Shown: piece by piece, positions 1-64,000 of the stretch
Layout: each line of letters opens with the position of its first letter
Position numbering within the stretch: position 1 is the stretch's first letter
Assembly (NCBI GenBank): GCA_032622095.1
Contig: CP136066.1
Span: 190,392,816 to 190,456,815 of the forward strand
Length of the DNA: 64,000 nt
From: Siphonodentalium dalli
Taxonomy: Eukaryota > Mollusca > Scaphopoda > Gadilida > Siphonodentaliidae
Direction of reading: 5' to 3'
Program-made: the position numbers and the translations under genes
Notes under the pieces: model-generated
Databases searched by the model: none
Seen by the model: only the letters and a program-made list of their open reading frames with translations
Told to the model about the DNA's origin: nothing

Positions 1-370
1 CCATAATAATACCAATTGAAACTAATAATGATGTATAATCCCCCAATGATGTTCCTCTTCTCAATTTTTTTAATGCAAATCTGCCCCACCTCGACAACAT
101 TAAACATACTTGCCGATTTCAATTCTAAGGTTATAGAAGTCTTCAATTGCTCTGATCCCAGTGGTGTTACTGGATCCATAAATTATGCAATCCAATTTCA
201 TTTAACAGCATGCTCTATAAATTTTTGCAAAATATCACATTACCAGTGATATTTTCATAAAAATACATCAATTTCCCAACCAGACATTATGTCAGACAGT
301 TTCAAAGCAGAGCCTGACAACCTATAAAAATTTGAATTTGGTGTCTGACAATTGGCCATATCAGACCACT
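1..370. other. AT-rich sequence, no gene seen
   Basis: AT-rich DNA with one short open frame beginning at position 16 that has no recognisable motif. I see no repeat or RNA structure that I can support. Confidence 0.4.
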
Positions 371-1416
371 TATTTTAAGCCTTGGGCGCAACACGGATTC
401 GCCAGGAAGCACGACGCCCCCAGAAAATTTTGTCGCGAAGATCGGGAAACGTGAGAGCCAAGGCCATCTGCCGCCGTAGGAATCGGCAAGGGGGCGTCCC
501 AAGGGGAGACCAGCGAGGATGGAAAGCTAAATAAGGCATTACCCGGATCAGTTCTGTCTCTTGCCGGAGCGTTCGGTCGGTGTATCACTGAAGCCACACG
601 GGAATCCTCGCGGCGGCGGAGAGAAGTGGAGCTGTCATCAGAACTGCGGCGGGGACAGGACGACAAAGGAGACGCTAGTGGTGACCTGGATTCATAGCGC
701 AGAAAAACGTCCTGTCGGCGACTAGCCTGGCGACTGGGCCGACAACGAGGCTGACGAACAGGATCGCGGCCACGAGAATGGGAAATCCGGCCACGAGAGG
801 CGTGGCATCCCCGTCCAGAGCCACGAGCAGGCCTGCCACGCGAAGCTGACCACGGCCGCGCACCCGTGAATCAGCCACAGATGACACACTGGCCGAAAAC
901 CCGAGAAGAAGGCCTAACACGGCCACTGGAAGCAGGACCAGCACGAGACGAGCTGGCAGACGCATCCTGGCGACTGCTACGAGACGAACGGTCGCGGGCC
1001 CGACCGCGAGATCCTGTACGAACCATAGGAGAAATACGGGAATGCCACCGAACGACAAACACAAACAGGGAAAACACGTGCACGACCCACGAAAATAGGT
1101 AACGCCGACGGAACAGGACGCAGACAGAGCGCACAAGGAACAAGATGATAGACGAATAAATGAAGGCTGGTGAAGAAACACGGTGACGGATGGAAACAGA
1201 TAGGAATTGACGACACAACCGAGCGTGATGCGTATAATTCAAGAGTGAATTGCTTTTTTCAGTTACCGGAAGGAGGCAGCATTCCGGGCGGATGTAAAAT
1301 GCGGACTTTTAAGTTCGGCCGATACGGAACGGATCGTACCGAAAATTCGGAATGTCTGCCGGATGACAGGATCAAAGAACCACATAAATCACCCCGAACC
1401 TTATCGGCCCTGGGTG
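371..1416. other. GC- and CpG-rich block of unknown nature
   Basis: This kilobase is visibly richer in G+C and in CpG (gcggcgg, cgcggccacgag and similar runs) than the AT-rich sequence on both sides. Several frames are open across it, including a hydrophobic one on the minus strand (1181 to 675), but long open frames are expected where GC is high. None shows a recognisable domain, a convincing start context or a repeat pattern. It could be an unmethylated CpG island with a promoter, or a fragment of a GC-rich mobile element. It ends where the 36-bp terminal repeat at 1417 begins, so it probably lies outside that transposon. Confidence 0.4.
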
Positions 1417-1452
1417 CAGTAAATCAGTGAAATTAGTAATTACGCGAAATCC
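1417..1452 (+). repeat. Left 36-bp TIR
   Basis: Exact inverted copy of 8126-8161. It is followed to about 1560 by further AATTACGCG / GGGATTTCATGAAA motifs in both orientations. Confidence 0.75.
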
Positions 1453-2049
1453 TTTGGGATGACATGAAACCACTAAACAGGGTCCGTGATTACACGTAAT
1501 TAATGAAAGTGTCAGGGATTTCATGAAACCACTAAAAGTGGCTAGGCATTACGCGTAATCACTGAAATTTCGTCACCTCAGTTCCAACTCGTTCTAAGTG
1601 CCTTTTTCAATGTTACGAGATAATCGAATGTTGACGATTTAGTACTCGTGAACTATAAGAGATACACTGGTCGGCTTGTCACCAAAATGTAGACCATTTT
1701 ATGCTCTTTCGAGCAAAATAAAAGGCAGTGCCGCAACAGTTAGTGATACTCTACCAGCGACAGTTCCATCGAGGTACCCCCTCAATTTTTTTTACATAGC
1801 ACAACATAGAACGGAATTAATGCCACTCAGTATTGTGTAGCATTTGGCAACAATAAGGTTTTTTGCAGGGCGAACTTGTTCCATGTGCCATGTCACCACC
1901 ACTTAAGTCACATGGAACACATTGGAATGAAGTTCTTCTATACAATAACGTAATAACAAATTGGAAATCAGAAAGATATTGAGGTCTAATTGTTTCATAT
2001 ACACACATTTTATGTATTATTATGTATATAGAACACTTGGTACCAAAAT

Positions 2050-4249
2050 ATGATGATGTATCGATTAGAACCTCACAACATGAATGGGGTTTATCAGTCC
2101 CAAATGAAACACCAACAGTATTCTAACCTGACGTTTATCCCAAGTATGCGTTGTTAGTGTTAGGAATTGATTGAGAAGCAACGTCATATCCATGAAGACG
2201 GCCTTAAAGCGATTTGACCCTGTGTTTACAGTGGGGATTGTATGGTGTCACTATAGTTGTGAAGTCGGCAACAAAATGATATACTACACAAAAGTTTATC
2301 TAGACACATTGCCGGCATACTGGACAGCATTTATTTCATCGCAAACGGTTCGGTAATTATATGTAAGGGTGCCATTAGCTTGTTTTGTTCTGACCAACCA
2401 ACACTGCGAAATTTAAAAATAAAAAGAAACTGCTTCCAGCCATTTACCATAAAAGTAATTCATAGGAAGTAATGGTAGAATAGGAAAAGGAGTCTATATG
2501 GATTATGGAACCTATGGCTAACTTAGCTCCAACTTATTTAAACACTTACAGAAGCATTTTCATATACTTCCAATGAACCAAACATCAGAACCAAATTATT
2601 GGTTACTTCTATGGGACACCATTGAATTATATATGACACCCATTTCAATTATTCTTGCAATGCGTACCTGAGAAAAACAGATTTGATGATAAAGTATTGA
2701 AAAATAGCAGACATTTACGTGATAATCACAGAGCCATGGATAACGCGGTATAATAGCGAGTGCTCAGACTGACCACACTTATAAATCCCTTGCTACTTAG
2801 ACTCGTGAGCAACACTTAATGAATGAAAGTAAGCGTTGAGATCTATAAGACATTACTAGTACACAAACTGGTTAGTCACCGATGAGTGTTACTGACCAAT
2901 TCGGAGCGGAGGCCTATATAACGTGTGCGAGGTGACCGTGCAGTCACCATAATATCACAAGGCCACAGATAATACATTTACATTGTCTGTGTCGACTAAA
3001 CACAATTGAGACATCAGAGGAAATCAACTCGTCGAATTGAAAAACTGATAACGATTAGATTATATTCTCTACCAACTTTAAAAGTCGGGGCCGCTACGTT
3101 ATAATGTCGGGGTGGAAGTTAGTTATTATATAATATACATCACGATGTTGGGCCACAGAGGTAGAACCTGTCCGGAGGCGATAGACGCGACACCACCAGC
3201 GCTAAAGTGTCATGATCTATCGATTACCGAAGTTCCTCTACGTATAATATTATGTGTATTAAGACTTAGCGTGGGAACAAATTCAATAAACAAAGCTCTT
3301 GAATATCAAAATGTTTAATGGAAAAACATCAGTATATAACTAACTCAAACCAATACATGTATGTTTCTGAATTTTCCTTTTCGATGTAAACATTACTGAC
3401 GAAAAAATACCGATATTTCAAGATTGTCTCTGGGTACGCTCCAATATAAGTATGGACATCAAATAACTTACTATAGTTTTGCCGAAGAACTGCGTCACTG
3501 TCATCACATGCATAATTGAGAATCGATACAAACATATATAGATACGTTTGCATTCCAAGGAGCGCCAAGCAGGCAGGTGGAATATGTAAGCAACGATGTG
3601 CATATCTAATTTGCTCCCATGCATATCATGGTGCATATGGATGGATATGCACATCTGCTTTGTTGTTCTACGCATATTTTGCAGATATCCATCACAGACA
3701 CACCGAAAATCTAGTTTGGTCGCAATCGATGAAAATAAAGCCGCCAAAGCAGCTGCCAAAGGTTGACATTTAATTTACCCATACACGTTTGCACGTCAAG
3801 TTAAAATAATGTAATATTGTAAACTTCTATAACCAAAACGCTCCCAGCACTTTAAGTTGGACTTATCACTAATACGTCCAACCATTTATATGATGCACCA
3901 TTGTTTCCCTTGTCCAAATCTACTCACGTTAGTTAGAGAATCTGTCATTGAGTGGAATTGCACATTTGATACACCATCCACCATAAATGACATCTAAAAT
4001 GACCTCTTCTTGAGTATAGTTCGTGCTAAATGTTTCACACAAACTCCAAGCAATGTCTATGAATGAAACCTACATAACAACGAGTTTCTGATTGAAAACT
4101 GTTAACATGTACCACGTGAAACCATGACAAAAATGCGATTGCGATGTGGAATGGGTTGGATTCCTGCCTCCTCATCCGAACACGGGTTGTATTGCCCTCA
4201 CGCTCACAACAAATATTGACATCTAGTGTATAAGTGGTAGTGTTGATAT
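2050..4249. other. TE interior, no recognisable gene
   Basis: AT-rich sequence inside the 1417-8161 element. Short frames (for example 3112-3318 and 3418-3759 on opposite strands) overlap each other and show no domain. I see no repeat above background. Confidence 0.35.
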
Positions 4250-4253
4250 TTAA

Positions 4254-4714
4254 GGGGCACTCCACTCGTCAAATCTTCAAAATATATTTTTTAAAAGGCA
4301 AGTTAACATAATTTCATCCCTGCTTGCTATTCAACATAGAGCCAATAGAATTAACCCCAACAAAAGTACATCCGTTCTGTTTACATGTAGATCAAAGTAC
4401 ATTCCTGCAAGTTTGATGCTAACTGTGCAGAAAAGTGTTCACTGCACACTGCAAACATTGTGCATCTCCCAGATGCATGGTATTATACGGTTTGTGTAAA
4501 TGTGTTTTTCTTTATAACGATTTCTTGGAAATTGTTTTGGATATATTTTTTATAATTTCTATTAAATCATAATGACCAACTTATGTCACATTTTGGGGTT
4601 AATTGTATTGTCTCTATATATCATAGCTAGAAGAAATACAAGCAGGAATGAAATCTTGTTAACTTGTCTTTTTTTAAAATAGATTTTTGAAGAATTGACG
4701 AATGGAGCGCCCCC
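4254..4714. mobile_element. 461-bp TTAA-flanked foldback MITE
   Basis: The left end (GGGGCACTCCACTCGTC, from 4254) is an imperfect inverted copy of the right end (GACGAATGGAGCGCCCC, to 4714). Inversion continues inward over roughly 100 bp per arm, including the paired AAGTTAACA / TGTTAACTT and GGGGTTAA / TTAACCCC segments. TTAA lies immediately outside both ends (4250-4253 and 4715-4718). A TTAA target with a G-rich terminus is known for piggyBac-like and Kolobok-like elements; I cannot choose between them without a transposase. It has no coding capacity and is nested in the larger transposon. Confidence 0.7.
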
Positions 4715-4974
4715 TTAACGACTATTTTTCGACGAAGCAGAAGCTTGGCAGGTGATCAATATAACATGCAAATGGTTCCTAATCGCAGCCACTCCGCATT
4801 ATATCATTGTTGATAGAAAATGTGTGCTCTATATGTATGTGGCACACGGGTGGCATTTTATATATTCAAAAACATGGGCATATATAGGATGAGTTTATAA
4901 GGCATATTCCAAACAAGAATAACAACCAAAAGCAACGAAACTTACCACCTTGGTGTCAGAGACGTGGCGACAGG

Positions 4975-5130
4975 GGGGTTTGGGGGGATGTCTCAATTTA
5001 CTGGGGGGGGGGGATTAATTGTTTTTGGACCAATATTTGCATATTTTCCTATTTTTTGTCAAATTTTGGACTGAAATGGTCATCAGTTGGAAATTTTCCA
5101 ACCTCGGGGGGGGGGGGGGGGGGGGTGACT
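4975..5130. repeat. Poly-G tracts
   Basis: Runs of G near 4990-5015 and about 22 G at 5106-5127, with related G-runs again near 5808-5818. They accompany copies of the degenerate repeat described at 5253-5605. Confidence 0.7.
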
Positions 5131-5252
5131 TGGAAATCTTGTGTCCTGGTCCCGCCCCGGTGGCCAGTCAAAAACTGCTAGTTAATTTAAGAAAACAATA
5201 TTCTCATACATTTGGTCAACATTGTCACTGGAATTGTCATCAGTTGTAAATT

Positions 5253-5605
5253 TTCAAACCTCAGTGGGGTGTCAGGTTTGAATTTCCAACTCTAAGAATG
5301 CTTGACGCTAGTCCAGATGCTAGGATTTTGCGATTTTCTTGTTCAGATTACAAAAATTTCGCACACCGGGCCGAACCATGGTCGGCCCGGTGTGTCATTG
5401 TCTCTCCCCTGTGGCCAATACAAAAATGCTAATAAGTTTAACAATATTTTCCAACCTGAGGGGGAGTATGAGGTTTGAAATTTCCAACACTATAGGAAAG
5501 CTTTAGTTGAGGCCAGTCTGGATGCTAGGATTTGCGATTTTCTTGTTCAAATTTCCTCACACCGGCCGAACAACGATCGTCTGCTCAGTGTGTCGTGGTC
5601 TCTTG
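5253..5605. repeat. Two degenerate ~200-bp direct repeats with a 33-bp palindrome
   Basis: Two units share the order: AGGTTTGAAATTTCCAAC, 'GATGCTAGGATT', 'GCGATTTTCTTGTTCA', then an ACACCGG...GTGTGTC hairpin. In the first unit the hairpin is a near-perfect 33-bp palindrome (5362-5394) with arms CACACCGGGCCGA / TCGGCCCGGTGTG. In the second unit it has decayed. No coding sequence is associated. Confidence 0.6.
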
Positions 5606-6643
5606 CCCGTAGCCGTGTGCATTTGTATGGAATTAGACCACTAGATGTTAGGATTTATGCAATGTTTCAGGTTAAAATATCTGAATGTTCTCATACCGGG
5701 AATAAAGAACCATGGTTTATGAAGATATACGCCTAAACACTAAGGTGCAAGAGGGGGGTGCAAATGGAATTATGCAAAACTTGTGTTCGGTCTGATTTTG
5801 ACTCAAGGGGGGGGGGGGGTCACAAGGTGGACACCCCCCGAACGGAAACCCTCTGGCCACGTCCCTGCTTCGTGTATACAAAAAGTTGTTGGAAAAACTG
5901 TAGCAAAACGCTACTTTTTGACAAAATATATATCCACCCATTACTGCATGTGACAGAATAAAATATGCTTCCGCGCGTCGTAGCTTTTTCTTAGAACGAA
6001 TTCCATTAGCATTATTGTCAGGCTATAACTTGCGATTGAATTAGGTATATAGGGATCATTCATTGGTAACAGTTTAGCAGTTTAAGTGGCTGTTGTGCCA
6101 TTGGCGTTCATGGCATGCCCCTGTTTTTCTATTCGTTGAAGTGCACTGTTAAAATATGAGCTCACTTTCGGACAGGATCTCCAACATCTACAACATGAAT
6201 ACATTTATGCGATAATGCCTCCGACCCACAACCTGTGGGCACATGACAGCTGATACAAATTAAAAAGGAGTTAATTTCAGGGTGGTCCACAAACCATACG
6301 AACAAAATTATAAACATATATGTCATGTGACATGTCCACAAATTCCAAACAATTAACTGCGGTGGTGCACTCAGACCCTCTTAAACAACCTTAAACATCG
6401 GATGTGTCACCGACTCCTGGAACTCTGACATATTCAACATTGGGGTCGCACTTAGACCCTAAACAAAGATAAACATCTTATGTAATGTAGTTATCCTCAC
6501 ACCATAAATGAAATTTAATCGTTTAGCTGGTCCAGAAGCGACAAATGGTGTTGGTCTTATTAACGCGAGATTTTTACATTATTAAACAACCATCATGGCC
6601 AAATGATCTGGTACTGGAATAAAGAATGGCAGCGTTATAAACA

Positions 6644-6873
6644 TAGAAACTTCGGGATCAACGTTGGTTAACATCATGGGCGGTTTCTCGGTCAAACTCT
6701 GGCATATAACTTCGGTAGGTAAGTCTGGTTTCGAAACAGATATATGTTAACTACACCGTTGGTCGCGCTAACATTAGAAATAGAAACTTCGGAATCAACG
6801 TTGGTTGACATCATGGGTGGTTTCTCGGTCAAACTCTGGCATATAACATCGGTAGGTAAGTCTGGTTGCTGAA
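6644..6873. repeat. Two ~93-bp direct repeats, 137 bp apart
   Basis: The segment starting TAGAAACTTCGG at 6644 recurs at 6781 with a few substitutions, through TCTCGGTCAAACTCTGGCAT to GGTAGGTAAGTCTGGTT. Nothing suggests coding. Confidence 0.7.
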
Positions 6874-7550
6874 TAGCAGAACAGGTACTCAGTTCCACTT
6901 TGTCCGATGTTACGTAATATCGTATAATACAGTTACGCTTTGATCGATGTGACCAAAAAATGACTCAGAATTGTCACATCGCCCAAAGTTGCACAGAAAA
7001 GTACCACCATAACAGCATATCAAACATATTGGAACTGATTTATGTATCACAAATAACTGATGACAAAAAATAACTAAGCAAATAAACTATAAGACAAAGT
7101 GGAACTGAATCCATCCTACTTTAGAGCACAACGAACAAGGGAGAATCGCTGATATATCCACAACGAAGCAAGATACAACATCGGGCATAAGCGCATCGGA
7201 TAGAGCTTGACAATTTACCCCGGGTTCGGACGTTTCGTACCACTAGGCCACTTAGAACAAGTTGGAACTGAGGTGACGATTTGTTAATTGATTTTACATA
7301 TTCTTACTGGTCGGATTTCAGTAAATAAGTGTAATGGATTTTAAGAGTCACATTTGCTACTTTACAGAATATAAGTCCAGACAATTTGTCTCAATGACTA
7401 ATTAGCTTCTCTGCTGGCATTATTATAATTTAACAGCGAAGTGCGATTATGGAAGTTGTTTATTTTAATAATTTGAGTGATACTAAAATTAATACCTGTC
7501 CATTAATATAAATACTGGGTTGTTTTCTATACATTCATCTTCATTCCGAA

Positions 7551-8008
7551 ATGGCGTCCGATAACAAGGAGGAGAGGTTTAACAATGAATTTGTTAAGCA
7601 GTATGAGCTGTGCAGTAAAAATCTCTTTCCGAAATCGGAAATATTCTAAAGTTATTACTCAACTGAAATTAGCTAGTGAAAATTCTAAAACCAAGGATTG
7701 GAGCGCTCACTACCTACTGAGCAAGTAAAGTAAATTTTACGGCATTGTCGGTACCTCTGAACGATCAGGTGCAAGCAGACTCGGCTATTACTGAGCAAAT
7801 AGATTCGATCAGCAACAAACGGCCAAAGGCTTGTGAGGCCCAGCTAAAACAAGCAGAAAGAATGGTGAATCGCAGCAGAGTGGAACTCAAAACAGCTGAA
7901 GTTAAGGACAATGTTGCCATTCCAATACCACAGGTCGATCGTGGGAGAGGTGACCCGAGAAACCTTTTAGGAGTTGCTGTCGACAGGAACTTGGTTGTCG
8001 TTCAGTAA
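7551..8008 (+). pseudogene. Broken KRBA2/GINGER-like integrase gene remnant
   Basis: ATG at 7551 opens MASDNKEERFNNEFVKQYEL and meets a stop after about 34 codons. A +1 shift continues into a conserved-looking SKVITQLKLASENSKTKDW... HYLLSK. A third frame (7745-8008) ends the remnant with VELKTAEVKDNVAIPIP and then VDRGRGDPRNLLGVAVDRN. That VPIP..VDRGR.DPRN..GV signature is, from memory, the C-terminal tail of the integrase-like proteins related to KRBA2 and GINGER transposons. The roughly 300-residue catalytic (DDE) core that should lie between is absent, so this reads as an internal-deletion derivative with frameshifts. The stop codon sits about 120 bp from the right 36-bp TIR. The family name needs a search; that it is a degraded TE gene is safer. 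Confidence 0.5.
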
Positions 8009-8125
8009 TTTCATGAAATCCCTGACGCCTAAAATCAGTAATTACGCGAAATCCCTGAATTTTCTAGTAATTTCATTAAATCCCTACTCAGATCGGGGAT
8101 TTCACGAATTTACTAAACGATTCAG

Positions 8126-8161
8126 GGATTTCGCGTAATTACTAATTTCACTGATTTACTG
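8126..8161 (-). repeat. Right 36-bp TIR
   Basis: Exact reverse complement of 1417-1452. The preceding 120 bp hold four further variants of the (A/T)AATTACGCGAAATCCCTGA motif in mixed orientation. Confidence 0.75.
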
Positions 8162-8169
8162 TAACATAT

Positions 8170-8565
8170 ATATGGCCTAGCTATTGACCATGTTGACTAC
8201 GTGTGTGCACGTTGTATAGTGTACGACAGTATTAACTATGACATATATTGATACAGATATTGATCGCTCAATCCTGAGGAAATGGCCTACATATTGACCA
8301 TGTTGACTACGGGTGTGTACGTTGTATAGTGTGCGATAGTACTAAACTATGACATATATTGATACAGCTATTGATCGCTCAATTCTGAGGATATGGCCTA
8401 CTTATTGACCATGTTGACTACGGGTGTGTACGTTGTATAGTGTGCGACAGTACTAAACTATGACAGATATTGATACAGATATTGATCGCTCAATTCTGAG
8501 GAAATGGACTACATATTGACCATGTTGACTACGGGTGTGTACGTTGTACAGTTTACGAAGGTAAT
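8170..8565. repeat. Four tandem copies of a ~111-bp repeat
   Basis: Units begin ATGGCCTA(G/C)...ATTGACCATGTTGACTACG near 8172, 8282, 8394 and 8505 and include GATACAGATATTGATCGCTC. The array starts directly after the right TIR of the preceding transposon. The last copy is truncated. Confidence 0.85.
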
Positions 8566-8611
8566 AAACTATGAGTGCTAGAATTATGTAATATATAGAC
8601 AATAGTTAACG

Positions 8612-8709
8612 TGCGGTTTTTCTCCTCGAGTGAGACGAGAAGGATTATTTTTACGAGGTTCTAGTCAAGTGAAAATAATCCTCGCATCTCACAGGAGGAG
8701 AAACCCCGT
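8612..8709. repeat. Foldback hairpin, ~98 bp
   Basis: GGTTTTTCTCCTC with GAGTGAGACGAGAAGGATTATTTT pairs with AAAATAATCCTCGCATCTCAC and AGGAGGAGAAACC around a ~20-base loop. It looks like a small foldback element or a hairpin RNA template. No TSD was resolved. Confidence 0.6.
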
Positions 8710-10729
8710 ACACTACTCAGAACAGTTAAATGTTGCTTTTATGTGTAACCATATAAGGTAAGGGGGTGTCTGACCAGGTAGCAGAACTGTCAAGGTTAGC
8801 GACCCCACACCTAGCACACCAGAAAGACAGAGAAAAGTCAAAGTAATGTGCTGGCAGGTGGACCAGAAGGCCTTTTTGAAAGTCAACTAAAGAAAAAAGT
8901 AAAACGGCTAAGAACGCATTTGTCATAAGAATTTTACACACAATTGATACCGGTCGGTGCAAAATGTACGGTCTATATAAAGTGGTAGTATAGTCCCCCC
9001 GCAAGTTTGGAAACAATTACATATGCGTGACACGGAAAGGGTTATACAGTGTATTCCATATAAAACGTAATATATATTAGTAAAACGCTATTTATATGGC
9101 CTTGTAATCTCAATGGGTTGATATATACGCGCCCAACTACAGTATCTATGTATATATATATAGGTATATGTGGGTATATGTGCTCATATACAACCCTACG
9201 TTGGTATTTAAGTAATATATATGATGTGGATCCCACCACATCACCACTCTTCATATTACAAACCGATAAGTGTCACATATATTTAACACGAATCTTATAA
9301 GGGGTATTTAACACGAATCTTATACTAGTAAGAGGTATGCAAGTTGGAATGTACTTCCCAACAATTGTAGATGATTAGTATAGTATTCGGGAACATATAT
9401 ACATAGCGCTATCCAAGTTATCGTGTGTATGCGGTATGGGTGGTCTACACCATATAGTGGTATAATATATACACTGTAGGTATAACTAGAGTTAAACGCT
9501 CTCTATATTATATTGTTAAACGCTCTTTATGTGACCAAGTTAGCTATATATAGCTATCATATCTGTCATCGTGAAGTATCTTTACATATTACAATCAGTA
9601 TATGACTATGTGACATATAGGTGGTGGTTAAACACTTAAACAAGATTCCGAATAATTAATTTAGATGAGTACATGGGGTAATACATCTTATTGTGAGATG
9701 TATGCATGCTGGAAAGTACTCACTAACACCAGTAAATTATTACCTTAGGATTATGAAGCATAACAGAAAGGGTTAGATTATATACTTAAGATAAATGTAA
9801 GTGAGCATTATATCTCACAACAATTATTATATGGGTAGAGATAATAATATTATATATATACATATATATGCACGAAAAAACACACCTAGCCCTCCAGAAT
9901 GACAATAAAAAGTCAGAATGGAGCACTGGCTGACGGACCTTGCGGCCTTTCCGTTTGTCAACATAAGTATAGTGAAAGAATTAACGGCTTTCAACCTATC
10001 TGTCATATAATTTCCCCACAAAATGAAGGTGGTTCACAAATGCATGGATGTCAAAAGAAAGGGGAGGTTGTCTGCTGTATGCATATTAAAGAAGATTCGA
10101 GGCTACATGTGATGATGACCAAGGTCCCAATTTCCCGCAGACAATTTGCTCCTCGTTCTGATGACATGAATTTTGAGGTGGAAGCTGGACCCTGGAGCGG
10201 TTTATTAGAATTTTGAAAATAGTTTAAGAACGTACCCCATCGAAATAAGATTCATTTAATGCCAAAGGTAGAATTTCTAGGTTTTTGAAAAATTCTCCCA
10301 ATGAGTTAAAAAGATGCCAGAATGTTTTGATAAGACCGTCTTCAGTTGCAGTTTGCTGACTATATGCCACGCTAAGCGCATGTCATATCATGTTTCGACC
10401 CTTTAACTGCAAGACATGTGTACTAAGCCAGCTCGAGTCCGGGCGTCGCCCGCGATCTTATCTAAATACCGACAGAACATAGCTTCCAGGGGGATGATGT
10501 GATTGGACCCGTACCGTGGAAGTTCAACACTAATAGTATAGTTTGGATAAGTTAATGGTGTAAGCCATGAGCCATCATAGTGATTCGTTACATAATCAAC
10601 AACCAGTTGTTCGTACATATAATACACGTGCAATGCTTCACAATTTTCCAAGGTTGTACCATTTGTAATGTCGTAGCATCAAGCATATATGGTATCGAAA
10701 ATAGCACTGTCTCTATTGATTTCTATTGA
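8710..10729. other. AT-rich intergenic sequence
   Basis: Contains TA-rich microsatellite stretches (9145-9180, 9845-9870) and a tandem GGGGTATTTAACACGAATCTTATA duplicate near 9280-9325. Open frames at 9899-10216 (+) and 10403-10651 (-) have no recognisable motif. Confidence 0.35.
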
Positions 10730-11016
10730 TTTCCTAAAAGTCATGCACATTATAAGCCATGATCCTCTAATTGGAGTGTTTCATGTTACTTTAAATCATA
10801 CAAATTATAAGCCATGATCACCCTACTGGAGTGTTTCAGTTTCTTATAAATTTAAGTAACACAAATGATATCACCCTATTGGAGTGTTTCACATCACTTT
10901 AAGTCATACAAATTATAAACTATGATCACCCTACTGGGGTGCTTCACATCACTTTAAGCCATATATATTATAAGCCATGATCACCCTACTGCAGTACTGG
11001 AGTGTTTCATATCACG
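10730..11016. repeat. Degenerate short-period array of the GGAGTGTTTCAT family
   Basis: About five units with the order 'ATTATAAGCCATGATCACCC', 'TACTGGAGTGTTTCA', 'ATCACTTTAAG'. Single copies of the same motif occur at about 22788-22817 (+) and 48930-48955 (-). The array abuts the next repeat exactly where ATATCAC runs into TTATGGGTAAAC. Confidence 0.7.
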
Positions 11017-12633
11017 TTATGGGTAAACATAATCGGCGATGGCGGCATTTTGGGGGTTAATTGCCAGGCATTCGTGGGCGACTCGCCCTTGAATCTTCTC
11101 GAGTCTAGTCGAGGGTAGTTCCACAACACATATGTAAGGAGTTATTAGAAGTACGAGGACATTAAGGGGGTCCGGGCTGTGAATTTGTTTATTGGGGGCG
11201 CAATTTTTGTAATTCTGGCTGAATCTGGGAAGTTTAGGGGTTAATAAGCGGCACTTCCGTTTGACCTTGACCACTCTCCGTGCGTATTTGGGTTTCATTA
11301 ACACCCCCGCACAGGTATGGATACTAAAATCCCACCTGGACGCAGCAGGGGCGGTCCGGGCTGTTAGCTTCATTTCGCGGCGAACATTTTCGCCGATGCC
11401 GGCATTTTGAGGGTTAATAGCAACCCTGAGTGGGTTTCCATGACACCCCTGCACTTATATTGCCATTAAAATCACTCATATAGTCCATATGGGGGGTCCG
11501 GGCTGGACTTGGATGGTCCGGGCTGTCAGCGTCGTTATGGGTAAACATAATCGGCGATGGCGGAATTTTGGGGGTTAATTGCCAGGCATTCGTGGGCGAC
11601 TCGCCCTTGAATCTTCTTGAGTCTAGTCGAGGGTAGTTCCACAACACATATGTAAGGAGTTATTAGAAGTACGAGGACATTAAGGGGGTCCGGGCTGTGA
11701 ATTTGTTTATTGGGGGCGCAATTTTTTAATTCTGGCTGAATCTGGGAAGTTTAGGGGTTAATAAGCGGCACTTCCGTTTGACCTTGACCACTCTCCGTGC
11801 GTATTTGGGTTTCATTAACACCCCCGCACAGGTATGGATACTAAAATCCCACCTGGACGCAGCAGGGGTGGTCCGGCTGTTAGCTTCATTTCGCGGCGAA
11901 CATTTTCGCCGATGCCGGCATTTTGAGGGTTAATAGCAACCCTGAGTGGGTTTCCATGACACCCCTGCATTTATATTGCCATTAAAATCACTCATATAGT
12001 CCATATGGGGGGTCCGGGATGGACTTGGATGGTCCGGGCTGGTCCGGGCTGTCAGCGTCGTTATGGGTAAACATAATCGGCGATGGCGGCATTTTGGGGG
12101 TTAATTGCCAGGCATTCGTGGGCGACTCGCCCTTGAATCTTCTTGAGTCTAGTCGAGGGTAGTTCCAAAACACATATGTAAGGAGTTATTAGAAGTACGA
12201 GGACATTAAGGGGGTCCGGGCTGTGAATTTGTTTATTGGGGGCGCAATTTTTTAATTCTGGCTGAATCTGGGAAGTTTAGGGGTTAATAAGCGGCACTTC
12301 CGTTTGACCTTGACCACTCTCCGTGCGTATTTGGGTTTCATTAACACCCCCGCACAGGTATGGATACTAAAATCCCACCTGGACGCAGCAGGGGCGGTCC
12401 GGGCTGTTAGCTTCATTTCGCGGCGAACATTTTCGCCGATGCCGGCATTTTGAGGGTTAATTGCGACCCTGAGTGGGTTTCCATGACACCCCTGCACTTA
12501 TATTGCCCTTACAATCACTCATATAGTCCATATGGGGGGTCCGGGCTGGTCCGGGCTGGTCCGGGCTCGTCCGGGCTTGTCCGGGCTGGTCCGGGCTGGT
12601 CCGGGCTGGTCCGGGCGGTGTTTAGTCACACCG
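11017..12633. mobile_element. Truncated element: three ~520-bp units, CCGGG decamers and a TAGTCACACCG end
   Basis: TTATGGGTAAACATAATCGG starts units at 11017, 11535 and 12061, nearly identical over about 520 bp. Each ends in a few GGTCCGGGCT decamers; the last is followed by about eight decamers (12539-12618) and then GTTTAGTCACACCG. The 4.26-kb element at 25688 has the same kind of terminus (CTAATTAGTCACACCG preceded by CCCGGGC decamers). I therefore infer a related non-autonomous DNA transposon whose left TIR is missing. The frames in the units (such as 11017-11454 minus) repeat with the array and are not credible genes. Confidence 0.55.
12539..12618. repeat. GGTCCGGGCT decamer array
   Basis: About eight head-to-tail 10-bp units with occasional C/T substitutions, directly inside the terminal TAGTCACACCG. 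Confidence 0.9.
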
Positions 12634-13790
12634 TGTAGGAGTGCTCCCAGTCAGTTATAAATGTTGATTTTAGACTTGTCTGTTATGTAGGTGCAATACA
12701 GGAGAATACGAATTACTCATATTGTGTGTAATCGAATCCATGTTCTTCTATGTTCACGAACAGTAGGCCACCACGACGCGGATGTCATGTTATGAATACC
12801 ACAGAACAGAACAGGAACAGATCAAGAACGTGTTCGAGGCTCAGGATGCTCACATAATCTGTATACGTCTCTTTGTCTATTAAATTTAACCAACCAATAT
12901 CGTAGTATCTATCGTGTATTGACTATTGCAGCTGTGAGTACCACGATAAACAGTGTGAAAAAAACGAGCAGTTTACGTGACACCACTAAAACCAAGCTTC
13001 CTTGATATTTTGCTTATAACAAATGGTATTGTAATAGTCCGCAAGCCAATCCTGAAAAGTTCAAGTTTCGTTGCACCCCCTCGCATTTTTAGTTTCTATA
13101 TATCAAATGAACGGGCGTCATCTGCCGGTCACGATAATTCGAATCTGCCATTGTAAAAGCTAAATACATCTTATTGGGTTAATTATGTCGCAACCGTAAG
13201 TAACTTGTCAATATCATATATCTGCCATCAGTTCTTGCAACCATGAGATGGGTACGCTGCTATGAGGAAAATTAGCAACTTGTACAACAGCTTTCATAAT
13301 TCCTACCAACCATTATATCATTATATTGATTATGATAGTATAGTGGCATTATATTGACGATAGCGATTCTTCTTGTGACAGGATAGTTTGTTATCAAGGT
13401 CTATACACGACGATAATAGTGTCAATGGCTATTCATCCAACCCACTTTTAGCACTCGGGTCACGGATTGGAGACCCCACCCAGTAAAATTCAGTGATAAA
13501 TGAATGGCAATTACACACGGGACTTCATATATATCTATTGAATGGAACTGTACATTACTGTGCTTTGACAATGGATTATTCTAACACGTTTTAAAGTCGT
13601 TAATCCGCCATAAACCACGCTGACATAATGACTCGGATGGAGGGTTGTTGGGCCACCAACCTAGAAAAAGCCAGCGATGAGTGCATGACAATTACACAAT
13701 TATTACCGAGGATAAATGGTAACTCCTTCACCACCTCCCCGTCGCTGTACTAATGCATGGGGAGTTGATACCCAATGTCTTGCTAAGAAT
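12634..13790. other. AT-rich spacer
   Basis: Two short related segments sharing ATGAATGGCAATTACACA-like sequence (near 13500 and 13680) are the only repetition I noticed. No gene was recognised. Confidence 0.35.
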
Positions 13791-14764
13791 CAGTATTGGA
13801 GACATGACAATCTGCGGGATGGGATGGGATATGGGACAAAACGACAATCTGCGGGACAGAATTTCAAATTGCGTGGGACGGCCGATATCTCTAGGCAAAC
13901 AGGGCGTAGGGGGCTCATTTTGGTGTCTAATGAAAGGCCCACATTCGCCCTATCCACACATATTAAACCCGCCACTGACCGGACACCAGAAGTTGCATTA
14001 TTTGATCGACAACTGACCTAACATGGGGTGGAATTTGGGATAGAATGACAATCTGCGGGACAGGATTTTCAAATTGCGTGGGACGGCCGATATCTCGAGG
14101 AATACAGCGCGCAGAGGGCTCCCTTTGGTGTCTAACGAAAGGTCCACATTCGCCCTATTCACACATATTAACCGCGCCACTGAACGGACAAAGGAAGCTA
14201 CATTATTCGGTCGACAACTGACCTATCATAAAATGCCACAAACACGAAAAACTGCGTTCGACATTAATGTTTAGAATTAAGATTTCTCGATGAATACGCT
14301 AGCAAACAACAAGTTTTAGGTATCAAATAACGCAGTGGAATACTGTGCATTCGTTTTTAGCTACAATATGGATGTTTTAGTGCGAATATTGTAATGGCGA
14401 ACACGCAAACACGCGCCGATAAAACAGCTAAAAATAGACTCGATGTTTACAATTACAGGATCGATTTCAGCTGGTATATTCAATATAATGGGGCGTATAG
14501 TATATCAAAATGTAGGATTAGACACAGTAAATGTATTTTTTTTCCAAATGAGTCCACTACGCGGTGAAATTGTTGCAAAAATTCGCTCCAAGATATTCGC
14601 ACTTATTTTTATTTCAGTTGTGACTAAAAGCCTAGATGCCGGAGCACGGCGACAAAAAGCCAAGTTACAAAATAGATCAACTGGTTTGAACGAATGAATA
14701 TGTCAATGGTAAGACTATTCAACAGAATATTCAAATCAAATAGTGTTTATAGACTTAAAAACGT

Positions 14765-15520
14765 ATGTGTCCGCCATTCATGCGGTGGAGGTTCTCATAT
14801 TATCTGCCAGTCATACGCGGGGGAGGTTCTCATATGAACATATTATCTGCCGGTCATGCGCGGTGGAGGTTCATATTATCCGCCGGTCATACGCGAGGGA
14901 AGTTCTCATATTATCCTCCGGTCATACGCGGGGGAGGATCTGATATGAACATATTATCCACCGGTCATACGCGGTGGAGGTTCATATTATCCACCAGTCA
15001 TACGCGAGGGAGGTTCTCATATTATCCTCCGGTCATACGCGGGGGAGGATCTGATATGAACATATTATCTGCCGGTCATACGCGGTGGAGGTTCATATTA
15101 TCCACCGGTCATACGCGAGGGAGGTTCTCATATTATCCTCCAGTCATACGTAGTGGAGGTTCTCATATGAACATATTATCCGCCGGTCATACGCGGTGGA
15201 GGTTCATATTATCTGCCGGTCATACGCGAGGGAGGTTCTCATAGTATCCTCCGGTCATACGTGGGGGAGGTTCTGATATGAACATATTATCCGCCGGTCA
15301 TACGCGATGGAGGTTCATATTATCCACCGGTCATACGTAGGGGAGGTTCTCATATGAACATATTATCCACCGGTCATACGCGGTGGAGGTTCTCATATGA
15401 ACATATTATCCGCCGGTCATATGCGAGGGAGGTTCTCATATTATCCGCCGGTCATACGCGAGGGAGGTTCTCATATTATCCTCCAGTCATACGTGGGGGA
15501 GGTTATCATATTATCCTCCG
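14765..15520 (+). repeat. Minisatellite in left arm of the palindrome
   Basis: Units of about 33-47 bp built on GGTCATACGCGGGGGAGGTT, TCATATTATC and an optional ATATGAACA segment, with alternating end variants (CCGCC, CCACC, CCTCC). Confidence 0.85.
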
Positions 15521-16430
15521 GTGGATAATATGTTCATATGAGAACCTCCCCAACGTATGACCGGAGGATAATATGAGAACCTCCCTCGCGTATGACCGGT
15601 GGATAATATGAACCTCCACCGCGTATGACCGGCGGATAATATGTTCATATCAGAACCTCCCATGTGTATGACCGGAGGATAATATGAGAAATTCCCTGGC
15701 GTATGACCGGCGGATAATATGAGAACCTCCCTCGCGTATGACCGGCGGATAATATGTTCATATGAGAACCTCCCCAACGTATGACCGGAGGATAATATGA
15801 GAACCTCCACCGCGTATGACCGGCAGATAATGTGTTCATATCAGAACCTCCCACGCGTATGACCGGAGGATAATATGAGAACTTCCCTCGCGTATGACCG
15901 GCGGATAATATGAACCTCCACCGCTGATGACCGGCAGATAATATGTTCATATGAGAACCTCCCCCACATATGACCGGTGGATAATATGAACCTCCACTGC
16001 GTATGACCGGCGGATAATATGTTCATATCAGAACCTCCCCAACGTATGACCGGAGGATAATATGAGAACCTCCCTCGCGTATGACTGTGGATAATATGAG
16101 AACCTCCCTCGCGTATGACCGGCGGATAATATGTTCATATGAGAACCTCCCCAACGTATGACCGGAGGATAATATTGAGAACCTCCCTCGCGTATGACCG
16201 GTGGATAATATGAACCTCCACCGCGTATGACCGGCAGATAATATGTTCATATCAGAACCTCCCACGCGTATGACCGGAGGATAATATGAGAACTTCCCTC
16301 GCGTATGACCGGCGGATAATATGAACCTCCACCGCTGATGACCGGCAGATAATATGTTCATATGAGAACCTCCCCCGCGTATGACTGGCAAATAATATGA
16401 GAACCTCCACCGCATATGAATGGCGGACAC
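15521..16430 (-). repeat. Inverted partner minisatellite in right arm
   Basis: The same units as 14765-15520 in the opposite orientation (AACCTCCC..CGTATGACCGG). The switch of orientation occurs within about 15 bp at CCTCCGGTGGATAATATG. Confidence 0.85.
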
Positions 16431-17446
16431 ATAAGTTTTAAAGTCTATAAACACTATTTGATTTGAATATTCTTTTGAATAGTCTTACCATTGACATATT
16501 CATTCGTTCAAACCAGTTGATCTATTTTGTAACTTGGCTTTTAGTCGCCGGGCTCCGGCATCTGGGCTTTTAGTCACAACTGAAATAAAAATAAGTGCGA
16601 ATAACTTGGAGCGAATTTCTGCAACAATTTCACCGCCTGGTGGACCCATTTGGCAAAAAATACATTCCCTGTGTCTAATCCTACATTTTGATATATATAC
16701 GCCCCATTATATTGAATATACCAGCTGAAATCGATCCTGTAATTGTAAACATCGAGTCTATTTTTAGCTGTTTTATCGGCGCGTGTTTGCGTGTTCGCCA
16801 TTACAATATTCCACTGCGTTATTTGATACATAAAACTTGTTGTTTGCTAGCGTATTCATCGAGAAATCTGGATTCTAAATATTAATGTCGAACGCAGTTT
16901 TTCGTGTTTGTGGCATTTTATGTTAGGTCAGTTGTCGACCGAATAATGTAACTTCCGGTGTCCGGTCAGTGGCGGGGTAAATATGTGTGGATATGGCGAA
17001 TGTGGACCTTTCGTTAGACACCAAAAGGAGCCCTCTACGCGCTGTATTCCTCAAGATATCGGCCGTCCCACGCAATTTGAAAATCCTGTCCCGCAGATTG
17101 TCATTCTATCCCAAATTCCACCCCATGTTAGGTCAGTTGTCGATCAAATAATGCAACTTCTGGTGTCAGGTCAGTGGCGGGGTTAATATGTATGGATAGG
17201 GCGAATGTGGGCCTTTCGTTAGACACCAAAATGAGCCCCCTACGCCCTGTACTCCTCGAGATATCGGCCGTCCCACGCAATTTGAAATTCTGTCCCGCAG
17301 ATTGTCGTTTTGTCCCATATCCCATCCCATCCCGCAGATTGTCATGTCCCCAGTATTGTATGATTTTTTTACATGATAATCGAGTCTATTCACTCGTCGC
17401 GGTACTGTTCCGATACATTTGAGATCGAGAGAACACACTAATTGCC

Positions 17447-18363
17447 GCCTATGGGATCATTGTCACAAGGCATCGATCACATTCGTAGCCAGCTTTTCAA
17501 ACCGATTACAAAATGTAGCCAGCTTATCACAGTCGATCACATTTGTAGCTAGCGTTTCAATTTGTATCGTTTTATGGCGCAATAAAAGTCATCGCGTGGA
17601 CAAACGACCAAAAGAAATCGAGCAATTTGATGACATTGGCTGCGGACACACGTATCACAGTAGCGATGGCATAGTAGGTGTGACAATTAATTATGGTGCA
17701 ATTTTGGTGACAATTTGTCGTCATATTCCTGTGCCATAGCGAGATATGTCGCCCGCCGCACATTCACACAATGAGTCTTTTCCAAGCTCTATCCGGGTCG
17801 AAATCGACACCTCAATGATTTATCAAACCGAATGTCTTGTCGCTGTTGATCGTTACTCAACACGCAATGTTATATTTTTAATGCTAACACACAAGACAAT
17901 TCTGGACGATCGGTCGTGCAATTTTATGTATCGTAGAGAATACAATGTGGCTAAACGTAATGAGTCAGTCGACTCACTGTGCGAATATGCGGCGCGCGAC
18001 ACGACTCCCTATGGCATATAAATTATGTTGACCAATTGTCACCAAACTCTACCATAATTAATTGTCACACCTACTATGCCATCGCTACTGTGGTACGTGT
18101 GTCCGCAGCCATTATGTATAGAATGATTAACTAATATTTAATTTATTTCCTCCCTTATAAATGTAAGTTGTTTTTCATTCATCTACTCAAGATTAGTCTC
18201 GTTCATTAGACCCACGTGAATATGAAACGCTGGCTACGAATGTGATCGCTCTTGAAAAGCTGGCTACATTTGTGATCAATTTGAAAAGCTGGCTACATTT
18301 GTGATCAATTTGAAAAGCTGGCTACGAATGTGATCGATGCCTTGTGACAATGACCCTATTAAC
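17447..18363. mobile_element. 917-bp foldback element with 9-bp TSD, MULE-like
   Basis: CTAATTGCC flanks the element on both sides (17438-17446 and 18364-18372). The inner TCATTGTCACAAGGCATCGA / TCGATGCCTTGTGACAATGA and the GCTGGCTACGAATGTGATCG segments are inverted. A second inverted pair sits further in (TGCGGACACACGTATCACAG near 17640; its partner near 18090). The GCTGGCTAC(A/G)(A/T)TTGTGATC segments are themselves reiterated. A 9-bp TSD with long arms is typical of Mutator-like elements, but no transposase is present. The interior (17746-18021) has a 91-codon open frame that I do not recognise. Confidence 0.65.
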
Positions 18364-18708
18364 CTAATTGCCACACTTGATCTGGGAAATACTGTGCGAT
18401 AAAATAAAAATAAATAAATTGCCATTTTCACATTAATATATCTTTCAGTTTGGTACACTTATAAACATCAATGCACATCAGCATTATTCAATACGTAATC
18501 AAATTATCACAAGCGTGTGTCCTATGTGGGGTCTACTGCGGTCGGTTTTTAAATGACAATAACGTCATGATAATTATATAACCAATTATACCTACTGTAT
18601 CACTTGTGAAGTGATTGAATTTGAATGGAAATACTTTCTGAGTCAGAAGGTGTTGATGTCTATAATCACATGAATTATCAACGGTTAATATAAGTAATGC
18701 GCTAATAT

Positions 18709-19157
18709 GTGACCCGCCATATCAAATCCAGTCGTAAGTCGGGATTTTCTTTACCCTGTGCCAATGCATTCTCTTATATATGCGAGTCGACCATAGGTCG
18801 CCTCGCATATATAAGAGAATGCATTGGCCTAACAATTTTAATAATTTTTTCTTGTATTCTTTAACAATTTTATAATTTCACCCATACAGAGCCCCAGACA
18901 AACATGAGCAGACGACACTCTACTATATGCTTCTATATATGTGTGGGGCTCCCTGCAGGGTAATGGATGTTTTTTTATTTTATGTCCTAAAAATTGTAAG
19001 AAACATTTATTTAAAAAAAAATGATAAAACATTGTTAGGCCAATACATTCTCTTATATATGCGAGGCGACCTATGGTTGACTCGCATATATAAGAGAATG
19101 CATTGGCACAGGGTAAACAAATCCCGACTTACGACTGGATTTGATATGGCGGGTCAC
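18709..19157. mobile_element. Double-hairpin MITE, copy A (complete)
   Basis: The best copy of a five-member family. TIR GTGACCCGCCATATCAAATC is inverted at the right end (GGATTTGATATGGCGGGTCAC) and continues through CCAGTCGTAAGTCGGGATTT. Just inside each TIR is an ~80-bp hairpin (CCAATGCATTCTCTTATATATGCGAG pairing with its complement across TCGACCATAGGTCG). Flanks are ATAT on both sides, which is ambiguous because ATAT is self-complementary. It has no coding capacity; the frames across it are shadows of the hairpins. Confidence 0.85.
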
Positions 19158-19411
19158 ATATGCGGACAGTGAAGTCTTAAATGTCTTGCAATGTACAGTA
19201 TGATTGTGTTCGAATCCTAATACTTATCAATATGCCGCTGATTATGACACACGCGGCAATGGTACAAATTATCCCATACTGTATACACAATTGGTTTCTC
19301 TATTGACATTTTAGAGTATGTGTCTGATTATTACAGTGAATGGGAACTCTTACGAGAAACTATCCTTATCCATATCTGCACCGAATCCCACCGATACCAT
19401 TTTATATAATA

Positions 19412-19560
19412 CTAGCAGGTTAGCCCGCAACTGGCGGCGTTTGTCAGAAACATGACAATTTTTAAATTTTGTAATTTAATTTTTGTTTTATTTTAAATTT
19501 TGTTTCAATTTAAAATGTTTTAAATTAATTTTTTAATTGAATTTTTTGTTTTTCAATGAG
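19412..19560 (-). mobile_element. Helitron-like 3' end on the minus strand
   Basis: Read on the minus strand, CCGCCAGTTGCGG can form a hairpin and is followed about 10 nt later by CTAG and then T (plus strand A-CTAG at 19411-19415). This matches the known Helitron 3' rule of a short hairpin followed by CTRR next to a T. The 5' end was not found. Confidence 0.4.
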
Positions 19561-19870
19561 TTAATTCTGCCTTTTTCGGGCGGAAAAACTGACCCGATGA
19601 AATCCCCCCCCCCCCTTCCTAGGAACGACAGACATAAGAATCACACAACACGCATTTTTTGTTTTTCAATGAGTTAATTCTGCCTTTTAATCAAGAGAAA
19701 TTATGGTACCCGTCCCTAAAAGAGTTATGATTTAAGGTACATCGGGCGGAAAAAACTGACCCGATGAAAATTTCCCCCGTTCCTAGGAACGACAGACATA
19801 AGAATCACACAACACGCATTTTTTGTTTTCCCATGAGTTAATTCTGCCTTTTTAATCGAGATAAATGCAT
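19560..19870. repeat. Two ~185-bp direct repeats
   Basis: CGGGCGGAAAAACTGACCCG ... CCTAGGAACGACAGACATAA ... AATGAGTTAATTCTGCC occurs at about 19577 and again at about 19743; the first copy includes a C-run. No coding function was recognised. Confidence 0.75.
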
Positions 19871-21020
19871 TTCCATGAGCATAAACATAGACAATGGTAA
19901 CTGCAAATGAAGTGGCGATCATGGCACTCATCCCTGATACGAATGCATTAATTGATTGGATATATTCTGTTGAAAAATAGCAGGAGATGGTCTCGTAAAT
20001 GGGTGGATTTAATGCGTCTCCATTTAATGTTGTTTATGTTATTCTGATAACTTGTTGGCCTGTTCATATATGTTTTCATTGCATTGTGTCTTTATAAATT
20101 ATACTCATTAAGAACATAATTCCAAACATTCAATATTTGATATGGGAGATTCGGTCGGTAGATTCTCCGCGGATATCGGACCAGCTAGCGAACGCTGATA
20201 TTAACACCTGATATACTAAATGGATTATCTAAGTCAGTTAAAAAGTATACCCTTGTTATTGTTGTGAGTACTGCCTTGGTGGTTTAATTATTTTTAAAGG
20301 TACCATAGTTTACAGAATGGGATGATGTTTGAATGCGACGTCATCTATGTGTTTCGTATCTGGTGCGGGCCAACTCTGTATGGTACTCCACCGGAGACGA
20401 GCCTGAGTTCTCTCAGACAAAATTTCAAAGTTGATACGATAACATTTCCTTATCTTTTAATATATCTTACATCTATCTAGGTTCCATCAGCTCATAAGGT
20501 GACCATATACTAACATTCGTTCTGTCGTGGTTAGCTATTGGTAGAAGACGGCCAAAACGGTTAACAATAAAGGTTTTGCAAAGTCAGCCCAAGAGAGATA
20601 ATTCAACTTGTGACGTGACAATCCAGTCAAGGTACAGAGAAATAAATGCTCCGACGATTTCTGTATCTTTAACCAAGATACCATGTGCTGTTTATTAATG
20701 GCCATGGAGCAGCAGAGGGTTGCAGTGCAAACAGTACAACCATCAAAACGGTGAATATGGCCAGAAATCGAGTATTGCTGCCTGAGCCAATTGTCCGCTT
20801 ACCAGACCAAAGAAATAAAACTATTTTGATTCACCACTATTCGTATCTAAACGGCATGGCGAAAATCCACTGAAATGTCCATAAGTAGTCACAAAATGTC
20901 ACAATTGAGAACCCTCGCTATTATCGATCTCTTTGAGTCGACTGAATCATGGGCGCCAATTGTGCGTTTATTGCGTCATATCGGACAGTTGATCTTCAAT
21001 TAGTTGAACTTTTATCATAT
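19871..21020. other. Unannotated AT-rich sequence
   Basis: Near 20214-20260 there is one copy of a TATACTAAATGGATT(A/C)TC..AGTTAAAAAG motif shared with 21035 and 35936. Otherwise I see no gene or structure. Confidence 0.35.
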
Positions 21021-21029
21021 TTAAACATT

Positions 21030-21515
21030 TCTATGCTGAATGGATTCTCCCATTTAGTTGTAAAAGTATACGCCGGAATTGTCTAATACTCATCTGGTGT
21101 TCATGGCAAATAAACAGACACCAGATAACAAAAGTGCAGAAAGTTATTCTGATGACAAAATATTAATTTATTGTTCCTTATCACCATTTTTTTTTTGCTA
21201 AAGAAATCCCATTTCGGACAATTATATCTCAAGGTAATATCTAGTATCTATAAAAATGTTCTGAAAACAATATGTGCCTTTAACTATTTTATAATTATAT
21301 GTTACAGGTAAGAAAGTAGACCAGGGCATGGAAGTGTTACGCTCTTCCATGTCCTGGATTGAGAGAATGATTGCGCGCATGCATTTTGTCTTCTTCCTTC
21401 TCAATAAATTTTTTTTTTTTTAAACCAAAAAACAAAAATCTGAACATTTCCTAAGGGATTGTTATAGTCTTCAATGAGTATTTCGAGTAAAAAGGGTTAC
21501 ACTGCCGTTCGTTTC
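21030..21515. repeat. Dispersed repeat related to the 36-kb satellite
   Basis: The left part (CTGAATGGATTCTCCCATTTAG..., CGGAATTGTCTAATACTCAT, AAAAGTGCAGA) matches 35936-36055. The right part (TGAACATTTCCTAAGGGATT...AAAGGGTTACACT) is a single unit of the sequence tandemly amplified at 36121-37133. A small hairpin (CCAGGGCATGGAAG / CTTCCATGTCCTGG) lies at 21321-21356. Confidence 0.55.
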
Positions 21516-21707
21516 GAAATTATATCACACATGACGTCAACACCACATTTAACAATCAGACCTGAATATACCCCAGGTTTGTTTTTGGATAATTCAACTA
21601 TTTAATTTCATTAAAGCCAGATTTCCTGTGAGTAGATAGGACAGGTCATCTTTAATATGTTGAACTTTTGTCAAAATTCCATTATAACATTTAATCCTTT
21701 CTACAAT

Positions 21708-22148
21708 AAAGCCTGCAAATAGCGTGTCTGTCATTTGCAGAATGAGGTCCCCAGAGGGTGAACTTAGTGACGCTATCCCGCATAGCGGGCTAGCTTCACC
21801 ACATTCACCCTCGGGAGACCTCATTCTGCTTAGGCTTCATCTTCTGGGAAGTATCTATAGTATCAAATTTAGATTGTTTTTAGTTACTTGTCCCTTCTAG
21901 GAAGTTTCTATATCCCTAATTTGCAGAAGATAAAATTCATAATTGAAGTGCCCAATGGGTGAACATCACCAACTTCAACTGGGGAACTTCAATCTGATCC
22001 TAGGTCTGCCATATTAGTTGAGGGCATAAGCAGAATGAGGTCCCCATAGGGTGAATTTAGTTATGCTAGCCCGCTATGCGGGATAGCGTCACTAAATTAA
22101 CCCTCTGGACCTCATTCTGCAAATGACAGACACACTATTTACAGGCTT
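21708..22148. mobile_element. ~440-bp nested-hairpin foldback MITE
   Basis: The outer ends AAGCCTG(C/T)AAATAG(C/T)GTGTCTG and TCATTTGCAGAATGAGGTCC are inverted over roughly 85 bp. Each terminal block is also a hairpin in itself: in the left block GCAGAATGAGGTC pairs with GACCTCATTCTGC at 21817-21829 around a CCCGCATAGCGGG core. This is the same two-hairpin design as the GTGACCCGCC MITE family, with unrelated sequence. No coding capacity. Confidence 0.7.
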
Positions 22149-22159
22149 CTCTCACTAAT

Positions 22160-23250
22160 ATAGATCACGTTTATATTGTGTTTTATTGAAATTCGACATA
22201 CTTATGGGGAAATAATTAGATTAACTATATTCTATGTGGTGGGCAGTAAAGTAAGGATAAATAAGTGGACAGAGATTAGCTTTGATGCATCGATTGAAGG
22301 TGTTATGATATACTGTATTGTTGTTAATGGTGAATCTCATTGGAAATATGTATAATAAAAATCAATAGTTTTGAGTTTGAGTTTTGATTACAGTCAATTA
22401 TACAATGTTTATTTCTGCGAGCTGTTATATATCCTGTATTGTTGTTAACCACTGTCATATTCATATATTTTCTAGTTGATGGTAAAGAATGTTATGATTC
22501 TATACATTTTAGAAGTAAAACATATTAAGTCTTGAGATACGACATTTTGTTTTTCGATTTCCGCGGTTTCATTTATTTATTTTTTTTCTGCACAAAATTT
22601 TGAACTTAAATTAATTTAAACGTCATGTATTCTCCATTAAATGTCTAGATATACGGCATATACGGATCAGATAAATTTCAAATATACATGGGATTGACAT
22701 AGGACTTATGGAAAAGTATTCTTCCACGTATTCTGCCACATTTATGTGGAAGGAAATGACTAGATATGGCAAGAAATCATATATAACCCTACCGGAGTGT
22801 TTCATATCACTTTAAGACTAACCATGTTACAAAAACTAAGTTAGATTTAGCATGCAGCGAACAGTTATAATCTGGTTGCGATATTTATAGGATGACCATC
22901 GCCGACACTAATTGAGACACGAGACGACAGATTAAACGACATTGAATCCGAAACACCATGGATAGGCTAGACTAGCCGATTGATTGAGTCGGGTCAACTT
23001 AATCACATGTCTTAATGAGATGTACATATGTAGGACCGAAATGAACCACGAGTTGAGCGGCACCCACGTGTCGATACCTCACGTGATATGGTCACCCTGG
23101 TACACCAGGCCTCCTATACCAAACCTCACGGGATACACCCCGTGGCAAACATGGTGGCACTTTAGGGGATTCTTATCACTCACAATGGGGCGGTAGGCAT
23201 ATTCTACCCGGCCCACACGAGGAGCTCATACCATATCAAAAATAGACTAA
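22160..23250. other. Unannotated AT-rich sequence
   Basis: Holds one isolated copy of the CCCTACCGGAGTGTTTCATA motif (about 22788-22817) that is tandem at 10730-11016. No gene recognised. Confidence 0.35.
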
Positions 23251-23255
23251 CAATT

Positions 23256-23631
23256 GTGACCCGCCATATAAAATACAGTCGTAAGTCGGGATTTTTGTTT
23301 ACGCTGTGCCAATGCATTCTCGTATATATGCGAGTCGACCATAGGTCGCCTCGCATATATAAGAGATTGCATTGGTCTAACAATTTTTTATCATTTTTTT
23401 AAAATAAATGTTTCTTACATTTTTTAGGACATAAAATAAAAAACATCCATCACCCTGCAGGGAGCCCAACACACATATAGAAGCATATAGAAGAGTGTCG
23501 TCTGCTCATGTTTGTCTGCGTATCTGTATGGGTAAAATTATAAAATTGTTAAAGAATACAAGAAAAAATTATTAAAATTGTAATTTTTTTTAGGCCAATG
23601 CATTCTCTTATATATGCGAGGCGACCTATGG
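23256..23631. mobile_element. Double-hairpin MITE, copy B (3'-truncated)
   Basis: Starts with GTGACCCGCCATAT and the left hairpin, then loses homology inside the right hairpin after GAGGCGACCTATGG. The interior (CATCACCCTGCAGGGAGCCC) is orientation-reversed relative to copy A, so the family's interior inverts between the symmetric ends. Confidence 0.75.
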
Positions 23632-24262
23632 GCTGATTACTAAGCATTGGTTGGGGTTTCGACCAACCGTACGCGTGTGGCTTGATTTATTATTGAAAAT
23701 TATAACCCGTTGATAATTAAAAAAAATGCCTTTCTAGCAAAATTTCGTTTGAAAATATTCACTGTAGGCTTGTTTTCATATTCATATTGTCAGATTACAT
23801 AATGTAGGAATATATTATACGGAAGTTCTAACAATTCAATTCCTTTTATCATATCAATATTCGAAATAACTTCCTTGTATGATACAATACAATGAAAATA
23901 TATCAATAAGTGTGTTCCTCGAACAATATAAATACGTGCGACTCTATGAACCTCATAAGTCATATGGGGCTATTCAACGCGTCTGATACAAAAGAAAACG
24001 TCGTAAGACAATGTTTGATAGCATCTTATGTTGGTGCGTTTGACGCTTGGCGACGCCGTCAGCATGCAGAAATATATATGAACTTACGATGTCGGGTACA
24101 ATTGTATTTTTACAGTTGTGTACGACTCAGGGCAAGAGGTAGATGATTATTACAGCGGCATGCAGCTGCAGAGTCCTTGTATTCTCAGCCTCGATTTCGA
24201 CTGCAAAGCTACCAGCGAAGATTCACTCGTATCTTCGCTCGTAGATGTGTTGCCTACACTTG

Positions 24263-24701
24263 TATCAAATCCAGTCGTAAGTGGGGATTTTGTTTACCAT
24301 GTGCCAATGCATTCTCTTATATATGCGAGTCGACCATAGGTCGCCTCGCATATATAAGAGAATGCATTGGCCTAACAATGTTTTACAATTTTAATAATTT
24401 TTTCTTGTATTCTTTAACAATTTTATAATTTCACCCATACAGAGCCCCAGACAAACATGAGCAGACGACACTCTTCTATATGCTTCTATATATGTGTGGG
24501 GCTCCCTGCAGGGTAATGGATGTCTTTTATTTTATTTCCTAAAAATTGTCAGAAACATTTATTTAAAAAAAATTATACAAAATTGTTAGGTCAATGCATT
24601 CTCTTATGTCGACCTATGGTCGACTCGCATATATAAGAGAATGCATTGGCACAGGGTAAACAAAATCCCGACTTACGACTGGATTTGAAATGGCGGGTCA
24701 C
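24263..24701. mobile_element. Double-hairpin MITE, copy C (slightly 5'-truncated)
   Basis: Lacks the outermost GTGACCCGCCA on the left, beginning at TATCAAATCCAGTCG, but has the complete right end GGCGGGTCAC. The interior orientation matches copy A. Confidence 0.8.
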
Positions 24702-25018
24702 ATATATATTTGCAATGACCAATACGTATTACGATACAAGTTGGCATTGTGATTGGAGGACACGTGCATGCGAGCCACTGATACATAACATCCTCTTCAA
24801 ACTAGCCTTTTTAAACGCTGAACATAATTTTGGAACTCATTCCATGATATCGGTTAATATGGCGTATTCATCGGACGGAGACAAAGGCGCTTTTGGTCAC
24901 CATACATAATCGCCAAAGTTTGACTGCCACAATAACTAAAATTTTGCTCTATACATGCGCGTATAATCACACTTGTGGATCGGATAAATAAATATACATG
25001 CTCAGCGCGATACACCAA

Positions 25019-25456
25019 TGTCGAAAACAGCTCACTTTAATCCAGTGATTCGCTGAACAGCATGTATACATACAATCCCCCAATCCCGATATGCATATGG
25101 AAGATTTTGGTGCAGAAAAAATAAGACGCATTTGTAACCAGTTACATGGTTACAAATACGATGTGTTTTTTTTTTACAAGTCGACTCAACGTTTGCTCGC
25201 GTGTTAGCCCCGACTAGTAACCCGATTACAAATGAGCTGTATTTTTTTGGCATTTGGAGTTGAATTCGGAAGTCGGAACAAGGATAAGTGAAATATTAAT
25301 TTTTTTCTAGTTGGAGTTATTCTCTGATAAGAGTTGGTAACTTTGTATCAAAAAAAAACACGTCGGATTTTTTAAACGACTTCCAAATGTAACATTATAA
25401 CCCTTTTTTAACAAGGATAGGTGAAATATTTTCATTTTTCTAGTTAGAGTTATTCT
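25019..25456 (+). repeat. ~438-bp direct repeat, unit 1 of host locus
   Basis: Repeated from 25457, where the second unit is interrupted by the 4.26-kb element. Shared landmarks are TAATCCAGTGATTC, the palindromic TTTGTAACCAGTTAC..GGTTACAAA, and GACTAGTAA(C/T)CCG(A/G)TTACAAATGAG. This block and its continuation at 29957 are one repeated locus split by an insertion. Confidence 0.8.
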
Positions 25457-25687
25457 CTGTCGAAAATAACTCAATTTAATCCAGTGATTCACTGTTCGCT
25501 GAACACACACGCTCATGTATACATACAACTCCCCAATCCGGCATATGGCAGATTTTGGTGCAGAAAAAAATATGACGCATTTGTAACCAGTTACTTGGTT
25601 ACAAATACGTGGTGTTTTTTCTTTTTACAAGTCGACTCCACGTTTACTCGTGTGTTAGCTCCGACTAGTAATCCGGTTACAAATGAG

Positions 25688-28600
25688 GGGTGTGACTAAT
25701 TAGTGCCCGGGCACGCCCGGGCACGCCCGGGCAAGCCCGGGCACGCCCGGGCAGGTCCGGGTGTTCTCATGGGCCCGCAGACAGTCGAATGTGATGCCAC
25801 ATGGTAGTAGGATACAGAATAAGCATATATTGTGAAAATTGACTTGCTGTGTCGTCCACCGGCGGGTTTATTAACCATTTAAATGCCGATATTGACTAAA
25901 AGAACCCGGGAGAGCCCAGACGGACGCATAGACCCGACCATATTATATATTGATGACTAATGGTAGCGAGGCACTTACTAAAGGTATATATTGCAAATAT
26001 TGACTCGCTATCTCGCTCGCGGCCGGCTTCATTAACCCCTTAAATGACGATATGCGCCAGAAGAACATGGCGCAAGCCCGGGCACGCCCGGGCAGGCCCT
26101 GGTGATCTCATGGACCCGCAGACAGTCTAATATGATGTCATATGGTAGTAGGATACAGAATAAGCATATATTATGAAAATTGACTTGCTGTGTCGTCCAC
26201 CGGCGGGTTTATTAACCATTTAAATGCCGATATTGACTAAAAGAACCCGGGAGAGCCCAGACGGACGCATAGACCCGACCATATTATATATTGATGACTA
26301 ATGGTTGCGAGGCACTTACTAAAGGTATATTGCAAATATTGACTCGCTATCTCGTTCGCGGCCGGCTTCATTAACCCCTTAAATGACGATATGTGCCAGA
26401 AGACCATGGCGCAAGCCCGGGCACGCCCGGGCAGGCCCTGGTGGTCTCATGGGCCCGCAGACAGTCTAATATGATGTCATATGGTAGTCGGATACAGAAT
26501 AAGCATATATTTTGAAAATTGACTTGCTGTGTCGTCCACCGGCGGGTTTATTAACCCTCTAAATATCGATATTAACTAAAAGAACCCGGGAGAGACCGGA
26601 CGGACACAGAAACCTGATAATATTATATATTGATGACTAATGGTAGCGAGGCACTTACTAAAGGTATATTGCAAATATTGACTCGCTATCTCGTTCGCGG
26701 CCGGCTTCATTAACCCCTTAAATGACGATATGTGCCAGAAGACCATGGCGCAAGCCCGGGCACGCCCGGGCAGGCCCTGGTGGTCTCATGGGCCCGCAGA
26801 CAGTCTAATATGATGTCATATGGTAGTCGGATACAGAATAAGCATATATTTTGAAATTGACTTGCTGTGTCGTCCACCGGCGGGTTTATTAACCCTCTAA
26901 ATATCGATATTAACTAAAAGAACCCGGGAGAGACCGGACGGACACAGAAACCTGATAATATTATATATTGATGACTAATGGTAGCGAGGCACTTACTAAA
27001 GGTATATTGCAAATATTGACTCGCTATCTCGTTCGCGGCCGGCTTCATTAACCCCTTAAATGACGATATGAGCCAGAAGAACGCGGCAAGCCCGGGTAAG
27101 CCCGGGCAGGCCCTGGCTGCCTCCTGAACCCGCGGACAGTCTAATATGATTCCGTACGGTAGTAGGATTCTGAATAAGCATTTACTTGCTGTGTCATCAA
27201 CCGGCGGGTTTATTAACACTTTAAATGCCGATATTAACTTAAAGAACCCGGGAGAGCCTCGACTGACACAGCGACCCGATCATATTATACATTGATGAAT
27301 AATGGGATCGAGGCACTTAGTAAAGGTATATTGCAAATATTGACTCGCTATTTCGTTCGCGGCCGGCTTTATTAATCCCTTAAATGACGATATGCAGCAA
27401 GAGAGCACGGGAAAGCCCGGGCAAGTCCGGGCAGGCCCTGATGGCCTCATGGGCCCGCGGACGGTCTAATATGATGTCGTATGGTAGTAGGATATATACA
27501 GAATAAGCATAGATTATGAAAATTGACTTGCTGTGTCGTCCACCGGCGGGTTAATTAACCATTTAAATGCCGATATTAACTAGAAGAACCCTGGAGACTT
27601 CTCGGGTTCGGTGATACCTTCGGGTTTGGCGATATACCACGTACACGGGGTGAACTACGGGAATAAATAATAAGGTTTTAGAGAACTTATAAACTTTATT
27701 TCATCTAAACGGCACTATCAGTAAATAAAAAAAAAATATATATATATATATATATCACATCACCTTGAAACATTTTATACATAAATATATTTGCAAGTAA
27801 AAATCATACTGTGCACAACATTTCCCGGAAATAGAATCGCTTGAATGATATTACTATAATGGAGACAGAAGTACGATAACAAAACTCCATCCAAATAATT
27901 GTCATTTCAATTTCAGAAATGAAACTATGCGTCATTTATATTCCATTAATCTCTATATTTTCCCTTTTGGTAAGTTATAGAACTTAAAATTGCAGGACAT
28001 TTTGTCCGAGAAAAACAGAATAGCTATCTTCAAATAAGTTGTTCTGTGTATAGATCAGTTAAAATTTCTAAATTCTCAAATAAACAGAATATTTGTGTAT
28101 ACGCGTATAATTTCCATGAATGTTCGGGAAACAATATGTACATGATAGTATAAAAGCATTTATGGGAAAAACTCACAACAGCTGAAACGAAAAATGTCCA
28201 CCAACAGTACTATATAAGCCACACATATATACACGTGTTTGCAATATAGGGCAAATGAATATAATTTTGTCAAATTGTTTAGAACATTTCCCGGAAATCT
28301 AATCACTCGAACTTCCATATATATGTGTATTTTCGAAAGATTTATCGGACATTTTCAAATGTTTACAGTTAACAAAGGATGCTAAAACTAGTTAGTAACA
28401 ATTGGGTGATTGGCGGAATGTTCATATGTTAAACTTCAAGAGTGATTGATTTCTAACTAATTTGTTTCTCACAGTTCGTGCATATATGATTTCCAGGAAT
28501 GTTCATGAAACAATTTATGAATTATAATATATAACAAGCAAAACAAATATGAGAACCACAAGATATATAACAATCATACCTACTAATAGCACAATTGAAA

Positions 28601-29948
28601 GTATAATATATACATACACGTGAATAGATATATAATTCAAAACTTTTTCAAACTGTTTGCATAGTTCTACCCAATAACATAGCTTTCTGCACAAGGTCTT
28701 CGTCAGTGATGATATATCATCACTGATGAAGGCCTGATGCCGAAAGCTATGTTATTGAACAGATCTAACTAGATGTGCATCTACTACACGGCCCCTGTCT
28801 TAGTGGGTGACCCATGATGTGCTAGATGTTTGCAATATTGTATAAGAATGGTATCGCTTATGCCCGGGCTTGCGCCATGTTCTTCTGGCGCATATCGTCA
28901 TTTAAGGGGTTAATAAAGCCGGCGCGAACGAGATAGCGAGTCAATATTTGCAATATATACCTTTAGTAAGTGCCTCGCTACCATTAGTCATCAATATATA
29001 ATATGGTCGGGTCTATGCGTCCGTCTGGGCTCTCCCGGGTTCTTTTAGTCAATATCGGCATTTAAATGGTTAATAAACCCGCCGGTGGACGACACAGCAA
29101 GTCAATTTTCCTAATATATGCTTATTATGTATCCTACTACCATATGGCATCATATTAGACTGTCTGCGGGCCCATGAGACCACCAAGACCTGCCCGGGCG
29201 TGCCCGGGCTTGCGCCATGTTCTTCTGGCGCATATCGTCATTTAAGGGGTTAATGAAGCCGGCCGCGAACGAGATAGCGAGTCAATATTTGCAATATATA
29301 CCTTTAGTAAGTGCCTCGCTACCATTAGTCATCAATATATAATATGGTCGGGTCTATGCGTCCGTCTGGGCTCTCCCGGGTTTTTTTAGTCAATATCGGC
29401 ATTTAAATGGTTAATAAACCCGCCGGTGGACGACACAGCAAGTCAATTTTCCTAATATATGCTTATTATGTATCCTACTACCATATGGCATCATATTAGA
29501 CTGTCTGCGGGCCCATGAGACCACCAAGACCTGCCCGGGCGTGCCCGGGCTTGCGCCATGTTCTTCTGGCGCATATCGTCATTTAAGGGGTTAATGAAGC
29601 CGGCCGCGAACGAGATAGCGAGTCAATATTTGCAATATATACCTTTAGTAAGTGCCTCGCTACCATTAGTCATCAATATATAATATGGTCGGGTCTATGC
29701 GTCCGTCTGGGCTCTCCCGGGTTCTTTTAGTCAATATCGGCATTTAAATGGTTAATAAACCCGCCGGTGGACGACACAGCAAGTCAATTTTCCTAATATA
29801 TGCTTACTCTGTATCCTACTACCATATGGCATCATATTAGACTGTCTGCGGGCCCATGAGACCACCAAGACCTGCCCGGGCGTGCCCGGGCTTGCCCGGG
29901 CGTGCCCGGGCGTGCCCGGGCTTGCCCGGGCACTAATTAGTCACACCG
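25688..29948. mobile_element. 4.26-kb hAT-like element with repeat-filled TIRs and 8-bp TSD
   Basis: The ends GGGTGTGACTAATTAGTGCC and its inverted partner (GGCACTAATTAGTCACACCG) are flanked by CAAATGAG on both sides (25680-25687 and 29949-29956). The interrupted host repeat is preserved outside. Inside each end is a CCCGGGCACG/CCCGGGCAAG decamer array, then tandem units of about 330 bp with fixed landmarks (CCGGCGGGTTTATTAACC, GGCCGGCTTCATTAACCCC). There are about six units on the left (to ~27600) and three or more inverted on the right (from ~28860). The middle ~1.25 kb is AT-rich and has no transposase. An 8-bp TSD fits hAT but other superfamilies also make one. Confidence 0.8.
27600..28858. 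other. Unique core between the arms of the 4.26-kb element
   Basis: AT-rich and without a long open frame. It contains an (AT)n tract near 27735-27753 and a hairpin near 28680-28752 (ACATAGCTTTCTGC...GTCAGTGATGATATATCATC pairing with the following sequence to GAAAGCTATGT). Confidence 0.6.
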
Positions 29949-29956
29949 CAAATGAG

Positions 29957-30740
29957 TCGTATGTTTTTTATCATTTGGAGTTTAATTCGGAAGTCGGAAC
30001 AAGGTGAAATATTTTTATTTTTCTAGTTGGAGTTATTCTCTGATAAGAATTGGTAACTTTGTGATAAAAACACGTCGGATATTTTAAACGACTTCCAAAT
30101 GTAACTTTGTAACCCTTTTTTAACAAGGATAGGTGAAATATTTTCATTTTTCTAGTTGGAGTTATTCTCCGATAAGCAGTAACTTTGTGACAAAAACACG
30201 TCGGTTTTTTTAAACGACTTCCAAATATAACTTTGTAACACTTTTTTTTAACAAGGATAGGTAAAATAATTAAATTTTTATAGCTTGAGTTATTCTCTGA
30301 CAATCATTTGTAACTTTGTGACACAAAACACGTCGGATTTTTGAAATGACTCCCAAATGTAAATTTGTAAACCCCCTTGTTAACAAGGATAGGTGAAATA
30401 TTTTCATTTTTCTATTTGGAGTTATTCTCTGATAAGCATTGGTAACTCTGTGAAAAAAAACCCACTTCGTATTTTAAACGACTTACAGATGTAACTTTGT
30501 GACAAAAGACACATCCGATTTTTGAAACGATTTTCATATGTAACTTTGTAACCCTTTTTTAACAAGGATAGGAGAAATACTTTCATTTTTCTAGTTGGAG
30601 TTATTCTCTGATAACCATTGGTAACTTTGTGACAAAAACAACTCGCATTTTTTAACCGACTTGCAAATGTAACTTTGTGACAAAAACACGTCGGATTTTT
30701 GACTTGTAACTTCTGTAAACCGGTTACAAATGCATAATGT
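29957..30740. repeat. Continuation of host direct repeat with ~130-bp subrepeats
   Basis: Units carry AACAAGGATAGGTGAAATAT, CTAGTTGGAGTTATTCTC, GGTAACTTTGTGA and AAACACGTCGGATTTTT in order, about five to six times. The same unit occurs at 25263-25460, left of the inserted element. Confidence 0.8.
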
Positions 30741-32924
30741 ATGATTCTTACGCCAAATATGGACATATCTACAATCTCCTAGCCCGAGTCTAACTCAGTA
30801 CGTTAGATAACTAGTAAGCTACAGTTGGACGAGTAAGCCTACAAGCATAGAATTGATAAATTGTTTCTTAAGCGACTACTATACTGCTCCCAAGCTCGAA
30901 AATGGCCGCCAGTGCACCCGATATTTTATAGTAAATGGTGTAAATGTTTTCCATAGGCCTCAGTGCTAACGTTTTAGCGTATACTGTTGGCAATATAAAT
31001 TTTGGGTCCAGAATTTTCTTTAAATATGAAAAATTGACATTTGGGGAAACTTTTTACCCATGTCCGTCTAGCAGGGAATTCGCATTTAAACCTTGTGTTT
31101 TCGTAACTAGTGTCAGAACCGCATAAAAAATTACTGTCATATTTTAGAACACACAAAAAAATTCAAACTTCACTACAAAGGGTTAATTCTTGTGCCAATG
31201 GCTATTTTACCTATGGGAAATCATAGGGAAGAGGTGTGATTATATTTTATGCAAAAAACACAATGCTATAGACCAATCAGGGCCCAGTGTCTTTTTTATT
31301 CTCTCCTATATATTCCTCTCGCATCCGCTAGATGTCACTCCCGAACTCTATTTACACCAGTGTAACATACAGTGCCCTGTTCTCCCAAAAATGAGCGCGT
31401 TATCGGCTTATAATGGAATTTGCTTTAGGTTCATAATCGGCGTAGAATGGCCCCATTTTGAGTCCATAATATAACGACAATAACACGAATAAACCAACTA
31501 ACGATTTACCAGATGCACGCTCTTTAAAATGTTTTCATTGTGGCCCGCGCCATAAGACGGAATAACGGAGATAAGTCCACGGTATAAAAAGGCCAGATAT
31601 TCAGTCATAACGTTATCGATAAAACTGCCTTGAATATATTATTTGCTATCGCGGAGAACTAATATAGTCTGGTCGTTGAGACTCGATAAAATTATTTTGA
31701 AATACGCTCCATTTTGTTTTGAAATTCGACTATGTTGAAACAATTCACACTGAGCACGGGGCATATTACTACGTGACGTGACACCGAGTTCAAGTTATTA
31801 CATAGTGTGAATGATGCCGGTGTGTATCGATCCTCAGTACTTCGATATTAGTGTGAAAATACCTTCGGTGTTGGTCATTTATATGACGCTTCTAAGTGCA
31901 TGGGCAAAAGCATAAATTGATTCCCCATATCATTATCAAGCTGGAAAATCTCAGAAACCTGTCTATTTGTGGCAGACAAGACGGTGGAAATGGGTATCAT
32001 TATATACCTGTCCTCGGCTTGTTGGAATCGGCATGGCGCAGCCATACATGCCATATGTTCATACTAGCCCAATAAGAGATAAATTGGAAGCAAAATTCAG
32101 CACAGAAACAAGACGTAACTTTTAAAATAAGCAAAATTGGGCACATTCAGTTTTAGAACTGCTTCTTTCAGTAATTTCACATTGAAATATATGTGTGTAA
32201 TTTGTAATAATGTTGTCATCGATTCTTATTATATGATCATAAGTTTCTTTCCCCAATTCCTATGTTAAAACGTAACGAAAAAATCGAGATATCTAACGAT
32301 GTTCACCTTATTAATGAAACAACAGGTTAATATCAGTTCTGCGTGACGTCAGAAACTTCAGGGGTTAACATAACTTATTATCAGACCTGAAAATTGATCA
32401 GGTTTTCCATCGACGTTCAACGTCACAACGTCTTGTCCAATCAAAGCGCGTTTCATATAATAAAACAGTTATCGCATTGTTTCTTGGTTGACACGAGGAA
32501 TTGTCAGCCCTCGGAAGCCAATATTCACCTCAGCCTACAGCCTTGGTGAATATTGACTTCCTCAACTGTATAATGTAACATGGCGACCGAACATCACATT
32601 TCTGCATGTGACGCTCACCATAGTTTGACTGAACAGGAATGGTTTACTGGATATAATCAGTATTGAAAGATTTGAATATATTTCGTCGTTACCATTGTCT
32701 ATAGAAACCATTGTTACAACTAGCATACAGGTCCACCCATGGTAGACACATAAATTACTTTCGAGACCGGCTGATACCGGCTAAAATTTATATTCCTAAT
32801 AATACGTTATTTGCATTTATCTTTTGTTCGAGGAATTTGCTAACTTCCAGGAACACAATTTCGTGATATTTTTGAAAATGGTTGTCATGGAAGCCGAGAA
32901 ACTGTGTGGTATGTCCACCCAAAA
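30741..32924. other. Unannotated sequence with one hairpin
   Basis: A hairpin at about 32514-32563 (GAAGCCAATATTCACC / GGTGAATATTGACTTC) stands out. Frames on both strands near 30944-31474 are short and unrecognised. Confidence 0.35.
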
Positions 32925-33364
32925 TGTTTTGAAAGCATATAGCATATGAACCACCTATTGGAACGGATATATAGTCAGTTATCCACACGAGAATCCTACG
33001 GGTCAAAATGGAGTGATTACTATGTTGAATGTAGCTCGAATCTAATATAATGTCGCTTTAACGTTGAGAAAGTTTTGAAAGCATAATTATAGCACATGAA
33101 CCATCTATTGGAACGGACATATATTCAGTTATCCACACGATAATCCTATGGGGTCAAAATGGAGTGATTGCTGTGTTGAATTTAGGTCGAATCCAATATA
33201 ATGTCGCTTTAACGTTGAGAAAGTTTTGAAACATATAGCATATGAACCACCTATTGGAACGGACATATAGTCAGTTATTCACACGAGAATCCCACGGGGT
33301 CAAAATGGAGTGATAGCTATGTTGAATTTAGCTCGAATCTAATATAATGTCGCTTTAACGTTGA
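32925..33364. repeat. Three tandem ~148-bp repeats upstream of the gene promoter
   Basis: Units starting TTTTGAAA(G)CATA at about 32928, 33072 and 33224 share CACCTATTGGAACGGA(C/T)ATA, GGTCAAAATGGAGTGAT and AATATAATGTCGCTTTAACG. They end about 210 bp before the proposed TATA box. Confidence 0.85.
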
Positions 33365-33574
33365 GGATAATACAGAACATCAATGCTGTAGAATATTGTC
33401 CATGAACAGGAGGTATCTTCTCTATCAGGAAAACAGAAATCAAACGAACAGGATATGGAGTCAGTGGGCATTGGTTGAGGCACATATCTGATGTATGCTA
33501 ATTAAACATGATGCCTCGGGTGCGCGGGTAAATTATACAACGAGCTGGTATTGGTCAAAACGTTTTGTCCCGAT

Positions 33575-33610
33575 TATATAAATTAACCAAAACGGGTGTT
33601 CTCTCATCAT
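33575..33610 (+). promoter_or_regulatory. TATA-box core promoter of the EB-module gene
   Basis: TATATAAAT at 33575-33583 is followed about 31 bp later by an initiator-like TCATCA (A at 33606). That spacing is typical of a metazoan TATA promoter. It directly precedes a splice donor and a small untranslated exon. Confidence 0.5.
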
Positions 33611-33634
33611 ACAGAAATTCGCCAGACACTTGAG
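33606..33634 (+). other. Exon 1 (5' untranslated) of the secreted cysteine-rich gene
   Basis: A predicted 29-nt untranslated exon from the initiator to TTGAG, followed by a consensus donor GTAAGT at 33635. The next intron would be 102 bp and end in GTTTTCAG at 33736. It has no coding content. This is inference from promoter spacing and splice signals. Confidence 0.4.
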
Positions 33635-33736
33635 GTAAGTGATATCTCATCGATTATTTGGCCATCAAGTACCACTAAATCCGTCGATTTCTGCTTTAAA
33701 AAATTCAATTTTAGTCACTTATTCGTCCGTTTTCAG

Positions 33737-33790
33737 TTACAGATTCTTGGAAAGCCGCTCATAGCAAAGATGATTCTAGCGACGATTTCC
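33737..33790 (+). CDS. Exon 2: start codon and N-terminus of signal peptide
   Basis: After the acceptor TTTTCAG, 33 nt of leader lead to ATG at 33770 in the context CAAAGATGA. Seven codons (MILATIS) precede the donor GTGAGT at 33791, leaving phase 0. Exon 3 (49774) also begins in phase 0. Joined, they read MILATIS plus GLCLVLALAEAS, a hydrophobic stretch ending in small residues as signal peptidase prefers. The alternative is that this exon belongs to another transcript. The intervening intron would be about 16 kb and is filled with mobile elements, all of which appear non-functional. An RNA read spanning 33790/49774 would settle it. Confidence 0.45.
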
Positions 33791-33880
33791 GTGAGTATTA
33801 CGCACCCAAAACTATCACGTTTAGATCCATATAAGCGTTCGTTGTCCAAATGAGGACAGGGTCCTCAACAAATAGTAGGA

Positions 33881-35904
33881 GCGAAAAAATGCAAGGGGTG
33901 TCCGGAAAAAGGTGAATTTAAGCCACTAGTATTTTTCATTGAAAATATATTCTAGTTTCTGAATCGTTTTGTGCACAAAATTGCATGTCGTAAAATTCAT
34001 TTTCAATTGCATTTCCAAATCTACCCTCTCGATTGTTTAGGCCTTTTTTGTACCGCATGTATTTATTTCTTATCACCCTACTCGAAGATGTTATACACAA
34101 CAGCACGTTAATGTCCACTTGTTATTGACCGGAATTTATAGCTGCCTTCAAATAAGACAGTAACCGTTAAAAAAGTAATGAAATGTCATGTCAGCTTACG
34201 GGATTTTTTTTACCCTGTGCCAATGCATTCTCTTATATATGCGAGTCGACCATAGATCGCCTCGTATATATTAGAGAATGCATTGGCCTAACAATTTTTT
34301 ATCATTTTTTTTAAATAAATGTTTCTTACAATTTTTAGGACATAAAATAAAAAAACATCCATTACCCTGCAGGGAGCCCTACACATATATAGAAGCATAT
34401 ATAATAGTGTCGTCTGCTCATGTTTGTCTGGGGCTCTGTATGGGTGAAATTATAAAATTGTTAAAGAATACAAGAAAAAATTATTAAAATTGTAAAAAAT
34501 TGTTAGGCCAATGCATTCTCTTATATATGTCGACTCGCATATATAAGAGAATGCATTGGCACAGGGTAAAAAAATCCCTACTTTCCACTTGATTTGATAT
34601 GGCGGGTCACATGTCAGCTTACGTCCAACGATGATACGTAATAAACATTCTCGTCGATTCACCAAAACGAAGGTCTTTCGGTTGTACCAGTGCATGGCCC
34701 TATAGATTGGAACTAGCTAATATACCCGGGGACTAGAGTGTATTGGCTATCCAATACATTAGTAGTTGAGTTCGCGGGATCAAAATTCACGATTTACTGA
34801 GGGAAAACTTAATCCTCCCCAAAACGACACAGCGTGTCCACGAACATGCAACCGCGTTTCGTATAGCCACATTGGAGATGGTTATTAAATTATATACCTA
34901 GGAAAATATCATTACTATAGCTCACCAAAGACTTTGCACTGTACACGAGTAAAATTGGCCACTTATTATCCAAGATGGCGTCCATATTTGAAATAATAAC
35001 ATTTTTCTTGGAAGTTTGGCTAGATCACACTTAAAGATTTCCATGGAAGTTTCGATCCACCAGAAACGACTTTTATATGCCCGTAAATTAGAGCTTATAT
35101 GCTATAATATGAACTGGGAGTTGCGTCCGTGGGGACAAATTTTAACAGAAAACATAATTTAACCCTCCCTCAAAACGACCCGCGTGTCCTTGTAGAAACG
35201 CGTTTCGTATAGCCACATTGAATATTGTTATTAAGCTATATACTTGGGAAAAGTGTGATCTACCCACACTTCCAAGAAAAATGTTATTTCAAACATGGTC
35301 TCCATTTTGGCGGCCATCTTAGATAATAAGTGGTTAATTTTACTTCTTGTATAGTGCAAGGTCTTTGGTGAGATATAGAAATGATATTTTCCCCGACATA
35401 TAGTTTAATAACCATCTTCATTGTGGTTACACGAAACGCGGTTGCATGTTCGTGGACACGCTGAGTCGTTTGGGGGAGAGTTAAGTTTTCCCACGGATTC
35501 AACTACTAATTTATTGAATAGCCAATACACTCTAGTCTGCGGGGATATTAAATTTATATACGAGTTCCCAACTATAGGGCCAATAGTACAATCGAAAAAC
35601 CTTCATGTTGGTGAATCGACGAGAATGTTTATTATCGTCATCGTTTGGACGTAAGTTGACATGACGTTTCCTTACCCTTTTAACTGTTAATGTCTGATTT
35701 GAAGTCAGCTATAAATTCCGGTCACTAAACCGTGGATATAAACGCGTTTTTGTTATAAAATTTTCGAGTAAGGTGATAAGAAATAAATACATGAGGTTCA
35801 AAACAGTTCTAAAAATCGAGTGGGTACCGTTGGAAATGCCATTAGAAAGCAAATTTGGCTGCACCTTTTTCCGGACACCCCTTGCATTTTTAGCCGCTAC
35901 TGAG
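33881..35904. mobile_element. ~2-kb palindromic element (its left arm carries a MITE)
   Basis: The left arm starts near ATGCAAGGGGTGTCCGG and the right arm ends with CCGGACACCCCTTGCAT. Long inverted matches continue inward, including CTTATCACC(C/T)TACTCGAA, ATTGACCGGAATTTATAGCT, CATTCTCGTCGATTCACCA and GTGTCCACGAACATGCAACC, to a centre near 35130. The arms are about 0.8 kb without the MITE. The frames at 34450-34695, 35284-35502 and 35773-35958 are translations of arm sequence. No transposase or clear TSD. It lies in the proposed intron 2, about 90 bp after exon 2. Confidence 0.7.
34201..34610. mobile_element. Double-hairpin MITE, copy D, with a 14-bp duplication of its target
   Basis: Member of the GTGACCCGCC family inserted in the left arm of the 2-kb palindrome. 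CATGTCAGCTTACG stands directly left (34187-34200) and again at the right end (34610-34623). The right palindrome arm has the uninterrupted site (CGTAAGTTGACATG near 35649-35662), so the direct repeat arose on insertion. The left end is truncated, starting at GGGATTTTT, while the right end is complete. The right hairpin is shortened and the interior orientation is like copy B. Confidence 0.8.
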
Positions 35905-35929
35905 AGTAACACCGATGCTCATTTAACTC

Positions 35930-37133
35930 GTTCTATACTAAATGGATTCTCCCTTTAGTTAAAAAGGGTGTACATCGGAATTGTCTATTATTCATTTGGA
36001 GGGATGTTAATTTGATAAAAGCAGACCTCACATAACTAAAAGTGCAGAACCCGTATTTAATGTATTTATTGAGGAAAATGTTAACATAACACGTGCAACA
36101 AACGATGGTCGTTTGTTAAGCTTATTATCTGAACATTTCCTATGGGATAACTACTCATCAACGATGCGTTAGTATAGAAAGGGTTACACTTATTATCTGA
36201 GCATTTCCTATGGAATAACTACTCATCAATGATGCTTTGGTACAGACGGATTACACTTATTATCTGAACATTTACTATGGGATAACTACTCATCAATGGT
36301 GCTTTAGTATAGGAAGGGTTAAACTTATTATCTGAACATTTCCTATGGGATAACTACTCAGCAATGATGCTTTAGTATAGAAAGGGTTAAACTTATTATC
36401 TGAGCATTTCCTATGGAATAGCTACTCATCAATGATGCTTTGGTACAGACGGATTACACTTATTATCTGAACATTTCCTATGGGATAACTACTCATCAAT
36501 GGTGCTTTAGTATAGGAAGGGTTAAACTTATTATCTGAACATTTCCTATGGGATAACTACTCAGCAATGATGCTTTAGTATAGAAAGGGTTAAACTTATT
36601 ATCTGATCATTTCCTATGGGATAACTACTCATCAATGATACTTTAGTATAGAACGGGTTAAACTTATTATCTATGCATTTCCTATGGAATAAATACTCAT
36701 CAATGATGCTTTAGTATAGAAAGGGTTAAACTTATTATCTGAACATTTCCTATGGAATAAATACTCACCAATGATGCTTTAGTATAGAAAGGGTTAAACT
36801 TATTATCTGAGCATTTCCTATGGAATAAATACTCATCAATGATGCTTTAGTATAGAAAGGGTTAAACTTATTATCTGAGCATTTCCTATGGGAAAACTAC
36901 TCATCAATGATGCTTTAGTATAGAAAGGGTTAAACTTATTATCTGAACATTTCCTATGGAATAAATACTCATCACTGATGCTTTAGTATAGAAAGGGTTA
37001 AACTTATTATCTGAGCATTTCCTATGGGAAAACTACTCATCAATGATGCTTTAGTATAGAAAGGGTTAAACCTATTATCTGAACATTTCCTATGGAATAA
37101 ATACTCATCACTGATGCTTTAGTAGATAAAGGG
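35930..37133. repeat. 68-bp satellite array (~15 units) with a single-copy leader
   Basis: 35930-36060 matches the dispersed repeat at 21030. From 36121, units with CTTATTATCTGA(A/G)CATTTCC, TATGG(G/A)ATAA and GATGCTTTAGTATAGAAAGG recur every 67-68 bp to about 37133. Two unit classes (GGGATAACTACTC and GGAATAAATACTC) alternate, suggesting higher-order duplication. Confidence 0.9.
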
Positions 37134-37139
37134 TTAAGC

Positions 37140-38110
37140 AGGGCTTTCGCCCAAGACCTTCTTCAGTTCTTAATTGGATACAAATTACAGTATTCAGCTT
37201 AACATATCGCATAACACATCTACTGATAACTGATCGACGAAATGGGGAAAACGCTATTACCGGGGTTGGTGTTGTATGCACAAGACCCATAACAATACCG
37301 TAAACAACTCTCTATACATGAAATATCCCGACCCTGCGCTAATATGACCATACGCTAGCGTATTATCAAACCACAGTTAAATCGCACGCACAAGCTAGGA
37401 TATATCTATGGCCTTTTTCTAATCTTATAAAAATAACTTCATAGATACGTATTCCATCAAATAAAATACACTTAGGCCTTATATCGTGGTGTTGTTATGA
37501 TTAATTACACTCCAGACATGCACAGGGGTTCATCGAAATAGTGGGTCCTATAGCTAGCAATTTCGTGTATAAATTAGGTCAATCATACATCACGCCATGT
37601 GAGAAATCAGATATTCACAATGCAAACAGACTACGAACTCATCACCTCACATACTTAAAACGGTAACACAAATATTTAAAAGCCGTTCCTTTTGTACAAA
37701 TTATTATAGAATATAATCTCGGGACGTCAAACTGACGCTGTGTGCGCAAATCAGATTGAGATGCGTACCATACGGAGAGGCTTGTCGATTTCATCGATTT
37801 TAGGCCACTCCAATGCAAATATTTGACAGTGCTATCGCCAATGTCATATGTTCTCAATAAAATGTAAACGCTACGAATGAAATTCACTGCATGTGCATAA
37901 TTCAGATAGTAACTCCCCTCATTTTGGAACGCCGGCAATTGAAAGACATATATACAAAATTATTTCCGATTACGACAGTAATGCTTAAACCCACCGATCT
38001 ACTGTGCAACAAAAGTGCTCGCTAAAATTCATAACAGCAGTGTCGTATTAGATAATAATTGGTGACATCACAAAATCAGATATAGTCTATATACGATATA
38101 TAGGGAATAC
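37140..38110. other. Unannotated intronic sequence
   Basis: Open frames at 37108-37290 and 37642-37938 (minus) have no recognisable motif. I see no repeat above background. Confidence 0.3.
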
Positions 38111-38116
38111 CTACAG

Positions 38117-38254
38117 GTTTTGGTTGAATACCCGGATTATCTCATGAGTGGGTACAAGGAAATACAGAATTTCCACGAGCGGCTGCAAGCCGCGAGTGGA
38201 AATTCTGTATTTCCTTGTACCCACGAATGAGAAAATCGGGTATTCAACCAAAAC
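38117..38254. repeat. Near-perfect 138-bp foldback
   Basis: TTTTGGTTGAATACCCG pairs with CGGGTATTCAACCAAAA at the ends. The inner GTGGGTACAAGGAAATACAG arms are perfectly inverted around GCGGCTGCAAGCCGC. It could be a small foldback element or a hairpin-RNA template. Confidence 0.85.
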
Positions 38255-40111
38255 ACGTAAGTGTTCTTTTTATTATATGCGCTACGTTATAAACCTCCCC
38301 AAAACTGCTAGTTTTGTCATACAGTTCACTTCAAATTGTTAGAAAGCTTCGACATTTGCATTTTGTTTACATTCCATCAATTGATTTGCTCACCACTGAA
38401 TGACAAATATCGAGCATATCCGCCATAAGAAATAGTCCCCATTGTTTTATTCTGAAATGATGCGAGAAAATTAATATATACATAATTTAATGATAAGAAT
38501 ATATTAAAACAAATGAGTTAACATTATAACAATTAAATAACAGTTTTACCGTAAAAATCATTAATTAAAAAATATTCCAGCTGTTATTGATACGCTTTGA
38601 AACTTAATGTGATTCGCCGCTATAAACCGGAAGTAATCTCCGAAAAAGTAATACTATTGTGTTATTCATCGAGTCGGTCAGTGTTATCCATCGAGTCGGT
38701 CCAGGCGATGGATATAACGCTCTACGCCACGGCAATTTCCCACTATTTAATGGGGAAGCATATAATAAATATATATATATATTCGCCTCATTGATAGTCT
38801 ATATATGATATATATATTCAACGTTATTAAGTTTTGCGTTGAAACCAATACCCGTTCACGTGCCCACATGTAGTATCCACATGACTCTCCTCTCTCACTG
38901 ACCCCTACATTACCACCATTTACCAAATGCAAAATCGCCACCCCTAAATTTGTCCCAACCTTGTGTCCCTGACTGTCGTCTGCTGATGTTATTTTTGTTT
39001 TATCTCTATGTTTTCGTGTTGACGTTTTTTATGGAATGCCAAAGCGTCTACGTTGGTCGCCAAATTTGGTAGGGGTGGGGTATATTTCTTTACTGAAATT
39101 TTGGTGCACAAAAGGTGGTAGTTGTGGAAATGCCAATGTATTTCTTTTTTGACAACATATGTCCCAAGTAGTTCTAAACGCCAAAATGTTTAATGTTTGG
39201 CTCAGTACCGTAATGAATCGTGGGCATGGCTTAACCCTGACACTGTCGCATATGGGAAATAATTAGTTGATTGTAACCTATAGGCACACATCGTGTTTTT
39301 TGCTATAATCGGCTTGTAGGGCAACGGGGTGCAGATTTTGGCCACCAATCAAATCAAATCCAAGAGTGAACAAAATTAGGGACTCAAAGCGTTTCGCAGC
39401 GCCACACAATCCGGCAAATTAAGCCTTTGCAATAAAATTATGATTGTATGCCCAAAATGGGTGTTTTGGTAAAATTAATTATTTGGGACAGATAGTGCAC
39501 CTTTAATGCCGAAAAGTGGACAAACGAGCACAGCCACCTCTCGTCGTGTTTAGTGATCCGACTATTCTCGATTTGTTATTGGGAGTGGACCGGGAAATTC
39601 TTAGGACACAGCAAACCCCAGTTTCGAGTCCGTAAAATCGAGGTGGGGAGAGGTTAATTCAAGTCACAAATTTGTCATTTCCTTCTATGAAATGAAATGC
39701 GACTTTTTTGCGTCTTGAAGATTGTTATTACTGACATCCAGTTACATTGTCAAATCGGCGTTATTATATTCCCTATGTGTTTTCCGCGACCAAAACTAAC
39801 GATTTTTTATTCGAAAATCGCGATTTATTTTAGGTATTTATTTTGTTTATTTTTTTTTAATTTATGTTAAGTACACTTCACAGCCATGCGACTTCTGTTT
39901 AAAAATAACACGTTGTCATGTGAGACATAACACAGAAAATACGTGGCTAGAGTCCCGAATGTGTGATGTAACATAGGGGCTCCGACGAATGTCTGGAACA
40001 AGGGGGTGAAATACAGTCCAATACAGGGAGAAATAATTTAGTTCTTGTTTAGCACGTTTTTTATATTAATATTATGTTATTCTGTGACAATCTATTATAT
40101 ATTTTGGAAGA
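38255..40111. other. Unannotated AT-rich intronic sequence
   Basis: Contains (TA)n stretches near 38766-38780 and 38798-38815. No gene or clear repeat was recognised. Confidence 0.3.
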
Positions 40112-40852
40112 TCTGTGTGTGTGTGTGTCTGTCTGTAATCGATGGACTCGAAAACGGCCTAGCCGATTTCGATGAAACTTGGTATGTGGGGGTATTTTCG
40201 GCCGGGGGGTGACATAGGCCTATTTATTTTCAGATCCGAGGTCAACTTTTCACGTGCCGATGTCAAATCTGTTTTTACGCTGTGTTACTGGACTTTCATT
40301 TGAGTTCGGTGATTACAAATCGATTCGAAACAGCGCGAATAATAAAATGCCAGTCATAATAATGACACTGTGATAATCTTTCGTGTTCCAACGATATATA
40401 ATGCGTATGTATCCGTTTTAGTTATCTGCCTCAATTATCAAGAAGAAGTGGTACTATCTTCCATCAGGATACAAACGATGCGTAACTTCTATGACGTCGT
40501 TATATCACGTTAACGCTTAACCGGCCGATGCATTTGACTGTTTCAGACGTCTTGGCGATATCTCGGGCACCGATGGTAATTTATCTTTACGTTGAAACTT
40601 GATAATTAATGAGCGTGTGTATATGAGGCGCGTTTATATACTTGAGTGGAAATCAAATCGGGTTAAACTGGCGGATTTTTACGGACGAAATTTGATGTAT
40701 AGGGTATCTCGGTATCCGCTGGGCCGATTTCCCGGTATCCGCTGGGCCGATTTCCACATTTTTGGGGTGTTGGTGTTTGACCCCACCTGACCTTGACCTT
40801 CAAAATGGTAAATTCAAGGTCAAAGCCCGGACGAAGTCGGGTCACCTTCTAG
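40112..40852 (+). mobile_element. 741-bp Helitron-like non-autonomous element
   Basis: Begins with TC after an A (40111/40112) and runs through a GT-rich leader (TGTGTGTGTGTCTGTCTGT) and ATGGACTCGAAAACGGCCT. It ends in a short hairpin (CCCGGAC GAA GTCGGG near 40826-40841) eight bases before CTAG, followed by T. These are the recognised Helitron end rules: 5' TC, 3' hairpin plus CTRR, inserted between A and T, no TSD. A second member with the same leader is at 51813. It has no Rep/helicase coding. Confidence 0.55.
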
Positions 40853-40974
40853 TTTGATATATGTTTAAGCAAACATCCACGCATTTTTGGTTGCGTATAG
40901 GTTATAAGCAACTAAATAATTGAAATTATGCCACTTGGCATTTGTGTAGGGAAACTCGAGTCAGCATAAAAAAA

Positions 40975-42095
40975 TACCGCATCCCTCATCCTATCGTCAT
41001 CAAACTTCATATGGATATTCTGGGTGACCTCTAATGGGAGCCATCTATTCTTTTTTCCGAAATTCATTTAAAAAAATGGCCGCCGGCAGCCATTTATCAT
41101 TTCAAATTTGAATCCATCGGCACACCCTGCAGCCCGCATTTATTGGAGAACTGTTTTGAAAATTTACAGGCATGTTTATGTTCACCTCTAGATGATAGAT
41201 ATCAAATTATAGGGATTGTCGATGAAAAACATGGCCGCCGGTAGCCATCTTGGATTTTACTCTTTGCATCACTAAATCCTTCGACGCACCCTAGAGGCCA
41301 CATCCCTCATCCGATCGTCACCAAACTTTATATGGATATCGTCGGGGTGACCTCTAGATGTGAGCCATCGACTTTTTCCCGAAATTCGTTAAAAACATGG
41401 CCGCCAGCAGCCATCTTTTATTTCAAATTTGAATCCATCGGCTCTGCCCGCAGCCCGCATTTATTGGAGAATTGTTTTGGAAATTTGCAGGCATGTTTAT
41501 GATCACCTCTAGATGGGAGCCATCGAATTTGAACAATGTTCATGACCGCCGGCAGCCATCTTAGATTTTACATTTTGCATGATTAAATCTTTTGGCACAT
41601 CCTACAAACCACATCCCTCACAAAACTTTTATTGATCTTAATGGTGACTTCTAGATGGGAGCCATATATTTCTTTTTCAGAATTCGTAGAAAAACATGGC
41701 TGCCAGTGGCCATTTTGGACTGTACTCTTTGCATGACTAAATCTTTCGTCATACCCTACATGGCACATCCCTCATCCGATCGTAACCAAACTTCATATGG
41801 ATGTTCGGTGAACTCTAGATGGGAGCCATCGCTTATTCCCGACATTTGCTGAATGGCATGGCTGCCAGCGGCCATATTTGATTTTTACTTTTTGCCTGAC
41901 TAAATCCTTCGGCACACCCTGGAGGTCATATCCCTCATCTAATCGTCACCAAACTTCATATGAATCTTCGGGATGTCCTCTAGATTGGAGCCATCGATTA
42001 TTTCCGAAATCCTTATAAAACATGGCCGTCAGCAGCCATCTTGGATCTCAAATTTGGATTCCATCCGCACACCCTGCAGCCCACATGTATTGGTG
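40975..42095. repeat. Degenerate satellite around ATGGCCGCC(G/A)GCAGCCAT
   Basis: Repeated order: CATCCCTCATC(C/T)(G/T)ATCGTCA, CAAACTTCATATGGAT, CACCTCTAGATGGGAGCCAT, AACATGGCCGCC, GCAGCCATCTTGGATT. Starts occur near 40981, 41302, 41612, 41765 and 41931, so unit length varies between about 150 and 320 bp. The open frame 41655-41852 is periodic. Confidence 0.75.
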
Positions 42096-42099
42096 AAAT

Positions 42100-43438
42100 G
42101 TTTCAAATGAAAATTTTATCTACACAATACAAGACCTTTACTGAAACTTTTTGGCTTTCCTTCTTCTTTGTCATTATATTCATTGCTCAGGAAAAATAGA
42201 CTCCTTCTCAAGTTGGGCTACATTGTTATTGACAATGGGGAGTCTATGGTTAGCTGTTCTTTAATTTGTTTGTCATTTAATAAATGCATTTAATCGTAAT
42301 ATGAATTAAGTCTGTTGTTTAATATAAATCAGACTACTTTACTCATACAACATACCGGAACACGTAATATTGTTTGACATTTTTACAATTGGTGGTCGTT
42401 TGTAAACAAAATTGGACCAACTTTGGTCGTGTTGTGACGTGACTAAAGAATAAAGAGGAAAGTGACACAATCTTTCGCACGTCCTGGGCAGAGTAAACCC
42501 CCATCCATCGACCCACTCTACCCAGGCCTACTCGCTTTCTTGAGAGAGGATTATTCTCTCAAATTCGGTGTTATAAAATAAAGTTGTTCAGTTACACAAA
42601 TTACAAAAAAATATCTCGTATATCATCGGTTTTGATGATTCACAATTATTCAAAACAAATTTAGCTTATCGGTTCGACGATGATCGGGGGTATTATATGA
42701 CGCTCACATTGACTTCCGGGTCAGATTGTAACACTGTGATCGTGAAATCAGTTCGTTTGTGGTATGTGTAGTATTACTATTCATGGTATTTGTTACCGGT
42801 ATATAATCAATACGTTTGACAGATTATGGATTTACGTTTGTGGCCTCTGAAATAAATAGGATATAGTGGATATAACTTTACATGACAACCGTATGCAATG
42901 TAAACGAGTGAACGGTTATGTGAGATAAATGTTTAGATCGCTGTTTTTACTTTTAAGGCATTTCAAAGATGGGATCATTTATAATCAAATTCTTGATAAG
43001 TCATGACGCATTTGGCAGTTTATTTCTTTCGTTGATGTCTGTATTTAAGATTACTAAGAAAGGAGGCAAGCGATAGTTGAATGGGGTGAATCGTGTTCTA
43101 TAAATGTACTGTTTAATTACAAGCAACTTGACCCAATTGTTGTGTTATTGTCGTGGTCATCTTTCATTATACCGAAAATACGTTGTCTTTTGTAAAATTC
43201 ATTTCTTACAAACAATTGTAGATTCTTACAAAGAAAACGCTTCATAGTATTGACCCCTGGTTGCTTCTTAAGTTATGAGATAAATATTTGAACGTGTGTA
43301 CAATCCCAGAACATGTGCGAGATGTTTTCTTGTGCATTTTGTCATCTAGTACAGGTATCACTAGCTTGAATGTTGAGGGTTTAAAAAAATAATTCTGATT
43401 ATGACTTTGTTTCTTTGTTAATGTTTTGTAGAATAATT
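42100..43438. other. Unannotated intronic sequence
   Basis: AT-rich with no convincing repeat. The minus-strand frame at 43242-43478 runs into the next minisatellite and is not credible as a gene. Confidence 0.3.
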
Positions 43439-43440
43439 GG

Positions 43441-44395
43441 TTGGGTACGGCGCGCGATGTTATGGTTGGGTACGACACTCGATGTAATGATTGGGTACGG
43501 CGCTCGATGTTATGATTGGTTACGACGCGCGATGTAATGATTGGGTACGGCGCGCGATGTTATGGTTGGGTACGGCACTCGATGTAATGATTGGGTACGA
43601 CACTCGATGTAATGGTTGGGTACGGCACTCGATGTAATGATTGGGTACGGCACTCGATGTAATGATTGGGTACGGCGCTCGATGTTATGGTTGGATACGG
43701 CGCGCGATGTAATGATTGGGTACGGCGCGCGATGTTATGGTTGGGTACGGCACTCGATGTAATGAATGGGTACGACACTCGATGTAATGATTGGGTACGA
43801 CACTCGATGTAATGGTTGGGTACGGCACTCGATGTAATGATTGGGTACGACACTCGATGTAATGATTGGGTACGACACTCGATGTAATGGTTGGGTACGG
43901 CACTCGATGTAATGATTGGGTACGGCACTCGATGTAATGATTGTGTACGGCGCTCGATGTTATGGTTGGATACGGCGCGCGATGTTATGATTGGGTACGG
44001 CGCGCGATGTAATGATTGGGTACGACACTCGATGTAATGGTTGGGTACGGCACTCGATGTAATGATTGGGTACGGCACTCGATGTAATGATTGTGTACGG
44101 CGCTCGATGTTATGGTTGGATACGGCGCGCGATGTTATGATTGGGTACGACGCGCGATGTTATGGTTTGGGTACGGCGCGCGATGTTTTGGTTGGGTACG
44201 GCACTCGATGTAATGATTGGGTACGGCGCGCTATGTTATGATTGGGTACGACACTCGATGTAACGATTGTGTACGGCACTCGATGTAATAATTGGGTACG
44301 GTGCTCGATGTAATGATTGGGTACGGCACTTGGTGTAATGATTAGGTACGGCACTCGATGTAATGGTTCGGTACGGCACTCGATGTAATGATTGG
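43441..44395. repeat. 25-bp minisatellite, ~38 copies
   Basis: Consensus TTGGGTACGGCACTCGATGTAATGA. Two variant classes intermix: CACTCGATGTAATGA and CGCGCGATGTTATGG. Because 25 is not a multiple of 3, translations repeat every 75 nt and all three frames stay open for long stretches on the minus strand. That explains the 172- and 124-codon frames here without any gene. Confidence 0.95.
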
Positions 44396-44599
44396 CTGAA
44401 TAATTTTGCTGCGCCCCTCGTTCTATACTTCCGCGCTGACACTCATGCCGTAGCAATACACCAATTGGCACATGGACTCGTGTCGTTCTGTGTATGCATG
44501 ACACACGCATCTCGAAAATCCACAAACGCATCATTCAGTTCTATTAAACGCATCATTCAGTTTTATGTTGAACACGTGTATAAAGGATCATAATTGAGA

Positions 44600-44707
44600 A
44601 TATTCTTCGTCATTTTTTTAAAGATACGACTCTTAGTGGGAAGACACTCTATTATGAAACGGACACCATGTATCAGAGACGACTCTTAGTGGGAAGACAC
44701 TCTATTA
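44600..44707. repeat. Short tandem repeat at the LINE target (left side)
   Basis: GACTCTTAGTGGGAAGACAC occurs twice here (about 44629 and 44682), and again to the right of the LINE at about 48735. The 49 bp 44659-44707 match 48713-48761 with two differences and flank the LINE. Confidence 0.8.
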
Positions 44708-44926
44708 GATAGATAGATAGATTTATTCAGCAAAAGACGCCCCATTATAGGGACAGGTTGCCATGTATAATAATATTAAGAGTGTATCGTGTGATATCAT
44801 ACAATATATTGACATTACATACATTGCATAATAGTGATAATATATATATATATATATATTCATTAATTGCGTATATTTGTATATGTTGAGTGAGTTATCA
44901 TACATGATTCAACACACGTAATTTGT

Positions 44927-45373
44927 CTAGTTTAGCTGTGATCTGGCCTCGAATAACCGCTTGACTACGTTGCAGATTTGGGAGCATATCTGAGCTGTGT
45001 CATTGGCTAATATATGTGTGAGTTGGTCCAATCTACTCATCAATCGAAAATTGATAAAATTGTCACCCATAATTTTAATGAGTTCATTCCGTATAGGAAG
45101 AAATGTTGGACAATCAATTAGGAAATGCCTCTCATCGTCGATTGCTTCGTCATTACACATAACACATAATCTTCTGGCTAAAGGAATCGGTGGTTGGGCG
45201 TGACGACCCTTTTCAATGGCAAGAGAATGATTACTTATTCTCAGACGTGTAAATGCTGAGCGGTCAGCTAGCGACGCTGTATTTAAGAGATAGGGTTCTC
45301 GGACAATATCTATTTTAAAAAGTCGATATGTTCTTAATTTATTTTTACCAGTATTTGAAACACCATCGCGCAT
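44927..45373 (-). pseudogene. LINE ORF2 C-terminus with Cys-His motif
   Basis: A 148-codon frame. From GKNKLRTYRLFK onward it resembles the region after the RT in CR1-like ORF2 proteins. Residues LCVMCNDEAIDDERHFLIDC give a C-x2-C-x10-H-x4-C pattern typical of the terminal zinc-knuckle-like element. It ends in a stop at 44927. The start is not genuine: this frame is the distal part of a longer ORF2, separated from the RT by frameshifts and the 27-bp repeat insertion at about 45514-45595. Confidence 0.75.
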
Positions 45374-45509
45374 ACTTGTTCTGAAATTTTCAGTGTGATT
45401 TTCTCTATATATAAGTTGGCATTTAAATCACTTTAGAAGCTTGTTAATTAGAGGCTTGTTGTTAGTAATGTCGGAGGGTCAAGCCAAAATGACTCCAGAC
45501 TTTTGAATA

Positions 45510-45595
45510 TCGAATTCCCAGCCACCCCGCTGCGCTGTTAATTCCCAGCTACCCCGCTGCGCTGTTAATTCCCAGCTACCCCGTTGCGCTGTTCG
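45510..45595. repeat. Three 27-bp repeats inside LINE ORF2
   Basis: AATTCCCAGC(C/T)ACCCC(G)CTGCGCTGTT is repeated three times head to tail. Twenty-seven is a multiple of three, so on the minus strand the repeat adds nine-residue blocks without shifting frame. In the ORF2 reading frame coming from the RT, however, the block introduces a stop. Confidence 0.85.
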
Positions 45596-47420
45596 CGCAT
45601 TGCATCATTTAATATGCCACTGGAACAGCTGGATGAGATTTTAACCGCATATGAAGCCATTCTACACAAAGCGTCAATATATAACGGGTAGCTCCCTAAT
45701 TCGGCTCTGACTGCATTGTTTGAAGCGTATTTACCAACTCCAAGTATTTGTTTGCAATGTGTGATATGAAGTTTCTCACACGGATAACGTTCGTGATTTT
45801 TGATTGTTAATTCACTTGCCCATAATTCACTGCCATATAGAAGTATAGTATAGGCTTGATTAACTTATCAAACAGTTTAAGGGAAGTTTTTAGAGGGAGG
45901 GGCGCTTTATTTGCACACGCACGAGATATTGAATAAAGAGCTTTTCGTCCTTTGCCACTCAAATTATTTACGGCCTGCGTGAATTTTCCTGTACTGGAAA
46001 ATGTCATTCCGAGATAGGTATATTCGTCAACCAGATCCAAGGGATTATCTTCGAGGAAAAACTGTGGGTGAACTTTTGGCTTCCTCAATCTGAAAATCAA
46101 GCATTTCATCTTCTCCGTGTTTATCGACGGGGCATTTTGTCGCGTGAAGTACTGGAGTTTGTCTAAACATCGCTGAAGTCCTTCTGGACTCTCAGAGACC
46201 AAAACTAAGTCATCTGCGAAGAGCAAATGATTGAGAGCGCTAGATCCAATACGTAACGGTTCACATTTGTCATCGAAAATTTCCTTAATGTCATGAATGA
46301 ATATTTTAAATAGTAAGGGCGCTATTATATACCCTTGGCGTACTCCAAATGTGGAGAGATCTGAAGGACTGATACCGTTGCTTGTATTTGTGCTATAAAG
46401 ACTTGACTTGTATAGTGATTTTAATATTTCCAATGAAAATCCTGAAGTGCCAGCTGTTTCCATTTTTGTAAAAAGAATTTGTCGATTAACAGTATCAAAA
46501 GCTTTCCTAAAATCTACAAATGTTGCATAGACCATAGACAGGTTTCTTAGAGGATTTATATTTCTGTATTGACGCATGTAGGACAAAGGGGCTATCGGTT
46601 GTACTTTTGCCAGTACAAAAGCCGAATTGGTTTTCGCTGATTATGTTTTTAGCATCGATAAATCTAGCTAATCTGTGATTAATAATTTTATTGAATAGTT
46701 TCCCTACTGACGAGCTCAATGCTATTGCACGATAATTATTGGGATCGTCTTTTGCTCCCTTTTATGTATTAAACTGAGAACAGACTGACTCCATTCAGGT
46801 GGGTAATATCCGAATTGTAAAATGTTATTGAACGTTTGAACACATTCGGCAGTCATTAGAGGTACTGCACATTTGAGCAATTCATTCAAAATCTGATCCG
46901 GACGAACCGCCTTTCTTGTTTTCAGCTCACACGTGGCGGACAGAATTTCATCCGCAGTGATTGGACCATTATTGAGAGATATATCAGGTGTTTTAGATCG
47001 ACATATTGGTGGACCACTTCCTGAAGAATTAGGTTGAGTAGGGCAGTATAGATTTTTGAAAAAGTCAGTAGCTGTGTCAGCATCCAACTCATCCGATGGT
47101 TTATTGTTTTTATCTCTTAAGTCATCTATACTTCGCCAATATTGTCACCTGTTCCTAATTCATCAAAACTATTATGGAGTTTCGCGTAGAATTATCTTTT
47201 TTTTACGTTTCAATTCCTTCTTATATGATTTTTTTATTATTGAAAAATTGGTTCTTAGGTTTGTATTAAAGGGATTATTTCTAATTTCTCTCGCGATACT
47301 GTCGAAACTTATTTTCAAGTCTTTACACCTGTTATCAAACCATTTTCTTTTGCGTACATGTCTTTTCTTCACGGCAACCTTGGAGCAGGCGTGCCTGTTT
47401 ATTTTGTTTATAATACACAT
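45596..47420 (-). pseudogene. LINE ORF2 reverse transcriptase, frameshifted
   Basis: Pieces in three frames read in order. 47420-47172 is the linker after the endonuclease (KWFDNRCKDLK...). 47087-46722 is the RT fingers (ADEILSATCELKTRKA, PPEWSQSVLSLIHK). 46719-46507 contains ALSSSVGKLFNKIINHRL and ISENQFGFCTGKST. 46586-45807 contains motif A FVDFRKAFDTVNR, motif B GVRQGYIIAPLLF and the catalytic motif C LLFADDLVLV. The last frame continues past 45807 through CKQILGVGKYASNNAVRAEL to about 45600. Motifs A and C keep the catalytic aspartates, but frameshifts make the whole non-functional. It belongs to the LINE lacking its endonuclease. Confidence 0.88.
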
Positions 47421-47428
47421 TATATCAT

Positions 47429-48285
47429 CTAATCATCTAATGCTTCGGTTACTCCCTGTTTGTACTTAGAGTATGTGCGTAATCGATACTGAGTCAATTC
47501 CTGCTTCACGGAAGGTGAATTAATTTCCAATGCAAGTCTACGTGGATTTACATAACGAAGCACCGAATCGCCGAGTATCAGGTGAATTGTTTTTGAGTCA
47601 TATTGATTGCTTCTGCGCCATCGTTGTTTTGAACAGCCGGGTTTATCCTGATCTGGTTCAGTTTGTTTGGTCACAGGTGTTTCCGAATGAATGAAGGCGG
47701 TGTCAGACAATACATCACATTTGTTTGATGTTTTTATCGCCGGTATTGTTATTTCTGATGATTTTTGTGCCGAGTTTTCAATTTTATCCCGTTTTTGAGT
47801 TTTCTTTAATTGTTGCTTCTCAGTAACAATAAGTTGATTTTCTAACCGTTGGATGCGTCCAGTGAGTTCATATTCCATGCTTGTTTGATTTTAATAGTTT
47901 CCAATATGTCTTGTAATTCTGATAGAGTCATTTTCATTGCAAAGTTCGAAATTTTGTCGTTATAATTGACGTTCACGGTAGGCACATTTTTCTTCAAAAT
48001 TGTAGTACGAATACTGGCGAAGATCTTTGGTACCTGCAGTTTCCTAACTTGTGTCGTGGGCGTTTTGGGAGATTGGTTTTCAGTTATTATATTAGGATCA
48101 GACCCTACCTCAATCGGAAGCACTTCTCTTACAAATCCCAACTGGAATACTAAAGGAAGTTCTTTTTCTATCCACCACTTCATATTCCTTTTAGATCCTT
48201 GGACCATGAATTTATTCCTTGTGCGGTATACGTGTACCACAATCTTTCCTCCCTTGCCTGACCGCGCAACACAAGTCCAACACAA
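47429..48285 (-). pseudogene. LINE ORF1 protein, SGNH-like domain cut off
   Basis: Two overlapping frames (48285-47842 and 47878-47429) joined by one frameshift near 47875. The N-terminal part has a CWTC motif and VHVYRTRNKFMVQGS..WWIEKELPL, a segment I recognise from ORF1 proteins of CR1-like elements in invertebrates. Next comes a coiled-coil-like stretch (LTGRIQRLENQLIVTEKQQL). The C-terminal part starts an SGNH-hydrolase-like domain (HLILGDSVLRYVNPRRL) that stops soon after. At its end TTAGATGA is duplicated next to the linker of ORF2, which looks like the junction of the deletion that removed the rest of the domain and the endonuclease. Confidence 0.65.
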
Positions 48286-48712
48286 GAGTTAAACATTTCC
48301 CATTGCCCCTTCTCTCCGCGTTATGAATGTCCTATTGAAGACCCGTTTCTTTCCGCCGTATCACCTTTTCCACGTTCAAAACATATTCTTTCTCGCGATC
48401 TGTAGCAGTGCACCCGTCTAATGGATCCAATTTTGTAGTAGCGTCCGATTCCAGAATTTCGAACGTGTCATCAAAATCATCAAAGTCCGTGTCATTCATC
48501 ATCCTGCTGATAATATTAAGCTATATTCAAGAAATTTTCATCAGATTACTATGCACCACTATCTTCCTCAAATCATTAGAGTTGTTGAAATTCACCAATC
48601 ATTAACATCCTAGCTCCTATAGCCATTTTAATTAGGTATGCATAAGTAAATCCTGGAGCTAACGAGAACACGTCCGGCACGTCCGGCCGTCCGGCAATTG
48701 TGAAACTGAATC

Positions 48713-48761
48713 ACGGACATCCTGTATCAGAGACGACTCTTAGTGGGAAGACACTCTATTA
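48713..48761. repeat. Right copy of 49-bp LINE-flanking duplication
   Basis: Matches 44659-44707 with two substitutions; the pair brackets the LINE. A partial extra copy follows (ACGGACATCCTGTATCA near 48775). Confidence 0.8.
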
Positions 48762-49773
48762 TGAAACTAAATCACGGACATCCTGTATCAAGGACGATCA
48801 TTGGATTCTTTGCCACCCTGCATGGCTAAAATTCAAAATGCTGAAAATTCCCCTTTTGAAATTCGATATCTGAAGGCCAGGTACCAATGGCAATCTATGA
48901 TATCAAATATGACAGTCGATCTTTAAGGTCACGTGAAACACTCCGGTAGGGTAACCAAATACAAACGGAGAATCCTCTTGCTCAAATTAGTTGTTTTTAC
49001 AAATATTATATCCTAATTGACAACGCATATTTTATACATTTCACGCACCCGAAGAAGTCCATAATATGTCTTTAAATGCACGGGCGGGGTTAGAAATATT
49101 CATATTTGTTCAAATCGCCATCAACAGAAGGAATATTAAAATAGATATAGTTTTTTTCATATGCCAAACATAATCAGCGCGTAAATAGTATATTGTCGTC
49201 AAGACGTACGATGGTGTACGTAAACAAGAGCATGCTCGTGTTCCAGAAGTTGTGCTTCTGTTTACATAACACATCGCAATTCTATTGGTTAATCACACAC
49301 AAATGATATAAACGCTCTTTAGTATTTCCATATTAGGAAAACAGTAACAAATAACGCTCTTTATGTTTACCATATCCGGATCGAAACAAAAGCCAGGTAA
49401 CGTACAGTTTTTTGCTTTTGTTTACATAACAATGGAAAAAAATTGACAAAAACATACTTTTTATGCCATTTTCTGATTGGTGTAAGAACAAGGTCTGTCT
49501 ATATTTTACTATTCTTTCTGTTTATGGTGGTTTTTGACGAAGGTGAATATTTTAACAGCATACCCACCGCCAACGCCGTCCGTATCTTTAAAGTGGCAAG
49601 TTTTATTTAATATTTATTTTCTGTTTGTTTTTCTACAAGCCCGTGAATATGTGAATATCTAACTATTTGGTATGTATTGGAATGTTGCCGGCTAAGTTCG
49701 AATATTACAAAGATTATACGGAGGAATTCGCAAATACTTCTTATCATTACAGATGCTTGTTGTTTCTTTCCAG
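48762..49773. other. End of intron 2, mostly unannotated
   Basis: Holds an inverted single copy of the CCCTACCGGAGTGTTTCA motif at about 48930-48955. The last 30 bp form a good acceptor tract (TTGTTGTTTCTTTCCAG) ending at 49773. Confidence 0.5.
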
Positions 49774-49951
49774 GGTTTATGTTTGGTTCTTGCGTTGGCA
49801 GAAGCCTCCAACCTGGGTGATCTGTGTTTGTTCACCCCACCCACAAAGCCATCGCTCTGCACCGTAAAGTCTTCCTCGTGCGTCAAAGGAAAGTGTGAAT
49901 GCGACTCCGGATATTTCCAGATGGCAAACAACAACTACTATTGCTATCCAG
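49774..49951 (+). CDS. Exon 3: signal peptide end and first six-cysteine EB-like module
   Basis: The acceptor TTGTTTCTTTCCAG precedes 49774, phase 0, and the donor GTTAGT follows at 49952, leaving phase 1. It encodes GLCLVLALAEAS, then the mature start NLGDLC and a cysteine pattern C-x10-C-x6-C-x4-C-x1-C-x13-C. The C-x1-C followed by an aromatic pair and a final C (CECDSGYFQ...YYC) resembles EB/EGF-like modules of secreted or cell-surface invertebrate proteins. Upstream in the same frame, ATG at 49753 could also start a signal peptide (MLVVSFQ plus GLCLVLALAEAS), but it would mean that the strong acceptor is unused. I favour splicing from exon 2. The function is unknown: adhesion, matrix or immune recognition are possible. 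Confidence 0.72.
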
Positions 49952-50059
49952 GTTAGTATACGCCATGCTAGCCTCCTTCATTACTAAAGACGGTGTATGG
50001 CTTCCGTGAGTTTTTCGTGTTGATTAAACTATATATGGTATAAAATACCACTGTGTATG

Positions 50060-51735
50060 AACTGTTACATAGGAAGTCGTTCTATCGCCGGTATTGTGAT
50101 GGTTCTTGCCTGATTTGTTACGGTTCCTTCTAATTGAAAATAATCATTTTTGAGACAAAATCATGCATAATTATAGATATCTTGAATATAATATGCTTTC
50201 CTGAATGAACAGAGTCTGTAGAAATGCCGTGTCATCGAAACGTAAACTCTAGTACACAATTAACTCGGTATTAGCGAGTTAACGCGTAAATATCAACATG
50301 TTATCACTGAAAATCAAGCCACGTGGACGCAATTTATTTGTTTTTCGTGGCGTATAGAATATGAATCGCATTCTGCAGACAAACACTGACTATAAAGTAT
50401 ACCCGTGTTATTCTTCTGTAAAATAGCCGAGAAAGTATCCCAATAGGGGTTGATAACTGGGAGCTGTGGCCTCGTAATCAACACGGGTGCGTGTTACGGT
50501 TCTATTTCAAACCAATCATGGCTGTGACGTTTCTGTACATGAGATTTATTCGAACTAATTCTGCACTTTGGTCCAAAAATCGTCTTGTGTGTCTGACATT
50601 TTAAACCAGATAATGACTGTAAATTAGGTAATTTGCATAATAGAACAGGTACATCAAGAAATAACACAATAAATACATTAATTGGCAGAAATAAAATATT
50701 GAAAGTCCCGATGAGTATAGTATCATAATCATGCCCGCCTATATAAATGACCAATGGTTATATTCATTTACTTAATCTGGGCATTATTGAAAGATCCAGG
50801 TGTGACAATATTTCAATGCTAGCGCCATCATATTTCCTCCTCTGAAGTCCACCTGAGGGACATGTACACATGTTTGTCGTCCAGACATGAATATAACTTA
50901 TGAAATCACGTTCACTAAATCATTGATAATTTATGACGTGATTGGGTGGTGGGGGACTTTGGGAGGGGTGCTTAATTGGTGTCTATCCCAACTTTGGTCA
51001 AAATGTTCAACAGATACAAATTTCTTATCTAACAATCACTGTGTAGGAAATGTTACACCAGAAGTCGTTCTATCACCGGTATTGTGATGGTTCTTGACTG
51101 ATTTGTTACGGTTCCTTATGATTCAAAATGATCATTTTCGGGACAAAATCACGCATAATTATATATATCTTAAACACATTAAACTTTCTTGAACGAACAT
51201 AGGCTGCATAAGTGTCGTTTTAACGAAACCTTAACTTTAGATCACAATTAACTCGGATATAGCGAGTTAACGTGTAATTATCAACATGTAATCACTGAAA
51301 ATCAGGCATTGTAAACGTATTGTGTGTCGGTAATTTGGAGCATTAGCCGCCTAATAACAACTTTTATGAGTGTTACGGTTCTATTCCAAGGTAATCACGG
51401 CTGTGAATGTTCTTTACATGATATTTATTCGAACGATATCTGCACTTTGGGATCATTTAGTTGTGTGTAACAAACGTTTAAAACCCGATGATGGTTGCAG
51501 CGGATGTTACCTACATAATCCAATAAGTATATTAAGAAATAAGAGTATAGCTATCTATTATAACAGAAGATTAAGTGGCATTACCTTCACTTCGAGTGGC
51601 AGATACAACATATTGAAAGTCATGTTGGGTATAGGATCATATATAAACGTGCACGCCCGCATAATTGACCCAATGAAATTAGACATCTACGGTCATGATA
51701 TTCTGTTAATTTAAATGGACATGGCTCACTCGAGC
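50060..51735. repeat. Diverged ~0.7-kb tandem duplication inside intron 3
   Basis: 50070-50325 and 51053-51305 align (AGAAGTCGTTCTATC(G/A)CCGGT, TTGTTACGGTTCCTT, TTAACTCGG...AGCGAGTTAACG). 50490-50680 and 51371-51550 align too (GTGTTACGGTTCTATT, TTTATTCGAAC, CTGCACTTTGG). The spacing differs by about 100 bp because of an indel. The second copy has a 114-codon open frame (51370-51714) that is broken in the first copy and is not recognised. Confidence 0.75.
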
Positions 51736-51812
51736 TTCCAAATTTTGCCTAAGTAATTTCTAAGGATGTATAAGATTGGTTGAATATACAAGAAATGTTG
51801 ATCTAATATATA

Positions 51813-52899
51813 TCTGAGGAAAGTTTGTGTGTGTGTCTGTCTGTGTGAGTGCGATGGACTCTAAAACGGCTAAACCGATTTCGACGAAACTTGGTACGGA
51901 CACGTAGTATCACCCGAGGACTAACATAGGCCCATCCATTGTTCGTGCGGCGTGACCTTCACCTTCAAAACTCATATATCCGGATCCGCAGTGCTAAATT
52001 GCCTTATAAAGAACGCTTTTTATATTTTCCATATTCGGATTGGTTAACCTAATAGCGCTCTTTATCTGTCTATCGAATGGTATTCTCATTCTTTTTGTGA
52101 ATTCAGACTGTTGACTGTCTTATAGTTTGTGAATTCAGACTGTTGACTGTTTTATAGTTTACAATGAGCAGCAGTGCTAAATTGACGAGCCTCAGCGCTA
52201 AATTGCCTTGACTGTGTGACTATTAGATAATAACTGAAATACTGCCTCTTTGTACATTTTCCTTCTGTCGTAAGTTGTTGAGATTATAATATACTTTAGT
52301 AAATATTAACTTTTCTTGACACTAATTTGAAGCTTTTTAATACATTCTGATTACCTGCTTTTGTAAATACTAACTTTGCCTGACACCAATTGAATATTTT
52401 TTCAAGGCATTCTGATTACCTGCTGACTGGTCGATTAATTTGCCTCATTCTCAAGCCAAGCAACCATTCACTCAATTTGTAAATATCAACTTTGCTTGCC
52501 ACCAATTCGAACTTTCTCAATGTGTTCTGATGACCTGCTGACTGGTCGATTCACATGCCTCATTCTCACGCCAAGCTACCATCGATTTGTTAATATCGAC
52601 TTAGGTTGACACCAATTTGAACAATCGAGGACGAATTGCCTAATACAATTAAAGCGTGGAGTCTGTCCAAATCGAATTCTACGAGATATGTTATTATTAC
52701 CGACATCGTCAATTTTGCACATTATCTGCTTATACAGAACTTATTTTAGGTATATAATCTGCTAACAATCGTATCTCAAGTATTTCGATGCGCTAACACC
52801 AATGCATATTTCCTTATTTTGCTATTTGTGCATCTCAAGTCTTTCGATGTGTTAACACCAATGCAACGACTATCCCCGTCAGGACGGGTACCCAGCTAG
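51813..52899 (+). mobile_element. 1.09-kb Helitron-like non-autonomous element
   Basis: Starts TC after A at 51812, with the GT-rich leader and GATGGACTCTAAAACGGCTAA shared with the element at 40112. It ends with hairpin CCCGTC AGG GACGGG (52875-52888) followed seven bases later by CTAG and T. Internally it contains tandem ~130-bp segments (CATTCTGATTACCTGCTGAC, TGCCTCATTCTCA(A/C)GCCAAG). No Rep/helicase gene. Confidence 0.55.
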
Positions 52900-52930
52900 T
52901 AATTATATATAAGAAGACATTGTTACTCAC

Positions 52931-54087
52931 TGTATTAGGCACCAACAAAAAAAACTAATAAAAATATATAAATGTAAGTATCAAGGCTGATAGTGAAAAT
53001 AGGAGGTCAAAAATCATCCTCACAAAAGCAATTTGTTTTATCAAATTTATCCGGAATTCTAGCATTATGTGCCCAAGTAATCATAAGTTTAGCTTTCCGT
53101 CGTACATTAAACAAGTGAGCATAGAAAATCATTCGAAGTTGTCAATGAAATTTATTTTTTGGTACCCGAAACGTCCGTCCAATGAAAAATCAAAAAAACA
53201 AATTATCCAACCACTAAATCACCGAAATCTATACTATTATCATCAAACTAAATAGCCCTATTGTCAAACAGACGTTGTTTCATGAAGTACAGCTAATTTC
53301 TGGGTGGTACTCAACATACATCGAGTTTAATAACGATTTATGTCCTTTTGTTTCGTCAGTTTTACAGATTTCTTTTCGCGGGAGGCCATTTTGCAAAACT
53401 GAAAGAGAAATTAACTTGAACTTTATTAAATTAATTTTAATATCTCTCTTTTAATTGATATCCGGCATTCTTAATGACAAAATCATGCGGTGGATATATA
53501 ATACCCACTAGATAAGGAATTAGATAAAAAAAAAAATTATCGATGTAAAAATAATTTATTTTGGAGTCATTTAATGCAGCATTTCTCGAGTTTGTTTAGC
53601 ACATTCAAAATGGCCTCCCGCGAAAATAATCATGTAATACTGACGGAATAAAAAGACAAAACGTTATTAAACTCGATGTATGTTGAGTACCACACCCAAA
53701 TTAGCTGTCCTTCGTGAAACAACGTCTGTTTGACAATAGGGCTATTTAGTTTGATGATTAGAGTATAGATTTCGGTGATTAAGTGGTTGGATTGTTTGAT
53801 TTTTTTATTTTTCATTGGACGGACGTTTCGGGTACCAACAACATAAATTTGATTTATCAACTTTAAATGTTTTTCTATGTTCACTAATCTCAAATACGAC
53901 GGCGAACCAAACTTTTTTGAAAACTATGATTATTTGGTCACATAGTGCTGCAATTACAGTTCAATAAAAAATTAAATGTTGCTTTTGTAGAGAAAAATGC
54001 TGACCTCTATCAAAAATGAGATAGATACCTTTCCGAGATTTTTATTAAATTAAAAAAATAAATAAATTTGTGCCTAATACCTGTGGT
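52931..54087. mobile_element. 1.16-kb palindromic MULE-like element with 9-bp TSD
   Basis: GTTACTCAC flanks both sides (52922-52930 and 54088-54096). The ends (TGTATTAGGCACC versus TGCCTAATAC near 54071-54080) and almost the whole length are inverted. Examples are GAAACGTCCGTCCAATGAAA / TTTCATTGGACGGACGTTTC and the central GGGAGGCCATTTTG / CAAAATGGCCTCCC. Nine-base TSDs with very long TIRs are typical of Mutator-like foldbacks. There is no transposase. The right end is a few bases longer than the left. It begins 31 bp after the Helitron-like element. Confidence 0.75.
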
Positions 54088-54460
54088 GTTACTCACCGTA
54101 ATTGATCATAAGTGGTGTAAATTCAACATAATTGATATTTCGTTGTGCTCACTTGGTTATTTTCACGTATACTTTCGGGAGATAACCGATCGAGATATCA
54201 CAGTTCGCAGTTTTCGTCGTTGTTATTACTCGCAAAATAGGATTTTCATTATGTTTACGTTATTTGGTACCATCGATTATGAGGGGAATGGAAACACTAA
54301 TCGAATTATCCACCTAGATTGCTCAAAAGTTGCGTTTTAACTGTCAAAATCTCGCGAAAATGTATAATTTGGATCACCTGGAACAAATCAGTCAGGAACC
54401 ATCACAAATCGGCGATAGAACGATTTCCGATGTAACAGTTCCTACAAAGTTAAAATACAT

Positions 54461-54620
54461 AGAGAGTATTCAATTGGTTCCGAGAATTACGTTAAATAAT
54501 TCACGAGAAGCGAGACGTTGGTAAGAAACGTGTGCGCTTTAACGCACGAGTTTCTTACCTAAACGTCTCACGCATCGAGTGAATTATTTAAAGTAATCCT
54601 CGGAACTAATTGATTACTCT
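54461..54620. repeat. 160-bp foldback
   Basis: Arms from AGAGTATTCAATT to AATTGATTACTCT, with near-perfect inner arms GGTAAGAAACGTGTGCG / CGCACGAGTTTCTTACC around CTTTAA. No TSD was resolved. Confidence 0.75.
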
Positions 54621-55480
54621 ATTTGTTACACTTCCTGTATTCTTTGAGTCGATTCACCACAAATGTTAAAGAGCGACTAGAAGATATTTTTATTCAAGAA
54701 TGGAGAGGCACCATGTCCATATAAAATAAATATGCATTCTATCGAATTATTAAGTTAATTTCGGTCGTGAGACATACATATCAAGTATATTCAATAACTT
54801 AATAACTGCCATGTTACGGTTCAGCAGCAGAAATCATTACTTACCAGTTACCTGGTAGGTTCAGATTACTCGGACAGAAAGTGTACTTTATATGTAACTT
54901 AAAACTCGGTGAGGAATCCCATGTAGTTTTAAAACGCCCTGCACTACAGACTCTGCGGGAGAGATATATAAAAACCCTATTTATACCGAAAACCGAATAT
55001 TATTAAACTGAATGAACCGTTCAATTCGGGAAAGGGGAAGAGAACACAAAATCTTTCACTATTTATTAAAAGGGTTATGCCATTCTTTAGGCTCTCCTGA
55101 GGCATTCTATAACCGCACAGTCGCACACCCATGAGTTGTTGAATTAAATAATTATTGTTGAATTTCATTATATATTGTGTATTATCTTGCACATAATAAT
55201 ACTCAAACTCCTCATGCATCGCACACTGTATATGTGTTATTATATTGTAATTATGCACATACTCTGTAATATCTAACATGCTGAAGAGTAATTAAATTGA
55301 TGAAAGATGTGTTCTGGATATGATTAATACACAGATAATTAATGCACGAAAGTCCCGATGTGGAGAAAGATCAACGATCGAAAATTCAGTCTGATTATTA
55401 AGCGACGTGACGTCAATGACGTCACAAGAAATGACATAATTCACTAGTGACATTACCGTTTATAATTAACGGCGTTTTCA
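54621..55480. other. Unannotated intronic sequence
   Basis: AT-rich. The minus-strand frame 55279-54977 has no recognisable motif. Confidence 0.3.
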
Positions 55481-56640
55481 ATGGAAATCGCGCACATGGG
55501 TCTACTATGGGTAACTTTTTACAAGAAAGACAATGATGGAGGTTAGAATATTCTAAAGCGACGCCGTTGTTGTCAGGAGCAGAAAAGGGGGAGGGGCAGA
55601 AATATTTTTTGTCGCCGATTGCCACGAAACTTGTATATAAATCATCCCCATGATATAGTGTGGTTTAAGTATGTCAAAAGTGGCGCCGTCCGAGTAAGGG
55701 GTGCATAGAAGGGGAGAGCGGCACCAAAATTTATCAAACTAATTTTAGCGCCGAGGGGCCATCTAGATGGCACCAAATGGGTCTACTTCGGGTAACTTTT
55801 TACGACAACGATAATGTTGTGGGTTATAATTTTCTAAAGTGATGCCGTTGTTGTCAGGGCAGAAAGGGGGGAGGGCAGAAAATATGTTTGTCGCTAATTG
55901 CCACGAAACGTATATATAATCATTCCCATCATATGAGGCATTTAATGGTGTGGTTTAAATATGTCAAAAGTGGCGCCGTTCGCGTCAGGAATGCACGGAA
56001 GTGGGAGGGGAACCAACAATTGATAAAACTAATTTTAGCGCCGATTTCCACCAACTTGATGTATATTCTTCTCCACAAGGAATATAATTATGTGATTTAA
56101 AGACGCCAAATTGCTGTCGTTTTGATGAAAGATTGTGGGGGCGCACTAAAATTGATAAGTATGGGTTCATTCGCCGATTGCCGCCACTCCTATACAATAT
56201 CGTCCCCATGGTACGAGGAGTCTAACAGTGTGGCTTAAATCTGTCAAAAGTGGCGTCATTCGAGTGACGGGTGCACTGAAAGGCAGAGGGGCACCAACAT
56301 TGATACGCAATATTTTTAGCGCCAATTTCCACCAAAGTGATACACATTCTTATCCATGATACGAGGAGTATAATCATGTGATTTACAGATGCCATATTGG
56401 TACTGTTTTGGGTGAGAGATGGGGACGGGGTGGGCACTAAATTTTATCACATTTGTTTAATCGCCGATTAGCACCAAACTTATATATAATCATCTCCATG
56501 ATATCAGGAGGAGTCTCATTGTGTGGTTTGAGAATGTCACAAGTGGGGCCATTCGAGTCAGGGATTCATAGAGGGTGAGAGGGACACACACAAATATAAA
56601 CAGTCCTTCTCAAATGATATGAGGAATCAAATCGTGCGTG
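55480..56640. repeat. Degenerate ~145-bp satellite, about seven units
   Basis: Units are recognised by (T/A)(C/G)GCCGATT(G/T)CCAC(C/G)AAAC, ATATAATCAT(C/T)CCCATGATA, GAGGAGT.TAA..TGTGG.TTAAA and GTCAAAAGTGGCGCC, with starts near 55606, 55886, 56038, 56169, 56317 and 56459. Open frames on both strands here are by-products. Confidence 0.7.
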
Positions 56641-57385
56641 TTAAAAATGGATAATGAGCTAGCAAAACTGATACAAAGAAGAAAGCATTAAACGTATATT
56701 TATCATTTTATTTAAGATATACACATATTCTTGCAAACCGGAAGACCTCGAACCGTCAGATGATTGCATATTAGAATGAATCATGTATATATTATAACAC
56801 AATTGAGTCTGTTCCATTCAATATAGGTTCCACAAAACAATTTACAATAAACCACTCCAAATCTCACTCTGTGTCGGGCACATGTAGCTGATATACTTGC
56901 ATAGCAACATTTCTTTTAAACTGATAATATTTCGTCAGTATATAGCGCCATGAACAGAGGAGCACCTAGACATTTCTTTAAAACATCTGTATCTTCATGG
57001 AGATATGATAGCCAGGTGTCCTCAAAATCTTAGTCTAACCCACTAGATTGATTGATACCTCTCTATATATGTAAAACCTAATTGTCGTCTTTTATTTTTG
57101 CGAACTAATGTGTTTATGACGTTCATGTTTCATGTCATAATGTCTGACGTATACACAATTGTAAATTAATAAAGACTTCTTTATTGGTGGAACGGATTAA
57201 TCGCAATAAACAAAATGACAATCGACAAGGTGAGCCACTACTTATATTCCATGTTTAAGAATCATGTTTTGTGATGCTATTTGGATATACAATTTATGAG
57301 AATTCGTGTAATACTTTGAGCAAGAGTATCCTCTATTCCCACCAAATATCCACAGCATGCAGAGGGTTTCACATCAATTTAACCT
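56641..57385. other. Unannotated intronic sequence
   Basis: AT-rich with no gene or clear repeat. Confidence 0.3.
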
Positions 57386-57411
57386 GGGCAACGCCGGGTA
57401 ACCCTGTTAGT
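57386..57411 (+). mobile_element. Helitron-like 3' terminus, weak
   Basis: CCTGGGCAACGCCGGG can pair as a hairpin and is followed by TAACCCTGTTAG and T. TTAG departs from CTRR by one base. A decayed copy (CCTAGGCAACGAGACCTGTTA) follows at about 57583. The 5' end was not found. Confidence 0.3.
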
Positions 57412-57852
57412 AATATAATAAAGTGGTTTACAAGTGATGCTGCTTGTGTCATTGTGGTGGTCTTGTCAGTGTGATGGAGAGTTTTGGCATTGACAAAGCA
57501 TATATACTAATATTCAGTCAATTATTATGTATGTATGTGCAGGCTATTATTATGTGTATTTAGTATATAAAATGCATTCTAACCTAGGCAACGAGACCTG
57601 TTAATATATATATATATATGAACAATGCCTGGTATTGTCATTAAGCGATGACAACCAAGGTAATACTTTACTTTATCATCATGCAGGGACGTGTGGCAGG
57701 GGCTAGCCCCCCCCCCAAATACAACGGTTGGGCATTAGCACCCGACAACGGTGTGACATTTATCATAGTTGAATCGCTCCATCATGTTGGTTTTCTGATC
57801 ACCACAGAAATTACACACCATCGGACTTCAAATAAAGTGATATGACATAACA

Positions 57853-58447
57853 AAATGTGAAATTTGGTTAACCGTGATTTGGTTCGCGCTGCCACTTGCC
57901 AAATTTGCCATGCAATGGCAAATTAAGTCACATTTGGCAAACAATATTTTAATTTGGCAAAATGTTTGGCAAGTCACTTATTAATTCCTTAATATAGTTG
58001 AAAATAATTGGTCAATCAATTAACCAATCACTTCAGGAAACTCTTAAAATATAATTGTATATTGGTGGTGTTTTGCCATCTGATATGGCATTAGGGTGGA
58101 GGGATTACTAATATTTATTGCAGTGGTGTTTACTTAGCTAATCATCTTTTGACGAGCCCTTCTGATGACGGAACCCTTCGACAATTGTATTGTTGGTCAG
58201 TTATTGGTTTATTGTTGCGTGATAAATCTCAATACCGAGCGAGAATAACTAATAATTAACTGCTTTCCTGTTGATATCGAAAGTTGTTCAAACAGCGATT
58301 ATCGAAATATAAGACTCTTTGTTGCATACATTAATACTATCATATACAGTGATAGTATTTGGCAATTTCTAAACGAATTTGGCAAAAAATATGTTCATTT
58401 GGCAAAATATTTGGCAAAAGCAAATTTTAGTCCAGCGCAGACACTGA
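57853..58447. mobile_element. Putative MITE with TTTGGCAAA subterminal repeats
   Basis: The left side has TTCGCGCTGCCACTTGCC and the right side AGTCCAGCGCAGACACTG, a short imperfect inverted pair. Both ends carry several copies of the motif ATTTGGCAAA in both orientations, an arrangement typical of hAT-like subterminal regions. The TSD is not clear. No coding capacity. Confidence 0.4.
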
Positions 58448-59919
58448 TTGTAAGCATTTTACGATTAAGTTTTAAGGATCACTTGACTTGACCAGAACCA
58501 CATGTTTACCACCCTAACAGGTGACTTGCAATTATTTTCTGCACTTGAATGCAAAATATATAATTATCTTGAAGAATACCATTCGTTTTTGCTGAATCGG
58601 TGAGAATTTTAGTGAAAAAATAGCAAATTTGATAATTGTTTAAAAATGCAGTTCGATCACATGCTTACAGTGAACCAGGAAACAAGAAATGATTAAGTTT
58701 CATTTTCAAGGTTAATTTAATTTGACACTAACGATGTTGTTCCTGTATGTTTACAGTTAGCCCAACTTGTGGGCTGTGATTTGTAAATTTTCTACAGACA
58801 TAAATATTTTACAGTTGAGGTCCCCTGACCATTTTGAACATTGAACTGAAACGATACACCATGACACAAAGATGAAATGTGGGTGATGATGTTGAGTTTA
58901 AACTCAATTTCAAGCAGACTAACAGTTTCCTTATTTGAAATTCCAAATTCATTGGTAATGAAACATCAGATCAGGAGTAGTGCCTGATTTACATTTTCTT
59001 CAATTCATTAACACGATTTCATTATATCCTGTAAGATTCCCAAGTTACACTTTTTCTGATTGCACTGAATTTATGGAAAAGATGGTGTGTTTTTGTAGAT
59101 AGTATTTTCTAATTTTCTCGTCACATAAGGAACATAATGTTTGTTTCAAAATCTTTGTTCGCCAATTTTTCTAGTATATTTGTGAGAATAATAATATAAT
59201 CGCGTCATTAAAGGCCCAATTAATTTTCGAAACCCCAGATAATTTAATAAAAAATATATTTCATATTATATACTATTTGAAAGAGGAAGCTTCATAACAT
59301 TGTATTATCAACTCATCCGGCGTAATAAACTGTGAACATGTTGTTTTTGTTGAGTTACCGACGTGTTTTTGTCATCTAGATTGTAGTAAACAGTGTATTA
59401 TTTTCAATGGAGGGCGAATAACTCTATATCTTAAATATAGAGTTGTTCCCCTTCCATTGAAAGTACACCTTTAGTTTGAATTCTGTTGCATTCTGGGAGC
59501 CAAAACGGGGGAATCTTTCTCTGATTTCAGCAGTTTTCTATTTCTCTATAGGCATCTTCTAAGACACAGATGTTTGAAATGTTATAGTGATAAATTATAG
59601 TATTTTAATCATATTGTATGGCATAGATTGTTACTAAACCATATATCAAGTCACTATAACAAAAACAATCGGTGACTCGAAAATTAAGTGGGCCTTTAAA
59701 ATGAGTTTCAAATTTGTTGTTTTAGTTGTTTACCATATTGTTACATAGTATATATATATATATTCTTTTTTCCTTGTTCCATTGTTTTATGTGACTTTGC
59801 GATAAATGAACCAATTAAGCGGTAATGCTAATTTAATAACATGACAAGTGTGTGAGATAATGCTACATATGTGAATAGGCAGTGTCTTATACATAACATT
59901 GTTTTCCTGTCGATTGTAG
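58448..59919. other. End of intron 3
   Basis: AT-rich with a short foldback at 59402-59461 (AATGGAGGG..AACTCTATAT pairing with ATATAGAGTT..CCTTCCATT). The acceptor ATTGTAG ends at 59919. Confidence 0.4.
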
Positions 59920-60081
59920 AGAAGCTACCGAGGCATTACTGCAACTTGGACCGTAAAATCATTGGCAAACAGTGTGTGGACACCGCTACCTGTAAAGCTT
60001 CCTACGTCAATGGGGAATACAAAACCGCGACGTGTGTGTGCGATGAAGGATACTATCCAAATGGAACAAAATGCGTTGAAA
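59920..60081 (+). CDS. Exon 4: second six-cysteine EB-like module
   Basis: A 162-bp symmetric phase 1-1 exon between the acceptor CGATTGTAG (to 59919) and the consensus donor GTAAGT at 60082. The G left over from exon 3 plus AG gives Glu, then KLPRHYC. Cysteine spacing is C-x10-C-x5-C-x13-C-x1-C-x10-C, ending CVCDEGYYPNGTKC, the same C-x1-C..aromatic..C close as exon 3. The 1-1 phase lets such modules duplicate without breaking the frame, typical of extracellular modular proteins. The phase continues correctly into exon 5. The family (EB versus EGF-like) is a judgement from cysteine pattern only. Confidence 0.78.
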
Positions 60082-60527
60082 GTAAGTTAATCTGTCTTCG
60101 TCAGACCATGTGGCATGTAAGTTTATTTTTATTGACCCGATCACGTGCCACGTTTGTTTACTTGTATTTGTCTGATCACGTGATGTGTAAGTTTATTTGT
60201 CTAAACCTGTGTCACGTATGTTTATTTGTATTCATCTTTTCACGTGTCGCGCAAGTTTAGGTGTCTTGATCTGGTCAAGTTTATTATTTTATCTTGATAT
60301 AATTACGTGCCACTCAGTTTACTGAGTTGTCTTGGTCTGGTCACGTGCCACATACGGTTATATGTCTTGATCTGATAACGTCCCATTGTTTTTTTGTCTT
60401 AGTCTGATCACGTGACATACAACTTTATTTCCATTGGTCTGATTACGTGCCACCGTACTGCCACGAAGGTTTATTTGTATTGGTCTGAATACGTGCCAAA
60501 TCTTAATTTTATGATATGTGACCCGCC
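60082..60527. repeat. Degenerate ~35-40-bp array starting at the splice donor of intron 4
   Basis: From the donor onward, about ten units carry (G)TAAGTTTATTTGTCTTG, GTCTGATCACGTGCCAC. Several units retain GTAAGTTTATT (for example near 60117 and 60187), so the donor-like hexamer GTAAGT is repeated downstream of the real donor. The array is interrupted by MITE copy E and resumes at 60963 with TATTTGTCTTGGTATGTTCACG. Confidence 0.7.
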
Positions 60528-60962
60528 ATATCAAATCCAGTCGTAAGTCGGGATTTTTTTTACCCTGTGCCAATGCATTCTCTTATATATGCGAGTCGAC
60601 CATAGGTCGCCTCGCATATATGAGAGAATGCATTGGCCTAACAATTTTTTATCATTTTTTTTAAATAAATGTTTCTTACAATTTTTAGGACATAAAATAA
60701 AAAAACATCCATTACCCTGCAGGGAGCCCCACACACACATAGAAGCATACAGAAGAGTGTCGTCTGCTCATGTTTGTCTGGGGCTCTGTATGGGTGAAAT
60801 TATAAAATTGTTAAAGAATACAAGAAAAAATTATTAAAATTGTAAAATATTGTTAGGCCAATGCATTCTCTTATATATGCGAGGCGACCTATGGTCGACT
60901 CGCATATATAAGAGAATGCATTGGCACAGGGTAAAAAAAATCCCGACTTACGACTGGATTTG
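60528..60962. mobile_element. Double-hairpin MITE, copy E (right end truncated)
   Basis: Complete left end GTGACCCGCCATATC; both internal hairpins are intact. The right end stops at GACTGGATTTG and lacks the last ~15 bases. It sits inside the intron 4 array. The interior orientation is like copies B and D. Confidence 0.82.
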
Positions 60963-60999
60963 TATTTGTCTTGGTATGTTCACGTTACCCCATTGTCGC

Positions 61000-62348
61000 G
61001 ATGAATGTACACTGTTGGTCACTTGTTCGGTTTTTATAAGATTGGACTATTACGCCATCGATAGGGTGTATATTGACATGGTGATTTGACCGTGTCGTAG
61101 GAGCGATAGAGTAAATGTGATTAAAAGCGTACTCACTATTTTGCGTACTTGGATGGAATAAACGTGAGTAGAAACGTACGAGTTTTGTATGTTCTCTATA
61201 ATATCGGCCAGCTAACACAACGTACAAGTCGACGTCACACTAACTCGGTGATTTCATTCCGATCGGTCATGCGATCAGAATCTGTTTTCGCTAATATACG
61301 TTGTCGATAATATACGTTGTCGATAATATACGATGTCGATAATATACGATGTCGCTAATCCGTAATTCACCCCACGATTGTGATGCTTCTTTTGAAACAT
61401 GGCTTGGCCGGTGAAATCTTTTCTTTTGGGTTAATAGTTTGGTTTTGCGCTATGGCAGTCGTTGGCTCTTCGCCACCACGAAGACATAAACTTGTCTTTG
61501 AAGGTGGACACTGCTTACATATTGGTGGAAGGCAAATACGTGCCTTGTTTACGCCAGAAGACAAACACTTGCCTCGTTTGCACATAGCGTGGAATTGAGG
61601 TCAACAGTTTCGGTGCGATCTTATGTTATATTTGTATAGGCAGTAGGCTACTTTTACTGCATCATAGCACATGGACCTGTTATCATGAACGTGGCGACAG
61701 GGTTTCTCACCCCCTAGATCGTGCCATGGATCTCTACTCCAACTACACCCGTAGAGAGCATACTCCACTAGTTCAAAACCTGGGAAATTGTTGTTGTAAC
61801 AGGTAATTCTATAAGTTTATAATATTGCAAAAACAGTGGAGGTAATACATTTATCAGTTAAGATTTGTTCCTTAATAATGTATTTCCCTGCAGGCGAAGG
61901 TCTCAAGCTCCAATATAATTTATAAATGCCTAATAATATGATCTTGAGGACGTGACCATCTCTGATTATTGGTTTCTTGTTCCTCTGCTCTACACATTTC
62001 GTATGATATACGTGCATGGCATGGGCACGCACACAACTTCTAAACAGTTAACCGTGCACTGTTGGCGGAATTCCCACATGAGTGAGGTAACGTCCGTTGT
62101 TACACGTACGCCTGGCTAATAGAACTACACATTACATTTAAAAGATAAAACCAAAGAACGAGAAATATCATTGTCTATTAGATCATTTTGCACATAGTGG
62201 CAGCGGTGTTTAACCAAATAAAGTACATTACAGTGCAGAAATACGAATATATTGTGCTCCGAAATTCACGTCCTACAGGGTACCGCATGCCAACTGGTCT
62301 CCCGGGTGTTTTATATTGCTCATAACATCTGGTCACGTTTTCTCGAAG
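61000..62348. other. Remainder of intron 4
   Basis: Includes a 16-bp tandem repeat (TAATATACG(T/A)TGTCGA, four units, about 61291-61355). Overlapping frames at 61367-61598 on both strands are unrecognised. The acceptor before exon 5 is TTTTCTCGAAG, ending at 62348. Confidence 0.4.
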
Positions 62349-62531
62349 GTATCGGTAACGGTGAACCATGCGTCTACATCCAGGCCACGTGTGACGAATG
62401 TCGTGACGTCGGTGACTATCAATGCAAAGACCACGCCGCGTGCAGAACTCTAGTCCACGTAGGCTGCGTAACTTACGTCTGCAAATGCGTCGAGGAATAC
62501 TACGTCGATAGAGATGGGATCTGTGTGAAAG
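62349..62531 (+). CDS. Exon 5: third cysteine-rich module, nine cysteines
   Basis: A 183-bp phase 1-1 exon. The leftover A from exon 4 plus GT gives Ser, followed by IGNGEPC. Spacing is C-x6-C-x2-C-x7-C-x5-C-x7-C-x4-C-x1-C-x11-C, ending CKCVEEYYVDRDGIC, which repeats the C-x1-C..YY..C close of the other two modules. The donor GTAAAT is at 62532 (AAAG before it). Reading through the donor meets a stop at 62573-62575, about 14 codons later, so splicing to a further exon beyond the window is needed for a longer protein. The last 37 nt of the exon are copied with the donor in every unit of the following minisatellite. Confidence 0.75.
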
Positions 62532-64000
62532 GTAAATATGGGAATACTACGTCAATAGAGATGACATCGGTGTGAAAGGTACTATAGGAATACTACGTCA
62601 ATAGAGATGACATCTGTGTGAAAGGTAACTATTAGAATACTACGTTAATAGAGATGGCGTCTGTGTGAAAGGTAACTATGGGAATACTACGTCAATAGAG
62701 ATGACATCGGTGTGAAAGGTAACTATAGGAATACTACGTCAATAGAGATGACATCTGTGTGAAAGGTAACTATTAGAATACTACGTTAATAGAGATGGCG
62801 TCTGTGTGAAAGGTAACTATGGGAATACTACGTTAATACAGATGGCGTCTGTGTGAAAGGTAACTATAGGAATACTACGTTAATACAGATGGCGTCTGTG
62901 TGAAAGGTAACTATAGGAATACTACGTCAATAGAGATGACATATGTGTGAAAGGTAACTATAGGAATACTACGTCAATAGAGATGACATCGGTGTGAAAG
63001 GTAACTATGGGAATACTACGTCAATAGAGATGACATCGGTGTGAAAGGTAACTATGGGAATACTACGTCAATAGAGATGACATATGTGTGGAAGGTAACT
63101 ATAGGAATACTACGTCAATAGAGATGACATCGGTGTGAAAGGTAACTATAGGAATACTACGTCAATAGAGATGACATCGGTGTGAAAGGTAACTATAGGA
63201 ATACTACGTCAATAGAGATGACATATCTGTGAAAGGTAACTATGAGAATACTACGTTAATACAGATGGCGTCTCTGTGAAAGGTAACTATGAGAATACTA
63301 CGTTAATACAGATGGCACCTGTGTGAAACGTAACTATGGGAATACTACGTTAATACAGATGGCGTCTGTGTGAAAGGTAACTATGAGAATACTACGTCAA
63401 TAGAGATGACATCTCTGTGAAAGGTAACTATTAGAATACTACGTTAATAGAGATGGCGTCTGTGTGAAAGGTAACTATGGGAATACTACGTTAATACAGA
63501 TGGCACCTGTGTGAAAGGTAACTGTGGGAATACTACGTTAATACAGATGGCGTCTCTGTGAACGGTAACTATGAGAATACTACGTTAATAGAGATGGAAT
63601 ATGTGTGAAAGGTAACTATTAGAATACTACGTTAATAGAGATGGCGTCTGTGTGAAAGGTAACTATGGGAATACTACGTTAATACAGATGGCACATGTAA
63701 GAAAGGTAACTATGGGAATACTACGTTAACACAGATGGCACCTGTGTGAAAGGTAACTATAGGAATACTACGTTAATACAGATGGCGTCTCTGTGAAAGG
63801 TAACTATGAGAATACTACGTTAATACAGATGGCACCTGTGTGAAACGTAACTATGGGAATACTACGTTAATACGGATGGCGTGTCTGTGAAAGGTAACTA
63901 TGAGAATACTACGTTAATACAGATGGCGTCTGTGTGAAAGGTAACTATGGGAATACTACGTCAATAGATATGGCGTCTGTGTGAAAGGTAACTATGGGAA
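62532..64000 (+). repeat. 47-bp minisatellite made of exon 5 end plus splice donor, ~31 copies
   Basis: Each unit consists of about 37 nt matching the end of exon 5 (GAATACTACGT(C/T)AATAGAGATG ... TGTGTGAAAG) plus about 10 nt of intron start (GTAACTATGG). The first unit in the array is the real exon end. The array continues to the window end. Variants such as GTCAATAGAGATGACAT, GTTAATAGAGATGGCGTC and GTTAATACAGATGGCACC are intermixed. Almost every copy keeps AAAG/GTAACT, a credible 5' splice site. Forty-seven is not a multiple of three, so the units are not coding repeats. Confidence 0.92.

Follow-up and report, generated by a model that had tools for sequence, protein, structure and literature searches.

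Tandem repeats that span an exon-intron boundary have been described as mirage minisatellites in lancelets, where they are reported from Adh3, the globins BflGb6 and BflGb9, and TnC (PMC3087553). According to the same source, AG/GT signals occur in many of the units, either the 5' or the 3' boundary may be the one that is repeated, the boundaries of the clusters escape homogenisation and regular splicing is reported to be intact (PMC3087553). Repeats in PGBD5 have been likened to these lancelet mirages (excerpt of PMC3902484). In humans, the VNTR in intron 18 of ABCA7 has a 25-bp unit with 23.7 copies in the reference and includes the donor of exon 18, and use of the donor in the next unit adds 25 nt, resulting in a frameshift and a stop (excerpts of PMC5954066). 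The isoform that is one unit longer accounted for 2 +/- 1% and, by the order of the text, this was independent of VNTR length; expression with the largest VNTR combination was 33% below that with the smallest, and alternative transcripts together exceeded the canonical one in 90% of the cases for one brain region (PMC5954066). The 31-bp VNTR of human CBS, c.1444_1467+7(16_21), comprises by its name 24 nt of exon end and 7 nt of intron in 16-21 copies (PMC2630376). It also appears in a table of PMC1395315 and, according to a review, CBS activity is lower where the repeats are more numerous (PMC5188458). In human duplicated genes internal repeats at exon-intron boundaries have been linked to new introns (excerpt of PMC2812944). 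The repeats of earthworm metallothionein (PMC12783039) and PMC4329672 were also considered as parallels and, judging from the excerpts of both papers, were set aside as not relevant.

We found an array of the mirage kind at the end of the window, the 64,000-nucleotide stretch of Siphonodentalium dalli DNA that was analysed, in an EGF-like gene on contig C6. TRF reported a period of 47 bp, 32.1 copies and 90% matches at 62494-64000 in the window. The end of the window falls within the array, and its far end was read from L001, which extends 7.2 kb past the window; the repeat continues, head to tail throughout, for 244 bp more, giving a full array of 1751 bp and 37.3 copies (L001 1310-3060, C6:190455309-190457059). 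It consists of the copy at the exon itself, 36 more full copies and one partial copy, the second copy being 46 bp and the other full copies 47 bp. Each unit joins 37 nt of exon end, that is 12 codons (EYYVDRDGICVK) and 1 nt, to 10 nt of intron; in the consensus the exon part reads GAATACTACG...GTGAAAG and the intron part GTAACTATGG. The first, authentic unit lies on the + strand at 62495..62541 and carries GTAAATATGG behind its 37 nt of exon end. Compared with the unit of the nearest paralogue, on C9, it has 3 differences in 47 positions, and compared with the array consensus it has 5. The decoy units follow on the same strand from 62542 to 64000 and on to C6:190457059 (36 full copies and the partial one). 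An initial annotation of the window had already described a minisatellite that repeats an exon end together with its 5' splice site in a 47-bp unit of 37 + 10 nt, which is confirmed by TRF and by the paralogue-supported junction. Its figure of about 31 copies referred to an array that is real but somewhat larger, since it passes the end of the window.

Among the matches listed for the genome (2.23 Gb in 9 contigs), the 47-bp array was seen only at this place on C6, together with one single-unit match on C9. The pattern AAAGGTAACT gave 2305 + 2097 matches genome-wide, fewer than the 8516 + 8773 of its backward control, and so was not informative for the array. Minisatellites as such are ordinary in the window. 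With rows counted down to 1.9 copies, repeats listed by TRF make up 20% of it and 18% of the part before the C6 array (these figures are built on 35 of the 39 rows, the other 4 being nested within those), and the intron that holds the 47-bp array also holds a 27-bp array, with 4.3 copies on C6 against 12.2 on C9. Elsewhere in the window two 35-bp arrays, apparently reverse complements of one another, lie head to head at 14787-16419 (TRF) and are flanked by arrays with a period of 205 bp at 13819-14229 and 16920-17330; from their arrangement the four are possibly one large inverted-repeat structure. Broken open frames like those of a non-LTR reverse transcriptase are present on the minus strand at 44927-47890, as judged by eye from the translations.

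The exon in which the array begins (62349..62531, + strand; exon 5 in the initial annotation) is a cysteine-rich, EGF-like coding exon of 183 nt with an open frame and paralogues, assumed to be in phase 1 at both ends, and its acceptor reads TTTTCTCGAAG. It has 16 other matches in the genome. At least 14 of these are on C9, between 184.85 and 187.24 Mb, with protein identities of 54-78% for the 14, and C3 has 2, with 53-60%. No other copy of the exon was found on C6. In all 16 paralogous exons the similarity extends up to a lysine codon, AAA, the next three bases being GGT in 14 exons and TGT in 2, and this shared ending places the donor at 62532. The C6 exon has kept every cysteine that does not vary among the 17 aligned copies. 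The C9 copy in L003 has two extra cysteines, in CAC and CVTCVC where C6 has CVY and CVTY, and the 17-copy alignment suggests that these are gains on C9. Upstream on the + strand are an EGF-like exon (matched part 59928..60080), with three paralogous exons on C9, and a likely signal-peptide and EGF-like exon (matched part 49777..49953; the signal peptide was picked out by eye), which is 81% identical to an exon of the C9 gene; both are assumed to belong to the gene. Exon 6, of 138 nt (C6:190460375-190460512), was matched to its paralogue, and the frame across the junction was read together with the exon at 62349-62531.

The four exons read are open in both the C6 and the nearest C9 gene copies. 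Between these two copies dN/dS is 0.59 over 213 codons in the four exons and 0.61, 1.06 (exon at 59928), 0.60 and 0.16 (exon 6) for the individual exons, by the method of Nei and Gojobori and with small counts. A Pfam scan of the four exons returned weak EGF-, EB- and TIL-like matches and others, all under the curated cut-offs. Taken on its sequence, the C6 gene is probably intact and functional. The paralogues on C9 (G000, C9:184851507-187240072, L003-L017) comprise at least 14 copies of this EGF-like exon in both orientations, and distant, inverted copies can be very similar, with L005 (187.11 Mb) and L006 (184.85 Mb) sharing 97.5% over 2204 bp in inverted orientation. One of the paralogues has an in-frame TGA in exon 6 (C9:185028432-185028566) and may be dead.

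The donor of the C6 exon, at 62532..62537 on the + strand, is AAAG|GTAAAT, whereas GTAACT is found in the C9 paralogue and in 35 of the 36 array copies. The exact AAAG|GTAACT is present in 30 of the 36 full copies behind the exon. Two more, with GAAG and AACG, keep the G at -1 and GTAACT (32 of 36 in total), three have AAAC|GTAACT and the 46-bp copy has AAAG|GTACTA. The earlier statement that nearly all copies keep AAAG-GTAACT is thus accurate for the 30 exact copies, but does not hold for the exon's own donor or for the 6 array copies that vary. The description of an intron that opens with decoy donors stands, with 36 donor-like sites behind the exon, and comparison of the units supports the array being a ladder of such sites derived from the exon/donor junction. 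When the authentic donor is joined to exon 6 the frame stays open. Joining any of the 36 downstream donors to exon 6 gives the same tail, GKYGNTTSIEMTSV, with one stop 14 codons on, so that the protein would be truncated whichever later donor was used. This stop is the TGA at 62573..62575 (+ strand) that ends the ORF 62222-62575 and is reached once the first donor is passed over, and both it and the truncation had been anticipated in the initial annotation. Donor n lengthens the product by 47(n-1) nt, and by one less from n = 3 on, which retains the 47-nt steps of the earlier estimate but not its 47n.

The predicted U1 duplex of the authentic donor has an energy of -6.8 kcal/mol and that of the decoys -6.5, compared with -14.5 for the full consensus. 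The donor bit score, calculated with general donor frequencies that may not be those of this species, is 8.70 for the authentic donor against 8.44 for the decoys. The authentic donor therefore marginally outscores the decoys, and since they score nearly as well, strong use of later donors would be possible. Most donors of the C9 family score lower than either the authentic or the decoy donors of C6 (GTACTG, for example), such that weak donors may be usual in this EGF-like family.

The C6 locus has a segmental relative in the nearest C9 gene, and the two can be aligned on either side of the array. On C9 the exon has a single unit ending in AAAG|GTAACTATGG, followed by CAGCAATG... and ordinary intron. 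Between TATGG and TTCCGAA there are 130 bp on C9, leaving aside a 400-bp TTAA-ended element in that intron, and on C6 the array occupies that place. Of the 15 other paralogues, L007 and L015 were searched for the intron stretch that is missing from C6, and both contain much of it, with 77-78% identity. As C9 has a single unit with its intron and L007 and L015 have kept the stretch, the older state is the single unit and the newer one the array, with the loss of about 130 bp. A tandem array was found at none of the 16 paralogous donors. By this comparison the array is young and confined to the C6 gene copy. The 400-bp element, which lies in the L003 intron after the exon and has the ends TTAACCCTTTACCC/GGGTAAAGGGTTAA, has copies in L006, L010 and L015 and pieces in L011, with 97.5-97.8% identity over 401 bp at three paralogous loci; it looks like a short non-autonomous element that inserts at TTAA.

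The array units carry a record of how they arose. Positions -25, -14 and +5 set the exon unit apart from every one of the 35 full-length array units (the positional counts cover 35 of the 36 array units, without the 46-bp one). At -25 and -14 the C6 exon matches C9 and the bases of the array are private, with a change common to 35/35 units at -25 and a non-exon base in 35/35 at -14. Neither the C6 exon nor the C9 unit has these changes, so the array units go back to a single diverged founder and the exon copy has not been homogenised with the array. At +5, on the other hand, the array matches C9 (C) and it is the exon's own donor (A) that is changed. Given the one unit with GTAACT in the closest paralogue, and paralogous donors free of arrays, GTAACT is probably ancestral, with the exon's own donor since changed to GTAAAT. 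Among the 37 units of the array there are 25 types, some of which recur in blocks, and these blocks suggest past turnover.

Whether the decoy donors have been under selection was assessed from positional variability and from minimum counts of substitution events, of which at least 24 are needed over the 35 array units. The ten bases of AAAG|GTAACT had 3 events against 5.1 expected (P 0.22), and 13 of the 47 ten-base windows of the unit had as few or fewer changes. None of the 24 events fell in the six bases of GTAACT, where 3.1 were expected (P 0.038, uncorrected and for one of four stretches), and the exon stretch GAATACTACGT, which is distant from the donor, had 1 event against 5.6 expected (P 0.014). 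By mean variability, the donor's own nine-base window, from -3 to +6, is one of only 5 among 47 that reach so low a value. Constraint specific to the donor is not convincing, as GAATACTACGT, far from the donor, is equally invariant. The units therefore provide no convincing evidence of selection on the decoy donors, though a weak hint remains.

We consider it likely that the C6 array is a passive mirage minisatellite, in which the first donor is used, the decoys are leaky and no function of the ladder is needed. It would have been seeded by tandem duplication of a 47-bp stretch across the donor in one EGF-like gene copy on C6, with about 130 bp of the following intron lost alongside, and the unit would then have spread to 36 extra copies by ordinary minisatellite turnover, which the 25 unit types among 37, some in blocks, would fit. 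The states before and after are seen when C6 is set beside the C9 paralogue and two further ones, whereas the molecular steps, and the order in which they happened, we infer. Most probably the exon still uses its own, first donor in splicing. The downstream donors, as copies of a donor that probably works, could leak at a low level, and the resulting mRNAs, with a stop 14 codons on, would presumably be removed by nonsense-mediated decay. The closeness of the decoy scores to that of the authentic donor, the weak hints of constraint and the length effects in ABCA7 count against the passive reading.

The initial annotation had proposed that the copy number tunes the expression or isoform of the gene. 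If array donors were used in proportion to their number, so that the length of the array set the amount of full-length protein, one would point to the 36 donor-like sites, 30 of them the exact AAAG|GTAACT of the C9 donor, to the stop reached from every later donor, to the lower CBS activity that goes with more 31-bp repeats (excerpt of the review, PMC5188458) and to the absence of events in GTAACT and the low variability from -3 to +6. However, conservation at the donor does not clearly exceed that elsewhere in the unit, 0/16 paralogous donors are in arrays, and the authentic donor is kept and is marginally the top-scoring one. In the excerpted accounts lancelet mirages splice normally (PMC3087553), and the unit-retention isoform of ABCA7 is about 2%, independent of length and, according to its authors, not the cause of the drop in expression (PMC5954066). 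A function of this kind is thus unsupported, though not refuted, and seems unlikely. That the number of working donors acts as a rheostat for the share of stop-bearing isoforms, with the C-to-A change at +5 selected so that the authentic donor competes, we think very unlikely. Since length in ABCA7 acts through skipping of exon 19 and through expression, both of which change with a longer VNTR (skipping up, expression down; excerpts of PMC5954066), it is worth considering that copy number could act by a different route on C6 as well, where a longer array could cause more skipping of the next exon or less expression. As the length of exon 6 is a multiple of three (138 nt), its skipping would leave the reading frame intact and remove one EGF-like domain. 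The repeat sequence of ABCA7 differs from that of the C6 array, though, and the latter is known at one length, and we hold such an effect to be quite unlikely.

The array might also be housed in a gene without function, the C6 copy being a decaying duplicate. The overall dN/dS of 0.59, with 1.06 in the exon at 59928, would fit this, as would the finding of a lone copy on C6 with relatives 14 on C9 and 2 on C3, but the four exons read are all open, exon 6 has a dN/dS of 0.16 and the cysteines invariant among the 17 copies are kept, which makes decay improbable. AG|GT proto-splice sites in most units, and the model of intron gain in print for lancelet mirages (excerpts of PMC3087553), raise the idea that AAAG|GTAACT serves as an acceptor, a ratchet point or the founder of a new exon. 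Yet the pyrimidine tract before AAAG is poor, with a mean of 53% pyrimidine at -15 to -5 (range 36-64%, 36 units) against 82% and 73% at two acceptors of the gene. This speaks against the array units having a role as acceptor or ratchet point, and nascent intron gain or recursive splicing appears highly improbable. The dozens of predicted U1-pairing sites within about 1.7 kb could be imagined as a sink for U1 snRNP, as the initial annotation had suggested, or as a platform for U1 binding by which the intron is shielded or silenced. An abundant snRNP is unlikely to be depleted by one locus, and the pairing at each site is moderate (-6.5 against -14.5 kcal/mol) in an array present in 1 of the 17 gene copies examined. 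Sequestration of U1 is accordingly left unsupported, if not refuted, and we give it hardly any credence.

The C6 array alone reveals no new mechanism. Its value lies in the pre-array state kept in a paralogue, which makes the birth of a large mirage readable base by base, from one unit, through the loss of a piece of intron and a founder with two private changes, to expansion. It also amounts to a natural experiment in competition, one exon being followed by a run of over 30 near-identical 5' splice sites, and offers a way to ask how the first donor prevails.

As in the lancelet mirages, a tandem repeat spans an exon-intron boundary, many units have a duplicated splice signal (GTAACT in 35 and AAAG|GTAACT in 30 of the 36 array copies) and the boundary of the cluster has escaped homogenisation on the exon side, at -25, -14 and +5. 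In the excerpts of the lancelet work BflGb6 has 6 and 3 copies of 150-160 bp in two haplotypes, compared with 37 x 47 bp on C6, and the units of the Adh3 mirage are 10-72 bp; the gene on C6 is also a different one. Like the VNTRs of ABCA7 and CBS, the C6 array adjoins an exon whose 5' splice site it repeats. In ABCA7, on the excerpts cited, the array likewise directly adjoins the exon and includes its donor, but its unit starts at GT and so holds intron sequence, whereas 37 of the 47 nt of the C6 unit are exon. The ABCA7 VNTR is polymorphic in length, which affects the skipping of exon 19, expression and the risk of disease, while the C6 array is known from one assembly. The CBS VNTR, judged from its name, has the same anatomy as the C6 array, though with a shorter unit, fewer copies and an unrelated gene. 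Since repeats of the same kind are already in print for lancelet and human genes, we regard the C6 array not as a new phenomenon but as a large new example of one already described.
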